The position numbers and the translations under genes were made by a program. A stretch of DNA of 64,000 nucleotides, from NCBI RefSeq assembly GCF_029625315.1, contig NZ_CP121110.1, positions 728,501 to 792,500 of the forward strand. The letters are read 5' to 3'. The notes beneath the pieces are model-generated. The model was given only the letters and a program-made list of their open reading frames with translations. It was not told where the DNA came from and did no database searches. Positions 1 to 64,000 of the stretch are shown one piece after another (the first letter of the stretch is position 1; each line of letters starts with the position of its first letter). This DNA is from Flavobacterium ginsengisoli. Lineage in GTDB: Bacteria; Bacteroidota; Bacteroidia; Flavobacteriales; Flavobacteriaceae.

Positions 1-10
1 CTCTTGTATT

Positions 11-733
11 ATGATTACTTTAAAAAATATAAATAAAAAATTTGGAAGACTGCAGGTTTTGCAAGATGTGAACCTTGAGTTTAAAGCAGGAGAATGCATT
101 GCGCTTATTGGTCCAAACGGCTGTGGAAAAACAACTTTGATAAAATCGATCTTAGGAATGGTATTGCCTGATAGTGGTGATATTTTACTTCATGAAGAAT
201 CGATCTTAAAGAAATTTGAATATCGAAATACTATTGGGTACATGCCACAAATTGGCCGTTATCCTGATAATATGACCATTTCTCAGATTATAGAAATGAT
301 CAAGCAGATTCGAAATTCGAAGAAGGAATTGGATGAAGATTTGATAAAAGCTTTCAAATTGGATAAAATGAGCGACAAACAAATGAGGACACTTTCTGGC
401 GGAACAACACAAAAAGTAAGTGCAACATTGGCTTTCCTTTTTAATCCTGATGTTTTAATTCTAGACGAACCAACCGCAGGCCTTGATCCGTTGGCGGCTG
501 AAATCTTGAAGGAGAAAATCATTAAAGAGAAAAGCAAAGGAAAACTAATCTTGATCACTTCGCATTTATTGAGTGAATTAGATGATATGATTACTCAAAT
601 CATTTTTATGCAAGACGGAAAAGTACATTTTCATAAAACGATTAAAGATCTTTTGGAATCAACCGGAGAAAACAAAATTTCAAAATCTATTGCGACAATA
701 TTAAAAGAAAAACAGCATGAACAGAATAATTAA
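11..733 (+). CDS. nosF: ABC transporter ATP-binding protein, NosF-like
   Basis: ATPase subunit of an ABC-2 type exporter. Visible motifs are Walker A (GPNGCGKTT, residues 34-42), the ABC signature LSGGTTQK, Walker B with LILDEP, and the H-loop TSH. At 240 residues it is a complete stand-alone ATPase. It overlaps the following permease gene by 17 nt, so the two are translationally coupled. The neighbouring permease, truncated globin and Crp/Fnr regulator match the usual end of a Bacteroidota nosZ-nosL-nosD-nosF-nosY cluster, where NosDFY serves copper-site maturation of periplasmic nitrous oxide reductase. The nosZ/L/D genes would lie left of the window and are not seen, so the nos assignment is inference from context. 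The ATPase call itself is firm. Confidence 0.85.
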   Translation: MITLKNINKKFGRLQVLQDVNLEFKAGECIALIGPNGCGKTTLIKSILGMVLPDSGDILLHEESILKKFEYRNTIGYMPQIGRYPDNMTISQIIEMIKQIRNSKKELDEDLIKAFKLDKMSDKQMRTLSGGTTQKVSATLAFLFNPDVLILDEPTAGLDPLAAEILKEKIIKEKSKGKLILITSHLLSELDDMITQIIFMQDGKVHFHKTIKDLLESTGENKISKSIATILKEKQHEQNN

Positions 734-1484
734 AATTGTCTTATTGGATATTCTTAAAAATAAGATTGTTGTGAGTTATGCTCTAATTCTAGCGTTGCTT
801 TCTTGGGGATCTTTTATGCTTGAAGACAATACAGCCAAAGGTTTACTGACTATTTTGAATGTTATTTTATTTACCGTTCCGTTGGTATCTATTCTTTTTT
901 CAACTATTTATATTTACAATAGTTCAGAATTTATAGAGCTTTTGCTGAGTCAGCCTATCAAAAGAAAGAAAATCTGGATTAGTTTGTTTACAGGACTTTC
1001 TATTGCAATGCTTTTGGCTTTTTTTCTTGGAGCAGGAATTCCTCTTTTGGTAAATGCGCCAGGAATGGCAGGATTGATGATGGTTCTGTCTGGAAGTTTA
1101 ATTTCTGTTGTTTTTGTGTCACTGGCTTTTTTGAGCTGTATTTTAACTCGAGATAAAGCAAAAGGAATAGGTTTGGCCATTTTATTTTGGATGTATTTTG
1201 CTATATTATTTGATGCGCTGGTATTGTTCTTATTGTTTCAGTTTGTAGAATATCCAATTGAAGAAGCTATGGTAGGAATTACAGCTTCTAGTCCGATTGA
1301 TTTGGCCAGAATACAAATATTACTGCACTTAGATCAATCTGCTATGATGGGTTATACAGGTGCTATTTTTAAAGATTTTTTCGGAACAACTATCGGGTTG
1401 CTGATTTCTTTTTTACTGCTTGTTTTGTGGATAGCAGTTCCGTTTTTAATTTCGGTTAGAAAATTTGTCCGTAAGGATCTTTAA
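717..1484 (+). CDS. nosY: ABC-2 type permease, NosY-like
   Basis: Integral membrane partner of the upstream ATPase. The 255 residues contain about six hydrophobic segments, the first near residues 15-35 and the last near 230-248, as expected for an ABC-2/NosY permease. The start ATG lies inside the end of the upstream gene (17-nt overlap). In nos clusters NosF and NosY form an inner-membrane complex that works with periplasmic NosD to supply copper or sulfur for the nitrous oxide reductase centres. The sequence alone proves only a permease of this general fold; the NosY name rests on gene order. Confidence 0.75.
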   Translation: MNRIIKIVLLDILKNKIVVSYALILALLSWGSFMLEDNTAKGLLTILNVILFTVPLVSILFSTIYIYNSSEFIELLLSQPIKRKKIWISLFTGLSIAMLLAFFLGAGIPLLVNAPGMAGLMMVLSGSLISVVFVSLAFLSCILTRDKAKGIGLAILFWMYFAILFDALVLFLLFQFVEYPIEEAMVGITASSPIDLARIQILLHLDQSAMMGYTGAIFKDFFGTTIGLLISFLLLVLWIAVPFLISVRKFVRKDL

Positions 1485-1515
1485 TTTTTTATTATTTATT
1501 CAGAACAAAAGAAAT

Positions 1516-1886
1516 ATGAAAACAGATATTAAAAATAAAGATGATATAATTGTATTGGTAGATGCTTTTTACTTGAAAGTAAAATCAGATTCAACAATTG
1601 GGTATTTGTTTACAGAAGTGGCTATGGTCAATTGGCAGAAACACTTGCCGATTATGTACGATTTTTGGGATAATATTCTTTTTCATACTGGGAATTTTGA
1701 AGGCAACCCGATGCTGAAACATCGAATGTTAGATCAAAAAGTAGACTTGCAGAAACTCATTTTAAACATTGGACAAAGCTTTGGAAAAAAACAGTCGATG
1801 ATTTGTTTGAAGGAGAAAATGCTGATGAGATAAAAGTGCGGGCAGAGAATATTTCAAAATTAATGATGAATAAAGTCATTTCTTAA
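1516..1886 (+). pseudogene. Group III truncated hemoglobin, frameshifted
   Basis: Small heme protein of the group III truncated globin family, often found beside nitrogen-oxide genes. The start ATG at 1516 gives residues beginning MKTDIKNKDD. The conserved helix region NWQKHLPIMYDFWDNILF and the following NPMLKH are present. Near 1749-1755 the reading frame shifts: the first frame ends at 1831-1833 with a meaningless tail, while the expected end (THFKHWTKLWKKTVDDLF and onward) continues in another frame to a stop at 1884-1886. One missing base, probably G in a GG pair, would repair it to about 123 residues, the normal family length. A strong hairpin terminator follows immediately. I treat it as one gene with a probable sequencing error. 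Confidence 0.8.
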
Positions 1887-1890
1887 TACA

Positions 1891-1920
1891 AAAACGGGAA
1901 CTAAAAAAGTTCCCGTTTTT
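1891..1920 (+). terminator. Rho-independent terminator after the globin gene
   Basis: A 12-bp perfect stem (AAAACGGGAACT / AGTTCCCGTTTT) with a short A loop and a T run, 4 nt after the repaired globin stop codon. It closes the nosF-nosY-globin transcript. Confidence 0.85.
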
Positions 1921-2023
1921 ATTTTTAAAGCTATTAGAACTGAATTAATAATTTCTTTTAACCTTTTACAAAAGAAGAAAAAACCGTGTTGGTTTGGTAT
2001 GATTCAAATCATAAGACAGGAAA

Positions 2024-2620
2024 TTAGTAAAACAATTTATGATCTATAATTTCAATTTTTTTGTTTTTACTCATAAGTGACAATGTGCGTATTACGGTTT
2101 CTACCCGCAGTCCTGTAAAGTCAGCAATTTCTTGTCTTGTGTATGGAATTTTCATTTTTATTGATGTGGCTACGTTATTTTGTTTTTTTAGATTATCTAA
2201 AAAATATTGAATGCGATATTCTGGTTTATGATTGACTATATTTTTAGAAAAGACAATTTTGTTATAGATTTTCCATGCAAATAGCTTGAGTATCCTAAAT
2301 TGTATTTCTGGATTTTCTTCGAGAAAAGAAAAAAAGCTGTTTTTGGATAATTTTAAAATGATACAATCTGTTTGCGCAATTGCTGTAGCAGGGTAGGGTT
2401 GTCCGATAAAAAGTGGCGGTTCGCCAAAACTATTTCCTTCATTAAAAATACCAACCGTCAGATCTTTGCCATCTTCGTTGGTATAACTCATTTTTACTGT
2501 TCCTTCTAAAATTTGAAAATAAGAGAGAGCAACATCATTTTCAAAAAAAATAATTGAGTTTTTAGGAACTTTTTTAGCCACAGCTCCCCAAGTATAAAGC
2601 AAATCAGTATCAATGTGCAT
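2024..2620 (-). CDS. Crp/Fnr family transcriptional regulator
   Basis: Transcription factor of 198 residues. An N-terminal cyclic-nucleotide-binding-type beta barrel (roughly residues 15-115, including EGTVKMSY and GNSFGEPPLF) is followed by a long helix and a C-terminal winged helix with the HTH stretch YTRQEIADFTGLRVETVIR near residues 160-180. No N-terminal cysteine cluster is visible, so it is not a classical oxygen-sensing Fe-S Fnr. It lies convergent to the nos-like genes and the globin, the place where Bacteroidota carry Crp-type regulators of nitrogen-oxide metabolism. Effector and targets cannot be read from the sequence. Confidence 0.88.
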   Translation of the reverse strand: MHIDTDLLYTWGAVAKKVPKNSIIFFENDVALSYFQILEGTVKMSYTNEDGKDLTVGIFNEGNSFGEPPLFIGQPYPATAIAQTDCIILKLSKNSFFSFLEENPEIQFRILKLFAWKIYNKIVFSKNIVNHKPEYRIQYFLDNLKKQNNVATSIKMKIPYTRQEIADFTGLRVETVIRTLSLMSKNKKIEIIDHKLFY

Positions 2621-2810
2621 GATAAAACAATTATTGCATTTTGAAAAATTGGTTAAGTATTTGGTTTTGTTTTTATTAAGGCAAATAAAAGTATTAAAGA
2701 GGAAAGGAAATATGATAAATGTTAGCTTTTGAATTATTTTTTCGAATCAAAATATATTCTAATGAAATTTTGAAATAAAAGTATGATAAGGGAAAATTTA
2801 TAAAAAGATA

Positions 2811-2846
2811 AAGCATGATGAAGAGTTAAACTCTTGCATCATGCTT
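2811..2846 (-). terminator. Hairpin terminator for the OmpA-family gene
   Basis: Long, nearly perfect hairpin (AAGCATGATG / CATCATGCTT outer stem, AAGAGTT / AACTCTT inner stem) just beyond the stop of the leftward OmpA-family gene. With A/T runs on both flanks it can act in either direction. Confidence 0.8.
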
Positions 2847-2869
2847 TATACAATTGTGGATTAAAAAAA

Positions 2870-4183
2870 TTATTTTGCGTCTATCAGAGTAAGTGAAACT
2901 CTTCTGTTTAGAGGTCTATTCTCTACTGGAATATTTGGAACTAAAGGTTCGCTTTCACCTTTTGAAAATAAATGCATACGATTAGATTCAATTCCTTTAT
3001 TCTGTAAATAATCGGAAACTGCCTGAGCTCTTTTCATTCCAATTTCAAGATTGCGTTCTTCAGTTCCTATATCGCAAGTATATCCTGTAATATTAAGATC
3101 TGTATCTTTATTTGATTTTAGAATTTTAGCAATTTCGTCTAATCTTGTAGCCAATTCAGGCGTTACATTAGTGTTGCCAACTTCTTGGAAAGCAAGAGGT
3201 TTTTCAACATATGTGCGTTCAGTTGGTGTAAGTTCTTTTTTTGCTGGTGGAGCTTCAACAACTTTCTGCTGTACAGGAGCCGCTTCTTGAACAGGAGCTT
3301 CTGTCTTGGTCACGATTTCTTCTTTTGGCGGTACAGGTTCTGGTTTGTTTTTAGTTAGCATAAAACCTAATTTCAGTTGAATACCTGCAGAGAAGTAACG
3401 GCTTTCTTGAACAATTTTTCTATTGCCGCTTGTACCATTTGCCTGAATATTATCAATCCCGTTTGGACTGTAAGCAACTATATTAACATCTGGATTTTCT
3501 TTTGCCATTTCTGTTAAACCGTAATCTAGATATATGCCAGTATAAAGTTGCGTTTTTTCTTTTAGTTTGAAAGTAAGACCAGTTTCTACACTTAAAAGAA
3601 AAGAAGGATCTAAGTTTACTGTTGTTTTATCTTGCCAATTGGTTACTTTACCAAATCCGTGAGAAGGCAAATCATCAATCAAGAGATTTATGTCAGGATA
3701 ATAACCGCTCAATTGCAACTCAGATGCTGATGCTTTTGCTGTTTGTTTTCCTGGAAAAAGAATTTTTCCTCCAACTCCAAAATACAGTTGTGTCTGAGGC
3801 GCAATTGATGTTCTATATTGCATCATAAGTGGAACTGCAATAGAAATGAAGTGTTGATCTTCTTTATAGTTTGTCGGAGTAACTTGATACTCAAATGCAG
3901 AAGTTTGGTCATCGATTTCATAGGTTGAGATTGTAGTTCCGTTATGCAATTCAAAACTGTTCTGATTGTACATTGCATCAATTCCCGTCATTATTCCCCA
4001 GTGGCTGCTGAAGAAATAGGTGTAACCGACACCTATTCCTCCGCCAAATTTTAGTTTGCCATCTCCAAGAGTGCTATCATAAAGGATTCCTGATGGACCT
4101 CCATTAATCTTGACATTAATTTCCTGTGCTTTTATAGTGACAGTAAACAGTAGAAGTATGGCTATCGTGGTTTTAATTTTCAT
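2870..4183 (-). CDS. Outer-membrane beta-barrel protein with C-terminal OmpA domain
   Basis: Envelope protein with a signal peptide (MKIKTTIAILLLFTVTIKAQ), an N-terminal outer-membrane barrel region (about residues 25-280, rich in alternating aromatic strands), a Pro/Glu/Ala-rich linker (PEPVPPKEEI and following) and a C-terminal OmpA peptidoglycan-binding domain (about residues 335-437; NITGYTCDIG and NRPLNRRVSL motifs). I chose the ATG at 4183 because it begins the signal peptide; an in-frame ATG at 4208-4210 would add nine residues in front of it. It starts only about 30 nt after the giant adhesin gene ends and is on the same strand, so it is probably co-transcribed. OmpA-fused barrel proteins commonly accompany T9SS-exported adhesins, and a role in anchoring or exporting the adhesin is plausible but not shown. 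Confidence 0.88.
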   Translation of the reverse strand: MKIKTTIAILLLFTVTIKAQEINVKINGGPSGILYDSTLGDGKLKFGGGIGVGYTYFFSSHWGIMTGIDAMYNQNSFELHNGTTISTYEIDDQTSAFEYQVTPTNYKEDQHFISIAVPLMMQYRTSIAPQTQLYFGVGGKILFPGKQTAKASASELQLSGYYPDINLLIDDLPSHGFGKVTNWQDKTTVNLDPSFLLSVETGLTFKLKEKTQLYTGIYLDYGLTEMAKENPDVNIVAYSPNGIDNIQANGTSGNRKIVQESRYFSAGIQLKLGFMLTKNKPEPVPPKEEIVTKTEAPVQEAAPVQQKVVEAPPAKKELTPTERTYVEKPLAFQEVGNTNVTPELATRLDEIAKILKSNKDTDLNITGYTCDIGTEERNLEIGMKRAQAVSDYLQNKGIESNRMHLFSKGESEPLVPNIPVENRPLNRRVSLTLIDAK

Positions 4184-4212
4184 CGCTTGTAATTTTAAAT
4201 TAAATCTCATTT

Positions 4213-5616
4213 TTATTTAACCAATAAGTTGATTGTTTTTAATTGACCATCAGCCAATTTAAGAACAACAATATATAGTGCAACTTGTGATGGAGCGGTT
4301 ATTTCATTTTTGGCTTTTACATTTGAAATAGTCTGCACTAATTTACCTGTAATGTCATAAATCACCACTTCAGATCCACTTAATTGAGAATCACTAAAAT
4401 CACATTCTAAAGTAAATTGAGCTCCCGGTTTAACTGGGTTTGGATAGATTTTTATCTTTTTGGTAAAAATTGTTCCAGTAGTCTCAATTGGACAAGATTT
4501 AATTGAATTTCCGTTTTTGTCTTTTGCAATTACATAATACGTACCGTTTAAAGGCAGAACCTCGCTATAATACTGACGTGTTGCACCAGAAACAGCTGTT
4601 CCGTTTTTATACCACTGCCAAGCCACAAAATTATTCGATTTGTTATCAAAGAATAGCACATTTGCCCATTGCTGTACAACGAGTCCAGATTGGCTTATTT
4701 CTATTGGTTTAACAACGGCTGTAGCTCCATTATGATTCTGATCTCCATTTTGCGTTGCAGTAATGGTTGAATTTCCTGAACCTGTAATATTTAAAGTTGA
4801 TCCAGAAATTGTTCCTAAAGCTGTATTTGCAATGGTATAAGAAATTGGTAATCCGCTATCTGCTGTTGCAGTTAAGGTTACGATATCAGAATCTAAACAT
4901 CCAAATTCTAAAGTTTGGTTCCAAGTGATAGTTTGGTTAGCTTTAGTAATTTCAAATTCTGCACCAGTAAACTCAATTATATAATCAGCACCAGCACTAA
5001 TTGATCCTAGCTTAATGTTATATTTTCCAACATTTTCGCCAGCATCTCTTGAAAGAAGACCTGTAAGTATTGAGTTTGTATCTCCGTTTGCAAAACCTAA
5101 AGCCGTGTAATTGAATACCGGATCGGCTGTACCATAAACTTTGGTATGTCCTGCTTCTGCATTTATAGTAAGCGTATATTTTTCTGTTGTAAAACTTACT
5201 TCATTTCCATAATTAACAAAACCGTTACTGTTTACAGCATAAGTTCTAACATAATAAGTTCTATTTCCTCTAAGACCTGATAAAGAGTTTGTAAATGTTC
5301 CTAATGCAGCAGTCACACTAATTTTAGTATCGGCTATAGTAGGAGAGGCATGTTGTGCATATACAAAACCAACTTCTGTTAAACATTCTCCCTTGTCAGT
5401 ATCTAATCCGTCAGAAGATGCAGTACCAGATAATGAAGCACCAGTTTGCGTTATTCCTGTAATAGTTGCAGTATTTAAATTAACTGGATTAGCTGGCTGA
5501 GTTATTTCGACAGTTATAGAAACGGAACAAGAATTAGCATCTGTAGCCGTTACCGTATAAATTCCTGCGAGCAAGGTCAGTTGCAGTTGCTTGCATTTCC
5601 TCCAGATGGAGACCAA
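4213..5616 (-). CDS. Giant SprB-repeat adhesin, C-terminal piece with T9SS sorting domain
   Basis: C-terminal part of the giant adhesin. The reading starts inside the last SprB repeat; real homology begins at AGIYTVTATDANSC, and the first ~15 residues are out-of-frame sequence. Then follow a fibronectin-III-like module, an MBG-type module (beginning at KVYGTADPVFNY), an Ig-like segment, and a type A T9SS C-terminal sorting domain (IYPNPVKPGAQFTLE ... ending INLLVK). That domain directs export through the type IX system and attachment to the cell surface. The join with the upstream piece near 5565-5600 needs two one-base corrections. Read with the other two pieces this is one protein of about 2,430 residues. 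Confidence 0.9.
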   Translation of the reverse strand: MVSIWRKCKQLQLTLLAGIYTVTATDANSCSVSITVEITQPANPVNLNTATITGITQTGASLSGTASSDGLDTDKGECLTEVGFVYAQHASPTIADTKISVTAALGTFTNSLSGLRGNRTYYVRTYAVNSNGFVNYGNEVSFTTEKYTLTINAEAGHTKVYGTADPVFNYTALGFANGDTNSILTGLLSRDAGENVGKYNIKLGSISAGADYIIEFTGAEFEITKANQTITWNQTLEFGCLDSDIVTLTATADSGLPISYTIANTALGTISGSTLNITGSGNSTITATQNGDQNHNGATAVVKPIEISQSGLVVQQWANVLFFDNKSNNFVAWQWYKNGTAVSGATRQYYSEVLPLNGTYYVIAKDKNGNSIKSCPIETTGTIFTKKIKIYPNPVKPGAQFTLECDFSDSQLSGSEVVIYDITGKLVQTISNVKAKNEITAPSQVALYIVVLKLADGQLKTINLLVK

Positions 5617-8600
5617 GCATAAGAATAAGTGCCTGTACCGCCTGTTACGCTAACTGTAGCCGAGCCATTATTTCCGTTATGGCAAGATACTGCTACAGCA
5701 TTTGCTGTTAAGGTTAAAGCGTCTGGTTCTGTAATTGTTATGATATTTGTCGCAGAACATGAATTTTCGTCTGTAACAGTTACTGTATAAGTTCCTGCAC
5801 TAAGGCCAGTTGCAGTTGCTGTATTTCCTCCAGATGGAGACCAAGCATAAGAATAAGTGCCTGTACCGCCTGTTACACTAACTGTAGCCGATCCGTCGCT
5901 TCCGTTATGGCAAGATACCGATGCTGCATTTGTAGTTAAGGTTAAAGCGTCTGGTTCTGTAATTGTTATGGTATTTGTTATAGAGCATGAATTTTCATCT
6001 GTAATAGTTACTGTATAAGTTCCAGCTGTAAGACCAGTTGCTGTCGCAGCAGTTCCGCCAGAAGGCGCCCATAAATAGCTATAATTGCCTGTTCCGCCAG
6101 TTGCAACTACAGATGCAGTACCATTATTGCCTCCGTTACAAGAAACATTGGTATGTGAATCTGATGCAGAAAGTACAGATGGCTCTGAAATTATTACTGA
6201 TTCTGTTACTGAACATCCGTTTGCATCGGTCACAGTAACACTATAAGTATTTGGACTTAATCCTGTAGCTGTTGCCGCAGTTCCTCCAGATGGAGACCAA
6301 GAGTATGTATAAGTTCCAGTTCCTCCAGAAGGAGTTACAGTTGCTGTTCCATTATTTGCTTGATTGCATAAAACATCTGTTTTGGCTATTGTCGCTGTAA
6401 GAGCAGGCGGTTCATTAATGGTTACCATTGCTGTTGCAGAACAAGAATTAGCATCTGTAACAGTTACCGTATAAGTTCCTGCAGTAAGACCAGTTGCTGT
6501 TGTTGCATTTCCTCCAGATGGAGACCAAGCATAAGAATAAGTGCCTGTACCGCCTGCTACGCTAACTGTAGCCGATCCGTCGCTTCCGTTATAGCAAGAT
6601 ACCGCTACGGCATTTGGTGTTAAGGTTAAAGCATCTGGTTCTGTAATTGTTATGGTATTTGTTGTAGAGCATGAATTTTCATCTGTAACAGTTACTGTAT
6701 AAGTTCCAGCTGTAAGGCCAGTTGCTGTCGCAGCAGTTCCGCCAGAAGGCGCCCATAAATAGCTATAATTGCCTGTTCCTCCAGTTGCCACTACAGATGC
6801 AGTACCATTATTGCCTCCGTTACAAGAAACATTGGTATGCGAATCTGATGCAGAAAGTACAGATGGCTCTGAAATTATTACTGACTGTGTTACAAAACAT
6901 CCATTTGCATCGGTAACAGTAACAGAGTAAGTATTTGGACTTAGTCCTGTTGCTGTTGCGGCAGTTCCTCCCGATGGTGACCAAGAGTATGTATAAGTTC
7001 CAGTTCCTCCAGTAGGAATTACCGTTGCTGTTCCGTTATTTGCTTGATTACATAAAACATCTGTCTTGGCTATTGTTGCGCTAAGAATAGGCGGTTCATT
7101 AATGGTTACCGTTGCTGTTGCTTCACATAAGTTAGCATCTGTAACAGTAACAGTGTAGGTTCCTGCAGATAATCCGCTGGCAGTTGCATTAGTTCCTCCT
7201 GATGGTGACCAAGAATACGTATAAAGTCCAGTTCCTCCAGTTACATTTACTGTTGCAGATCCATTTGAACCTCCATTACAAGAAACATCTGTTTGAGATA
7301 TTGATGGAATAAGTGCATCAGGTTGTGTTATAGTGAAACTTTGTGTTTTTTCACAGTAGTTTGCATCAGTAACTGTTACGGTATAAGTTCCAGCAGAAAG
7401 CCCTGTTGCGGTTGCACCATTTCCTCCAGAAGGAGCCCAAGCATAGGTATAGGCGCCAGTTCCACCATTTGCGATTACAGAAGCAGATCCGTTTGCTCCG
7501 CTGTGACAGCTAACATTTGTTTGTGATGGATTTATATTAATTGCTGTAGGTTCAGTAATTGTAAAATTTTTGATAATAGAACATCCATTTGAAGAAGTGA
7601 TGGTCACGGAATAGTTTCCTGCACTAAGATTCACTGCTGTTTCAGTATTAGTGACAGAAGGCGACCAAACATAAGTAAATGGACCCGGAGCTCCAGATGG
7701 AGTTACAGAAGCGCTTCCAGTTGATGAGCCATTGCATAAAACATCGACTTGAGATGTAGTAGCAACAAGGGTGTTAGTTGTTCCAATTGTGAAGTTTCGC
7801 GTTAAAGTACATCCATTACCATCTGTTACTAAAACGCTGTGTGTTCCTGCGACTAATCCGATTGCTATTTGTGTCGTAGCTCCAGATGGTGACCATAGAT
7901 AACTATAAGGAAGAACACCGCCGCTTACATTTACAGACGCTTCCCCACCTGTTGAACAAGTTGCATTTACTTGAGAAGTTGTAGCGTTTAATGCATAAGT
8001 TGGCTCAGAGATATTGAAGGATTTTGTAATTGTGCAATTATTCTGATCTCTAATTGTACAAGTATAGGCACCTGCCATTAATCCAGTAGCGGTCGCCGCT
8101 GTTCCTCCCGAAGGAAGCCATTGATAAGTATAGTTACTACCAGTCCCACCAGATGCAATAACTGTTGCCGTACCTGTTGCAGAACCATTGCATAAAACAT
8201 CTGTTTGTGATTGTGTTGCCGTTAAGGCAAATGGTTGCTCAATATTATAGCTTTGTGTAGCCTGACAGTTATTTGCATCTGTAACTGTAATCGTGTAAGT
8301 ACCAGCTGTAAGACCAGTTGCTGTTGCGCCAGTTCCTCCAATAGGAGACCAAGAGTAAGTATATGTTCCGACTCCTCCAGTTACAGATGCCGTAGCAGTT
8401 CCGTTTGAGCCTCCATTGCAAGAAACATCGGTTTGGCTAGGAGTTATTGATAGAATAGACGGTTGAGATATAGTAAAGTTTCTAGTTGCTGTACAAGCAT
8501 TAGCGTCTGTTACTGTTACCGTATAAGTACCAGCAGAAAGACCTGTCGCTGTAGCGGTATTTTGAACAGGAGTTGTATTCCAAGAATAAGAATAAGTCCC

Positions 8601-10100
8601 ACTTCCTGTTCCTCCTGATGCTATAACCGTCGCTGTTCCATTACCGCCTCCATAACAAGAAGTATTGTTTATAGTGCCCTCTGCGGTTGTAAGTGCCGCT
8701 GCGGGCTCTGTAAGTATAAATTCTTGGGTAGTTTGGCAATCATTAGCATCAGTAACAGTTACGGTGTAAGTTCCAGCAGACTAGTCCTGTTGCTGTAGCC
8801 TCAGTTCCTCCAGAAGGAGCCCAAGAGTAAGTATAGTCTCCTCCTCCTCCCGCAGCAGTAACAGTTGCAGATCCAGTTGTAGATCCATGACATAAAATAT
8901 TTGTTTGGCCAGATGGTGTTGCAGTTAAAGCCTGTAATGGTTCTGTAATCGTAAATGAGTGGGTCGCTTGGCAATTATTAGCATCAGTAACGGTTGCGAT
9001 GTAAGTTCCGGCAGTTAGCCCTGTTGCTGTTGCAGTATTTCCTCCAGTTGGTGACCAAGAGTAAGTATAAGTTCCAATTCCAGTTCCTCCTGTTGCAGAA
9101 ACAGTTGCAGTTCCTGTAGCATATCCGTAGCATAAAATATTGGTTTGACCAGCTGAAGTTGCAATTACCTCTGTTGGCTGACCAACTACTATATTGCTTA
9201 CTGTTGCGGTGCAACCATTACCATCTGTAATCGTAACAGCATAAGTACCAGCACTAAGCCCAGTTCTGTCTTCAGTAGATGCGCCACCAACCCAGTTGAA
9301 AGTATAAGGTGGCTGACCTCCAGTTGGAGTAAGGTTAATGGTTCCATTTGATCCTCCAAAACAAGTAGTATTGGTTGGTATTGCAGTACCTCCAAGCGGA
9401 GAACTAGGCTGACTAACTGTAAAAGAAGACAATGTTCTTGAGCATAAATTAGAATCAGTTATTGTAACGGTGTACGTGCCTTCGATAAGTCCTGTTCGAT
9501 CTTCAGTAGTCGGCCCATCACTCCAAGAGTAGGTATAAGGACCAACACCACCGCTAGGAGTCAAGTTTATTGCTCCTGTATTTCCTCCATGGCAGGCAAT
9601 ATGAGTTACAGTTGCGTTCGCAGTAATTAAAGAAGATTGACCTACAGTAATGTTACTAATGTTTACTTGGCATGAATTAGAATCTGTAATAGTAACAGCA
9701 TAAGTACCGGCTGTAAGTCCTGTTCTATCTTCTGTTGTAGTTACTCCATCATTCCATAAGAAAGTATAGGGTCCAGTCCCTCCAGTTGGGGTAAGATTTA
9801 TGGCTCCAGTATTGCCTCCGTTGCAAGCTATATTGGTTACAACTGTTGATCCGCCAAGTGCTGCTGAAGGTTGGCCCACCACTATGTTGCTGATAGTCTG
9901 ACTGCAACCGTTAGAGTCGGTAATAGTAACAGAATAGGTGCCTGCTTGAAGTAACGTTCTATCTTGAGTTGTTATTCCGCCTCCCCAATTATAAGTGTAT
10001 GTTCCACTGCCTCCTATAGGTGTTAAGTCTATGGCTCCATTATTTCCTCCGTTACAAGAAACGTTGGTAAGACTGATTTGTCCTGAGACAGCAGGGTTTA
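5490..10100 (-). repeat. Tandem SprB repeat array (~20 units of ~228 bp)
   Basis: Coding tandem array with a unit of about 228 bp (76 residues). I count 20 contiguous units plus one separate unit near 10,430-10,660. The four N-terminal units form a distinct subtype (GAINLTPTGG, TTEDRTGL, IVVGQP spacer); later units share GGTGTYTYSWSPSGG and TITEP. A higher-order repeat of three units (684 bp) is visible: the stretch at ~6040-6200 recurs almost base for base at ~6724-6884. Confidence 0.9.
5577..8078 (-). CDS. Giant SprB-repeat adhesin, middle piece
   Basis: Repeat-only segment of the adhesin. The first methionine is at 8078, but the same frame is open without stops up to about 8785, where it meets the N-terminal piece; the true reading therefore begins there, not at the methionine. 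It consists entirely of ~76-residue SprB-type units with the recurring pattern C-N-G-G-x-N-G-x-A, GGTGxYxYxWSPSGG, ATGLSAGTYTVTVTD and a TITEP spacer. Each unit has two conserved cysteines (SCNGG and a later NSCS or NGCS), as in SprB of F. johnsoniae. The piece ends at a frameshift near 5580-5600. Confidence 0.88.
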   Translation of the reverse strand: MAGAYTCTIRDQNNCTITKSFNISEPTYALNATTSQVNATCSTGGEASVNVSGGVLPYSYLWSPSGATTQIAIGLVAGTHSVLVTDGNGCTLTRNFTIGTTNTLVATTSQVDVLCNGSSTGSASVTPSGAPGPFTYVWSPSVTNTETAVNLSAGNYSVTITSSNGCSIIKNFTITEPTAININPSQTNVSCHSGANGSASVIANGGTGAYTYAWAPSGGNGATATGLSAGTYTVTVTDANYCEKTQSFTITQPDALIPSISQTDVSCNGGSNGSATVNVTGGTGLYTYSWSPSGGTNATASGLSAGTYTVTVTDANLCEATATVTINEPPILSATIAKTDVLCNQANNGTATVIPTGGTGTYTYSWSPSGGTAATATGLSPNTYSVTVTDANGCFVTQSVIISEPSVLSASDSHTNVSCNGGNNGTASVVATGGTGNYSYLWAPSGGTAATATGLTAGTYTVTVTDENSCSTTNTITITEPDALTLTPNAVAVSCYNGSDGSATVSVAGGTGTYSYAWSPSGGNATTATGLTAGTYTVTVTDANSCSATAMVTINEPPALTATIAKTDVLCNQANNGTATVTPSGGTGTYTYSWSPSGGTAATATGLSPNTYSVTVTDANGCSVTESVIISEPSVLSASDSHTNVSCNGGNNGTASVVATGGTGNYSYLWAPSGGTAATATGLTAGTYTVTITDENSCSITNTITITEPDALTLTTNAASVSCHNGSDGSATVSVTGGTGTYSYAWSPSGGNTATATGLSAGTYTVTVTDENSCSATNIITITEPDALTLTANAVAVSCHNGNNGSATVSVTGGTGTYSYAWSPSGGNASNCN

Positions 10101-11523
10101 CCGTTCCAGACAATGCCACATTTTTTGTTGTTATTCCCGTAGAAGAAATAGTTATATTTCCAGCTGGTGTTCCTGTAGCGGTTGCTGCTAGACGTACATA
10201 TATGGTTCTATTTATATTACCTGAAGAAGGTGTTAATGATAAATTAGTAAAGTAAGGTCCGCCAGAAGTTGTCGATATCTCATATCCTGCTGGAGATGAT
10301 AAATCTAGATTTGAAGTTAAGTGAGCAGCGTTCACTATAAAGCCTTCAAAAGGAGAGGCTGTACCAGTGCAAGTTGTAAATCCGCTTAAAGAGCTTACAT
10401 TAGTAGAAGCTCCAGGAGATTCTAATATTGTAACAGCCTGTGTTATAGAACACCCTCCTAATCCGTTTGGAGTGCTGTCAGTAATAGTTAATATGTAATT
10501 TCCTGGAGCACGTCCAGATGTTGTAGCACTAGTACCGCCGCTAGGAGACCAGGAATAAAAATAAGGTGTAACACCTCCAGATACAGTAACTGTTGCAGAA
10601 CCAGTGTTTAAGCCATAATCACTAGGTGTGTTAGCTGAAACAATAGAAGAAAGTGCTGTTGGAACTGTTAATGTAGCGACATTAGAATTTACAGATCCCG
10701 AACCTGTTGCCACACATCGATATTGGTAACCGTTCATACTTGACGTTGCTCCAGTAATAGATAGTGTTGCGCTACTTGTGCCAAAGTAAGTAGCGTTATC
10801 AGAAATATTTCCAAAGCCCCCACCAGTGTTAACTTGCCATTGATAACTTGTAGCATTAAGGGCATTAGCTGAAAAAGTAGTATTTGCCCCAGAACATATT
10901 GTCTTATTACTTGGGTTAGTGATAATTGATGGAGCTACAACACTGGTAAACGTAAAATTATCTATTGCAAAATAATCGTAGTTATTACTTAATTGAATCT
11001 CTAACTGATCTATAACTTCATTTGTATTATTAGAACCGCCTTCGGTTGCGAAGTTTACTTCTGTAAATCCATTTCCGGGCATATTATATCCTATATTTTC
11101 ACCAGTAGTAGTACGCACAACGGTAAATACAGTTGATCCAGCTAATTTTCCTCTGAAAGTTATACTTCCTGGCAGTCCATTAAAACTTGCGTTCGGAAAA
11201 ACTTCAGCAACTCCTGTTACATAAAGCCAAAGATTATTTACTTTAAAAGTACCAGATGCAGAAGTAATAGAGCCAGATTGTCCTAATACAACCTCTCCAG
11301 AAGGGTCAGCAACTTGTATAAAGCCTGGAGTTCCATTATAACCAAGACCACTCTGTGATGCCACCTTAAAGCCAAAATTGGAAGTAAGATTGAAGGTTTT
11401 TCCATTCGATGTAAAAGAAGGTAAATCTGGAGTTAAACTATCAAAAGTTTCAGTATATGTCTGCGCTGTCATATGCCCTAGGGCAAAAATGAGCAGGAAT
11501 ATTAATAGGTAAAGTTTTTTCAT
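8749..11523 (-). CDS. Giant SprB-repeat adhesin, N-terminal piece
   Basis: N-terminal part with a clear signal peptide (MKKLYLLIFLLIFALGHMTAQ). It has a globular domain of about 170 residues, an Ig-like domain beginning near residue 195 (SIITNPSNKTICSGA), one SprB-like unit, a module starting near residue 375 with a conserved FTTCTGTASPFEGF pattern, then six full SprB units and the beginning of another. The last eleven residues (VCWNLHRNCY region) are out of frame: a one-base insertion near 8782 (GTTGCT read as GTCTGCT) breaks the reading, which continues to about 5577 in another frame. The gene is divergent from the methyltransferase-like gene at 11615. Predicted role: surface adhesin for gliding or attachment. 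Confidence 0.9.
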   Translation of the reverse strand: MKKLYLLIFLLIFALGHMTAQTYTETFDSLTPDLPSFTSNGKTFNLTSNFGFKVASQSGLGYNGTPGFIQVADPSGEVVLGQSGSITSASGTFKVNNLWLYVTGVAEVFPNASFNGLPGSITFRGKLAGSTVFTVVRTTTGENIGYNMPGNGFTEVNFATEGGSNNTNEVIDQLEIQLSNNYDYFAIDNFTFTSVVAPSIITNPSNKTICSGANTTFSANALNATSYQWQVNTGGGFGNISDNATYFGTSSATLSITGATSSMNGYQYRCVATGSGSVNSNVATLTVPTALSSIVSANTPSDYGLNTGSATVTVSGGVTPYFYSWSPSGGTSATTSGRAPGNYILTITDSTPNGLGGCSITQAVTILESPGASTNVSSLSGFTTCTGTASPFEGFIVNAAHLTSNLDLSSPAGYEISTTSGGPYFTNLSLTPSSGNINRTIYVRLAATATGTPAGNITISSTGITTKNVALSGTVNPAVSGQISLTNVSCNGGNNGAIDLTPIGGSGTYTYNWGGGITTQDRTLLQAGTYSVTITDSNGCSQTISNIVVGQPSAALGGSTVVTNIACNGGNTGAINLTPTGGTGPYTFLWNDGVTTTEDRTGLTAGTYAVTITDSNSCQVNISNITVGQSSLITANATVTHIACHGGNTGAINLTPSGGVGPYTYSWSDGPTTEDRTGLIEGTYTVTITDSNLCSRTLSSFTVSQPSSPLGGTAIPTNTTCFGGSNGTINLTPTGGQPPYTFNWVGGASTEDRTGLSAGTYAVTITDGNGCTATVSNIVVGQPTEVIATSAGQTNILCYGYATGTATVSATGGTGIGTYTYSWSPTGGNTATATGLTAGTYIATVTDANNCQATHSFTITEPLQALTATPSGQTNILCHGSTTGSATVTAAGGGGDYTYSWAPSGGTEATATGLVCWNLHRNCY

Positions 11524-11614
11524 AATTTTCTGATATTTAATTATCTATTTAGTATCGTAACATTATCTTTTTAACTTATATTCAAACTTTAAAATATTTG
11601 GTAAAGTTTTTAAT

Positions 11615-12622
11615 ATGTATAAACAAGAACTCACGATTATTGTTAAATCTATCATAGCATCAAATACTGTAAACGAGCAGTTAGAAAGCGCTCAACAACT
11701 TTCACGTTTTTATAAAAAACTTATAAAGAATAGTCATCCAGATGACAATGAAATATTAGTAGATGGTGGTATTGCTTTATCTAGTTCTGGTGCAGCTGAT
11801 TGTGTTGATGATTATATTCGAACCGTATCTTTTATAAAAGGAATTTACAAAGCTATGACTAAGTTTTTGGATGATCCTTTAGAAAAGAAAATTAATATAG
11901 TATATGCAGGCTGTGGACCATATGCAACATTAATTCTGCCTTTATTACCATTGTTCGATAAAGGGAGGATTAGCGCTATTTTAATTGATATTAATGCTTC
12001 TTCATTAGAATCAGTGCAAAATCTTATACCAGTAATTGGCCTTGAGGAATATGATCTTCAAATGATAGAAGCTAATGCAATTACATATAAAATTCCAAAA
12101 GACTTTAATGTAGACTTAGCTGTTTCAGAAACCATGCATTACGCTTTAACGAGTGAACCTCAAGTTGCCATTAGCAGAAATATAATTAAACAATTATCTT
12201 CCCAGGCTATATTTATTCCCCAAGAAATTAGAATTGATTTAGCTTATACGTTTTTTAATTATGAACCATATCTTAGAGTAGGGCAAAACGAAGTAAAGGG
12301 CTACAAAGAATCGCAGCCCTATCCTTATAAGGTATTTGTAGATAGATTATTTACAATAAACAAAGAACATTTTAACAGAGAAAATCATAATTTAAAAATA
12401 GAAAGCGCTTTTTACATGTTGCCTACTATCTTTGAAAATCATCCTGATATCTGCCTTTTTACCGAAATTACAATATTTGAAGATGTCGAATTAAAGACAG
12501 GAGAGTCTTATATTACAAATCCGTATTGCCTTGTGTCTATGTATGGCATAAAAGATTGTTCAGAGATTAAATTAACATATGATTTTTGTGATATACCGAA
12601 ATGGTTCTATCATTTAAAATAA
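11615..12622 (+). CDS. Class I SAM-dependent methyltransferase-like protein
   Basis: Predicted cytosolic protein of 335 residues. A Rossmann-type SAM-binding motif is visible at NIVYAGCGPYATLILPLL (near residues 95-112), followed by an acidic strand end ILIDIN and the later motif DLAVSETMHYALTSEP, which resembles the motif II/III region of protein-arginine-type methyltransferases. The first ~85 residues and last ~100 residues have no motif that I recognise. The substrate is unknown. It is divergent from the adhesin and convergent with the tail-collar gene, with only 18 nt between the stops. Alternative: a member of a related Rossmann family without methyltransferase activity. Confidence 0.6.
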   Translation: MYKQELTIIVKSIIASNTVNEQLESAQQLSRFYKKLIKNSHPDDNEILVDGGIALSSSGAADCVDDYIRTVSFIKGIYKAMTKFLDDPLEKKINIVYAGCGPYATLILPLLPLFDKGRISAILIDINASSLESVQNLIPVIGLEEYDLQMIEANAITYKIPKDFNVDLAVSETMHYALTSEPQVAISRNIIKQLSSQAIFIPQEIRIDLAYTFFNYEPYLRVGQNEVKGYKESQPYPYKVFVDRLFTINKEHFNRENHNLKIESAFYMLPTIFENHPDICLFTEITIFEDVELKTGESYITNPYCLVSMYGIKDCSEIKLTYDFCDIPKWFYHLK

Positions 12623-12640
12623 TGATACTGTATTTTGGTT

Positions 12641-13201
12641 TTAATTTCTTGAAGGAAAAAGACCTGCAGTACAAATAATATAGTTTATAGCTAAATAAGG
12701 TTGCATATTATTTATCGGTATGTTACTACCAGTTGGAGCTGTTGTAACATTGCTGTTTAAATTTACATTAGGTGTCGCTGTTGCAAATCCTAATGTTGGT
12801 GTAAAGACTCTCGATACAAAAGAACCAGGGGTTGCAATTGAAGCACCATCTGCAGCAACAGAATTTGTCGAATTTCCACTGCTTACAGAAATTTTACCAG
12901 GTCCTGTATGCACGTGTGCTGGCAAATTAGATGTTAAAATACTTGTTGTTGGAGAACCTGCTACTTGACCAAGAGCATAGTAGTTTCCAAATCTATCTTG
13001 ACCTTGTCCAATAGGTACTACTCCTTGCAAGTTCGGTAAAGCAAAACTTGTAATGCCATCTCCACCATAAGTAGTGCCTAAAAGTGAAAACAAAGCACTA
13101 TTTTGTGCAATAGACAATAATTGCCCTGCACAATACATAAAGTTTCTTGGTGCGAAATTACCTGCGAAAATTTTGATTACTCCAAGGTATTCTTGTTCCA
13201 T
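12641..13201 (-). CDS. Phage tail-collar domain protein (microcystin-dependent-protein-like)
   Basis: Protein of 186 residues with the tail-collar domain typical of phage tail fibres and of the microcystin-dependent-protein family: GVIKIFAGNFAPRNFMYCAGQ, SALFSLLGTTYGGDG, FALPNLQGVVPIGQG, and the C-terminal NMQPYLAINYIICTAGLFPS. Such genes occur singly or in small sets in Flavobacterium chromosomes and are not evidence of a prophage; no other phage gene lies nearby. There is no signal peptide. Function in the host is not established. Confidence 0.88.
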   Translation of the reverse strand: MEQEYLGVIKIFAGNFAPRNFMYCAGQLLSIAQNSALFSLLGTTYGGDGITSFALPNLQGVVPIGQGQDRFGNYYALGQVAGSPTTSILTSNLPAHVHTGPGKISVSSGNSTNSVAADGASIATPGSFVSRVFTPTLGFATATPNVNLNSNVTTAPTGSNIPINNMQPYLAINYIICTAGLFPSRN

Positions 13202-13374
13202 AATTTTTTAAGATTTAATAGTTAATGTTAGTTTTCGTAGTATTTTACTACAATGCTAAATTACTTTATAACAAAATCATGGATGCACGGGTTTATACGT
13301 GTTTTTAAGTAAAGTCTTATATTTTAACATATTACTATAAAAATATAGCAATATTTAAAATATTGTCTTAATAA

Positions 13375-13404
13375 AAAAGGCGATAAAATTAATTATCGCC
13401 TTTT
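13375..13404 (-). terminator. Hairpin terminator after the MscS gene
   Basis: Perfect 12-bp stem (AAAAGGCGATAA / TTATCGCCTTTT) with a 6-nt loop, ten nt beyond the stop of the leftward mechanosensitive channel gene. Confidence 0.85.
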
Positions 13405-13414
13405 CTGTTTTTTA

Positions 13415-15770
13415 TTAACTTGAGAAAGTCAAACCTTTATTTTTGAAGCTGACATAAAGTTCTTGCCTCGCTGAACTTATCGTTTCTTCTGTTCTGTAAA
13501 TACTGCACCAAAACTTGATTAAAAGTTTATACTTTCCATCAGAAATTGAACTGTAGTATATTTGTGATGGTTTTGAATTGTTTACTAAAGGAAGATTAGC
13601 AAGCGTTTCGGTTACGATTGTATTAATTTCTTCCGGAATTGTTTCTCCATTAATTTCAAAAGTGATTTCGACCAATTTAAAATTGTCAGTATACGTCCAA
13701 TTGGTGATATTTTGAGATAATAAGTTACCATTCGGAATAATAATTTCAGCACCATTTGGAGCATTAATCTTAGTAGTACGAAGTCCCATCGATTTGATAC
13801 GGCCAGATTCAGAACTAATTTCTACCACGTCGCCAACTTGAATTGGTTTGTCAAAAATTAAAATAATTCCCGATACAAAATTGTTTACCACATTCTGAAG
13901 TCCAAGTCCGACACCGACACCTAAAGCACCGAGAAGAATACTCAGCTTATCTAAAGGCATTCCAGAAGCAGACAACAGCAAGAAGATAACCGCTTATTAG
14001 AACAACCAATCGTGTAATAAGCAATTTAGAATGCTGTCTTTTATTAATATTTTCTTCGTTTTCGTCATCAATTTCTCCAAAGAAATAAGCAACATATTTT
14101 TGAAGCAAATGCGCGGCCCAAATAATAATAAAGAATAAAACAACGCTTCCTAAAGTAAACGTAATGCTTCCAATTGTATTAGGATGGCTTAATAACTTTC
14201 CTAATGAACCGCGAAGTGATTCCCAAATATTCAAATTTGAAGCAATTACAATTAGCCACATATAACTAATTACAATGATAAACGGTTTTTTCAAAGTGTC
14301 TGATAAACTTTCGTAATCAAACATTTTTTCAATTCCTCTTTTTACTCTAGTTGTATAAATTTGAAGTAAAATAATCTCTAAAATAATTTTCAAAAGAACA
14401 CTTAAAGCAACAATTTGAGTAAGTGAAATAAAAGCCGTAATACTTAACATATTAGAAAGAGAAACCCTTCCAAATAAATTATATAAAATCGATAAAATAT
14501 TTAGTCCAATAAAAATGATACTTGCCCATTTAAAAAAGCCTTTTATATAAAGTTCTTCTTTAAGTGTTTTTATTTGAACCAATCCGTAGCGAATACCTAA
14601 AACATTAATCGCTACAAAAGCAAAACGCTGTAATAATCCAATTGTAATAAACAAGTCCAAAAAGCAAAGCGCAAAGAATAATCCTAAAAGAAAAAGCCAA
14701 TTTCTCATGGCAACTCCAGACCATTGATTTTTAAAAAGAAAGATTAAAACTCCTAAAAGGAAGAGCTGAATTAATTCTAAAAATAGAGCGGGAGCGTATA
14801 AATTGGTAACTACAGCAATATTTAATGCAATAACTAGAATTGGCAGTAAAACACCTCGGTTTAAATATTTGAAATTTAAAAGCTGTAGATTTTCGGCATA
14901 ACCATTTGTGTTTAGATATTTAATATTTCGAGAAATATACCAAAACAAAAGTCCCATAAAGAAACACAGCGTAATAAGTCCGCCAGCTTTGTAGCCTAAA
15001 TAATATGCGGATACATTTTCTTCAATTATAATTTTGGCTCCAATATTATGTTTTACTCTTTTCTTTGCAACAGAATCATTAATCTGCCATAAAGAAGGAT
15101 ATTCTTTATTGAAAATGCTAATTCCAGATTTTTCCAGTTTTCCTTCAACGGCAACTAAAGCATTAGAAACAGAAATTTTTCGTTGTACTGTAAGTCGTTT
15201 TTTGTTGTTTAAAGTAGTTTGGTTTTTAGTCATTAAACTATCAGTAGCGACATATCTTTTTCTAAGATCTCCAAATTCTTTCTTAAATTGTTTACGGCGA
15301 ATAGTATCCTTTATTAAGGTAATTAAAGTTTTGTCTTTTCGAAGATCAATTACACGTTTTTTGATGTTTTCAAGATCCAGATTTTTAGCATTAATTGCCT
15401 TATTCTGTTCCTCCAGTTCTTGTTGAATTTCTTGTAGAACAATACGGTACATCTGCTGGTTTCGCACATTAGGATTAGCACCTTTCAAACTAGCCAAAAT
15501 TAAGTCCAGTTTACTTTCTGTACGTTTCATTTCGCCAAAAAGATGACGCGTATCACCTGCAAAATCGATATCATTATAAGCAGATTCTAATACTTCTCCG
15601 GCTTTTTCAATTGCCATTAAGTAATCGCTATCTGTAGCCGTAGTGTCGTTAAATAATCTTCCGCGGCTTTCTTTTTTAACTGTTTTCTGTTGTTGTGCGT
15701 AGTTAAATTGAGAGAATAAAAGAAGTAAAAATAGAGAGAGAAAATAAAAAGTCTTTTTGTGAATAATCAT
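13415..15770 (-). pseudogene. Mechanosensitive ion channel (MscS family), frameshifted
   Basis: Large MscS-family channel that releases solutes on osmotic downshock. The first frame (15770 to 13947) has a signal peptide ending NYAQQ, a ~200-residue periplasmic coiled-coil-like region, and about eight to nine membrane segments. The MscS core (pore helix and beta domain) continues in another frame from about 13977 to 13415: SASGMPLDKLSILLGALGVG, the glycine/alanine pore helix GVGVGLGLQNVVNNFVSG, and DKPIQVGDVVEI. The break comes from one extra base near 13973 (GTTGCT read as GTCTGCT, the same change as in the adhesin). Repaired, the protein has about 785 residues, a normal length for the large MscS class. 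Confidence 0.85.
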
Positions 15771-15864
15771 AATTTAAGGGCTTGTTAATTGAGCCCAAAT
15801 TTAATTTTTTTGAATGACTTTGCAGTTAAGAAATTTTAAATTTAAAAAATTAAATATGAAGGTT

Positions 15865-16110
15865 TTATTCTAAGTTTCTATTAGCAATTTCATGTTGTAT
15901 TTCTTTAAGAAAATTAGAGTTGATAATAAGAAAAGCAATCGATAAAGGAAAGACCATTAAAGTTAATAATCCTTTCTCGAGAAATAGAAATACGATAAGA
16001 AGAAGAAGTAAGATGGCAATTAAAATTAAAACTTTAATCGTTTTTTTTATTTTTTTCTGTGTTCTTAATAACTCTTCAACGCTCATTTCGCTTGGTTTCT
16101 TTGCTTTCAT
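15865..16110 (-). CDS. Small two-helix membrane protein
   Basis: Protein of 81 residues: a charged N-terminus (MKAKKPSEMSVEELLRTQKKIKK), two hydrophobic helices separated by EKG (about residues 27-46 and 50-65), then a charged tail. The SVEELLRTQKKIK start and KEIQHEI end resemble small Bacteroidota proteins often labelled 'redox-active disulfide protein 2', but there is no cysteine here and I assign no function. It is divergent from the HxlR regulator at 16200. Confidence 0.65.
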   Translation of the reverse strand: MKAKKPSEMSVEELLRTQKKIKKTIKVLILIAILLLLLIVFLFLEKGLLTLMVFPLSIAFLIINSNFLKEIQHEIANRNLE

Positions 16111-16199
16111 TTTATATTTTTACTTTAGATTTACAACAAAATTTGATTAAAAAACTTTCGAAAACAATAGGTCAATTTTTTTGACTACCCGCAATAATT

Positions 16200-16493
16200 A
16201 TGGAAGAAACAGAAACTTGTCCCGCACAAAGACTCTTAAAGGTATTATCTGGCAAATGGAAAGCAGAAATTTTTCGTTTAGCTGTAGAGTCACCTTTACG
16301 TTTTAATAAATTACTGCGTCAAATTCAAGGCTCAAATAAGCAATCTTTGGCTACAGCTTTAAAAGAATTGGAAGAAGAAGGTTTGTTGGAAAGAGTAACG
16401 ATCAAACTAAAACCGCTTCATATCGAGTATAATTTAACAGAAAAAGGAAAAGCTTTAATTCCTGTTTTTCAGCAATTAGAAGGGTTGGCATAA
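16200..16493 (+). CDS. HxlR-family winged-helix transcriptional regulator
   Basis: A 97-residue DNA-binding protein of the HxlR family. Typical features are the N-terminal cysteine (ETETCPAQRLLKVLSGKWKAEIF), the recognition region LRFNKLLRQIQGSNKQSLATALKELEEEGLLERV and the C-terminal YNLTEKGKALIPV. Members act as dimers and commonly control a divergent or adjacent gene. The divergent neighbour is the small membrane protein at 15865-16110, which is the most obvious candidate target; this is inference. Confidence 0.9.
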   Translation: MEETETCPAQRLLKVLSGKWKAEIFRLAVESPLRFNKLLRQIQGSNKQSLATALKELEEEGLLERVTIKLKPLHIEYNLTEKGKALIPVFQQLEGLA

Positions 16494-16625
16494 ATTTTTA
16501 ATTTTTGTATTAAAAGTAGAAAGATCCTCAAATACTGCTCACTGCTAAGATAGCCAATGAAGTTCTCTGAGAATCATCTCCTACATCCAAAAAATAAAAA
16601 CGTCAGCTAAAAAAAGCTAGACAGA

Positions 16626-16954
16626 TTAGTCAATAAAGCTGAATTTATCTTCAAAAACTTGTCCAACTAACGGAATTGGTTTTTTTGCTCGTTGGCGGCA
16701 TTTATGATTCCGAAAATCCATAAAATAAGAATAACGTATCCAATGTAGCTTAAAAAGTAAAGTGCTGGAACGATAGTTACAATAATAGACAAGGCAACAT
16801 TTATTACTAAAGAAACCAGAAAAATTCCGAATCCTTGTTTTAAATGGTATCTCACCAAATCACTTTTAGGTGTTAAATCTTTACTTTTAACAAAAGCTAT
16901 AATCCAACCAATAATAGTGACATAGCTAAGAATAGAAAGGGTTTTATTATTCAT
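16626..16954 (-). pseudogene. DUF4870-type membrane protein, frameshifted near the end
   Basis: Small membrane protein (Tic20-like/DUF4870 family) with three to four hydrophobic helices and the family signature RYHLKQGFGIFL. The first frame ends at 16667 with QKNQFR. One extra A in the A7 run (T run at 16680-16686) restores a normal ending: KKPIPLVGQVFEDKFSFID with the stop at 16626. The repaired length is about 109 residues. The function of the family is unknown. Confidence 0.78.
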
Positions 16955-17086
16955 AGTTTAAGTTATTTATTGGGTCAAAAGTATATACTAGGAATAGGAC
17001 TTGGAATAGTTACTTTGTCTACTGCGCTTTTTAGTTGGTATTTGTCGTATTTAAATCGGTAAGAGGTAAAATGTGTTTTTCAAAGA

Positions 17087-17826
17087 TTAAATTTCCTCTT
17101 TCATTAATTTGAAAAACTGCTCTTTTTTCCTCTCGAAATGGGCACAACCGATTTGTCATTCATGTGAACCATTCCTTCGCGGGAATAACTTATAATTGAA
17201 TTTACATTGATCAAATGCGACTGATGAATACGGAAAAACATTGGCGGTTCCAGCAAATCTTCATAGTTTTTTAAAGGTTTAGAAACCATAATTTTTCGGC
17301 CATCGTTCAAAAAGAAAGTGGTGTAAGAACCAGAGGTTTCACATCTTATAATTTGTTCTAATTTAACTACATACATAGCTTGTTGAGTAGGCAATATAAT
17401 GCGGTCGGGAGTTTTAGAAAGGTTATTTTGCAATTCGCTTAACTGCTGTTTTTCTAAAACTCTTTCCTGTAAAAGCGAAATCCTTTCAATTGCAGTTTTA
17501 AGTTCATCTGGATCAATTGGTTTTAGAAGATAATCTATTGCGCTGTATTTGAAAGCATTAATAGCATGCTGTTCGTAAGCAGTTGTAAAAATAAGATGAA
17601 AAGAGTTGAAGGAAATTTGTTTTAGAACATCAAACCCAGTTCCGTTTTGAAGCATTATATCCATAAAAACCAAATCAGGTCGCATACGGTCAATTAATTT
17701 TACAGCTTCTTCAACACTTTCGGCGTAAGCGATAATTTGAATTTCTTCTGGCGCAACCATTTCCAACATGATGGATAAAGCTTCGCGAATGCGTTGTTCG
17801 TCTTCTATAATGATAGTTTTGTACAT
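17087..17826 (-). pseudogene. LytTR response regulator (C-terminal frameshift)
   Basis: Response regulator with an N-terminal receiver domain (acidic pair ED near residues 8-9, phosphoacceptor Asp56 in LVFMDIML, Lys in YLLKPI) and a C-terminal LytTR DNA-binding domain (RCETSGSYTTFFL, FFRIHQSHLINVNSI). The first frame ends at 17104 with KSSFSN. One additional A in the run at 17123-17128 gives the expected family ending EQFFKLMKEEI and a stop at 17087. It starts 3 nt after the histidine kinase gene ends, so the two form a LytS/LytTR two-component operon. Confidence 0.88.
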
Positions 17827-17829
17827 TTT

Positions 17830-19846
17830 CTATAATATTGGAATATTAATAATAACAATGCAGCCCGTTTCTCCGTTGTCTGCATTTCGTTCTAAAACCT
17901 GAAAACCAGCGTATGGATGATCTTTTTGCATTTTAGCTAATCTTTCGTCAGTAATTGTTGTAGAAAGAGAGGTATGATTTTCGTTTGTTTTTAATTTCCT
18001 TGAAGCTGTAAGTCCGATTCCGTTGTCTTTTATCGTGCAAATTAGATTTCTTTGTTGCGTCTGCTGTGAGAAATTAATTTGCAAGACACCTTTTTCTTCT
18101 TTTGGTTTTGGTTTTAATCCGTGTTCAACAGCATTTTCAATAAAAGGTTGAATCAAAAGTGGCGGAATAAGAATATCCTCTTCAACAGATTCATCGCAAA
18201 CAATCGCATATTCGAAACTATTATTAAGACGCAATTGTTGCAATTCGATGTAATTTTTTAAAGTGCCAATTTCTTCTTCTAAAGAAATAGTTTCCTTTCT
18301 CGATTGTTCTAGAATCTGGCGTGTGAGTTTGGCAAATTTATTCAAATAAGAAACCGCCGGAATCGTGTCTTTCTGCAAAATCATACTCTGAATATTTCCT
18401 AAAGCATTAAAAATGAAATGCGGATCCATTTGAGAACGCAATAATCTTCTTTCTAACGAAAGTCTGGTTGCAAGGTTTTCAATGGTTTCTTTTTCCATTA
18501 ATTGCGACTTCAATTCACTATTGGTTTGTTCTTGTTTTAAAATTTCTTCACGCTTTAAATAATAACGCGCCTGAAATAGTAAGATCGAAACATAAAAACA
18601 AGTCCAAGCAAAAGAACGCCAGCAATTCCGTAGCCTAAAAGTTTATTTTGTCGCTCCAATTCATTTTCCAACTCAAGCTGTTTTATACGTTCCATTTTTT
18701 TGGAAGACTCAAATCTGGCATCTGCATTTTGCAAAAGCTTCTGAGTAGTTTCATTATATTTTAACTGATTGTATTTTGTAAACAAGGTATCGTATGCATA
18801 ATACGCTTCAAAATCATGACGCTTTGCAGAAACTTCTTTTAAGCAATTGTAAAAAGTAGCTAATAAATAATTATCGGTGTAAGGTAGGCTAAGCTGGTAT
18901 TTTATGCCTTCAATAAAAAGCATTTCGGCTTTTACATAATTTCCTTTTTCGGTATAATAAAAACCTTGAAGGCCTATGGCGCTTCTGTAAATGATTTTAA
19001 TATTATATTTTTTGGCAATTGCAGTAGCTTTTTCAAGGTTGTCAAACAAGGCAGTTTCATTAATTGGTTTCGGACCTTTAGAATAAAGATCTGCCAGATT
19101 GATGTAAGCAATTCCGATATTGCTTTTGCTAATGATATCAAAAGATTCTTTTTCGGCCAGTACCACTGTAGTTTTTAAAAAATCCAAAGTCTTTTGCCAA
19201 TCTTTCTCTGTTCCAGATTCGAGTTTATCGGTCAAATAGCCTCCGTAAGCTAATCTTGCATACAGTTTACTTTCTGGATCTTTTGCTTTATAGGCATGTT
19301 CTAGAGCTTCTTGCGCATATTTATGCACCTTTTCTGGCGATGCCGGAGAAAATAGATAAGATATATCGGCCGCAATTTTAGCACATTGATCATGAGCATT
19401 TATTTTTGAGAAAAGTGTATACGAATGCAATAAATGGTCGATGGCCTGAGGTTTATCATCTATATAAGATTTTAAATTTCCCATTGCTAGAGAAGCAAAA
19501 GCTTTAACTCTTGTTTTGATGCTTTTTTGAGCTAAAATATAAGCAGTGTCTGCATAACGAGTAAATTCTTTTAAATGCAATAAACGCCTTTGCGTAAGCG
19601 CGAGATACGAATAACAAATAACTTCATCGTCAATATTCTTTTTTTCTTGGCTAAATTAAGAGCTTGTCGCTGAATTTTTTTACTGGCAGATGAATCAGAA
19701 AAACGTTTAGAATAACCGTAGGACGCGATTTTTTCTACAGCCGAAACTTGTGCATTTAAAGTGGTGAAGAAAAACAAAATTAGAAACGAGAATAACCATT
19801 TCGTTTTCGTGTTTTTTATCTGATTTAAAGTAGTTTTTTCGTGCAT
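17830..19846 (-). pseudogene. LytS-type sensor histidine kinase with TPR sensor region, two frameshifts
   Basis: Sensor kinase now split into three frames. The N-terminal part (from 19846) has a signal peptide ending LNAQ. The middle (19580-18555) carries an array of tetratricopeptide-like helices, a coiled coil (KKMERIKQLELENELERQNK) and one membrane segment (LLGYGIAGVLLLGLVFMF). The C-terminal part (to 17830) is a His_kinase domain (SQMDPHFIFNALGNIQSMI, with the phosphorylated His) and an ATPase domain (QPFIENAVEHGLKP, IKDNGIGL). An A7 run at 19639-19645 that should be A8, and AAA at 18574-18576 (plus strand) that should be AAAA, restore one frame. Repaired length is about 672 residues. Partner: the LytTR regulator directly downstream. 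Confidence 0.85.
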
Positions 19847-20093
19847 ATATTGTGGTAATTAAAGCCAAAATACAAATTGAAAATAGACTGACCAAAAAAA
19901 TCACCCAGCAAATTTGACAAGAAATTCCCTTGTAAAGTCTCTGTGTAGAAGTGGTTAAAGAGCGCTTTTTCTCGATACTAGCATAGAATTACCAAATAAA
20001 AATCTAAAGCATCCATTTGCCAATTTCAAATTGTGGCAAGTTGATCTTCGTAGTAATCTTGCTGTTATAAATTATTTTTAAAACTATAAAATT

Positions 20094-20540
20094 ATGAATA
20101 AGAATTTTTTTACATTATTAGTGGCAGCTTGCCTTTTTATATCATCATTAAGTTATGGGCAAGAAGACAGACGCATTAAAATAGAAATCGCTTTGAAAGA
20201 TGGTAACAAAACGACAAAAGCGATATTGCGATCTGCTACATTTTCTTTTACAAAATCTACTGTTAGTGGAACAGAATCGGAGGTAAAAAACAATTATTAC
20301 TTTTCTCTTGATTTTGAAAAACAAGATATTGCCTTGCTGGCAGTTTTAATGAAAAATAAAGCAGGAGTTGATGGTCAGATTACTATGACCGATATATTTG
20401 GAAAGCTTCCTACAAGAAAATTTGATTTTACAAAAGGAAGAGTAGATTCTTTAAGCGATCAATTAACTGCCGATTATACCAGTGCTTACATCTCACTTCT
20501 TTGTGATTCTCTGATTATTGATGGCGTTAAAATTGAGTAG
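20094..20540 (+). CDS. Exported protein of unknown function
   Basis: A 148-residue protein with a signal peptide ending SLSYGQ (residues 1-22). I do not recognise the mature part; a beta-rich composition and repeated phrases such as KSTVSGTESEVKNNYYFSLDFEK suggest a small periplasmic or surface fold. First gene of a three-gene operon: the next gene begins 4 nt after its stop. Confidence 0.7.
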   Translation: MNKNFFTLLVAACLFISSLSYGQEDRRIKIEIALKDGNKTTKAILRSATFSFTKSTVSGTESEVKNNYYFSLDFEKQDIALLAVLMKNKAGVDGQITMTDIFGKLPTRKFDFTKGRVDSLSDQLTADYTSAYISLLCDSLIIDGVKIE

Positions 20541-20544
20541 AGAA

Positions 20545-21000
20545 ATGATTGAATTGAAGAAATTCACAAAAGAAGGAAATCTATATGTCATGAAAAGACA
20601 ATACGGCTTTGGTCTAATTGTGGTACTCGCGATGATAGCTTTTACTGTTGGAGGCATTTATTATAAAAATAATGCAGTAATTGGCATTTTTGGAGTCTTG
20701 GCTGTTATATGTTTTATTGCGATTTGGCAGGAAGGATTTAGTATTGATCTGGACCAAAATGAATTTAGAATAAAAAACGGCTTGATTAATAAACCCGTTC
20801 TGATTCCGATTGCTAATTTTCTCAATTTTGAATTGGTCAAAGTGAAACATAATCTTATCACAACAAACGTTTCCTTAAATCTTTATTACAGAAAAGAAAA
20901 CAAGGAGAAATGCACTGGAATTGCCCAAGGTTTTACAACTAGATCGATGCAGAATTTGATGAATGAAATTAATGAAATTTTAGATGAACATTCGAGATAG
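20545..21000 (+). CDS. Membrane protein of unknown function (PH-like)
   Basis: A 151-residue protein with two hydrophobic helices near residues 22-60 (FGLIVVLAMIAFTVGG and IGIFGVLAVICFIAIW) followed by a basic beta-rich domain (EFRIKNGLINKPVLIPIANF), an arrangement like bacterial PH-domain membrane proteins. The ATG at 20545 is preferred because it follows a purine-rich stretch and begins just after the previous stop codon; a longer frame from a TTG at 20518 overlaps the upstream gene. Similar in layout to the following gene, so the two may be distant paralogues. Confidence 0.65.
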   Translation: MIELKKFTKEGNLYVMKRQYGFGLIVVLAMIAFTVGGIYYKNNAVIGIFGVLAVICFIAIWQEGFSIDLDQNEFRIKNGLINKPVLIPIANFLNFELVKVKHNLITTNVSLNLYYRKENKEKCTGIAQGFTTRSMQNLMNEINEILDEHSR

Positions 21001-21505
21001 ATATAACATCCAAGAAACGCTTCATTATTTTTCATTAAATCCGCAAAAAACATCAGTAACTCAATCCTGGTGGTTTTTGGCTGGAATAACGGCAGGAGTA
21101 ATAGCTTTATTATTGTTTTTTAATTATCTAGGAGAAGAAATGCGTTGGGTAATAGGTATATTTCTAGTATACTTTTTGATTCATTTTTTATATGATATTC
21201 AAATAGCCTCTAAAATTCAGTTTACGTTTGATGCTCGTAACAATATCGTTTACAAAACAAGTCCGTTAATTTCAAAAAAGAAAATAATGAATCTGGATGA
21301 AGCCATAATTTTTGTTCAATCAGAAAGGGGAAGCTGGTATTATGCTGTAGGAGCAAGGAAAAGTCAGTTTATTAAGAATTATAGAATTAGTGAAGGATTT
21401 ACTTCGGGAAGAAAAAGTGATGAAAGACAAGAGGCCTATGAGAATTTAATTTTAACTAAAATACGGGCGCTTTTAGAAAATGCAAATTCAAATATTAATA
21501 ATTAA
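20984..21505 (+). CDS. Membrane protein of unknown function (PH-like), paralogue of upstream gene
   Basis: A 173-residue protein with two hydrophobic helices (WWFLAGITAGVIALLLFF and WVIGIFLVYFLIHFLYD), then a soluble beta-rich domain with the phrase FTFDARNNIVYKTSPLISKK. It overlaps the upstream gene by 17 nt, indicating translational coupling, and is closed by a strong terminator. Same two-helix-plus-domain plan as 20545-21000. I do not recognise a function. Confidence 0.65.
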   Translation: MNIRDRYNIQETLHYFSLNPQKTSVTQSWWFLAGITAGVIALLLFFNYLGEEMRWVIGIFLVYFLIHFLYDIQIASKIQFTFDARNNIVYKTSPLISKKKIMNLDEAIIFVQSERGSWYYAVGARKSQFIKNYRISEGFTSGRKSDERQEAYENLILTKIRALLENANSNINN

Positions 21506-21546
21506 TTCTGTACTAAAAATACAGTTATAAAAATTTAAGAATACAA

Positions 21547-21579
21547 CGAATCAATTCTTATTGAATTGATTCGTTTTTT
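21547..21579 (+). terminator. Rho-independent terminator after the three-gene operon
   Basis: Perfect 11-bp stem (CGAATCAATTC / GAATTGATTCG) with a 5-nt loop followed by six T residues. Confidence 0.92.
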
Positions 21580-21768
21580 GTTTTATAAAAAAGTATAGCA
21601 GTATTGAAAGCTAGAAAGATAGTGTATGATTTTGACGATTTGACAGTAAAATGGGACATCGATATTGAAATAAACAAAATCAGTATTCCATATTTCTAAA
21701 TTGTTAAAAGACCCTTTTTGCTAGTTTAAAAAGATGAAATCTTGAAGAATTTAAATTAAATTTGCTTC

Positions 21769-22146
21769 GTGCGAAAACAAATTGTCTACATATTCATTTT
21801 TCTAATAGCTTCAAACAGCAGTTTTGTACAGCAGTTTTACAAACTGCCAATCCTGATAGAACATTTTCAGGAGCATCAAAAGCTGCAAGGCGTAAGCTTT
21901 ATAGATTTCTTGTCTATGCATTATTGGGGAGAAGATCTAGAAGACAATGACGGAGATAGAGACATGCGACTTCCTTTTAAAACAATTAGCACTAGCTCGG
22001 TTCACTTTGTTTTTATTTTAGAAGACAAAGACTTGCTTCCGGTTCCTTTCAATCCAGAATTACCACAATTAAAAATTCCAACTTACAGATCAGATCTTTT
22101 TTCAGATCCAAATCTGCTTTCTTTATTTAGACCTCCAATCGCATAA
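21769..22146 (+). CDS. Small exported protein preceding the RND efflux operon
   Basis: A 125-residue protein starting at GTG 21769 (RKQIVYIFIFLIASNSSFVQQ), with a hydrophobic N-terminal segment, a central MHYWGEDLEDND acidic motif that includes histidine, and a conserved end SLFRPPIA. Proteins of this layout regularly precede CzcA-type operons in Bacteroidota, and the His/Asp-rich stretch could bind metal; that is inference. A -7-type box TAAATTTG (21757-21764) lies 4 nt before the GTG, so the transcript may be leaderless. Confidence 0.65.
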   Translation: MRKQIVYIFIFLIASNSSFVQQFYKLPILIEHFQEHQKLQGVSFIDFLSMHYWGEDLEDNDGDRDMRLPFKTISTSSVHFVFILEDKDLLPVPFNPELPQLKIPTYRSDLFSDPNLLSLFRPPIA

Positions 22147-22226
22147 TTAATTTTTAAATTTTTTATTGAAGTGGCTGAGACGTATCGTTTTCAGTCGCTC
22201 ATTTATTATTTTTTAATTAATAAAAT

Positions 22227-25200
22227 ATGCTTAATAAAGTAATTCAGTTCTCAGTTAAGAACAAACTGGCAATTGGAATCTTTACACTGCTGTGGATTAT
22301 CTACGGTGTGTATGAAGTTACCCAATTACCAATTGATGCTGTGCCAGACATCACTAATAATCAGGTGCAAATTATCACAACAGCCCCTTCGCTTGGCGCC
22401 GAAGATGTGGAAAGGTTAATTACTTTCCCAATCGAACAAGCGATAAGTAATATTCCAAATATAAAAGAAAGCAGAAGTATTTCTCGTTTCGGACTTTCTC
22501 TTGTAAGTGTCGTTTTTGACGACGATGCAGATGTATATTGGGCGCGTCAGCAAATTGCCGAAAGATTGCAACAGGTAGAAATTGATCGAAACGCCAATTC
22601 GCCTGAAATGGCACCTGTAACAACTGGTTTGGGAGAAATCTATCAATATGTTTTAAAACCAAAACCAGGTTACGAAGAAAAATATTCTCTAGAAGATTTA
22701 AGAACAATTCAAGACTGGACAATCAGAAGACAGCTTTTGGGAACGCAAGGAATTGCCGATGTTTCTACTTTTGGAGGAAAATTAAAACAGTATGAAATTG
22801 CGGTAAATCCTGCTAGATTAAAAGCCCAAAATTTAACGATTAGTGAAGTTTTTACGGCTTTGAATACTAGTAACGAAAACACTGGAGGAGCTTATATTGA
22901 GAAAGGTCCAACAGTTTCTTATATTAGAAGTACAGGTTTAGCCAAAAGCATTAAAGACATTGAAAACATTGTTGTTAAAAGTACGCAAGGAGGCCTTCCT
23001 ATTTTAGTTAAAGATGTTGCCGATGTCAAGATTTCTTCTGCGATTCGTTACGGTGCTTTAACGACGGACGAATATGGAGAATCAGTTGGTGGAATTGTAA
23101 TGATGCTGAAAGGTGAAAACGCCAATAATGTTATCGTCAATGTAAAAGACAAAATTGCTCAAATCGAGAAAATTCTTCCTGAAGGTTTAAAAATCGAACC
23201 TTTCTTAGACAGAACAAAAATGGTAGATAACGCCATTGGAACAGTAGAAAAAAACTTAATTGAAGGAGCTTTAATCGTTGTTCTAATTCTGGTTTTATTT
23301 TTAGGAAATCTTAGAGCAGGTTTTATTGTAGCTTCAGTAATTCCGTTAGCGATGCTTTTTGCCATTATTATGATGAATACTTTTGGCGTAAGCGGAAACT
23401 TAATGAGTCTTGGAGCATTAGACTTCGGATTAATTGTAGATGGAGCTGTAATTATTGTAGAAGCTATTCTGCATCATCTTCACAGTTCTAAAAAATATCA
23501 AGTAGTCGATACTATTTCGCAAGAAGAAATGGATAAAGAAGTGACAGGCTCTGCTGCGCGTATGATGAACGCGGCGGTGTTTGGACAAATTATCATTTTG
23601 ATTGTGTATTTACCAATTCTTTCTCTTCAAGGAATAGAAGGTAAAATGTTTAAACCAATGGCGCAAACTGTTGCATTTGCCATTTTAGGAGCTTTCATTT
23701 TGTCATTGACTTATGTGCCAATGGTGAGCGCTTTATTCTTAAGTAAAAAAATCAGCCATAAAAAGAATCTTTCTGATCGTATAATGGGGAAACTAGAAAA
23801 TGCTTACGAAGGTTGGCTGACGAAAGCTTTAGGAATTAGAAAATCGATTGTTATTGCGAGCATTTATACTTTTTGGAATCGCTGTTGTTTTATTCGGAAG
23901 AATGGGAGGAGAGTTTATTCCGCAATTAGAAGAAGGAGATTTTGCTGTTGAAACTCGATTATTGTTAGGAACAAATCTTTCTACGACGACCAAAACTATT
24001 GAGAAAATTTCAGCCGAATTAAAGAAAGAATATCCAGAAGTGCAACAAGTAGTTTCAAGAATTGGAAGCGCAGAAATTCCAACCGATCCAATGCCAATTG
24101 AAGGTGGAGATATGATTATTGTTTTAAAGGATAAATCAGAATGGACAAGCGCTTCTTCGTTTCCCGAATTAGCCGATAAAATGACTAAAACAGTAAAAAG
24201 AATTGCCCCTGGAGTTACAACAGGATTTCAATTTCCTGTTCAAATGCGTTTTAACGAATTGATGACGGGAGCGAAACAAGATTTGGTTTGTAAAATTTAC
24301 GGAGAAGATCTTCAAAAGCTTTCTGAATACGCTGAAAAATTAGGAGCAATTAGTAAAACAGTTGAAGGCGCAGCCGATTTGTATGTAGAGAAAGTTACAG
24401 GAATGCCACAAATCGTAATTGATTACAATTGGGCAGAAATGGCGAAATACGGTTTACGCGTGGCTGATGTGAATGCAACGATTAATGCCGCATTCGCAGG
24501 AGCTGTTGCTGGAAGTATTTACGAAGGCGAAAAACGTTTCGATATGGTCGTTCGAGTAGAAGACAATGGAAGAAAAGGAATTGAAGATGTTAGAAATCTT
24601 TTGATTGCAACGCCATCGGGAATGCAAATTCCGCTTTACCAAGTGGCTAGTGTCGAAGAAGTTGAAGGCCCAAATCAGATTCAGCGTGAAAATGCTAAAA
24701 GAAGAATCATCGTTGGATTTAATGTTCGCGGAAGAGATGTTCAATCTATTGTAGAAGAATTGCGACAAAAAGTAAATCAGCAAATCAAATTTGATCCTGG
24801 TTATTATATTACTTATGGAGGAGCTTTTGAAAACCTTCAGCAAGCAAAAGCAAGATTAGGCGTTGCTGTTCCTGCGGCTTTATTAATGATTTTTGCCTTA
24901 TTATATTTTGCTTTTAGATCATTTAAAGAAGGAATTATCATTTTTACGGCAATTCCATTATCAGCCATCGGCGGTGTATTTGCATTGGTAATGCGCGACA
25001 TGCCTTTTAGTATTTCTGCCGGAGTTGGATTTATTGCGCTGTTCGGAGTCGCCGTTTTAAACGGAATTGTTTTAATATCCGAATTCAACCGAATTCAGAA
25101 ACAAGGAGAAATTACAGATCCTTTCCAAATTATTTTATTAGGAACTAAAAACAGGTTGCGTCCAGTTTTAATGACAGCAGCTGTTGCTTCTCTCGGATTT

Positions 25201-25371
25201 CTTCCGATGGCATTGAGTAACGGAGCAGGAGCAGAAGTGCGGCGTCCATTAGCAACTGTAGTGATCGGCGGATTGGTAACCGCAACACTTTTAACGCTTT
25301 TTGTACTTCCTGCCATTTATTTAATGACGTATCACGCTAAAGTTTTCACTAAAAAAAGAAAAAGCATATGA
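22227..25371 (+). pseudogene. CzcA-type heavy-metal efflux RND transporter, frameshifted
   Basis: Inner-membrane proton/metal antiporter of the HME-RND family. The first frame (22227-23951) covers TM1, the first periplasmic half and TM2-6. TM4 carries the family motif DFGLIVDGAVIIVE with Asp399, Asp405 and Glu412, the charged set of divalent-cation pumps (Zn, Co, Cd, Ni), not the CusA copper type. The second half runs in another frame to 25371 (FGIAVVLFGRMGGEFIPQLEEGDFAVET onward). The break at about 23857-23863 is explained by one inserted base (GCGGC read as GCGAGC). Repaired length is about 1,048 residues. The stop overlaps the ATG of the TolC-family gene by 4 nt. Confidence 0.88.
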
Positions 25372-26603
25372 ATAATCTAACCATTTTATTGAGTATTCTT
25401 TTTATTGGTAACATGGCAAAAGCGCAAGAGTTGCCAATTTCGCTTGACGAATCTATTTCTATTGCGATTCAAAATAATCGAATAGTTAAATCGGCTAAAT
25501 TAAACGAGCAGTCTAAAAGTTATTTGCAGAAAACGGCTTATAATATTCCGCAAACGCAAATAGATGCCGATTACGGACAATTTAATAGCTCGCAGAATGA
25601 TACACGTTTTGGAATTAGCCAGACTTTTGCTTTTCCGACTGTTTATAGCAATCAGAAAAAAGCTTTAAAAGCCGATTTCAATAAAGCAAAAGCAGAAGTG
25701 CAATTGACTTCGCAAGAAATAAAAACTCGTGTTAGAAATATTTACTACGATTATTTGTGGCTCAACAGCAAAAAAGAACTTTTAGTTTACGCTGATTCAA
25801 TCTACAGGATTATGGAGAAAAAATCAGATTTAAGGTTTAAAGCTGGAGAAGCAAATGTTTTAGAAAAAAGCGCTTCACAATCTGCAAGACAATTCTACAG
25901 CAATCAATTGGTAATGGTCAACCGTGATATTGAAATTGCTTTGAATTCGTTCAATGCTATTCTTCAAGATAAAGTGGAGCATACTCCAAAAAAGATGAAT
26001 TTAAAAGCGGTTTTAAATCGTTCGTCTATCGAAAATTTAAAAGCAGAAAATCTTCCAGCAGTTCAGCGTTCACAGTTTGAATCGGAATCGGCTAAGTATA
26101 GATGGAAAACGGAAGGCGCTAAATTACTTCCTGAAATTACTTTAGGATATAACAATCTAAGCATTATCGGAAGTCAAACTAATGCTTCAGGTCAAGAAGT
26201 TTATTATGGTAGCGGACAAAGATTTAATTATGTTAATGCAGGTCTTTCGATTCCAATATTTTTCACTAGTCAATCAGAACGAAAAAGAGTCGCAAAAGCA
26301 GAATACGAAAGCTTTGTTGAACTTTCTGAAGCAACTAAAATCGAAGTGAAAACGAATATTGAAAATGCAGATCGCGAGCTAAAAAAGTTCCAAGAAAGTT
26401 TACAATACTATGAAACTGATGGATTAAAAAATGCTCAAACCATTATAGAAGCGTCAAGCAGTCAATTGCAAAATGGAGATATCGATTACTTGCAATGGGT
26501 TTTGGTGGTTAATCAAGCTATCACAATCAAAAGTGAATATTTAGACGCGCTTAATGCTTACAATAAAGCAGTTGTTACACTGCAAAATCTTAATAACATT
26601 TAA
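25368..26603 (+). CDS. TolC-family outer-membrane efflux protein
   Basis: Outer-membrane channel component of the efflux operon, 411 residues with a signal peptide ending MAKAQ (residues 1-20) and two homologous coiled-coil halves typical of the OEP family (for example SLDESISIAIQNN at the start of the first half and VNAGLSIPIFFTSQSERKR in the second). Translationally coupled to the RND gene (4-nt overlap), with the membrane-fusion gene 3 nt downstream. Gene order RND-OMF-MFP on the plus strand. Confidence 0.9.
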   Translation: MNNLTILLSILFIGNMAKAQELPISLDESISIAIQNNRIVKSAKLNEQSKSYLQKTAYNIPQTQIDADYGQFNSSQNDTRFGISQTFAFPTVYSNQKKALKADFNKAKAEVQLTSQEIKTRVRNIYYDYLWLNSKKELLVYADSIYRIMEKKSDLRFKAGEANVLEKSASQSARQFYSNQLVMVNRDIEIALNSFNAILQDKVEHTPKKMNLKAVLNRSSIENLKAENLPAVQRSQFESESAKYRWKTEGAKLLPEITLGYNNLSIIGSQTNASGQEVYYGSGQRFNYVNAGLSIPIFFTSQSERKRVAKAEYESFVELSEATKIEVKTNIENADRELKKFQESLQYYETDGLKNAQTIIEASSSQLQNGDIDYLQWVLVVNQAITIKSEYLDALNAYNKAVVTLQNLNNI

Positions 26604-26605
26604 AA

Positions 26606-27737
26606 ATGAAAAAATATATTGCGAGCGTTCATAGGCGCTATATTTCTTATTTCTTGTGGAAATAAGAAAAATGAAGAAACCAAAAGTGCTGAAACTAAAA
26701 GCATTGATATTATTAAATTAAGTCCTGAACAAGTTAAAAATGCAGGATTAGAAAGCGGTAATCCAACGGTGAAGAATGTAAAAGAGATTTTACAGCTTCA
26801 AGGTACAGTAACAGTTCCGCCAAAAAGCGTAATAAGTATTAGTATTCCGTTGGGAGGTTATGTAAAAAGCACTAATCTTATTGCCGGAATGAACGTTCAG
26901 AAAGGTCAGGTTTTGGCTGTTTTAGAAGATATGCAGTTTATAGAATTGCAACAAAATTATCTAATGGCGAAAGAGAAATTCGAATTGGCCCAAAACGAAC
27001 ACAAAAGGCAAAAAGAGTTAAATGCAAATAAAGCGGCGAGTGATAAAGTTTTAGAACAGATTACAACTGAAATGAGAACGCAACGCATTACAATGTCTTC
27101 TTTAGAGCAAAAATTAAATCTATTAGGAATTAATGCTAAAACGCTGAATGTTGGAAATATTAGCAAAACGATTCGAGTTGTTTCTCCAATTAATGGTCTG
27201 GTTTCTAAAGTAAATGTCAACATTGGAAAATATGTAAATCCGACAGATATGCTTTTTGAATTAATTGATAAAAAAGATATTGTTCTAACTTTAAACGCGT
27301 TCGAAAAAGACGTGACTTCGCTTTCAATTGGTCAGACTGTAATGGCTTATACCAATGCTTCTGATGCTAAAAAGTATGCGGCTAAAATCGCTTTTATCAA
27401 TCAAAGCTTAAATGGAGATCGAGCGACAGAAATTATCTGTAATGTAAACGCTTATAATCCTGCACTTTTACCTGGTTTGTTTGTAAACGCCGAAGTTGAA
27501 ATTGAAAATAAGAAAGCGTTAACTGTTCCAGAAGATGCAGTAGTACGTTGGCAAGGAAAATTTTATGTGTTTACAGCTATTGGAAATAACCAGTTTCAAA
27601 TGAATGAAGTTAAATCTGGAGTCAAAAATGAGGGCTTTACTCAAATTACTTCTGATGCGATTTCTGACTCTTCAAAAGTGGTTGTCAAAAATGCATATAC
27701 TTTATTGATGTCTGCCATGAATAATGACGAACAATAA
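26606..27737 (+). pseudogene. RND efflux periplasmic adaptor (HlyD/CusB-type), N-terminal frameshift
   Basis: Membrane-fusion lipoprotein linking RND pump and TolC channel. The ATG at 26606 gives MKKYIA, then one inserted A near 26624 (GCGGCG read as GCGAGCG) breaks the frame; the lipoprotein signal FIGAIFLISCGNKK and everything after it lie in another frame to 27737. The repaired start therefore reads MKKYIAAFIGAIFLISC with a lipobox cysteine. The body shows a barrel-sandwich lipoyl domain (GGYVKSTNLIAGMNVQKGQVLAVLED), a helical hairpin (residues ~110-165), a second lipoyl half (SPINGLVSKVNVNIGKYV) and a membrane-proximal beta domain. About 377 residues when repaired. Confidence 0.87.
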
Positions 27738-27772
27738 TGTTTATTTTCTGATTACAATTTAGAGTTAAACAA

Positions 27773-27806
27773 GAAAACCCAGTAAATTTAGTTTTACTGG
27801 GTTTTC
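27773..27806 (+). terminator. Rho-independent terminator after the first RND operon
   Basis: Perfect 14-bp stem (GAAAACCCAGTAAA / TTTACTGGGTTTTC) with a 6-nt loop, 36 nt beyond the adaptor gene. The rest of the gap up to 28061 (about 255 nt) is AT-rich; I see no gene or further structure in it. Confidence 0.9.
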
Positions 27807-28061
27807 AATTTTAACCGCAATATTATTCCAATTTCATTCCGCAAGAATAGCTTATTGATAAAATTAGAATTTGAACGTTTGATTGTTTGACTATATTTTT
27901 TTCGATAAAAAGCAGGTGTTCCTACAGGACACATTTCACAACAATATCATGATTTTTCACCGACCAAATATTCCTAACAGAATGTAATTTATTACTTTAG
28001 ATAAAATGATTCAAATAGTTTTAAATTAATTATTCATAACTCGCAATTCACAATTCACAAT

Positions 28062-30002
28062 TTAATCCTTAACCCCTTTTATCCAATCTTTAAATCGGTT
28101 TACCTGTTCTGAAATAAAAGATTCATGTTCTTCTTTATCTTCTTCAATTGGCGGCAAAACATGCTCAAAGTAAGTTCCTCTTAAAACTTTATGCAGAATA
28201 CTTTCGCCTAAAAATGCTTTTCCGTCATTGAGCGTTCTTACTGCTTTTAGCAAATGACGAATATCATACTGAAGCGGATTAATATCGGGAACCTGTTTGT
28301 TTAAATTCAATAACTTATAAACCGCAATTCTAGCCGTTCTAATCGAACTTTCCATTGTGAAAACTACATCATTATTTGTTTCAACAAATTGTCCAATTAA
28401 ACCAAGATTTTTGCGACCTTCAGGTACAACTCTAGGACGATCGCCTTTTGCTCGAGGCATAAACATAGAAGTAATGTAGGGCATAAAAGCACTTCGTAAA
28501 ATTGTATTTTCAATTACATTGTCAAGTTTGTCGATTATTCCGAGATGAAAGCTTAATTCGGCTAAAATTTCGTCTCCTGTACATTCGGGCATTACTTTCT
28601 TAATATAATTTCCTGGTTTGTCCATAAACAATGAATAAACCCAAATTACCAAAATATCATCTGGCTGATCTGGAAAGTGGGGCTGTCTGTTACAAGTAAA
28701 ACTCATTAGCCAATTAGAATCGGTAATCGTGATAATTCCGCCAGTCACTGTTTTTCCTGAGTATGGATCGTTTACCGAGTATTCTTTTAGTTTCTCTACA
28801 AAAGCAGAAGGTCGGCAAGTTAAAGTAACAGATTCCCAAGATGATTTTTCGATATTACTGCAGAACTTTTCAGGCTTGCCAAAAATAGGAGATTTTGTCG
28901 CAAGATTTTTCCACAACATCCATCCTGGACTTTTACCGCTTGTGGAGTTGTCGATACCAATAATTGGCGCTGTTTTATTGTCTCCATAAAAAGTATCTTC
29001 GGTCATAGAACCTGTTGTTACAATAACAAAATCATCCTTTCCGATAGGAGATCTTGATTCTTTTCCTTCATGCTCAGTAATAATTCCTTCAACAATTTTA
29101 CCTTCAGTATTACTTTGAATAATTAGATCTTTTATAAGCGTATGAAATTTAATATTTACGCCTTTTTCTTCAAGAAATTTTCGAAGCGGAGTAATAAAAG
29201 TATCGTATTGATTGTATTTCGGAAAGACTAATGAAGAGAGATCATTTAGTCCGTCAATGGCGTGGAGAAAACGATGCATATAAAGTTTAAGTTCTAATAA
29301 ACTATGCCAGTTTTCAAAAGCAAACATAGTTCTCCAAAATGTCCAAAAATTGCTTTCTAGAAACGTTGCGCTAAAATAATCTTCAATAGTAAGATCATCT
29401 AATTCGTCTTTTCTTTTAAGAAGTAATTTTACAATAGCAAGCTGATCTTTTTTGTTTAAACCAAATTTGCTAAAGTCTTTAATTTCGCCATTTTTATGAA
29501 TTAAACGCGCTTTAGAATAATTAGAATCATTGTCATTGATTAATCGATATTCATCTAAAACGGTATATGGAGGCGGCATTTCTAGAGCGGGAATATCTTG
29601 GAAAATATCCCAAAGATTTTCATAAGTCATATCCATTTCGCGTCCTCCACGAATAATATATCCATCTTTCGGATTTCCTGCGCCGTCCAAAGAACCGCCG
29701 TCAATATGAAGTTGTTCTAAAAAAGTGATGTTTTTTGCTGGAATTCGGCCATCTCTTATAAAATAATAGGCCGCGGCCATTCCTGCAATTCCGCTTCCTA
29801 CAATATAGATTTTACTGTTTTCGTGCGATTTGAGTGGAATTCCAATATTACGTTGGTAATTTCCAATTTGATCTGAAAACGGCATTGATTTTTCTGGGGT
29901 GTTTAATTGGGTTTCTGTACTCGAATCTGGTTCATGATTTACATTTCCGTAGGTCGTAGAATTGTTTAGAACTTTTTCAAATTTTGACGTAATATTCTTC
30001 AT
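28062..30002 (-). CDS. ohyA: Oleate hydratase (FAD-dependent)
   Basis: Fatty-acid double-bond hydratase of the myosin-cross-reactive-antigen family, converting oleic acid to 10-hydroxystearic acid with FAD as a structural cofactor. Visible motifs are the FAD-binding loop [17 protein letters not shown] (about residues 65-81), the family loop GGSLDGAG, and the catalytic-region motif [12 protein letters not shown] with its conserved glutamate near residue 121. Length (646 residues) fits the Bacteroidota subfamily. I chose the ATG at 30002; a TTG two codons upstream (30008) would only add two residues. Monocistronic as far as visible. Role: detoxification of unsaturated fatty acids. Confidence 0.93.
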
Positions 30003-30137
30003 TTTCAAAGCTTTATAAGTTAATTCAACTAATGTAAGCTTAAAATTTGAAAGATAATTCTTTTATTTTTGTGAATAAATACGTATAATGTATTGATTGT
30101 TAAGAGGATGTGTTTTTAAGTTTGTTTATATGTTACG

Positions 30138-30770
30138 TTATTCTTTTTTAATTTGAACGACATCATTTCCTGCAATTGCGTAAACGGTATCTTCAGAATT
30201 GGGTTTTAGAAAATATTTTCCAGTAAATTCTCCAAAAGCGGGAAGAATCATTTGATTGGGTTTGCAAAAGAAACAACGAAGCTTTAAGGTCTGCAAACCC
30301 AAGCCACGCAAGACAATCCCGGATGAATATGTCCTGAAAAATTAAACAGATTTTCTTTTTCTGTAGGATGATGCGTGAAAAAAATGATTCAATTCTAAAA
30401 GTTCGGTAACGATCACACCAATTTTTTTATAATGAATTTCATCAATAATGTCATGGTTTCCAGTAATTAAATAAGTTTCTTGATCATGAATGGAAAGCCA
30501 TTCTTCAAATAAATTCCATTCTGCATTTTTGACGCTGTGAAATAAATCGCCCAAGAAAATAATTTTTTCAGGCAGAAAATAATCCAAAACGGCTGTGATT
30601 TTTCTAAAATTTTCAGAAATGGCATTTTGCGGTATTGCGATTCCGTGTTTTCTAAAATGCGTAACTTTTCCTAAATGAACATCAGAAATGATAATTATTT
30701 TTTTAGATTCCCAAAAAACAGCTCCGCTTGGGTGAAGTATAAAGGTTTCATTTTGTATTTGAATTTTCAT
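30138..30770 (-). pseudogene. pdeM: Ligase-associated metallophosphoesterase PdeM, two frameshifts
   Basis: Calcineurin-like phosphoesterase of the ligase-associated DNA damage response cluster. The first frame (30770-30342) shows the metal motifs IISDVHLGK, FLGDLFHS and YLITGNHDI. It then passes out of frame at a T run (about 30379-30385 on the plus strand), continues as THHPTEKENLFNFSGHIHPG in a second frame, and after a G-run slip near 30323 continues to a stop at 30138-30140 in a third frame (IVLRGLGLQTLKLRCFFCKP ... VYAIAGNDVVQIKKE). Both repaired motifs (GHIHPG among them) belong to the family, so two indels, most likely sequencing errors, explain the breakage. Repaired length is about 210 residues. 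The start is 6 nt from the end of the helicase gene. Confidence 0.88.
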
Positions 30771-30776
30771 AAGTCG

Positions 30777-33237
30777 TTATTTCATATATGAAGCAGTCAT
30801 TTTCTGAATTCTTTCAGCCAAAGTTTCGCTTGATAATTTTTCTCGTAAGCGATCGGTAATAATTGGAAAACTAAAAGGAGTTGGCTTTAAGCATTGTTTC
30901 CAAATGATTTTCTGATTGGCAATTCTTTCCAAAGCCATTATCAAACGTCCTTCTTCTAATTGATGTTCAAATGTTTCGCGATAGGCTTGATGCAGTAATA
31001 AATTATCAGGTTCAAAATCTCTAAAAACTTCAAATAACAATTGAGAACCACTTTGCAAATGTTTTGTTTTAACCATTTTTCCAGGAAAACCAGTAAAGAC
31101 TAATCCTGAAATTACAGCAATGTCTCTAAATTTTCTTCGAGCCATTTCGGTTGAATTTAAGCTTTTCTGCAAATCATGATGCACATATTCTGTTGAAAAG
31201 AGATTATTGTCTAAAACGGCTTCAATATCAATTTCCTGATCTGAAAGCAATTCAAAACCATAATCATTATAAGCCAAAGAAAAGGTGATTGATTGTAATA
31301 AACTAATTCTAAAAGCCAATAAACTAGCCAAAGCTTCATGAACAAAGCGACCTTCAAAAGGATAAAAAATAGCATGAAATCCTTCTCGAGTTTTAAATGT
31401 TTCAATTAAAAATTCATCTGAACTCGGCACAATAGATTCTTTTCGCTGTCTTTGAAATAAAGGCTGTAAAGCTCTTAATTCAGGAGAAAGATTATCAGTA
31501 TTGGCGCGATATAATTCTTTTCGAAGCAATTCGCTCATTTGAGAAGAAAGAGCCAAACGCCCACCCATCCAGCTCGCTATTTTAGATTCTTTCTTGGGAT
31601 TCGCTTTTTTAACCAAAACCTGCATATTTCTAATTTTGAATAACTCCAATTTTTTTCCTCCGAAAATAAAAGTATCACCAGGTTTTAGCTTCGAAATAAA
31701 CCATTCTTCAATTGTACCAATATAGCCACCGCTGATATATTTTACATTCATAACAGCATCACCAACGATTGTTCCAATCTGCATTCTGTGATGCATAGCA
31801 ATCATTCGGCTGTTTATTTTATAACAGCCATTTTCATCAATTTCTACTTTTTTAAATTCGTCGTAGGCATGAAGACTCTGACTGCCTTGTGTAATAAAAT
31901 TTGAAATCCAATTCCAGTTTTCTGATGAAATGGTTTGATAACTAAAAGTGCCTTGAATTTCTTTAAAAATTTCGTTGGGATAAAATCCATCAGAAACAGC
32001 TAAAGTATTGAGATATTGAACCAAAACATCCCAACTGTTTAAATACGGAACCCGATCTTCAATAACACTGTTTTCAACCGCTTTTTTTAATGCAGAAGCT
32101 TCAATAAGTTCAATAGCGTGAGTGGCTAGAAAATAAATAACACTTTCTTTTCCAGGTTGATGACCGCTTCGCCCGGCGCGTTGCATAAAACGGGCGACAC
32201 CTTTTGGTCCACCAACCTGAATAATCGATTCGACTGGAGCAAAGTCAACTCCCAAATCTAAACTCGAAGTGCAGACTACTACTTTTAATTCTTCATTCCG
32301 AATTGCATTTTCTACCCAAATTCTCGTTTCTCTGTCGATACTTCCGTGATGCATTGCCATTTCTCCAGCAAATTCAGGATATTTTTCTAATAATCTTTGA
32401 TACCAGATTTCGCATGCTGAGCGAACATTCGTAAAAATTAAAGTAGTTTTACTGGCTTTGATAATTTTAGTCGCTTCATCAATCAAATGTAACCCCATGT
32501 GTCCGCGCCACGGATACGTATCCATTTTCTCTGGAATGATAGAAACGACTTTTATTTTCTTATGAATTACGGCTTTGATTAAAATAGAATTGTTAAAAGC
32601 TTCAGAGTCAACTCCGAGTAAAACTTCTTGCGCTTGCTGAAGATTGCCAATTGTAGCTGAAATTCCCCAGATACGTAATTTTTTGGTAATCGTTTTTAAT
32701 CGGGATAATGCCAATTCTATCTGAACGCCACGTTTGGTTCCTAGTAATTCATGCCATTCATCAATGACAATAGAACTGCAGTTTTTAAATGTATTGGCAT
32801 AACCTTTTGTTGCCAAAAGCAATTGTAAGCTTTCTGGAGTTGTAATCAATAAATCGGGCATTTTGCCTTTTTGCTTGGCTCTTTCTGCCGAAGAAGTATC
32901 TCCAGAACGAATACCGACCGTCATAGGAACGTCTAGATCGTTTAAAACTCGTTCTGCTTGCTTGTTTGATTTCTATAGATAAAGAACGAAGCGGTGTGAT
33001 CCAAATCGCTTTTAAACCTGGATGGTGTTTAGTTTTATAATTCGGATTTTCTTTAATGTAATTTAAAATAATCGGAAGCCAGAGCGCATAGGTTTTTCCG
33101 CTTCCAGTTGGCGCGTTCAATAAGCCATTTTTGCCTTGAAGAAAAGCAGTCCATGTCTGAGTTTGAAACGGAAAAGGTTTCCATCCCTGACTTTCAAACC
33201 AATTGTTAGCGATTGTAAATAACTGCTCTCTGTTCAT
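30777..33237 (-). pseudogene. Ligase-associated DEXH-box helicase (Lhr-like), frameshifted
   Basis: Superfamily 2 helicase of the ligase-associated DNA damage response. The first frame (33237-32785) has the Q-like motif and Walker A NAPTGSGKT (residues 41-49) and the Ia motif ITPLRSLSIEIKQA. After one inserted A near 32967 (CAAGCAGCAG read as CAAGCAAGCAG) the protein continues in another frame to 30777 with TTPESLQLLL, IDEWHELLG (DExH motif II), SATIG (motif III), VCTSSLDLGVDF and QRAGRSGHQ (motifs V-VI), then the Lhr-type C-terminal winged-helix and core domains. Repaired length is about 819 residues. It sits between pdeM and the ligase gene on one strand, stop and start almost abutting. Confidence 0.9.
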
Positions 33238-34839
33238 TTATAAAATCATATTTTTTAAATCTTCTATCGAATTGGCTTCTTCAATTTTTTTATCGTGTCG
33301 CCATCTTAAAATGCGCGGGAAACGTGTTGCAACGCCACTTTTATGTCTTTTAGAAAGTGCAATTCCTTCAAACCCAATTTCAAAAACCAATTTAGGCGTA
33401 ACACTTCTAACTGGACCAAATCGCTCTAAAGTATTCTTTTTAATAAAATCATCGACCATCCTGAATTCTGCATCGGTTAAACCAGAATACGCTTTCGCGA
33501 AAGTGACGAGTTCTCGTTCGTTGCTTTCATTTTCTTGCCAAAGAGCAAAAGTATAATCGGTAAATAGATTTGATCGTCTTCCGTGACCGCGCATAGCGTA
33601 GGTGAGGACGGCATCTATGGTTAAAGGCTCAATTTTCCATTTCCACCAATCTCCTTTTTTTCTTCCAACGAGATAAGGAGAATCTTTTCGTTTTAGCATT
33701 AAACCTTCGCTTTTCATTTCGCGAGATTTTAATCTTTCATTTGTAATTTCTTCCCAAGTAGAAAAATTAATTCGTTCTGAAAGCTGTAGTGGAATTTCTT
33801 TTCCTATTAAACTGGTAAACATTTCTTCGAATAAAGTACGGCGTTTTTCGTAAGGAAGATTCCGAATATCATTTCCCTGCCATTCCAATAAATCGTAAGC
33901 TTTAATGATGACAGGCGTATTTTTTAAAATAGAAGCAGATACATTTTTACGGCCAATTCGAGTTTGTAGATCATTAAAAGTTCCGATTTGATTGTTTATG
34001 AAAGGAAGAATCTCTCCGTCAATTACAGTTCCATTAGGGATTAGTCCAATAAAAGAATTAAATTCTGGATATTTATCGGTTACTAATTCTTCGCCACGGC
34101 TCCAGACGTAGATTTCGTTTTCACGAATAATCGTTTGAGAACGAATTCCGTCCCATTTATGTTCTGCACTCCAATCTTCGGGATTTCCTAAACTTTCCAA
34201 TTCGCCTTCAATCGGATAAGCCAAATAAAACGGATAAGGTTTTGATAAATAATCACTGCTTTTTTCATCTAAAATCAATTCTTGAAATGTAATCGTATTC
34301 GGATTCCAATCGCCCATTAATTTGTACGCCAATGTATCTTCATCTATATTTTCAGCTTTAGAAAGCGCTCGCGTCATCAACTTCTGACTCAAACCAATCC
34401 TAAAACTTCCGGTAATTAATTTAGTAAAAACAAAACGTTCGTAATAATTTAGATTCAACCAATTGGTCTGTAAATATTCTTTTTTCTCTAAATCAGTTTT
34501 CTTTTTTAAAGCGATTATTTCCTGTAGAAATTCAGTCAGACTTTTGTCTGTATGCTCTTTTGTAGTCGGAATAACAAGCGCAATGGTTTCGGCCAAATCA
34601 CCTACAATATGATAACTTTCTTCAAACAACCAAAGCGGTATATTAGCCAATTCGTTTGCCCATAAGCGCAATAAAGTGGTATTAACTGGTCGGGGAGGAC
34701 GACGATGCGAAAGTATGGCAATGGTCCAGACTTTATCTTCATCGCTTGCTTTTAAGAAATAGTTTGTCAGCGCATCAACTTTTACCGATGTTTTATTAGA
34801 ACTGTCTAAGGTTTTTATAAGCTCGGCAAAGTTTTTCAT
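33238..34839 (-). CDS. ATP-dependent DNA ligase (ligase-associated DNA damage response)
   Basis: Joins DNA nicks through an enzyme-AMP intermediate. Residues 1-195 form the N-terminal alpha-helical domain found in archaeal/LigB-type ligases. The adenylation domain has the active-site motif EHKWDGIR (Lys228), motif III-like VIDGEILPF, motif IV SEGLMLKRKDSPY and motif V KGDWWKWK; an OB-fold domain follows. Length 533 matches the family. It follows the exonuclease gene by 33 nt and abuts the helicase gene, so the four genes form one operon. This is distinct from the replicative NAD-dependent ligase. Confidence 0.93.
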   Translation of the reverse strand: MKNFAELIKTLDSSNKTSVKVDALTNYFLKASDEDKVWTIAILSHRRPPRPVNTTLLRLWANELANIPLWLFEESYHIVGDLAETIALVIPTTKEHTDKSLTEFLQEIIALKKKTDLEKKEYLQTNWLNLNYYERFVFTKLITGSFRIGLSQKLMTRALSKAENIDEDTLAYKLMGDWNPNTITFQELILDEKSSDYLSKPYPFYLAYPIEGELESLGNPEDWSAEHKWDGIRSQTIIRENEIYVWSRGEELVTDKYPEFNSFIGLIPNGTVIDGEILPFINNQIGTFNDLQTRIGRKNVSASILKNTPVIIKAYDLLEWQGNDIRNLPYEKRRTLFEEMFTSLIGKEIPLQLSERINFSTWEEITNERLKSREMKSEGLMLKRKDSPYLVGRKKGDWWKWKIEPLTIDAVLTYAMRGHGRRSNLFTDYTFALWQENESNERELVTFAKAYSGLTDAEFRMVDDFIKKNTLERFGPVRSVTPKLVFEIGFEGIALSKRHKSGVATRFPRILRWRHDKKIEEANSIEDLKNMIL

Positions 34840-34872
34840 TTGATTATGAATTTTGAGTTTGAAATTAATAAT

Positions 34873-35883
34873 TTACAATTCATCATTATTTGCGTCGTTC
34901 GTTTCTCCTTCATATTGCGTGTTGGCTGTTCTGGCATCGTAACCTAATTCTCTTAGATATCTTGAAAAAATATCTGAATAGCCATGAGTGCAGATTACTT
35001 TTTCTGCACCTGTTGCTTTTATGCTTTCTAGTAAACCTGTCCAATCACAATGATCGCTTAAAACAAAACCTCGGTCTACAGCTCGTCTGCGTCTTGCACC
35101 GCGAAAAGCCATCCAACCACTTGCTGTTCCCGTTACAAAAGGAGTCATTTTTCTAATCCAGGTACTTCCGTGAGCGCTTGGTGGTGCAATGACAATATTG
35201 CCTAATAAATCTTCTTTTTTAGTTTCTAAAGTAATTCTAGTAGTTTGCGGCAAATCAATTTGCGGACGAACAATATTAGTCATGTTTTCGATTGCGCCAT
35301 GTGTGTAAATTTGCCCAATGCTGGTATCAAGATTTTTTAATAATCGTTGTGCTTTTCCTAAAGAATAGCCAAATAGAATAGAAGTTTTTCCTTCTGCACG
35401 GTTTTCTGCCCACCAATTATTGATATCAGTCATGACATTTGTTTGTGGTTCCCATTTAAAAGCTGGAAGTCCGAAAGTGCATTCTGTTATAAACGAATGG
35501 CATTTTACAACTTCATAAGGAACTGAGATTCCATCGTCTTCTGTTTTATAATCGCCAGTAAAAACCCAAATTTCACCTTTGTATTCAACTCTAATTTGTG
35601 CTGAACCAATAATATGGCCAGCAGGATGAAAAGAAAATTTCACGCCGTTTATAATAAAAGTTTCATTCCAGTCTTTGCCAGAAACATTTATTTCTCCTAG
35701 ACGATATTTTATAATCGGAATATTTGAATAATGTGTAATATAGTTTTCATGCCCCCAACGCGCATGATCTGAATGTCCATGTGTAATTATCGCATTTTTC
35801 ACTGGCCGCCACGGATCGAGATAAACATCGGCTTGCTGGCAGTATATTCCTTTATCGTTAAATTGTAATAATGGTGCATTCAT
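34873..35883 (-). CDS. Ligase-associated MBL-fold exonuclease
   Basis: Metallo-beta-lactamase/beta-CASP nuclease of 336 residues. The metal-binding motif HGHSDH (His35, His37, Asp39, His40) is preceded by the strand NAIITHG. Further motifs are HPAGHIIGSAQI, FTGDYKTE, and the beta-CASP ending FVLSDHCDWTGLL and CTHGYSD. First gene of the leftward exonuclease-ligase-helicase-pdeM operon. The set is a recognised bacterial DNA repair neighbourhood, in which the exonuclease is thought to process ends before ligation. Confidence 0.92.
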   Translation of the reverse strand: MNAPLLQFNDKGIYCQQADVYLDPWRPVKNAIITHGHSDHARWGHENYITHYSNIPIIKYRLGEINVSGKDWNETFIINGVKFSFHPAGHIIGSAQIRVEYKGEIWVFTGDYKTEDDGISVPYEVVKCHSFITECTFGLPAFKWEPQTNVMTDINNWWAENRAEGKTSILFGYSLGKAQRLLKNLDTSIGQIYTHGAIENMTNIVRPQIDLPQTTRITLETKKEDLLGNIVIAPPSAHGSTWIRKMTPFVTGTASGWMAFRGARRRRAVDRGFVLSDHCDWTGLLESIKATGAEKVICTHGYSDIFSRYLRELGYDARTANTQYEGETNDANNDEL

Positions 35884-35966
35884 TTTTTAATTGGATAATT
35901 AGAAAATTTGGCAATTAGATAATTATTCTTGTTCATTCTTTGATGATCAGCTATTCCGTTTTTTTT

Positions 35967-36284
35967 TTAGTATTCAAAATTACTATATGGCGGACAGCTG
36001 TATTTGTCATCTTCATTATCTAAATTATAACTGTCATAAGGATTGGTGGTGTCGTAAGTTGAAAAAGGAGTATTGTTTTCAGCTAAATTTAGTCCGCTTT
36101 CTATAATTTCGTAACAATCAGAATAGTCAGTAAACTGATTTCTATAATTATTATCTTCATTTTCTCCCGAAGTAAATTCATGATCCATTGCTTCATTTTC
36201 ATGTGCGGTATCAATATGATCGGGTTTACTGCATTTAAAATCATTTAAGTTTGCAGTTTGTCGGCTGTTTGCATCTTTTCTCAT
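35967..36284 (-). CDS. Small acidic protein of unknown function
   Basis: A 105-residue protein rich in Asn, Asp, Glu, Ser and Tyr, with no signal peptide and no membrane segment, and three cysteines. Low-complexity composition suggests an unstructured protein. I do not recognise a family. It precedes the exonuclease gene on the same strand by about 80 nt, so it could be a leader gene of that operon, or unrelated. The frame's codon use is typical of the window, but the reading could still be spurious. Confidence 0.5.
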   Translation of the reverse strand: MRKDANSRQTANLNDFKCSKPDHIDTAHENEAMDHEFTSGENEDNNYRNQFTDYSDCYEIIESGLNLAENNTPFSTYDTTNPYDSYNLDNEDDKYSCPPYSNFEY

Positions 36285-36509
36285 GGCTGCTGTTTTAAAT
36301 TAGTAAGTTCTCTAAATTTTTGATATATACAAATTTGAAAATTAGACGCTTAAAAAAATTATAGGATTTACATTTAATCTTACATGATTTGTTTATTGAG
36401 GCGTTTTAGCATAATTCTCATTTTGTAAAACTCAAGTATAATTCTGTAAAATAAGCACTTAGCTATTTTGCAACTTTGTATAACTAATAATTTAAAAAAT
36501 TATAACATT

Positions 36510-36641
36510 ATGGAAACTTCAAGAAAAGATTCGAAATCTGGAATGAAAGATTCTGGAAAAACTCAAAAATCAACAGCTGGTTCTAGAGCAAAAAGCACTA
36601 CAACAAAATCTAATGATTCTAAAGGTAGAGCCGGACATTAA
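36510..36641 (+). CDS. 43-residue Lys/Ser/Thr-rich basic protein
   Basis: Small ORF starting METSRKDSKSGMKDSGKTQK and ending SKGRAGH. Almost all residues are Ser, Thr, Lys, Gly, Arg, Asp or Asn; no hydrophobic core is possible, so it is probably disordered and nucleic-acid-binding or stress-related in character (inference). Support for it being real: about 225 nt of free upstream sequence, an ATG with A-rich leader, and a strong hairpin terminator 31 nt past the stop. Confidence 0.55.
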   Translation: METSRKDSKSGMKDSGKTQKSTAGSRAKSTTTKSNDSKGRAGH

Positions 36642-36672
36642 TTTTTTTTAGTTTATTTAAGGACTAAATAAT

Positions 36673-36708
36673 AAAAGCGTGCTGTTTAAATGTAGACAGC
36701 ACGCTTTT
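36673..36708 (+). terminator. Bidirectional hairpin terminator
   Basis: Perfect 13-bp stem (AAAAGCGTGCTGT / ACAGCACGCTTTT) with a 10-nt loop, between the rightward small basic ORF and the leftward FrnE gene. A and T runs flank both sides, so it can end both transcripts. Confidence 0.92.
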
Positions 36709-36730
36709 ACGTTTTTATAAGATTAAAGTT

Positions 36731-37360
36731 TTACTTTAAAACTTCTTGAATTGTTTTTACAAAAGTTTCAATTGGTTGAGCGCCAGAAACTGCATATTTA
36801 CGATCAAATACAAAGAATGGAACTCCTTGAACGCCAATTTCGGCAGCTTCTTTGATATCTGCTTGAACTTCTTTAATAAATAAATCTTCGCTTTCCAGAA
36901 CTTCTCTAATTTCATTTTCTTCTAAACCAGCCTGAATTCCCAATTTAATCAAAGTTTGACCATTGTTTAAATCTTCTCCGTCGGTAAAATAGGCTTTAAA
37001 GAAAATCTCTTCCATTCGATCGCCAATATTTTTTGTTTTAGCTAATTGAATGATTCGATGCGCGTTTAAAGAATTTGAGATAACAGCTTTATCAAAATTA
37101 TAATCTAAACCAACACTTTTAGCACGTTCTGCGACACCTTTGTGCATTTCTTTAGATTGTTCAATTGACATGCCTTTTCTTTCTGCTAAGAACGTGTAAA
37201 CGTCCATGTCTGGTTCTGCAGTTATGGTTGGATCAAGCTGAAAGCTTTTCCATTCAATTTCAAATTCATCATTTGGAAATACCGCAAGTGCAGTTTCCAA
37301 TTGTCTTTTTCCGATATAACAAAACGGACACATGATGTCCGACCAAATTTCTATTTTCAT
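36731..37360 (-). CDS. DsbA-family oxidoreductase, FrnE-like
   Basis: Cytosolic thioredoxin-fold protein of 209 residues with a CPFC active site at Cys11-Cys14 (IWSDIMCPFCYIG) and the FrnE-type helical insert and C-terminal GVQGVPFFVFDRKYAVSGAQ containing the cis-proline loop VPF. No signal peptide, which fits the FrnE subfamily of cytoplasmic DsbA-like proteins linked to polyketide or oxidative-stress chemistry. Stand-alone gene between two terminators. Confidence 0.9.
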   Translation of the reverse strand: MKIEIWSDIMCPFCYIGKRQLETALAVFPNDEFEIEWKSFQLDPTITAEPDMDVYTFLAERKGMSIEQSKEMHKGVAERAKSVGLDYNFDKAVISNSLNAHRIIQLAKTKNIGDRMEEIFFKAYFTDGEDLNNGQTLIKLGIQAGLEENEIREVLESEDLFIKEVQADIKEAAEIGVQGVPFFVFDRKYAVSGAQPIETFVKTIQEVLK

Positions 37361-37397
37361 TTTACAAAGATAAGGAAAAATGTTTTTTTAAGTTTTA

Positions 37398-37640
37398 AGT
37401 TTCAGATTTCAAGTTGATATGCTTTGTTTTTCTAACCGCAAAGTGCGCAAAGGTTACGCAAAGGTCACAAAGTTTTCTTTTTTACTAAAGTCTTTGTAAA
37501 GAGTATAAGTACACAAAGCTTTACGTTCTTAGCATTCTAAAACAATCCTAAGCAAGAATCTTAGCGAACTTTGCGTAAAACCTTTGGAAACTTTGCGGTA
37601 AAAATTATACGCATAGTATATCAACTTGAAACCTTAAACT
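37398..37640. repeat. Large imperfect inverted repeat (~243 bp) with ACCGCAAAG-type motifs
   Basis: Outer arms (AGTTTCAGATTTCAAGTTGA at the left; the complement of TCAACTTGAAACCTTAAACT at the right) face each other across about 195 nt, and inner arms repeat the theme CCGCAAAG ... ACGCAAAGG against CCTTTG ... CTTTGCGGT. The whole can fold as one long hairpin. Such CGCAAAG-rich elements recur between genes in Flavobacterium genomes, but copy number here is one. No coding sequence is visible. Confidence 0.6.
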
Positions 37641-37659
37641 CAAAATAAACCTAAATAAA

Positions 37660-37691
37660 AAACCGCAACTCTTTATGAGGAATTGCGGTTT
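37660..37691 (-). terminator. Hairpin terminator after dnaN
   Basis: 9-bp stem (AAACCGCAA / TTGCGGTTT) with a ~14-nt loop. On the minus strand it lies about 105 nt beyond the dnaN stop, with A/T runs at its edges. Confidence 0.75.
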
Positions 37692-37796
37692 CTAGGTATA
37701 AAAAATGGTTGGTTAATAGCGATATCTTTTTTTTACAATGATAAATCTTTTATTTAAAACTAAAAAATATCCCTGTAACAGAAAGAAACTTTAATG

Positions 37797-38915
37797 TTAA
37801 CTATTTAACATTACAGGCATTACCAACATAGTAACAGTTTCTCCCTCTTCTAAACCATCAACTGGAGTTAAAATTCCAGCTCTGTTAGGTAAAGACATTT
37901 CAAGCATAATCATGTCTGACTGAAGGTTTGTAAGCATCTCTGTCAAGAAACGAGAGTTGAAACCAATTTGCAAATCATCACCTTGATAATCACAAGTCAA
38001 TCTTTCTTCTGCTTTATTTGAGTAATCGATATCTTCTGCAGAAACGTTTAATTCAGCTCCAGCAATTTTCAAACGAATTTGGTGTGTAGTTTTGTTAGAG
38101 AAAATCGCAACACGACGAACAGAGCTTAAGAATAAAGAACGATCGATCATTAATTTGTTTGGATTTTCTTTTGGAATTACCGCTTCGTAATTAGGATATT
38201 TTCCGTCAATTAAACGACACATTAAAATATAATTATCAAATGAGAAAGTCGCATTTGAATCGTTGTATTCAATTTTTACTTCAGCGTCAGAAGTTCCTAA
38301 AATACTTTTTAAAATGTTTAAAGGTTTTTTAGGCATGATGAAATCTGCTACTTGAGAAGCTTTTACATCTGTACGAGAATATTTTACCAATTTGTGAGCA
38401 TCTGTAGCAACAAAAATTAATCCTTCTGGCGAAAACTGGAAGAATACTCCAGACATTACTGGACGTAAGTCGTCGTTTCCAGCAGCGAAAATAGTTTTGC
38501 TTACCGCAGTTGCCAAAACTTCTGCAGGAACAAGCGTTACAGATGGATCTTCTAAACTTACCGCTTTAGGAAATTCTTCTCCTGCAGCATAAGCCAATGC
38601 ATATTTACCAGAGTTAGAGCTAATTTCTACTGTGTTATTGTCTTCAACAGTAAAAGTTAATGGCTGCTCTGGGAAAGTTTTTAAAATTTCAAGCAAAAGT
38701 TTAGCAGGAACTGCTACGCTTCCTTTACTTGTAGAATCGATCGATAATGTAGCCGACATAGTCGTTTCAAGATCTGAAGCCGAAACGGTCAACTCATTGT
38801 TGTTTAGTTCAAATAAAAAGTTGTCTAAAATAGGCAACGTATTATTGCTATTGATTACACTACCTAAAACTTGTAATTGCTTTAATAAGTATGAACTCGA
38901 TACTATAAATTTCAT
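37797..38915 (-). CDS. dnaN: DNA polymerase III beta subunit (sliding clamp)
   Basis: Ring-shaped clamp that tethers the replicative polymerase to DNA. Length 372 is standard. The three-domain structure is visible as repeated topology: LPILDNFLFEL, FPEQPLTFTVEDNNTVEISSNSGKYALA, the central GVFFQFSPEGLIFVATDAHKLVKY, and the C-terminal FNSRFLTEMLTNL with ending LVMPVMLN. It lies upstream in transcription of nothing else and downstream of gldG (its start is 108 nt from the gldG stop), matching the Flavobacterium order gldF-gldG-dnaN. A -7-like box CAAATATA (TATATTTG on the minus strand, 38976-38983) precedes it without a good -33 TTG. Confidence 0.97.
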   Translation of the reverse strand: MKFIVSSSYLLKQLQVLGSVINSNNTLPILDNFLFELNNNELTVSASDLETTMSATLSIDSTSKGSVAVPAKLLLEILKTFPEQPLTFTVEDNNTVEISSNSGKYALAYAAGEEFPKAVSLEDPSVTLVPAEVLATAVSKTIFAAGNDDLRPVMSGVFFQFSPEGLIFVATDAHKLVKYSRTDVKASQVADFIMPKKPLNILKSILGTSDAEVKIEYNDSNATFSFDNYILMCRLIDGKYPNYEAVIPKENPNKLMIDRSLFLSSVRRVAIFSNKTTHQIRLKIAGAELNVSAEDIDYSNKAEERLTCDYQGDDLQIGFNSRFLTEMLTNLQSDMIMLEMSLPNRAGILTPVDGLEEGETVTMLVMPVMLNS

Positions 38916-39022
38916 CTGTTTTGTTTTATTTTTTGATGCGCCTTTGAATAAATTAAGGTCTAAATATACGGATTACAAATATATCTTAAACTATCCAAAG
39001 TATTACATTTTTTTATTAACAT

Positions 39023-40708
39023 CTATTTGCTGTACTTTTTCTTTCTGATAAAAGTAAATACTAGTCCAAAGATCAATAAAATTAGAATTGGAACTCCGAT
39101 AGTTATGAATTGGGTCAAAGTATAACTTTCGTAAACTTTTTCTTTGTCCAACAAAGGCAATTCGACATCTTTACTTCTAATGTTAATAAGTCCAGTATCA
39201 TCAAGAAGGTAATTGATACAATTCATGATAAAGTCTTTATTATCGTACAATTGGCCAGTTCTCTGGTCGTAACCTAATTCAACGGGCATCATATTTTTAT
39301 CTAGCTGGTTTCTTGCAATATCTCCGTCAGCAACAACAATCATTTTGTTTGGTTTTCCTTGTGCTGTGAAAGAATTGTCTTTGAAAGGCAAAACTCTATT
39401 CTCAAAAGCCGAATGGAAAGAACCTTCCAATAAAACAGCAAGCGGTTTGTTTCCTTTATTCAAATAATCTTGCGGAGTTGTTTTTTCTGTAACCATGTTT
39501 AGGTTAACTTCTGTTGGCGTTCCAATTGTTTTAGAATATTGGGAAGATTGCAGTAATACTGTTTTCTTAATTCCGTTTTTCAAAGTGTCAATCGGATTTG
39601 CGAAATCGAATTTAATTCCGCCTAGATTTTTAACGATTGGATGCTGGCTTGTTGGATAAACTTGAGGAGCAAATTTCCAGATAAAATCTTGATATTGCGT
39701 TGCACTTCCTTGTTCGCCAGTAGCCAGTTTTATTGGACTTCCTTGTTCGTCTTTAATCAAATCAGGATTAATTCTGAACCCGTATTTGAAGAACATATCG
39801 TTCAGGTTTAAATCTCTAGGATAAGCCAAAGTCGCACCCATGTCATTGTACAAACTGTCCATGTCTGCAGCCGTCTGATCAATTAGCCAAAGCGTTTTTC
39901 CGCCATTCATAATAAATTGATCAAGAACTTCTTTTTCTTCGTCAGAGAATTTTTCTGTTGGTTTTGCAATAATTGCTAAATCGTATTTTTTAAGTTCGCT
40001 TAAAGTTCCACTCGGATTTTTTGAAACTGAATCTAATGTAAATGGACCTATAAGATAACTTTCGTGAATCTGTTTCAACATATTAGCAATATGCCTTTCT
40101 CTCAATTCGCCATTTCCTTTAATAATTGCAACCTTTTTCTGTTTGTCTTTTGTGACTTTATGGATTGCATCTGCAATAGAATATTCTAAATGCTGGATAG
40201 ATCCGATAACTTTTTGCGTAGTCGAAGATCCCATGATATTTTTTAATAAAGGAATATTAACTTCTTTATTATTGTAAACGGCAACAGCCCAAGGAAAAAC
40301 CATTGCTTGAGATTGTTTTCCTTTATCGTCAACTGTAATGTTTATTGGCGTTAATCCTTTTTGGAAAAGTGACTTTGTCAATTCGTCGCTTTCATCTGCA
40401 TTTTCTAAAGGATCAACAAATTCAAAAACAATATTGCTGTTATAGGCCTGAAATTCTTCTAACAATTGTTTGGTTTCCTGTTGCAAACGTCTAAAATCTG
40501 CAGGAAGATCTCCTTCCATATAAATCTTAATAGAAAGAGGATTCTTTACTTGTTTTAGAATTCCTAATGAAGTTGGAGATAAAGTATAACGCTTGTCTTT
40601 TGTTAAATCAAAACGATGAAAAAAGATCGTTCCAAGTACATTTAAAACAACTAAAATAAAAATAGTGATGCTTAATGTCTTTAAATTATGTTTTGTAGAT
40701 GGTTTCAT
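39023..40708 (-). CDS. gldG: Gliding motility ABC transporter component GldG
   Basis: Auxiliary subunit of the GldAFG ABC transporter needed for gliding in flavobacteria. An N-terminal membrane segment (LSITIFILVVLNVLGTIFFHRFD), a large periplasmic domain with the GldG signature TKDKRYTLSPTSLGILKQV and YMEGDLPADFRRLQQETKQLLEEF, and a C-terminal membrane segment (FITIGVPILILLIFGLVFTFI) are present. 561 residues is the usual length. It overlaps the gldF stop by 1 nt and is followed by dnaN. Confidence 0.96.
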   Translation of the reverse strand: MKPSTKHNLKTLSITIFILVVLNVLGTIFFHRFDLTKDKRYTLSPTSLGILKQVKNPLSIKIYMEGDLPADFRRLQQETKQLLEEFQAYNSNIVFEFVDPLENADESDELTKSLFQKGLTPINITVDDKGKQSQAMVFPWAVAVYNNKEVNIPLLKNIMGSSTTQKVIGSIQHLEYSIADAIHKVTKDKQKKVAIIKGNGELRERHIANMLKQIHESYLIGPFTLDSVSKNPSGTLSELKKYDLAIIAKPTEKFSDEEKEVLDQFIMNGGKTLWLIDQTAADMDSLYNDMGATLAYPRDLNLNDMFFKYGFRINPDLIKDEQGSPIKLATGEQGSATQYQDFIWKFAPQVYPTSQHPIVKNLGGIKFDFANPIDTLKNGIKKTVLLQSSQYSKTIGTPTEVNLNMVTEKTTPQDYLNKGNKPLAVLLEGSFHSAFENRVLPFKDNSFTAQGKPNKMIVVADGDIARNQLDKNMMPVELGYDQRTGQLYDNKDFIMNCINYLLDDTGLINIRSKDVELPLLDKEKVYESYTLTQFITIGVPILILLIFGLVFTFIRKKKYSK

Positions 40709-41433
40709 TAAGCTTTATAAGATTTTAATTGATAAACAGTAAAAGACAAAAAAGCGGTTGCAATGCTTAAAAAATAAATAATATCGCGAGTATCAATTAC
40801 ACCTCGACTCATACTTTTAAAGTGATTTTGCATTCCTAAAGCTGAAACAAAACTATTTGATCCTGGAATTAATGAGCTCAATCCTTCAAAACCAAAATAG
40901 AAGAAAAAGCACAGGAAAACAGCAATAATAAAAGCCACAATCTGATTTTCTGAAAGGGTAGAAGTAAAGATTCCGATTGCTGAATAAGAAGCAATTAAAA
41001 ACAATAGTCCGAAATAAGAACCAATAGTGCTTCCCATATCGATATTGCCTTCTGGTGAGCCTAAATCTGAAATGACTTTCACATAAATTAAAGTTGGAAT
41101 GATTGCCAAAATGATCAGCAAAAAAGAACCGAAGAATTTACCATTTACGATTTCCCAAATAGATAAAGGTTTAGTCAATAATAACTCTAAAGTTCCTTGT
41201 TTTTTTTCGTCTGAAAAACTTCTCATGGTTACTGCTGGAATTAAGAAAATTAAAATCCAAGGAGCCAATGTGAAAAATGGAGTTAAGTCGGCATAACCTG
41301 TTTTTAGGATATTGTAGTCTCCTTCAAAGACCCATAAAAATAGTCCGTTGCTAATTAAGAAAATTGCAATGACCAAGTAGCCAATAGGAGAACCAAAAAA
41401 GGATTTTATTTCTCTTAAAATGATTGATTTCAT
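40708..41433 (-). CDS. gldF: Gliding motility ABC permease GldF
   Basis: ABC-2 permease subunit of the gliding transporter. 241 residues from the ATG at 41433 (MKSIILREIKSFFGSPIGYL) with about six membrane helices. An in-frame TTG at 41463 would add ten residues of low-complexity KNKNK character; the ATG starts the usual conserved sequence, so I prefer it. It overlaps gldG by 1 nt. The ATPase gldA is normally encoded elsewhere and is not in the window. Confidence 0.95.
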   Translation of the reverse strand: MKSIILREIKSFFGSPIGYLVIAIFLISNGLFLWVFEGDYNILKTGYADLTPFFTLAPWILIFLIPAVTMRSFSDEKKQGTLELLLTKPLSIWEIVNGKFFGSFLLIILAIIPTLIYVKVISDLGSPEGNIDMGSTIGSYFGLLFLIASYSAIGIFTSTLSENQIVAFIIAVFLCFFFYFGFEGLSSLIPGSNSFVSALGMQNHFKSMSRGVIDTRDIIYFLSIATAFLSFTVYQLKSYKA

Positions 41434-41491
41434 TTGTTTGTTTTTGTTTTTGTATTGTTTCAAGTTTCATGCCCTTGAAACGACTTATAAA

Positions 41492-41866
41492 TTATTTTCC
41501 GTGTGTAATTTTTATAATCTTCGAATTTCTAGCATCAATAATTATTAAAAATGTTCCTCCAACATAATTTTCAGGCAATGTTCCAGAAATAACCCAGTAA
41601 TTTTCTAAGAGGTAAATTTCATATGGTCTTTGTTTTTCTATCTTTTCTTTTCCGTAAATATCAAATAAAATAGGTTCTACGATTTTAATTACAGTAGCAC
41701 TATCTTTTATAACTAACTTGTTATTATCGATAACATTATGCTGTGACTTTTTAGACAAAGCAATTTTTAATTCTTCGTTTGCATTTTCAACCCCTAAAAC
41801 TAAACGCTTGTTTTGTGCACAACTGCTAAGTGTAATTAGTAAAAGTGATAAGAAAAAATATTTCAT
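41492..41866 (-). CDS. Small lipoprotein with NTF2-like immunity-type fold
   Basis: A 124-residue lipoprotein: signal MKYFFLSLLLITLSSC with lipobox cysteine near residue 16. The mature C-terminus (ILFDIYGKEKIEKQRPYEIYLLENYWVISGTLPENYVGGTF ... KIIKITHGK) resembles the YbbC/YhhH family (NTF2-fold immunity domain), where such proteins neutralise toxin domains. No toxin gene is adjacent, so an immunity function is unproven. Same strand as gldF, which starts about 58 nt further along the transcript. Confidence 0.65.
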   Translation of the reverse strand: MKYFFLSLLLITLSSCAQNKRLVLGVENANEELKIALSKKSQHNVIDNNKLVIKDSATVIKIVEPILFDIYGKEKIEKQRPYEIYLLENYWVISGTLPENYVGGTFLIIIDARNSKIIKITHGK

Positions 41867-41926
41867 AATTTAATTTTTATTTCATATTTCAAGTCGCACG
41901 TGTAACGTGAAACCTTGAAACCTGAA

Positions 41927-42223
41927 CTAATTTAAGCTTACCAATTTATCCAAGCTCCAAGCTTCTGGTTTTGCATTGAATAGTTTTTTTGTAAAATCCC
42001 AAACGCTATTAAAGAGTTCAGAATTTCTATAATTTTCCAAATCTTCTTCGGTTTCCCAATAACTGTAGGTAAAAAAGACACCTTTATCATTTTTGTCCTG
42101 ATACAATTCTAAAAAACGATTTCCTTCGGCATTTCGTATTTTCTCTTTCACTGATTCAAAATTCTCCAGAAAATCAGGGATTTTTTCTTCGTGAAAACTC
42201 ATTTTTACTATTCGAACAAACAT
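41927..42223 (-). CDS. ABM-domain protein (antibiotic biosynthesis monooxygenase-like)
   Basis: A 98-residue ferredoxin-like dimeric alpha-beta barrel protein: MFVRIVKMSFHEEKIPDFLENF opening strand and helix, RFLELYQDKNDKGVFFTYSYWETEEDLENYRNSE as the ABM core. Typical of small quinol-monooxygenase-like or heme-binding-like ABM proteins; the substrate is not evident. Stand-alone gene on the minus strand. Confidence 0.85.
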   Translation of the reverse strand: MFVRIVKMSFHEEKIPDFLENFESVKEKIRNAEGNRFLELYQDKNDKGVFFTYSYWETEEDLENYRNSELFNSVWDFTKKLFNAKPEAWSLDKLVSLN

Positions 42224-42385
42224 GTTTGTAATTTAAGATTTTAGACTGTTGATTTTAGATTTTTTGAATTGTCCAAAGTCTTACAGGTGCGCAAAAATAC
42301 CAAATTTGATTGTTGTTTTAAATAAAAATTCAAATATTATAAAACGATATTTTTTAGAGTTCCAATAAGTAATAATATTTCAAAT

Positions 42386-42495
42386 ATAGCCCGCGGTTTC
42401 AACCGCGGGAGCATAATGCATATCACGCACACTATGTATTAGGATGTATATAAAATGCGTATCACAATCCGTTTCCTGTTGAAACTACGGGCTAT
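42386..42495. repeat. REP/MITE-like palindromic element
   Basis: About 110 bp bounded by the 7-bp terminal inverted repeat ATAGCCC ... GGGCTAT. The left end holds a perfect GC-rich palindrome (CCCGCGGTT TC AACCGCGGG, 42390-42409); the right end is a degenerate copy (CCGTTTC ... GAAACTACGGG). GC content is far above the surroundings. It lies in a 396-nt intergenic gap between the ABM gene and the SAM hydrolase gene. Elements of this kind (GCCCG-GTTTCAAC hairpins) are dispersed in Flavobacterium genomes and are thought to be mobilised by RAYT transposases; none is in the window. Confidence 0.7.
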
Positions 42496-42619
42496 GTTTA
42501 TGTTGTGTGAGTAAATCTTCTTTACTAATGCAAACAAATAATAAATATGAATCTGCTCAATTAGCAAAATCTGCGAGAGAATTAATCTAAAATCTGAATT
42601 CTAAAAATCTAAAATTAAT

Positions 42620-43448
42620 TTAGGAGAATTTAATAGTAATCACATCACGATAATTCAATCCTAACAAACTATTTGCAGAACCCACTTTAGAAGGATTGCT
42701 TCTGAAAATAGCAATTTCTAGAAAACCAGCTTCATTAAAAATGGCCAGTTTTTCTCCTTCATACGTTTTTATCGGATATTTATCTGAAGTAGCAATCGCA
42801 GAGTAATTTGGCAGAATCGTTTTGATGTTTTTTGGTTTCATCACAATTTCATACGGACGTCCGCGCGAAATTTCTAAGAATTGCTTTTTTAGAGATATTT
42901 GTAACCACGTTTCCAAAATGGTCAATGTAAATAATGTTTCCTTTTATAGAATTTCCATCATCTGCTACAAGAGCTTGCAATTCGGTAGCTTCTTTAATGG
43001 CAGGAATTTCTTTTCCAATTACATTCAGTAGACCTCCTTTAGATAAATGAGAAGCGACTTGAATAAAGATGTCCAAATCTGTTGCTTCAATCGGGAAACG
43101 ATCGTGAATATTAATTGCCACAATTTTCTGCGGAACGATTTTCTGCGTAAGCATACTTAAAATACCATTATCAGCACAAATAAAGAAGTGATCGTTCCAT
43201 TGCATAGCGATATGCTGGTTTTCTTTATTGCGCTCAATATCGACACCAATAAGATGAACGGTTCCTTTTGGAAAGCTCATATAAGTCGCTCCGATAATGT
43301 AACTCGCCTCTGCAGTATTAAAGGGATCAATGTCATGAGAAATGTCAATGATTTGAACCTCTGGATTTTCAGAAAGTATTTTACCCTTCAGCGACCCCAC
43401 AAAGTGATCTTTCAAGCCGTAGTCTGTAGTAAGGGTAATTATTGACAT
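42620..43448 (-). pseudogene. SAM hydrolase / hydroxide adenosyltransferase (DUF62), frameshifted
   Basis: Enzyme of the DUF62 family that splits S-adenosylmethionine with water to adenosine and methionine. The first frame (43448-42849) contains LTTDYGLKDHFVGSLKG with the catalytic-type Asp, IIDISHDIDPFNTAEASYII, and ICADNGILSML. The second part (EISRGRPYEIVMKPKNIKTIL ... NYRDVITIKFS) continues in another frame to 42620. One surplus A in the A6 run (T run 42885-42890) accounts for the shift. Repaired length is about 276 residues, normal for the family. Confidence 0.87.
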
Positions 43449-43711
43449 AATTTTGTTTATAACTATTGATAGTATTTAAATCTAAATTTCATTAAATTTG
43501 AGAAATGCAAAGCTAGTAATAGTAAACACAAATTGAAAGAAAGAAAAGACAATTTGTATTTTTTAAAGTTTTTGCAAGTTACAGTATTTATATCCAGAAG
43601 ATTAAGTTTGATTTAGAAAAAAACTGAAAACTGCGATCGAAAACTGAAACTAAAATAGACCCGACAACCCCTAAATAATAAAAGGAATTATTTAATTTAA
43701 AACTACTTCAT

Positions 43712-44661
43712 TTGAACGAAAGAATAATCGAGCTAGTAGATATTGCACCAAAAGAATTTTGGGGCGCGCAGGACAGCCATTTAGAAATCATTAAAAAGTA
43801 TTACCCAAAGCTTAAAATCGTAGCGCGAGGGACAACTTTAAAAGCATTTGGCGAAAAAGAAGTTTTAGACGAATTCGAAAAAGATTTCAAAGATTAATGC
43901 TTCATTTTACACGTTACAATAATATTGATGATAATGTAATTGAGCGTGTCATAATGAGTGATGGTCAAGAAGAAAAAAGAGCTTACGATCATGACAAAAT
44001 CTTAGTTCATGGTGTTGGCGGTAAGATTATCAAAGCAATGACACCAAATCAGCAATTGCTGGTTGATACTATTAAGAAAAACGATATGGTCTTTGCTATT
44101 GGTCCTGCTGGAACCGGAAAAACGTATACCGGTGTCGCTATGGCGGTTAAAATGCTAAAAGATAAAGAAGTAAAAAGGATCATTCTGACGCGTCCTGCGG
44201 TAGAAGCCGGTGAAAATCTTGGTTTTCTTCCGGGTGATATGAAAGAAAAACTGGATCCTTATATGCAACCGCTCTACGATGCGTTGCGTGATATGCTTCC
44301 AAACGAAAAATTAGAGGATTATATTTTGAAAGGAATTATTCAGATTGCGCCACTTGCTTTTATGCGTGGACGTACGCTTGATAATGCTTTCGTAATCCTA
44401 GATGAAGCACAGAACACCACACACTCACAAATGAAAATGTTTTTGACCCGTATGGGAAAAAACGCAAAATTTATGATTACGGGTGATCCTGGACAGGTCG
44501 ATTTACCAAGAAGAACAATTTCTGGTCTTAAAGAAGCAATTCTAGTTCTGAAAGACATTGAAGGTATCGGAATTATTTATTTGGATGATAAAGATATCGT
44601 ACGTCACAGATTGGTTAAAAAGGTAATCGATGCTTACAAACAAATCGAGAATCACGATTAA
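43712..44661 (+). pseudogene. phoH: PhoH-family ATPase, frameshifted
   Basis: Cytosolic P-loop NTPase of the PhoH/YbeZ family, linked to RNA metabolism. The first frame (43712-43897, TTG start) reads NERIIELVDIAPKEFWGAQD and ends in EKDFKD. One extra A in the A5 run at 43878-43882 gives [14 protein letters not shown], which joins the second frame running to 44661. Walker [11 protein letters not shown], Walker [10 protein letters not shown], and the sensor-like MTRMGKN / MITGDPGQ motifs are present. Repaired length is about 316 residues, usual for the family. Confidence 0.92.
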
Positions 44662-44718
44662 TTATAAATTTTAGTGGAATGTTAAATGTAAATCGTGAAT
44701 TGTGTTTTAACATTTATT

Positions 44719-44770
44719 AATATTCGTTTTGTATGTTTTCTTTTGAAAAGTGCAAAACGAATATTTTTTT
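44719..44770 (+). terminator. Rho-independent terminator after phoH
   Basis: Perfect 13-bp stem (AATATTCGTTTTG / CAAAACGAATATT) with a 21-nt loop followed by a T run, 58 nt past the phoH stop. Confidence 0.88.
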
Positions 44771-44806
44771 ATTATCATTGAAAACGAATTATTCGATTAA
44801 AAAAGA

Positions 44807-45493
44807 ATGGAAAGTAAAATTATTTTGATTGTTGGTTTTCTTTTTTTTGCGGTTAAGTTTTATGCTCAAAAAAGAGAAGAAAATAAAATAGAAAGAAAAA
44901 TAAATAAATTAACGGGAAAGGAAATTGTTCAAGAATTAAACAGATTGAATTTTTTCAATTTAACAGATAAAAATGATTTGAAAATTACAAGAGATGAATT
45001 TGAAAAATCTTATAATCAATTGAATTTCTTTGAAGGTCAAATGAGAGAAGATTTAAGTTTTACAGATAATAGATTTTATTTTATTGATTCTGAAACATTG
45101 TTTGAAGGAGAAGGATTAATTCAATATTTAGAAACCTTTAAAGTTTTATTTGATAAGTTAAATCTAAAACTTGTAATCTCTGAAGAGTTTGAATCTCAAA
45201 CTGATAAACATTTACTTCATAAGATAAAATTAAACGGAAAAGAATATATCGCTTTTGATAACAATTTTGGAAATTATGATTGGACAATAGCGTATTTGAA
45301 TTTTATAGAAATGTTAAATGATCAGCTTGTAATACAAGAAAGTAATGAGCAATTTTATCCAATTAGTTGTGGTAATGATGGAAGAATTGTGTTATTAACT
45401 AAAAAACAGTTTGAATTTGTAAAATATAATTATCCAAATGATTATAATCATCCAAAAGAAATTGTTGATTGGAAAGACGGCTTAGAATATTGA
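44807..45493 (+). CDS. Exported protein of unknown function
   Basis: A 228-residue protein with an N-terminal signal sequence (SKIILIVGFLFFAVKFYAQ). The rest is soluble, acidic and aromatic, with phrases FYFIDSETLFEGEGLIQYLETFKVL, GKEYIAFDNNF and the ending WKDGLEY. I do not recognise a family. The DUF1801 gene follows 16 nt downstream on the same strand, so the two may be co-transcribed. Confidence 0.65.
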   Translation: MESKIILIVGFLFFAVKFYAQKREENKIERKINKLTGKEIVQELNRLNFFNLTDKNDLKITRDEFEKSYNQLNFFEGQMREDLSFTDNRFYFIDSETLFEGEGLIQYLETFKVLFDKLNLKLVISEEFESQTDKHLLHKIKLNGKEYIAFDNNFGNYDWTIAYLNFIEMLNDQLVIQESNEQFYPISCGNDGRIVLLTKKQFEFVKYNYPNDYNHPKEIVDWKDGLEY

Positions 45494-45509
45494 ATTTAAT
45501 TTAGAAAAA

Positions 45510-45872
45510 ATGAAAACTATTGATGATTTCTATTTAAATCAAGAAGACCCCATAAAAGGATTATTTCTAGCATTAAAAGAAATCATTCTAAAGCAAGACC
45601 AAGACATTACAAATACTTTAAAATACGGAATGCCCTTTTTTTCTTATAAAGGAAAAATGTTCTGTTATTTATGGATTCATAAAAAACTCAAAAGGCCTTA
45701 TATTGGAATTGTAGAAGGAAAATATTTTGATGAAGATTTTCTGATTCAGGAAAATCGCTCACGAATGAAGATTATGATGTTTGATAATAATGAAGATTTG
45801 CCTTTGGAACAAATAGAAGCTATAATCCAAAAAGCGATAAATTTATACAAAACTGGAATTGTTAAGATTTAA
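45510..45872 (+). CDS. DUF1801 domain protein
   Basis: A 120-residue protein of the DUF1801/YdhG family with the characteristic order KEIILKQDQDITNTLKYGMPFFSYKGKMFCYLW, YIGIVEGKYF and RSRMKIMMF. Function of the family is not established; members occur as single genes in many bacteria. It follows the exported hypothetical gene closely. Confidence 0.85.
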   Translation: MKTIDDFYLNQEDPIKGLFLALKEIILKQDQDITNTLKYGMPFFSYKGKMFCYLWIHKKLKRPYIGIVEGKYFDEDFLIQENRSRMKIMMFDNNEDLPLEQIEAIIQKAINLYKTGIVKI

Positions 45873-45954
45873 AATGTTTAAACAGCAATATTTAACGGAA
45901 TAGTTAAATAAATAATAAACTTACCTCAATTTTGGCTTTCAAAGCCTGTAATCT

Positions 45955-45985
45955 TTGTCTAACCGAGCTTAAAGCCGTAAATTTG
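45955..45985 (+). promoter_or_regulatory. Bacteroidota-type promoter for the HAD phosphatase gene
   Basis: TTG (45955-45957), 20-nt spacer, TAAATTTG (45978-45985), matching the TTG-N17-23-TAnnTTTG pattern. The ATG of the HAD gene is 26 nt beyond the -7 box. Confidence 0.75.
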
Positions 45986-46010
45986 CAATTCTAAATATTA
46001 GAATATTAAT

Positions 46011-46841
46011 ATGACAAAACTTAAAAATATAAAAGTTGTAGTAAGCGACCTTGATGGAACTTTACTCAACCCACAACACAGAATTTCAGATTATACTAAA
46101 TCAATTTTTCAAGAACTTCATAATCAAGGTTACTTAATTATTGTAGCTACAGGACGTCATCATCTTGATGCAATGGCAATTATAGACACACTTGAAGTGC
46201 CAGTTTATCTTGTAAGTTCTAACGGTGGAAGAATCCATTCGCCAAATAGAGAAGAACTTTTTGCTTTTAATTTAGACAGCGATGTGGTTAAAGCGGCTTT
46301 GAATATAGAAATTGACCCAGATGTTACAGTTGTGTTATTCAAAGAAAATGTATGGCAGACTAATAAATGGAATGAAAGATTGAACTCTTTTCAAGCCGAA
46401 TTAAAATACCGTCCAGAATTGGTAGATTATAAAACAATTGAAGATTTTAAAGCAATCAAAATTTTCTTTTCTTGCGATAATCACGAGAAATTGGTAAAAG
46501 TAAGAGATGCTGTTTTAGCTAATTCTTCAGAACATTTGCATCATGCTTTTAGCTTGCCAACTTGTTTAGAGTTTATGGATAAGTCTGTAGACAAGGCAGT
46601 TGCAATTGAAAAAGTATTAGAAAAAGAAGGTTTCACTTTGGATGAGGCAATTTCGTTTGGAGATGGTTTTAATGATTTGCAAATGTTGTCTGCAACCGGA
46701 AAAGGTTTGATTATGGGAAATGCGCCTTCAATTTTAAAAGATGCTTTACCTGATTTGGAAGTAATTAAAACAAATGCAGAAGACGGTGTTGCAAAATATA
46801 TTGCATCTAAAATTTTAGATAAAGAGTTTGCAACAACTTAA
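46011..46841 (+). CDS. Cof-type HAD-IIB family phosphatase
   Basis: Haloacid-dehalogenase-like sugar/nucleotide phosphatase, 276 residues. Motif I is VVSDLDGTLL with catalytic Asp13 and Asp15, motif II sits in LVSSNGG, and motifs III/IV are KAVAIEKVLEKEGF and ISFGDGFNDLQML. A Cof-type cap domain occupies about residues 85-190. The substrate cannot be told from the sequence. Own promoter just upstream and own terminator at 46897-46935. Confidence 0.93.
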   Translation: MTKLKNIKVVVSDLDGTLLNPQHRISDYTKSIFQELHNQGYLIIVATGRHHLDAMAIIDTLEVPVYLVSSNGGRIHSPNREELFAFNLDSDVVKAALNIEIDPDVTVVLFKENVWQTNKWNERLNSFQAELKYRPELVDYKTIEDFKAIKIFFSCDNHEKLVKVRDAVLANSSEHLHHAFSLPTCLEFMDKSVDKAVAIEKVLEKEGFTLDEAISFGDGFNDLQMLSATGKGLIMGNAPSILKDALPDLEVIKTNAEDGVAKYIASKILDKEFATT

Positions 46842-46896
46842 TTTAGAATGTTTTATATTCAGTTTTGTTGCTGAATGCTAAATAATGGTTATTTTT

Positions 46897-46935
46897 ATAA
46901 GAGCTAATTCGCAGAGAGTTAGCTCTTATTTTTTT
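46897..46935 (+). terminator. Rho-independent terminator after the HAD gene
   Basis: 11-bp stem (ATAAGAGCTAA / TTAGCTCTTAT) with an 11-nt loop and a T run. It overlaps the longest reading frame of the next gene (which could be extended back to 46885), supporting the later ATG at 46957 as the true start. Confidence 0.85.
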
Positions 46936-46956
46936 AACCTTAAATTTGTTTTAGCA

Positions 46957-47550
46957 ATGAAAAGATTTTTACTTCAAGTTGAACGAAATTGTATTTCGGG
47001 AGCATTGGTTTTATTACCGCTTTTAGTTTTTTTTATTTTGTTAGAAAAAGTTTGGAAGTTCTTTCAGAATTATGGCGAAAAATTTGCACATTTTCTTCGT
47101 CTAGATCTTGTATTAGGAAAATATGCAACTGATATCGCAGGCGGAATTATTTTGTTAGCTCTAATTTATTTTAGCGGTTTTCTAATGCGATTATCTCTTT
47201 TAAAAAGATTTACAAAGTGGGTAGACGAGAAATTAATGATCTTTTTGCCAGGTTATGAAAAGAATAAAAAAGAAGCAGAAGAAAAATTACTAAAAAGAAA
47301 TAAAGAACCTAAACCCATAACAGATTTACCTATTTTGTTTAAAAATGGAGATTTTTGGCAACCGGCCCATTTAATTGAAGAAGATAAAAATGGTTCAGCA
47401 GTCATTTTTGTTCCAAATGCGCCAGCTAAAGATCAAGGACAGATTCTAATTGTCAAATCAACCGATTTTAAAAAATTGACAGACACAACACTTTCAAGTT
47501 TAGACGAGTCAATAAAATCTTTTGGCAAAGGAATTTTGAACTTTAAATAA
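46957..47550 (+). CDS. DUF502 family membrane protein
   Basis: A 197-residue protein with two membrane helices (ISGALVLLPLLVFFILLEKVW and ATDIAGGIILLALIYFSGFLM) and a C-terminal soluble domain containing HLIEEDKNGSAVIFVPNAPAKDQGQ, as in DUF502 proteins. I place the start at 46957 since it opens with MKRFLLQVERN directly before the first helix and the region before it is a terminator hairpin. The -7-like box TAAATTTG (46941-46948) ends only 8 nt upstream, so its transcript may have almost no 5' leader. Function unknown. Confidence 0.82.
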   Translation: MKRFLLQVERNCISGALVLLPLLVFFILLEKVWKFFQNYGEKFAHFLRLDLVLGKYATDIAGGIILLALIYFSGFLMRLSLLKRFTKWVDEKLMIFLPGYEKNKKEAEEKLLKRNKEPKPITDLPILFKNGDFWQPAHLIEEDKNGSAVIFVPNAPAKDQGQILIVKSTDFKKLTDTTLSSLDESIKSFGKGILNFK

Positions 47551-47577
47551 TTTGCAAAAATTGAACTGATATTTTCT

Positions 47578-47608
47578 TTGTTTGCTCTGTCAAATAGTTT
47601 TAAATTTG
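47578..47608 (+). promoter_or_regulatory. Bacteroidota-type promoter for purC
   Basis: TTG (47578-47580), 20-nt spacer, TAAATTTG (47601-47608). The purC ATG is 33 nt after the -7 box. Because the promoter lies at 47578, the longer reading frame beginning there cannot be the expressed start. Confidence 0.8.
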
Positions 47609-47640
47609 CATTCATTAAAAACAACACAACTAAAAGGATA

Positions 47641-48594
47641 ATGAGTAATACAATCACAACTACAGATTTTAATTTCCCGAATCAGAAATCAGTTTACCGC
47701 GGAAAAGTTAGAGAAGTTTATAATATTAATGATGAACTTTTAGTAATGGTGGCAACAGATAGACTTTCGGCTTTTGATGTAGTTTTGCCAAAAGGAATTC
47801 CGTACAAAGGACAAATCCTGAATCAGATTGCAACAAAATTTATGGAATTGACGCAAGATATCGTTCCAAACTGGCTGATTGCAACTCCAGATCCAAACGT
47901 TGCTGTTGGACATTTATGTGATCCTTTTAAAGTAGAAATGGTAATTCGTGGTTATTTGTCTGGTCACGCTGCTCGCGAATATGCTGCTGGTAGAAAACAA
48001 ATTTGTGGCGTTACAATGGCAGAAGGTTTAAAGGAAAACGATAAATTTCCAGAACCTATTATTACGCCAACTACAAAAGCTGATAATGGTTCTCACGACG
48101 AAGATATTTCTCGTGAAGACATTTTAGCAAAAGGAATTGTTTCTGAAGAAGATTATTTAGTTTTAGAAAAATATACTCGCGCTTTATTTCAAAGAGGAAC
48201 TGAAATCGCCGCAAAACGTGGATTGATTTTAGTGGATACCAAATACGAGTTCGGAAAAACAAAAGACGGTGTAATTGTTTTAATTGATGAAATACATACT
48301 CCAGATTCTTCTCGTTATTTCTACGCTGACGGTTATGCTGAAAGACAAGAAAAAGGAGAGGAGCAAAAACAATTATCTAAAGAGTTTGTTCGTCGTTGGT
48401 TAATCGAAAATGGTTTCCAAGGCAAAGACGGACAGCAGATTCCAAATATGACCGACGAATATATTGAGTCAGTTTCTGAAAGATATATCGAATTGTATGA
48501 GAATATTTTAGGAGAGAAATTTGTTAAAGCTGACATCGACAATATTGATCAACGTATTGAGAAAAACGTATTAGATTACCTTTCTTCAAAATAA
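47641..48594 (+). CDS. purC: Phosphoribosylaminoimidazole-succinocarboxamide synthase (SAICAR synthetase)
   Basis: Purine biosynthesis enzyme joining CAIR and aspartate with ATP. 317 residues. Signatures are [28 protein letters not shown], the [11 protein letters not shown] block, [15 protein letters not shown], and the DTKYEFG / [14 protein letters not shown] motifs. The ATG at 47641 starts the conserved protein, following its promoter. A diverged copy of its last 57 nt lies about 760 nt downstream at 49296-49352. Confidence 0.97.
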
Positions 48595-48630
48595 TAATTT
48601 CGATTTAAGCTAAAAAAATAAATATATAAA

Positions 48631-48666
48631 AAGCCTTGCTGAGATAAATTCAGCGAGGCTTTTTTT
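48631..48666 (+). terminator. Rho-independent terminator after purC
   Basis: Stem AAGCCTTGCTGA / TCAGCGAGGCTT (one G-T pair) with a 7-8-nt loop and a T run, 37 nt beyond the stop. Confidence 0.92.
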
Positions 48667-48800
48667 CGTTTAAATAGGTTTTCGATATGAAATCTAATCT
48701 GAAATTATCCCAATTTAATTATGCGAAAAGTGCAATTGAGCCTATCTGATTGCAGTTCTTTGTCTTTTTTAAGAAAAATTATCTTTTTTTTCATTTTTGA

Positions 48801-48830
48801 TGCAACGTTTTATGCATAATGAGCGTCTAA
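48801..48830 (+). promoter_or_regulatory. ECF-sigma-like promoter of ankyrin gene 1
   Basis: TGCAAC (48801-48806), 17-nt spacer, CGTCTAA (48824-48830), ending 45 nt before the ATG. The same two boxes with the same spacer and the same distance to the start codon occur before ankyrin gene 2. The AAC...CGTC pattern is typical of ECF-type sigma factors; assignment is inference. Confidence 0.6.
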
Positions 48831-48874
48831 CAAGTAATCATCACAATCATTAATCATTAAACAAGTAATCAATC

Positions 48875-49254
48875 ATGAAAAAGACAGTAATCATTCTAGG
48901 GACGGCTCTTGCCATATTTGTAAATTTTACAGCAGCTTCCAATCATAAGCTGGCAGTTAAAAATCAAATTGAAATTTCAGATTATTTCTCATCGCCTTTG
49001 CACATAGCTGTGTGTAATGGAGATGTTGAAACCGTAAAAAAAGTATTGAATATGGTGCGGATGTAAATAAAATTGTGCGAAATATGACGCCTTTAATGCT
49101 TGCGACTCGATTTAATAATGTAGAAATTGTGAAAATCTTACTAGCAAATGGAGCTAAACCTTCCATAGAAAACGAACATGGATTACGAGCATTAGATTAT
49201 GCAAGATATTCAAAATCAACAGAGGCTGAAGCTGTTTTAAAAGGGCTGAAGTAA
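48875..49254 (+). pseudogene. Ankyrin-repeat exported protein 1, frameshifted
   Basis: First of three paralogues. Signal peptide MKKTVIILGTALAIFVNFTAAS, then two to three ankyrin repeats (SPLHIAVCNGDVETVKKVL, then YGADVNKIVRNMTPLMLATR and FNNVEIVKILLANGAKPS in a second frame, and ENEHGLRALDYARYS). The first frame ends at 49066; one missing base near 49052 (expected GGAATATGG) restores the frame to a stop at 49252-49254, total about 126 residues. Repaired, it aligns along its full length with the genes at 50664 and 52044. Confidence 0.82.
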
Positions 49255-49295
49255 AAAATTTTAACGCAAGAAAAGAAAAGCATTATCTTTATTTT

Positions 49296-49352
49296 GATAA
49301 TATTGGTCAACGTATTGAATAAAACGTATCAGATTGCCTTTCTTCAAAGTGA
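49296..49352 (+). repeat. Duplicated, diverged fragment of the purC 3' end
   Basis: 57 nt aligned without gaps to 48538-48594 (last 19 codons of purC): 49 of 57 bases match. The reading is NIGQRIE-stop-NVSDCLSSK, so it is a dead copy (CAA-CGT-ATT conserved, a codon AAA changed to the stop TAA). It lies between ankyrin gene 1 and the GH26 gene. Confidence 0.85.
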
Positions 49353-49360
49353 TACTTTTG
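49334..49360 (+). promoter_or_regulatory. Possible promoter for the GH26 gene
   Basis: TTG (49334-49336), 16-nt spacer and TACTTTTG (49353-49360), 24 nt before the ATG. The -7 box fits the TAnnTTTG pattern; the spacer is one nt shorter than usual. Confidence 0.45.
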
Positions 49361-49383
49361 GGTTTAAACTAACTATTTAAGCC

Positions 49384-50514
49384 ATGAAACTTATTACTAA
49401 AAAAAATGCCCTATTAGTTTGTCTTACTGTAGGGCATTTTCTTTTTGCGCAAATAGATAAAAATGCGACAAAAGAAACTAAAAACTTATATCAAAATCTA
49501 AAAATCATTTCAAAAAATCATATTCTTTTTGGACATCAGCATGCTCTTGAATATGGACATGGTTGGAGTAATGAGCCTAATCGTTCAGATGTAAAGTCGG
49601 TTACGGGGTCGCATCCGGCTGTTGTTGGTATAGATTTTAGCGATTTTTCGGGTCGTTCTAAAGAACAGATTGAAAAAACAAAAGAGGTTTTGCGAAAAAA
49701 TGTAATCGATACTTATGAAAGAGGCGGAATTACAACAGTCTCTTGGCATTTTAATAATCCAGCGTCTGATGGCGGATTTTACTGGAAAGACGGAATCTCA
49801 ACCGCTTCAATGTCTTTAATTAAACCTGGTGGCTCTAATAACGAACAGTATAAAGAAATTCTAAAAACTATTGCCGATTTTGCCCATTCTGTAAAAGCAA
49901 AGGACGGAAAGCTTTCTCCAATGATTTTTAGGCCTTTTCATGAATTTGATGGCGATTGGTTTTGGTGGGGAAAATCACATACTTCTAGAGAAGATTTTAT
50001 TGCCGTTTGGCAGTTTACGATTTCTTATCTGAGAGATACTTTAGGAGTTCACAATTTTATTTATGCTTTTTCTCCCGATAATCGATTTAATTCTGAATCA
50101 GAATATTTAGAGCGTTATCCAGGCGATGAATTCGTTGATATTTTGGGCATGGATGATTATGCCGATTTTGGACGCGATGGAAAATATGATTTAGAAGCTG
50201 GTTTGAAAAAATTAAAAATATTTTCTGATTTGGCTGTAAAAAGGAAAAAAGTAGTCGCGTTTACAGAAACTGGTTTAGAATCAATTCCTAATGAAAATTG
50301 GTGGACAGAAGTTTTACTTAAAACTTTAAAATCTGAAAATCTGCAATTGGCTTACGTTTTAGTTTGGCGAAATGACACAACAAGTCCAACTCACTATTAT
50401 GCGCCTTTTCCTGAACAAATTAGCGAAACCGATTTTATAAAATTTTATAACGATCCTTTTACATTATTTGAAAAGGATTTGAAGGATATATACAGCAAGA
50501 AGTTTAAGATATAA
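49384..50514 (+). CDS. Exported glycoside hydrolase family 26 (beta-mannanase-like)
   Basis: Secreted endo-beta-1,4-mannanase-type enzyme, 376 residues with a signal peptide ending FLFAQ. The TIM-barrel motifs are GHQHALEYGHGW, SWHFNNP, the acid/base motif RPFHEFDGDWFWWG (Glu187) and the nucleophile motif AFTETGLE (Glu295). These two glutamates are the retaining GH26 catalytic pair. No T9SS tail is seen, so it is probably periplasmic. Placed between ankyrin genes 1 and 2, with its own terminator; the surrounding genes are not carbohydrate genes. Confidence 0.92.
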   Translation: MKLITKKNALLVCLTVGHFLFAQIDKNATKETKNLYQNLKIISKNHILFGHQHALEYGHGWSNEPNRSDVKSVTGSHPAVVGIDFSDFSGRSKEQIEKTKEVLRKNVIDTYERGGITTVSWHFNNPASDGGFYWKDGISTASMSLIKPGGSNNEQYKEILKTIADFAHSVKAKDGKLSPMIFRPFHEFDGDWFWWGKSHTSREDFIAVWQFTISYLRDTLGVHNFIYAFSPDNRFNSESEYLERYPGDEFVDILGMDDYADFGRDGKYDLEAGLKKLKIFSDLAVKRKKVVAFTETGLESIPNENWWTEVLLKTLKSENLQLAYVLVWRNDTTSPTHYYAPFPEQISETDFIKFYNDPFTLFEKDLKDIYSKKFKI

Positions 50515-50535
50515 TCTATTTTTGCATCAGTAAAG

Positions 50536-50571
50536 AAACGCAATTTTTGGTCTGCCTAAATTGCGTTTTTT
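50536..50571 (+). terminator. Rho-independent terminator after the GH26 gene
   Basis: Perfect 11-bp stem (AAACGCAATTT / AAATTGCGTTT) with an 11-nt loop and a T run, 22 nt past the stop. Confidence 0.9.
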
Positions 50572-50589
50572 TATTTTTCTCTTTATTCC

Positions 50590-50619
50590 TGCAACCTAAT
50601 GCTCTTTTTAGTCGTCTAA
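50590..50619 (+). promoter_or_regulatory. ECF-sigma-like promoter of ankyrin gene 2
   Basis: TGCAAC (50590-50595), 17-nt spacer, CGTCTAA (50613-50619), ending 45 nt before the ATG. The spacer sequences differ from the copy before ankyrin gene 1 while both boxes are identical, which argues for selection on the boxes. Confidence 0.62.
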
Positions 50620-50663
50620 ATAGAAAATCATCATCATCATCAATCATTTAACAAACAATCATT

Positions 50664-51065
50664 ATGAAAAAAGCAGTAATTATTTTAGGGCTAATTTTCA
50701 TTTTTACAAATGAAATAAAAGCATCAAATTGTGAACTGAAAATTGAAAATCAAGCTAAATTTTCAATTTATTCGAACTCTCCATTTCATCTAGCAATTAG
50801 TAAAGGCGATATCGAAACGGTTAAGAGATTTATAAAGTATGGAGCCAATATCAATAAAATAGTAAATAACATGACTCCCTTGATGGTGGCCGCACGATTT
50901 AATCAAGTAGAGATTATTAAAATTTTACTCGAAAATGGGGCAGAACCTTCACTTGAAAATGAAAGAGGTTATACCGCTTTGCATTTCGCTGAGTTTGGAA
51001 AATCTGCAGAATCGATTGCTATTTTGAATAAAGCGAATATGGAAAAGAGTAGAAAACATAAATGA
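50664..51065 (+). CDS. Ankyrin-repeat exported protein 2
   Basis: A 133-residue protein with a signal sequence (MKKAVIILGLIFIFTNEIKAS) and about three ankyrin repeats (SPFHLAISKGDIETVKRFIKYGANIN, MTPLMVAARFNQVEIIKILLENGAEP, RGYTALHFAEFGKSAESIAIL) plus a basic tail. Paralogue of the genes at 48875 and 52044. Ankyrin repeats bind other proteins; the partner is unknown. The leader between promoter and ATG is rich in ATCATC/AATCA, as in the other copies. Confidence 0.85.
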   Translation: MKKAVIILGLIFIFTNEIKASNCELKIENQAKFSIYSNSPFHLAISKGDIETVKRFIKYGANINKIVNNMTPLMVAARFNQVEIIKILLENGAEPSLENERGYTALHFAEFGKSAESIAILNKANMEKSRKHK

Positions 51066-51072
51066 AATGAGA

Positions 51073-51106
51073 AAGAGCAATTCATTTATTTGAATTGCTC
51101 TTTTTT
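51073..51106. terminator. Bidirectional hairpin between ankyrin gene 2 and the SRPBCC gene
   Basis: 12-bp perfect stem (AAGAGCAATTCA / TGAATTGCTCTT) with a 6-nt loop and T run, located between two convergent genes. Confidence 0.88.
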
Positions 51107-51125
51107 CTTTTAAAACTCTGAAAAA

Positions 51126-51662
51126 TTATTCCATTATATCTTTAAGATTTTCTAGACCTTTTTGCAGATCATTTCCTATCAATTGGTCCATTTTTAGCAT
51201 TGGAAGCATAATGTTTGTTGGATATGGAATTACACCGCTAATTCCCCATCTGACTTTTGTTTGATTATCTGAAATAGGTTCAGTAGACATAAATCCTACA
51301 GCATTATCTTCCATAGGCTTCTTAAAACGGAGCGCAAATTCGAGACGTCTGTTTTCTGTTATTTTTGTAATCTCTTCTTCACCAACACCAACTTCTTTCA
51401 CATTGCTTTCCCAAGAAGAAATAGAACCTACAGCACCATCAGCTCCTTTATAATGAACTTTCATTTTTGGATCCATATTAGCCCAAACGCTAAATTCATT
51501 TTGATTTTTTAATGATCTGACATATTTGAAGATACTATCAGCTGGTTTGTTAATTGTAATTTCTCTTTTTACCGAATATTCTTTTGGCATAAAATAAGCC
51601 GCAATTAAGACAATTGAAATAAATAGAATTAGAATGACTAGTAATCTTTTAATAAAAATCAT
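51126..51662 (-). CDS. SRPBCC-family protein, membrane-anchored
   Basis: A 178-residue protein starting at 51662 (MIFIKRLLVILILFISIVLIA), with an N-terminal membrane helix and then a START/polyketide-cyclase-like domain: INKPADSIFKYVRSLKNQNEFSVWANMDPKMKVHYKG is the canonical opening of that fold. A 24-residue N-terminal extension back to 51734 would place Lys/Asn/Thr-rich sequence before the helix and is unlikely. It is a general small-molecule-binding fold; the ligand is unknown. Confidence 0.82.
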   Translation of the reverse strand: MIFIKRLLVILILFISIVLIAAYFMPKEYSVKREITINKPADSIFKYVRSLKNQNEFSVWANMDPKMKVHYKGADGAVGSISSWESNVKEVGVGEEEITKITENRRLEFALRFKKPMEDNAVGFMSTEPISDNQTKVRWGISGVIPYPTNIMLPMLKMDQLIGNDLQKGLENLKDIME

Positions 51663-52043
51663 GGTTTTTGTTTTAAGGTTAGTAGTTTTTGAATTGTTTT
51701 TTTTCTTCTTAATAGAAGTTATAGGGCTTTGCAACTATACTTGTATGTTTTTGATTTTTAATCTCATAGTAAATTTAAAAAAATAATTGTGAGTTTTGAA
51801 ATGATACCAATTTTAAAAAGATCAAAAAAAATAAGATTTATTGTAACATTTTTGTTTTTATGTAGTCTATTATAGTAAAACCTGTAATTTGGTAACGTTT
51901 GGGTTCTTTAATTATCGTTTTATTAAGTAAGTGTTAAGAATTGGTTAAAACATGGTACTTTGTAATGCATAATACGATAAAATAAATTACTTTTACATCA
52001 GAATTAAAATCATCATCAATCAATTAATAAACAATCAATCATT
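51663..52043. other. Intergenic region upstream of ankyrin gene 3
   Basis: About 380 nt of AT-rich DNA between the divergent SRPBCC and ankyrin 3 genes. The final ~50 nt carry the ATCATCAATCAATTA-type leader shared by the ankyrin genes. A clear copy of the TGCAAC-N17-CGTCTAA promoter is not present; the best remnants are GGTAAC and a following TCGTTTT, at about 51893-51930. No coding sequence is visible. Confidence 0.6.
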
Positions 52044-52424
52044 ATGAAAAAATCAGTTATTTATTTAGGACTAGCCTTGGTAACATTTGGAAATGTAGCT
52101 ATGGCTTCAAATGAAGTTTCAACTGCTAAAAATCCAGTTGAATTAGTAGAATATGCGACAAACCCTTTAAATGTTGCAATTAGTAAAGGGGATATCGTAG
52201 CTGTGCAAAAATTTATTGAGTACGGTGCAGATGTAAATTTAATGTCTGAAGAGCTTACGCCTTTAATGACTGCTGCACGTTACAACAAGTACGAAATCAT
52301 TAAAGTTTTATTGGCAAATGGTGCAAAACCAAGTACAAAAAACGAAAGTGGATTTACTGCATTAAGATATGCAGAATTATCAAATGCTTCAGAATCAATT
52401 GCGCTTTTGAAAGATTTGAAATAA
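52044..52424 (+). CDS. Ankyrin-repeat exported protein 3
   Basis: A 126-residue protein, signal peptide MKKSVIYLGLALVTFGNVAMAS followed by about three ankyrin repeats (NPLNVAISKGDIVAVQKFIEYGADVN, LTPLMTAARYNKYEIIKVLLANGAKP, SGFTALRYAELSNASESIALL). Best preserved member of the trio and ends like the repaired gene 1. Co-located paralogues suggest local duplication. Function unknown; small exported ankyrin proteins of this kind are sometimes stress-related. Confidence 0.87.
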   Translation: MKKSVIYLGLALVTFGNVAMASNEVSTAKNPVELVEYATNPLNVAISKGDIVAVQKFIEYGADVNLMSEELTPLMTAARYNKYEIIKVLLANGAKPSTKNESGFTALRYAELSNASESIALLKDLK

Positions 52425-52447
52425 CAGTTTAAAAGTTTTGAGTTAGT

Positions 52448-52480
52448 AAAAAGACCTTTCTGAGCAAAAGGTCTTTTTTT
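52448..52480 (+). terminator. Rho-independent terminator after ankyrin gene 3
   Basis: Stem AAAAAGACCTTT / AAAGGTCTTTTT with a 7-nt loop and a long T run, 24 nt past the stop. Confidence 0.9.
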
Positions 52481-52510
52481 TGTTTTAAAATTAAATTTCT
52501 AAAACAAAAA

Positions 52511-52535
52511 AAGCATCATTACTAGAATGATGCTT
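52511..52535 (-). terminator. Hairpin terminator after the second RND operon
   Basis: Perfect 10-bp stem (AAGCATCATT / AATGATGCTT) with a 5-nt loop; an A run on its left end supplies the U run for leftward transcription. Lies about 50 nt beyond the RND gene stop. Confidence 0.85.
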
Positions 52536-52585
52536 CTTCCTTTTTAAATCCCAACAAATTGATTTAAAACTAAATATTTTTCTGC

Positions 52586-55500
52586 CTATTCAAGTGGCAC
52601 ATCTTTTTTTCTATTAAATACCCAAAATAATATAGGGAATACCAACAAGGTTAGGACTGTTGCTGTCATTAATCCGCCAATAATTACAATAGCAAGCGGT
52701 TTTTGAGATTCTGAACCAATTCCTGTAGAAATTGCCGCAGGCATAAGACCGATAGAAGCCATTAATGCTGTCATCACTACTGCTCTTGTTCTGGCTTTGA
52801 CTCCTCTAAAAATAGATTCCTCCAGCGAGTATTTTGCTTTTAGATTATGATGGAATTCGGATATTAAGATTACTCCATTTTGTATACAAATTCCTAGAAG
52901 CGCAATAAATCCAACTCCAGCAGAAATTCCAAAATTCATTCCTGTAAGATGAAGCGCAATGATTCCACCAATAATTGCAAACGGTACGTTGGCTAAAACA
53001 AGAAGAGAATCTTTAAAGTTTCCGAACAAAATAAATAACAGAACAAAAATTCCAATTAAACTGATAGGGACAACTTGTGCCAAACGTGCACTGGCACGAA
53101 CTTGGTTCTCAAATTCTCCAGTCCAACCTGTTGTATAACCTGCAGGAAGTTTCAATTTATTTACTTTAGATTGTGCTTCTGCAATTGTACTTCCTAAATC
53201 TCTATCACGAACAGAGAATTTAACTCCAATAAAACGTTTTGTATTATCTCTGTAAATAAATGCTGGACCGGTAATAGTTTTAATATCGCAGATTTCTTTT
53301 AAAGGGATTTTTATTCCGCTAATAGTTGGAACTTTAATTTCCTCTAAATCTTTCTCATCTTTTCTGTATTCTTTTGAAAAACGAACACGAACATCAAATT
53401 TCTTTTCGTCTTCATACTTTTCAGTTGCTGTTTTTCCTCCAAAAGCTAATTCTAAAACAGCTTGAGCATCGCTTAAAGTTACGCCGTAAGCGACCATTTT
53501 TTCTCGATCTAAAATAACGCTTATTTCTGGCTGGCCAACATTTCTTAAAATACCTGCATCTTTGATACCTGGAATATTTTTAATCTGAGCCAAAACTTCA
53601 TTTGCCAACTGATCTAATTTATTTAAATCATCACCATAAATCTTAACCGCATTTGAGGCTTTAAATCCAGCTACCGATTCGGCTACGTTATCAATTACCG
53701 GCTGAGAATAGTTATAAGTGATTCCTTGATGAACTTTCAGTTTCTCATCCATTTCATTAATCAGATCGTCCATAGAAATTTTACGTTTCCATTGCTTTTG
53801 CGGAATTAAATCAACTTGTAACTGAATAAATCCAAAACCATTAGGATCGGTTCCGTCATTGCTTCGTCCGGTTTGAGACAATACTTTCTTTACTTCAGGA
53901 AAACTCTCTAAGTCTTTTCTAATTATTGCGACAGTCTTAACACTTTCAGGAAGAGAAGTACTCATAGGTAACTCGGCAGTAACCCATAGTGCGCCTTCAT
54001 TTAATTGAGGTAAAAATTCTGTTCCTAAGAAACCTGCAGAAAAGAAAACAGCAACTAGTATTCCGATAGAAGCGATTAAAGTTTTTACTTTATGTTTAAA
54101 TGTCCATGCAAAACCTTTAGAAACAATTCGATCCCAAAAATTAACAAACGGATTATGTTTTTCTTTCACATTTTTATTCAATAAAATATGCGATAGAACT
54201 GGAACTAAAGTTAATGTAAATATCAGTGCTCCCAATAATGCAAAACCTAATGTAAAGGCTAGGGGGGAGAACATTTTTCCTTCTACTTTCTGAAACGAGA
54301 AAATAGGCAGTAAAGCTGTAATAATGATTAGTTTTGAAAAGAAAATAGCTTTACCCATTTCTGTTCCTGTTCTCTTAATTAAGCTTCCTTTTGCAATTTT
54401 ATTGAATTTTTCCATTCCCAATTGATGCGCTCGATGGTCTAGAACCACAAATAGCCCTTCGACCATTACGACGGCTCCATCAATGATAATTCCGAAATCG
54501 ACAGCACCTAAACTTAATAAGTTAGCGCTCATTCCCATCATTTTCAAACATAAAAATGCAAATAAAAGTGAAAGCGGAATTACAATGGAAACTGTAAAAG
54601 TAGTTCTCCAGTCGGCCATAAAAAGAAATACGACAACAGTAACCAGAATAATACCTTCAAATAAGTTATGCATTACGGTTTCGGTCGTGAAATTCATCAG
54701 ATTATCACGATCGTAGAAAGTTTCGATTTTAATGTCTTTAGGTAAAACATTATCATTAAGATCTTTGATTTTTGCTTTGATTAAAGCCAAAGTTTCCTGC
54801 GGATTTTCTCCTTTACGCATTACTACAATTCCTTCAACTTCGTCGTCGTTATCTCCAAGACCAGTTTGTCCAACTCTTGGCATTGCACTTTCGTAAACAT
54901 CAGCTAGATTTTTTACCAAAATAGGATTTCCTCCTGCATCGTCAACGATAATATTTCCAATGTCTTCTTTAGATTTTAATAAACCTACACCACGAACTAC
55001 AAAAGCTTGTCCGTTTTTCTCAATAACATCACCACCAACGTTTAAGTTTCCAGAATTTACAGCATTATAAACTTGTAATGGAGTAATATTATATTTAGCC
55101 AATTTAATTGGATCAACTCCAACTTCATAGGTTTTAGTTTGGCCTCCAAATACATTTAAATCGGCAACACCTGGAAGAGAGCGAAGCTGTTTATCAATTA
55201 CCCAATTTTGGTAAGTCAATAATTCCCTACTGTCTCTGCTTTTACTTTTTACAATATATCTGAAAATTTCTCCTGTAGGTCCGTATGGCGGTTGTACGTC
55301 TGGTTCTACATCATCTGGAAGAGAAACATTCTTCAATAAATTGTTTACTTGAAAGCGAGCAAAAGTATCATCAACACCATCATCAAAAATAATTTTGATA
55401 ACCGATAATCCAAACATTGTAATACTTCGAACGCTTGTTTTCTTTTGAACAGAATTCATTGAAATCTCAATTGGAGAAGTCACGAAGCGTTCTACTTCTT

Positions 55501-55684
55501 CGGCACTTTTTCCATTCCATTGTGTAATAATGATAATTTGCGTATTGGTAACGTCTGGAAAAGCATCAATAGGCATATTTTTGAATGAAATAAATCCAGC
55601 AACAGCCAATAATCCGACCCAAAAGAAGGTAAATGCTTTATTTTTTAAAGAGAAAGCAATAATATTTTTTATGAATTTGTTCAT
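52586..55684 (-). CDS. CzcA-type heavy-metal efflux RND transporter
   Basis: Inner-membrane RND pump, 1,032 residues, intact. TM4 has DFGIIIDGAVVMVE with Asp396, Asp402 and Glu409, the charged triad of divalent-metal pumps; the copper-type motif of CusA is absent. The two periplasmic halves and twelve TM segments are complete. Last gene of the operon RR-HK-OMF-MFP-RND; it begins 4 nt after the adaptor gene ends. Related to the pump at 22227-25371 but clearly a different protein. Metal specificity (Zn, Co, Cd, Ni) is inferred from the TM4 motif only. Confidence 0.92.
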   Translation of the reverse strand: MNKFIKNIIAFSLKNKAFTFFWVGLLAVAGFISFKNMPIDAFPDVTNTQIIIITQWNGKSAEEVERFVTSPIEISMNSVQKKTSVRSITMFGLSVIKIIFDDGVDDTFARFQVNNLLKNVSLPDDVEPDVQPPYGPTGEIFRYIVKSKSRDSRELLTYQNWVIDKQLRSLPGVADLNVFGGQTKTYEVGVDPIKLAKYNITPLQVYNAVNSGNLNVGGDVIEKNGQAFVVRGVGLLKSKEDIGNIIVDDAGGNPILVKNLADVYESAMPRVGQTGLGDNDDEVEGIVVMRKGENPQETLALIKAKIKDLNDNVLPKDIKIETFYDRDNLMNFTTETVMHNLFEGIILVTVVVFLFMADWRTTFTVSIVIPLSLLFAFLCLKMMGMSANLLSLGAVDFGIIIDGAVVMVEGLFVVLDHRAHQLGMEKFNKIAKGSLIKRTGTEMGKAIFFSKLIIITALLPIFSFQKVEGKMFSPLAFTLGFALLGALIFTLTLVPVLSHILLNKNVKEKHNPFVNFWDRIVSKGFAWTFKHKVKTLIASIGILVAVFFSAGFLGTEFLPQLNEGALWVTAELPMSTSLPESVKTVAIIRKDLESFPEVKKVLSQTGRSNDGTDPNGFGFIQLQVDLIPQKQWKRKISMDDLINEMDEKLKVHQGITYNYSQPVIDNVAESVAGFKASNAVKIYGDDLNKLDQLANEVLAQIKNIPGIKDAGILRNVGQPEISVILDREKMVAYGVTLSDAQAVLELAFGGKTATEKYEDEKKFDVRVRFSKEYRKDEKDLEEIKVPTISGIKIPLKEICDIKTITGPAFIYRDNTKRFIGVKFSVRDRDLGSTIAEAQSKVNKLKLPAGYTTGWTGEFENQVRASARLAQVVPISLIGIFVLLFILFGNFKDSLLVLANVPFAIIGGIIALHLTGMNFGISAGVGFIALLGICIQNGVILISEFHHNLKAKYSLEESIFRGVKARTRAVVMTALMASIGLMPAAISTGIGSESQKPLAIVIIGGLMTATVLTLLVFPILFWVFNRKKDVPLE

Positions 55685-55687
55685 GTC

Positions 55688-56773
55688 TTAATTATTTAAA
55701 GCACCATAAATAAATAGCTGATTGTTTGTGATTACCTTTTCATTTTCTTTTAAACCACTTGAAATATAAGTTGTATCACCAACAACTCGATAAACTTCTA
55801 CTTGTCTAGTTTCTATATTATTACGGTCTTTAAATACGACAACAAAGTTTTTGCTTTTGTCAAAAACAATAGCTTTACTAGGTACGGCTATCATCGATTG
55901 GTTTTCATTAAAAGATAATTTGATATTCGCATTCATATCAGGCTTTAACATGTAATCAGGATTGCTCAATTTGATTCTCGCCTGCATTGCTTTAGTTTCT
56001 GAATCAATTACGTTGTAGATTTTATCTACTTTTCCGTTAAACGTTTTATCTGGATAACTAAGGGTAGTAACAGCAGCAGCTGTTCCTAATTTTACTTTAT
56101 TAATATCGATTTCATTAATATTAGCCATTGCCCAAACTTCGCTGATTTCTGCAATATCAAATATGTTCTCAGAACGGTCATTACGCAAAAGCATATCTTG
56201 ATTAATGCTTTTTTGAATAATGAAACCACTTATTGGAGCTGTCACTTCATAAATAGAACCTGCTTTAATATTGTAAATTTTATAAGTTTCCTGAATTTTA
56301 CTTAATTGTGACTGTGCTTTGTTTACTTCAGATTTTGCCTGTAGAACATCACTTTCAGAATTTAATTTGCCGTCAAATAATTCTTGCGCTACTTTTAAAT
56401 TGTTTTTTGCAACAAGCAAATCACTTTTAGCATCTATAGATTGTTTTTCAAAATCGGCTACATCGGTACTTTTTATGGTTGCCAGAACTTGTCCTTTTTT
56501 TACATAATCACCAAGTTCAACATTTACTTTCATAACATTTCCGCCGACCAACGGGTAAACGTCAATCATTTTATTATTATCAGCCGTAATTTTTCCATAA
56601 AAACTAAGTTCGTTCTTTAATGGTTGGGTCGTTGCTTCGGCTGTTGTAGTAGTTTTTAGCATAGTATCACTTAAAACAAAAGATGTATTTGTTTCAGGAT
56701 TCTCTACTTCTTTTTTGCAGCCTGTTAGAGATAGAGTTGCAACTGCGATTCCTATGAATAATGTATGTTTCAT
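55688..56773 (-). CDS. RND efflux periplasmic adaptor (HlyD/CusB-type) lipoprotein
   Basis: 361 residues, lipoprotein signal MKHTLFIGIAVATLSLTGCKK with lipobox cysteine near residue 19. The body contains the barrel-sandwich lipoyl motif VYPLVGGNVMKVNVELGDYVKKGQVLATI, a coiled-coil hairpin (residues ~125-170), TAPISGFIIQKSINQDML and the beta-domain ending. Located between the TolC and RND genes with gaps of 12 and 3 nt. Confidence 0.92.
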   Translation of the reverse strand: MKHTLFIGIAVATLSLTGCKKEVENPETNTSFVLSDTMLKTTTTAEATTQPLKNELSFYGKITADNNKMIDVYPLVGGNVMKVNVELGDYVKKGQVLATIKSTDVADFEKQSIDAKSDLLVAKNNLKVAQELFDGKLNSESDVLQAKSEVNKAQSQLSKIQETYKIYNIKAGSIYEVTAPISGFIIQKSINQDMLLRNDRSENIFDIAEISEVWAMANINEIDINKVKLGTAAAVTTLSYPDKTFNGKVDKIYNVIDSETKAMQARIKLSNPDYMLKPDMNANIKLSFNENQSMIAVPSKAIVFDKSKNFVVVFKDRNNIETRQVEVYRVVGDTTYISSGLKENEKVITNNQLFIYGALNN

Positions 56774-56785
56774 TTCTTTACTGTT

Positions 56786-58033
56786 TTAAAATAAATCTTT
56801 GTTGATGGTACTATTTAACTCTTCACCTGCTAATACTACTTTTTTCTTTAATTCGTTTAACTGAATTATTGCCTGATTGTAGCTTTCCATAAAGTCGGTA
56901 AATTCTAAAAGGCTTACATTTCGTTTTTGAAAATTAGTTAGCATTCCGTTGTAAACTGCTTCAAAATCTGAATTTACAGTTGGTTTAATCACACTGTAGT
57001 TTTGTCTTGATTCATCCCATTTTGTCCAGGCTGAAGTAATTTCAGTTTGCAGCTGTAGTTCAAAATTTTGTTTTTCAACTTTAGATTGTTCTAAAATAGT
57101 TTGAGCATATTTAATGTTTCCTTTGTTTTTATTCCATAACGGTAGCGGAATACCAAGGCTAACATTAGATTCTTTATTAAAAGCTCCACTTCGCTGATCG
57201 TAATTTGCACCTAAAGTAAGATCTGGAATTGCAAGCGATTTCTGCCATTTTACATTTATTTCATTAGCCTCTATTTCTTTTTGTTTTGCTAAATAATCAG
57301 GTCGATTTGCAATCGCTTGTTCTTCGAAACTTTTAATATCTAAAGGAATAATTTTTAAATATTTATTCGAATCATCTTTACTTACAACTGGAATTACATT
57401 TTCAGTTTCATTCATTAAAAGCTTTAGATTTGCTTGCTCTTCTATATTGTTATTTACAACTTCTAGTCGTTCATTTTTGAAATTAAGATATAAAGATTGC
57501 AAACGAACAACATCTTTTAAAGGAATATTGCCTTTTTGAGCCTGAACAGAATAAGAATTGATTAAATCTTCGATATGAGCCAATTGTTTATCCGTGTTTT
57601 CAAGATTTTTACTGTTGTAGTAGACAGTATAAAAACTTTTACGAAGTTGTAGTTTTAAGGTGCGCATTAAATCATTAAATGATAATTCTGCCAATTGAGC
57701 ATTAGTTTGTGCGAGTTTAACTTCGTTACGTTTTTTACCGCCAAGATAAATCAGCTGTTCGATACCAAATGCTTTTTGCCCTTCTTTCCCGATGTCAAAA
57801 AACTTGTCTCTTTCAGGGTTATACGCATTAAGTTCGGCAGTGATGGTTGGGTTGTCCCAAATTCGGGCTTGAATGGCTAGAGCTTTTGAAGCATCAATAT
57901 TGTACTGTGACGCTAAGAGAAATAAATTCTTTTTTAAGAATTGGCTTTCACAGTCTTCTAAGGTAGCTGTTTTTTGGGCTATTGCAGCTTGATTTAGAAC
58001 TGCAAATAACAGCAATGCGAATAACTTTTTCAT
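56786..58033 (-). CDS. TolC-family outer-membrane efflux protein
   Basis: Outer-membrane channel of the second efflux system, 415 residues, signal MKKLFALLLFAVLNQAAIAQ and two OEP halves (IDASKALAIQARIWDNPTITAEL and NVSLGIPLPLWNKNKGNIKYAQ). First structural gene of the operon, starting 85 nt beyond the histidine kinase stop. Operon order OMF-MFP-RND differs from the first system (RND-OMF-MFP), consistent with independent origin. Confidence 0.91.
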   Translation of the reverse strand: MKKLFALLLFAVLNQAAIAQKTATLEDCESQFLKKNLFLLASQYNIDASKALAIQARIWDNPTITAELNAYNPERDKFFDIGKEGQKAFGIEQLIYLGGKKRNEVKLAQTNAQLAELSFNDLMRTLKLQLRKSFYTVYYNSKNLENTDKQLAHIEDLINSYSVQAQKGNIPLKDVVRLQSLYLNFKNERLEVVNNNIEEQANLKLLMNETENVIPVVSKDDSNKYLKIIPLDIKSFEEQAIANRPDYLAKQKEIEANEINVKWQKSLAIPDLTLGANYDQRSGAFNKESNVSLGIPLPLWNKNKGNIKYAQTILEQSKVEKQNFELQLQTEITSAWTKWDESRQNYSVIKPTVNSDFEAVYNGMLTNFQKRNVSLLEFTDFMESYNQAIIQLNELKKKVVLAGEELNSTINKDLF

Positions 58034-58117
58034 TGTATTGTTTTTGGATTATACAAATATGCTATCAACAGGCTTTAGGGGAGCTTAAAATCTACCTTAA
58101 AAATAGCTTAAAAAAGT

Positions 58118-59479
58118 TTATAATTCGAAAAATAATTGAAATAAATTCGTGTTAATATTTGGAGTTGAGTAGATTATGTTGGCTTTATGAACTGTCAAAA
58201 TGCGATGGACAATTCTTAGACCAAGACCGAATCCAGAAGTTCTTTTTGAATTTTGCCCACGCATAAAAGGTTCAAAAAGACTTTTTTGTTCTTCTTCGCT
58301 AAGAGTGTTTCCAGTATTTGATACTGAAATTATAAGATGATAATGATCAGTGCTTATTTTTACTTTTGCCTGTTTGTTATCGGAGTAGATGTAGGCATTC
58401 TTTAAAATGTTGGTTAAAGCAATTTCTAGAAGATTTTTATTTCCTTTTATTTCTAAAGCGGTATCCAAATCATCACTTTCTTCCATTTCAAAAAGAATAG
58501 CAAAATCTGGAAATGTTTTGTTGATTTTTTCTATCGAAGAGAATAAAATCTCATCTATACGCTGAGTTTCATTGTTTTCTGTTCTTCTATTATCAATTTT
58601 AGAAAGAATCAATAGAGAATTAATCAACTCTCCTAAATGATTAACATCGGCTAATATATTATTTAGAAAAGAACTGTTTTTTGGTTTTATATCAGGATCG
58701 GCAATAGCATTTTCGATCTGCGAAGTCATTCTAGAAAGAGGCGTCCTTAATTCGTGCGAGGCATGAGCAGTAAATTCTTTTTGTTTTTGATAGGAAACTT
58801 CTATTCGATCCATCATAAAGTTAAACTCATCAGCAAGGAGATCAACTTCGTTCTTCGTGCTATTAGATGCAATTCTGGTATCGAGATTGTTTTCGTTTAT
58901 GTTTTTTATTTTCTGATGAAAAGCAAGAAGCGGATCCATTGCTTTTCTAACCATAAAAGAAGTTAATAGCCAGCAGATTGTGGTAAAGAAAATGTACGAA
59001 ACAACTAATGTGTATCTTAAAAAAAGAAGTTTCTTTTTTCCGTAATCATCTGTCGCAGAAATTAGAGCATAAAAATCTTTATCGTTCGTATCGTAAAAAA
59101 CGCCATAAACTTCGTAATCTCCTTGCTGTTTAAAAAAGGTTTTATTCTTTTTTAAATATTTTAAATCTTCAACAGACCAATTGATTTTTGCATCATCGAT
59201 ACTGCTATAAATAAGTTTATAATTAGAATCAAAAACTAAGGTTTTCTCATCATAAAGTTTATTAATAGAGTTCTGGTCTATTATTTTTAAAAGCTGATTG
59301 TCGACTTGTTTGACATTTACCAATAATTTAATATTCGATAAAGCCTTAATTTCTAATCGATCTCTAAACTCTTCTTTTCTATAATTAGAATACAAAATGA
59401 ATATCACTGTAGATGCCAGTCCAAAAAGAATGGTAAACAGTAAACTGACTAAAAGTGATATTCTATTTTTTAATGTCAT
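58118..59479 (-). CDS. Sensor histidine kinase of the second efflux system
   Basis: 453-residue membrane kinase with two membrane helices (about residues 8-30 and 156-178), a periplasmic sensor of about 125 residues, a HAMP-like linker (RKAMDPLLAFHQKIKNI), phosphoacceptor His242 in HASHELRTPLSR, and ATPase motifs (NKNLLEIALTNILKNAYIY, FGLGLRIVHRI). It overlaps the response regulator by 4 nt and is followed by the efflux genes, so it probably senses periplasmic metal (CzcS/CusS role). The sensor domain shows no obvious metal-binding cluster. Confidence 0.92.
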   Translation of the reverse strand: MTLKNRISLLVSLLFTILFGLASTVIFILYSNYRKEEFRDRLEIKALSNIKLLVNVKQVDNQLLKIIDQNSINKLYDEKTLVFDSNYKLIYSSIDDAKINWSVEDLKYLKKNKTFFKQQGDYEVYGVFYDTNDKDFYALISATDDYGKKKLLFLRYTLVVSYIFFTTICWLLTSFMVRKAMDPLLAFHQKIKNINENNLDTRIASNSTKNEVDLLADEFNFMMDRIEVSYQKQKEFTAHASHELRTPLSRMTSQIENAIADPDIKPKNSSFLNNILADVNHLGELINSLLILSKIDNRRTENNETQRIDEILFSSIEKINKTFPDFAILFEMEESDDLDTALEIKGNKNLLEIALTNILKNAYIYSDNKQAKVKISTDHYHLIISVSNTGNTLSEEEQKSLFEPFMRGQNSKRTSGFGLGLRIVHRILTVHKANIIYSTPNINTNLFQLFFEL

Positions 59480-60156
59480 TCTTGATCGCTTAGATAGTAA
59501 CCGTAACCAACTTTGGTGTGAATAAGTTTTATTTCGTGATCCTTGTCGATTTTCTTTCTTAAAAAGTTGATATAAACTTCAATTGTATTTTGATTAGTTT
59601 CGATATGATAATCCCAAAGTTTTTCTGCAATAAATTGTTTAGAAAGTACTTTTCCTTTGGCATGAGCCAAAATTAAAATCAATTTAAACTCTTTAGGAGT
59701 AAGTTTTATTTCTTCGCCAGATCTAAAAACTTTCATGTCTTCTTCGTAAATTTCTAAATCTTTGACCACAATTTTGCTCTCTATCTGTTGCGGAACTTCC
59801 TTTCGTCTTAAAAGAGATTGTACTCTAGCATATAATTCTTCAAAATGAAATGGTTTTACTAGATAATCGTCTGCGCCATTATCAAAAGAAGATAATTTGT
59901 CTTCAATTTCACTAAAAGCGGTCAACATTATTATTGGCGTTTTAATATCAATTTTACGAATGTCTTTGCACACCTCTATTCCGTTTAATCCAGGAACATT
60001 GATGTCAAGAATAATCAAATCATATTCGTACGGAAAATACTTTTTCAGCAACAATGAGCCATCATAATATGGAACACACTCGAACTTCTTTGAGGTAAAG
60101 AAGGCAGAGATTTCTTTAGACAAAGTAAAATCGTCTTCGAGCAGTAATATTTTCAT
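59476..60156 (-). CDS. OmpR-family response regulator of the second efflux system
   Basis: 226 residues from the ATG at 60156. Receiver domain with Asp51 (YDLIILDINVPG), acidic pair at Glu7-Asp9, Thr (IIMLTAFS) and Lys (YLVKPF); then an OmpR winged-helix domain (LTPKEFKLILILAHAKGKVLSKQFI, TIEVYINFLRKKID). A longer frame back to 60183 would add a nine-residue hydrophobic lead (MVEFLNLPR) before the canonical receiver start, so the later ATG is preferred. Head of the RR-HK-efflux operon; likely activator of the pump. Confidence 0.93.
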   Translation of the reverse strand: MKILLLEDDFTLSKEISAFFTSKKFECVPYYDGSLLLKKYFPYEYDLIILDINVPGLNGIEVCKDIRKIDIKTPIIMLTAFSEIEDKLSSFDNGADDYLVKPFHFEELYARVQSLLRRKEVPQQIESKIVVKDLEIYEEDMKVFRSGEEIKLTPKEFKLILILAHAKGKVLSKQFIAEKLWDYHIETNQNTIEVYINFLRKKIDKDHEIKLIHTKVGYGYYLSDQE

Positions 60157-60220
60157 TCTGGGGAGATTTAAAAATTCGACCATTTGATGAAATAGCGGAA
60201 TTTAGTGTGGTATTGTTTTT

Positions 60221-61309
60221 TTAATTAAAGTAAGAGAACGTCTCGTTGTTCTCGATTTTCAGTAGTGACTCATAAATTAGCTTAATAACATTTTCAACAT
60301 CATCTCTATGAACCATTTCTACTGTTGTATGCATATAACGCAAAGGAAGCGAAATTAATGCAGAGGGAACACCGCCATTGCTATAAGCAAAAGCATCAGT
60401 ATCTGTTCCAGTTGCACGTGAAGTAGCGTGTCTCTGAAAAGGAATTTTATTTTCTGAAGCTACGTCTACAATCAAATCACGTAATTTATTCTGAATTGCT
60501 GGTGAATAGCCAATAACAGGACCTTTGCCCATTTTAAGATCACCTTCTACCTTTTTATCAATCATTGGGGTAGTGGTGTCATGGCAAACATCAGTAACAA
60601 TCGCTACATTTGGTTTTATTCTGTGCGCAATCATTTCAGCTCCACGGAGACCAATTTCTTCCTGAACAGAATTCACAATATACAAACCAAAAGGAAGCTT
60701 TTTATTGTTTTCTTTTAATAAACGAGCAACTTCAGCAATCATAAAACCGCCCATTCTATTATCGATAGCGCGACAGACAAATTTGTTTTCGTTTAAGATT
60801 ATAAATTCATCAGGATACGTAATCACACATCCAACATGAACACCTAAAGCTTCAACTTGCTCTTTGTTTTCGCAACCTAAATCAATAAAAATATTACTTA
60901 GTTTAGGAATTTCTTCTTTGTCGCGTAAACGAGTATGAATTGCTGGCCATCCAAAAACGCCTTTTACGATTCCATTTTTAGTATGAATATTAACTCTTTT
61001 AGAAGGAGCAATCTGATGATCTGAACCACCATTTCGTATTACATATACTAAACCATCTTCTGTAATGTAGTTTACATACCAAGAAATTTCATCCGCATGC
61101 CCTTCAATAACAACTTTATACGGTGCGTCAGGATTAATTACTCCAACAGCAGTTCCGTAAGTATCAGTAATAAAGGTGTCAATATAAGGTTTTAAATAGT
61201 TCATCCAAAGTTTCTGGCCTTCACTTTCGTAACCAGTAGGGGAAGCGTTATTTAGGTAGCTTTCTAAGAATGCTAGAGAAGTATCGTTTAAGATAGAATT
61301 TGTGCTCAT
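60221..61309 (-). CDS. M42-family aminopeptidase
   Basis: Cytosolic metallo-aminopeptidase of 362 residues. Metal ligands appear as EGHADEISW (His71, Asp73), AIDNRMGG (Asp182), NSVQEEIGLRGA (Glu216-Glu217) and MHTTVEMVHRDD near the C-terminus. The TET/M42-type dinuclear zinc or cobalt enzymes cleave N-terminal residues from oligopeptides. Divergent from the DUF4294 gene. Confidence 0.93.
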   Translation of the reverse strand: MSTNSILNDTSLAFLESYLNNASPTGYESEGQKLWMNYLKPYIDTFITDTYGTAVGVINPDAPYKVVIEGHADEISWYVNYITEDGLVYVIRNGGSDHQIAPSKRVNIHTKNGIVKGVFGWPAIHTRLRDKEEIPKLSNIFIDLGCENKEQVEALGVHVGCVITYPDEFIILNENKFVCRAIDNRMGGFMIAEVARLLKENNKKLPFGLYIVNSVQEEIGLRGAEMIAHRIKPNVAIVTDVCHDTTTPMIDKKVEGDLKMGKGPVIGYSPAIQNKLRDLIVDVASENKIPFQRHATSRATGTDTDAFAYSNGGVPSALISLPLRYMHTTVEMVHRDDVENVIKLIYESLLKIENNETFSYFN

Positions 61310-61390
61310 AAAAATATTTTTCCGCTAAAATATAAATTTGGTATCAGAGTTGTGTATAAATATATAATTTTACACTTAAATTATGATTCA

Positions 61391-62071
61391 ATGAGATTAA
61401 CCACCTTTTTATTTTTACTCTTAGTTTGTTTTTCTTCCAAAGCCCAAGTTACTCCTAAAGAGAACGAGCAAATGGGATATATATTAACAGAAAGAGATTC
61501 TATTTTAGGCGATACTATTCAGCTTCCAGAAATAATTATTTCAAAAGGACAAAAGATGAGTCCTGAGGAAATGAAACAATTTCAAATTCTTCAAAATAGA
61601 GTGTATAAAGTATATCCATATGCTAAGCTGGCAGCAGAGCGATTAACGGCTTTGAATAATGGAATGTCACGTTTAAAAACGAGTCGAGAAAAAAAGAAGT
61701 ATTTTAAAATCGTCGAAGATTATTTAAATAACGAATTCGAAGAAAGACTTAAAAAGCTTTCTAGAAAACAAGGTCAGATTTTAGTAAAGCTTGTTCATCG
61801 TCAAACAGGAATTACAACTTATGAACTAATCAAAACATTAAAAAGCGGATTCAAAGCTTTTGTTTCTAATACAACCGCCAATTTGTTTGACATTAGTTTA
61901 AAAGAAGAATATAAGCCATACGATGTAAACGAAGACTATCTAATAGAAACAATATTAGTTCGAGCATTTGAATCTGGCCGATTAATAAATCAAAAACCAG
62001 CCACTCCGATAGATTATGAAGATCTATCAGAAAAATGGCAACAGAAAGCCAAAGACTTAAATAAAAAATAA
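61391..62071 (+). CDS. DUF4294 family exported protein
   Basis: 226 residues starting at ATG 61391, which begins the signal peptide MRLTTFLFLLLVCFSSKAQ; a longer frame back to 61352 adds 13 residues without a signal. The mature protein has the DUF4294 signature LQNRVYKVYPYAKLAAERLTALNNGMS and LSRKQGQILVKLVHRQTGITTYELIK. Family of unknown function, restricted largely to Bacteroidota. Divergent from the M42 gene; a -7-like box TAAATTTG is at 61333-61340. Confidence 0.87.
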   Translation: MRLTTFLFLLLVCFSSKAQVTPKENEQMGYILTERDSILGDTIQLPEIIISKGQKMSPEEMKQFQILQNRVYKVYPYAKLAAERLTALNNGMSRLKTSREKKKYFKIVEDYLNNEFEERLKKLSRKQGQILVKLVHRQTGITTYELIKTLKSGFKAFVSNTTANLFDISLKEEYKPYDVNEDYLIETILVRAFESGRLINQKPATPIDYEDLSEKWQQKAKDLNKK

Positions 62072-62106
62072 TACTATATATAAAGGACTACTATATATAA
62101 TGTAAG

Positions 62107-62145
62107 ACCCGGCAGTTTTTTGAAAACCTGTCGGGTTTGCTTTTT
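62107..62145 (+). terminator. Rho-independent terminator after the DUF4294 gene
   Basis: 9-bp stem (ACCCGGCAG / CTGTCGGGT with one G-T pair), 12-nt loop and a T run. Confidence 0.85.
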
Positions 62146-62159
62146 ATATGCATATAATA

Positions 62160-62500
62160 TAAGTATGGAATATGGTGCCGGGCAGATGTGAAGTATTAAG
62201 CTTTAATGATAAATGGGATCCGTTTCCCGCTATGCGCTTCAATCTTTTTGTTCCGAATGCCTGCAAAAAAGGATTTCCGCTTCCATCGGAGCCATGGAGG
62301 AGCTTTTCTGGAATGCATTTTTACGTAAATCGCCCCTTTAAGAATATAAGAAGCCGCGCAAAAAGGGCGGCAAATGGCGGAACCCCCGCAAAAGCGGCAT
62401 TCCAAAACCCCGATGAAACGGCAAAACCGCACTGCAGCTCAGAAAAACCCCACAAGCCATCAAAAAAAAAGCAGAGCGTAAAGGGTGTGTTATGAGACAG
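62160..62500 (+). other. rRNA-operon upstream region with a disrupted small ORF
   Basis: This ~340-nt stretch is richer in GC and in CGC/GCC codons than the rest of the window. It contains an opening MVPGRCEVLSFNDKWDPF... frame from 62172 and, shifted near 62268, a sensible ending ISASIGAMEELFWNAFLRKS to a stop about 62340. A short conserved-looking ORF of this kind occurs ahead of rRNA operons in Flavobacterium as I recall it, but its coding status is unclear. Beyond 62340 come short GC-rich inverted patterns and A runs with no gene. Confidence 0.4.
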
Positions 62501-62546
62501 TTAAGAAAAAGATTGAAAAAAGATTGAAAAAAGCGGACAAAAAAGC

Positions 62547-62576
62547 TTGGAAAAGCGGAAAAAGGTTCTACTTTTG
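62547..62576 (+). promoter_or_regulatory. rRNA promoter P1
   Basis: TTG (62547-62549), 19-nt spacer, TACTTTTG (62569-62576), followed by CACCCGC. First of three tandem promoters ahead of the 16S gene. Confidence 0.8.
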
Positions 62577-62669
62577 CACCCGCAACAGCGAAACGCTCAT
62601 CGAAATGCCGGCAAGGGAATAAGAATTAAAAAGGAAAGAAATTTTCTAAAAAAAAAGATTCGAAAAAGC

Positions 62670-62700
62670 TTGCGAGATTTGAAAAAGCGATTTACATTTG
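62670..62700 (+). promoter_or_regulatory. rRNA promoter P2
   Basis: TTG (62670-62672), 20-nt spacer, TACATTTG (62693-62700), followed by CACCCCGC. Second tandem promoter. Confidence 0.82.
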
Positions 62701-62795
62701 CACCCCGCAAAACACGGAAAGCTCTTTGATAGACTGGGAAGGAAAAAAGAAAAATGGAGGCGAAAATAAAGCTTCAAAATTTTTCAAATTTTTTC

Positions 62796-62826
62796 TTGCA
62801 GGTTTAAAAAATTAGTTTTAGTTTTG
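62796..62826 (+). promoter_or_regulatory. rRNA promoter P3
   Basis: TTG (62796-62798), 20-nt spacer, TAGTTTTG (62819-62826), followed by CACCCGC. Nearest promoter to the 16S gene, about 170 nt upstream of its mature 5' end. Confidence 0.82.
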
Positions 62827-62893
62827 CACCCGCTTTGAAACACAAGCGATGAAGAAATAGAGACACGTTCGTAGACATATTGAATTGACAGCC

Positions 62894-62915
62894 GTTCTGA
62901 AAGAGATTTCAGAAC
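62894..62915 (+). promoter_or_regulatory. Leader hairpin in the pre-16S transcript
   Basis: Perfect 9-bp stem (GTTCTGAAA / TTTCAGAAC) with a GAGA tetraloop of the GNRA class, between promoter P3 and the 16S gene. Possible antitermination or processing element; role inferred from position. Confidence 0.6.
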
Positions 62916-62996
62916 ATAAAGAATAAGAGCATTAGAATCGAGAGATTCGATAAAGAACCGCTAAGTTTAGCGCATCGCAATATAATATTAAAATAT

Positions 62997-64000
<1,004 letters not shown>

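Follow-up and report, generated by a model that had tools for sequence, protein, structure and literature searches.

The window analysed here is a stretch of 64 kb that carries three ankyrin genes (Table 1), which an earlier note had described, from the sequence alone, as encoding three small exported proteins of about 126-133 residues. This holds for genes 2 and 3, whose products of 133 and 126 aa match Pfam ankyrin models above the cut-off and have, by eye, signal-peptide-like N-termini, but not for gene 1, which in this assembly is a frame of 63 codons with its remainder in another frame. The same gene is unbroken in a second genome of the species (G088), as is its 126-aa counterpart in Flavobacterium sp. 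IB48 (L193). Since the stretch encoding the ECF sigma factor and its putative anti-sigma protein (L068:4414-5563, minus strand; see below) is also broken in this assembly and intact in G088, a sequence or assembly error is the likely cause of the break in gene 1; together, the breaks at 48875-49254 and in the sigma factor stretch suggest assembly indel errors or strain-level decay. Genes 1 and 2 are 50-61% identical, and a glycoside hydrolase family 26 gene (Pfam; 49384-50514) lies between them.

Table 1 Positions of the genes, promoters and upstream elements discussed in the text.
Feature	Position	Strand	Basis or remark
ECF-type promoter of ankyrin gene 1, TGCAAC-17 nt-CGTCTA	48801..48829	+	Shuffle test; matrix score 23.6
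Ankyrin gene 1, 5' part, a 63-codon frame in this assembly	48875..49066	+	ORF reading
Ankyrin gene 1, 3' part, in another frame	49033..49254	+	49033-49242 is 61% identical to gene 2, residues 53-122; stop at 49252-49254
ECF-type promoter of ankyrin gene 2, TGCAAC-17 nt-CGTCTA	50590..50618	+	Shuffle test; matrix score 23.6
Ankyrin gene 2, exported-looking ankyrin-repeat protein, 133 aa	50664..51065	+	ORF; Pfam Ank_2, E 5e-31
Conserved block upstream of gene 3, GTACTTTGTAATGCATAATAC, distinct from the ECF boxes	51955..51975	+	Imperfect palindrome; also at many of the loci L193-L260
Candidate gene 3 promoter (inference), TTACTTTTAC, resembling the sigma-A -7 box TAnnTTTG	51987..51996	+	Consensus from PMC9723704
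Ankyrin gene 3, older (core) copy, 126 aa, without ECF boxes	52044..52424	+	ORF; Pfam Ank_2, E 2e-24; tree; no matrix site
Leaders of the ATCATCAATCA type (examples)	50623-50663 and 52009-52043 (window); L068:4250-4290		
ECF sigma gene	G000:C1:2616014-2616562	-	About 1.84 Mb from the ankyrin genes

Upstream regions of the three ankyrin genes

Genes 1 and 2 are preceded by identical boxes, TGCAAC-N17-CGTCTAA, at 48801-48830 and 50590-50619, where dinucleotide shuffles of the window produce a mean of 0.01 such matches. The 17-nt spacers of the two promoters are unrelated in sequence, as the earlier note had seen, and in each the ATG follows CGTCTA after 45 nt; the distance of 45 nt given in that note is thus right when counted from CGTCTA, whereas it is 44 nt from CGTCTAA. 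ECF promoters in general carry AAC in the -35 and CGT in the -10 element, with a spacer of 16-17 nt, and these features are present at genes 1 and 2. Gene 3 does lack the boxes, as had been proposed: with a matrix whose training set consisted solely of 59 distinct ECF-gene promoters, its best score is -7.0, compared with +23.6 for genes 1 and 2.

What lies upstream of gene 3 is of a different kind. The block GTACTTTGTAATGCATAATAC could, as an imperfect palindrome, possibly be an operator; the genome holds no second copy of it within three mismatches and no other site within one mismatch of a looser inverted-repeat pattern, and as a known operator it was set aside because, with no second copy, no regulon was found. 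Downstream of it, TTACTTTTAC may be the promoter of gene 3, by its resemblance to TAnnTTTG, the sigma-A box described in F. psychrophilum (PMC9723704). The two elements recur before last ankyrin copies, the block as GTAC[CT][TG][TG]G[TC] at 65 of 77 loci and the sigma-A-like box as TTA[TC][ACT]TTT[AG] at 59 of 77, both being raw counts without a chance control.

The leader rich in ATCATC/AATCA is indeed common to all three genes, with 5, 7 and 7 ATCA in the 60 nt before genes 1, 2 and 3, and among the 48 ORFs of at least 120 codons in the window only genes 2 and 3 have three or more ATCA in the leader. It is not, however, a mark of this family. ATCATCAATCA has 28 sites in the genome, compared with 1 for the reversed control; after merging, 11 of 24 are no more than 50 nt ahead of a plausible ORF of at least 110 codons, among them the ECF operon's barrel gene as well as unrelated genes; another 5 fall within ORFs, 2 are doubtful, and the other 6 are not near any ORF. 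Preceding several unrelated genes, the leader was rejected as the sign of a regulon; it looks like a general 5'-UTR element, perhaps with a translational role.

An ECF sigma gene with the same promoter

In the genome of 5.41 Mb (a single contig), TGCAAC-N17-CGTCTA occurs at four sites, and its reversed control at one. Three of the four stand before ankyrin gene 1, ankyrin gene 2 and an ECF sigma gene, each 45 nt from the ATG, and the fourth is inside an ORF of 366 codons, so that the genome search suggested by the earlier note places the exact motif above chance level. The relaxed form TGCAAC-N16-18-CGTC yields 15 sites (control, 7), with the same three genes as the only close promoters; 11 sites are inside ORFs and one lies 146 nt before an ORF of 71 codons. 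When up to two mismatches are allowed there are 191 sites versus 183 in the reversed control, showing that the signal is confined to the tight motif. Sites with one mismatch (n=14) were discarded as additional members, being, except for that of the ECF gene, inside ORFs of at least 80 codons or without an ATG-initiated ORF of at least 80 codons within 150 nt; one of them (L014) coincides with the end of a coding sequence on the opposite strand that, by eye, is thioredoxin-like. Sites with two mismatches, the first 13 of which were inspected individually, were dismissed on the count given above.

The ECF protein has sigma regions 2 and 4 (PF04542 and PF08281, both over the Pfam cut-off) and 186 aa in the copy L071; in this assembly its frame continues into the next gene. 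The operon has the same order in seven relatives: the ECF gene is overlapped by an ORF of 236-259 aa, in which one hydrophobic segment can be seen by eye, and this ORF is followed by that of a beta-barrel-looking protein. The second ORF, a putative anti-sigma protein, had no Pfam family in the one copy scanned, and among the 120 matches listed for each a few of its homologues are named 'Anti-sigma factor' in their sources, and some of those of the barrel ORF are named porin family, PorT family or outer membrane protein beta-barrel. At L176 the barrel is an ORF separate from the anti-sigma-like protein, and the third operon gene of the present genome (531 aa) has no Pfam match.

This ECF gene is one of 24 with a match to sigma region 2 in the genome, 23 of them over the Pfam cut-off. 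The promoters of ankyrin genes 1 and 2 might therefore be read mainly by another ECF factor of overlapping specificity, or by several, given that a looser xxAAC-N16-18-CGTC precedes four of the 24 genes (the present one included) and that the CGT-box motif SM6 of F. psychrophilum may, in the warning of its authors, serve several ECF factors (PMC9723704). We regard this as unlikely: TGCAAC-N16-18-CGTC is found within 200 nt upstream of only one of the 24, and orthologues of that gene mostly keep the motif within the genus.

Conservation of the motif in Flavobacterium

The ECF factor is present in 121 of 150 Flavobacterium genomes, in 125 places (E 1e-40), and among the matches listed at least 71 of these places show the exact motif no more than 250 nt upstream. 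Examination of 52 of the remaining 54, bringing the upstream regions to 123, gave 12 with the exact motif, 5 with TGCAAC..CGTC, 27 with T[GA]CAAC..CGTCT, 4 looser and 4 with none, one of the last being cut by a contig end. The exact motif is thus present in 83/123 and an exact or near one in 115/123, near meaning TGCAAC..CGTC or T[GA]CAAC..CGTCT, patterns that were picked after the sequences had been seen; by these patterns 8/123 are without even a near motif. Letter shuffles of the 52 upstream regions gave 0/2600 matches. Since the motif or a close variant has been kept in 115 of 123 cases, the ECF gene appears to be autoregulated.

The ankyrin family occurs in 67 of the 150 genomes. Among the matches listed, at least 17 ankyrin sites in 14 genomes carry the exact motif, and all 14 genomes have the ECF gene; an ankyrin gene of G103 also has the exact motif, and those of G008 and G015 have a form with a 16-nt spacer. 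Compared with 67 genomes that hold the family, these numbers indicate that ECF control of ankyrin genes would be confined to part of the genus. Within 78 named loci, 46 of which have two or more copies, we compared 54 upstream copies with 78 last copies, and TGCAAC-N16-18-CGTC stands before 37/54 of the former versus 1/78 of the latter. Three further upstream copies had miscalled starts and, with an MKK start, show the exact motif at 45 nt, the commonest distance to the ATG at ankyrin copies, which raises the count to 40/54. The matrix, at the 1% shuffle level, finds sites at 44/54 upstream versus 5/78 last copies (39/54 versus 4/78 at the 0.1% level), and at 47/54 upstream copies once three starts among the ten misses had been mended.

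A chance match could be argued from the fact that one of the four exact genomic sites is inside an ORF, that the reversed control also has one, and that sites with up to two mismatches are hardly commoner than in the control. It is nonetheless scarcely credible, being already contradicted by the conservation upstream of the ECF genes in other species and by the matrix results on ankyrin copies, as well as by the expectation of 0.01 in the window and by three sites at an identical distance from the ATG.

In a tree of the ankyrin proteins (133 rows and few columns, with many forks unresolved), 50 of 55 upstream copies, gene 2 of the window included, form one clade together with L267 (support 100/98), the other five lying elsewhere, suggesting that one duplication explains most upstream copies. 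Boxes are retained in subclades that are parted by long branches, so the ECF promoter seems to have outlived considerable divergence of the duplicated proteins. The ankyrin genes being tandem paralogues, the shared boxes might instead be leftovers of a recent tandem duplication with no regulatory role. This is very unlikely, as genes 1 and 2 are so divergent, their spacers are unrelated, the boxes persist over those long branches and the same boxes precede an unrelated sigma gene. Four single copies in distant loci (L261-L263 and L266) carry a TGTAAC variant, and 5/78 last copies score as sites, so that either the duplicates may have acquired ECF control or the core copy may have lost it.

The exact motif is not limited to these two classes of gene: the matches listed for the genus include at least 150 exact sites, of which ECF genes account for 71, ankyrin genes for 17 and other places for 62. 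Nineteen of the 62, picked by the appearance of their spacers, were inspected; at 9 of them the ATG of an ORF follows 22-61 nt after CGTC, 7 are inside ORFs and 3 are neither. The gene downstream is a DUF5686 gene with CarbopepD_reg_2 (Pfam) at L179 and resembles it by eye at L173-L175, L178 and L185; it is a DUF2807 gene (Pfam) followed by a DUF5686 gene at L186, aspartyl-protease-like (Pfam) at L176 and a weak autotransporter-barrel match, below the cut-off, at L177. All nine have, by eye, signal-peptide-like N-termini, which fits an envelope response, and the motif before DUF5686-like, DUF2807, aspartyl-protease-like and barrel-like genes may possibly delimit a wider envelope regulon in other Flavobacterium. 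In the present genome DUF5686 was ruled out as a member, the closest DUF5686 gene having no motif, and this difference implies that the regulon varies between species.

Proposed regulation and known systems

Our preferred reading, which we consider probable, is that a single autoregulated Flavobacterium ECF factor under anti-sigma control has ankyrin genes 1 and 2 in its regulon, and that gene 3 is read otherwise. The earlier idea of two paralogues co-regulated by an ECF factor, with a third that has diverged, is thereby strengthened, since the two share their promoter with one ECF gene, which keeps it across the genus, and a likely sigma factor can be named. By sequence comparison, the argument draws on boxes identical in sequence, spacing and distance to the ATG, on their conservation in the genus and absence at gene 3, and on a duplication that appears to have retained its promoter in most descendants. 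From these features we infer that the factor encoded at 2616014-2616562 reads all the sites.

In the mechanism that we propose, the ECF factor would be held by a membrane anti-sigma protein, encoded just downstream of it and before the gene of an outer-membrane beta-barrel, and would be released by an envelope signal. The freed factor would then read TGCAAC-N17-CGTCTA before its own operon and before the duplicated genes, whose small ankyrin proteins would be exported to the periplasm, while gene 3, the older copy, would be read from another, probably housekeeping, promoter. The duplicates would add an inducible supply of a protein that may act as a scaffold or protector of an envelope protein. 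On this view, an ordinary gene was duplicated and the copies probably came to be governed by a stress switch of the envelope type. A more speculative extension, which we offer tentatively and think rather doubtful, is a two-layer periplasmic ankyrin system, in which a housekeeping copy is made all the time and the ECF-inducible duplicates, one or two in number, would bind an envelope protein and protect or scaffold it during stress, possibly feeding back on the ECF, anti-sigma and barrel sensor.

The preferred reading would tie an uncharacterised, exported-looking ankyrin family to a specific sigma factor that is found in 121 of the 150 Flavobacterium genomes surveyed. The precise promoter consensus makes the ECF regulon directly testable, and the ankyrin genes clearly illustrate how duplicated genes can diverge in their regulation, a course that can be traced in dozens of species.

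Among known systems, the AnkB-type periplasmic ankyrin proteins of Pseudomonas are linked to catalase. They resemble the present proteins as small exported ankyrin proteins with a stress tie, but no catalase gene was recognised by eye beside the Flavobacterium ankyrin genes among the ORFs at 43.9-58.0 kb of the window.

Three Bacteroidota ECF systems are also comparable. In Bacteroides thetaiotaomicron, Dma/ECF21 likewise combines an ECF factor, an anti-sigma function and a beta-barrel part, but there the C-terminal beta-barrel is a domain of Dma itself (PMC13088901), whereas the Flavobacterium operon has one gene for the anti-sigma-like protein and another for the barrel. PorXY-SigP of Porphyromonas gingivalis also places envelope genes under an ECF sigma factor; the motif suggested for SigP in that report is unlike TGCAAC/CGTCTA, and its targets are T9SS genes (PMC4800418).

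The third is SM6 of F. psychrophilum, of the same genus, a CGT-box ECF motif with induction at low nutrient levels (PMC9723704). It shares the conserved CGT -10 box and an ECF/anti-sigma pair, THC0290_1774/1773, which is among the SM6 genes and is hinted by the authors to regulate them (PMC9723704). The table of selected SM6 genes lists parts of the T9SS (GldN, PorU), band-7 proteins, RmlB and others, and the word 'ankyrin' is absent from the main text (PMC9723704). In comparison with these SM6 targets (gldN, porU, band-7), the 15 relaxed-motif sites of the present genome include three close promoters, those of ankyrin genes 1 and 2 and of the ECF gene. The earlier view that no such layout had been described needs qualifying, as a CGT-box ECF motif is already on record in Flavobacterium (PMC9723704); for ankyrin genes under an ECF factor in this genus, the open literature searched gave no account among the matches listed. 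Autoregulation combined with a CGT -10 box is already known for ECF regulons, and ankyrin paralogues as their targets did not come up in the literature searched.
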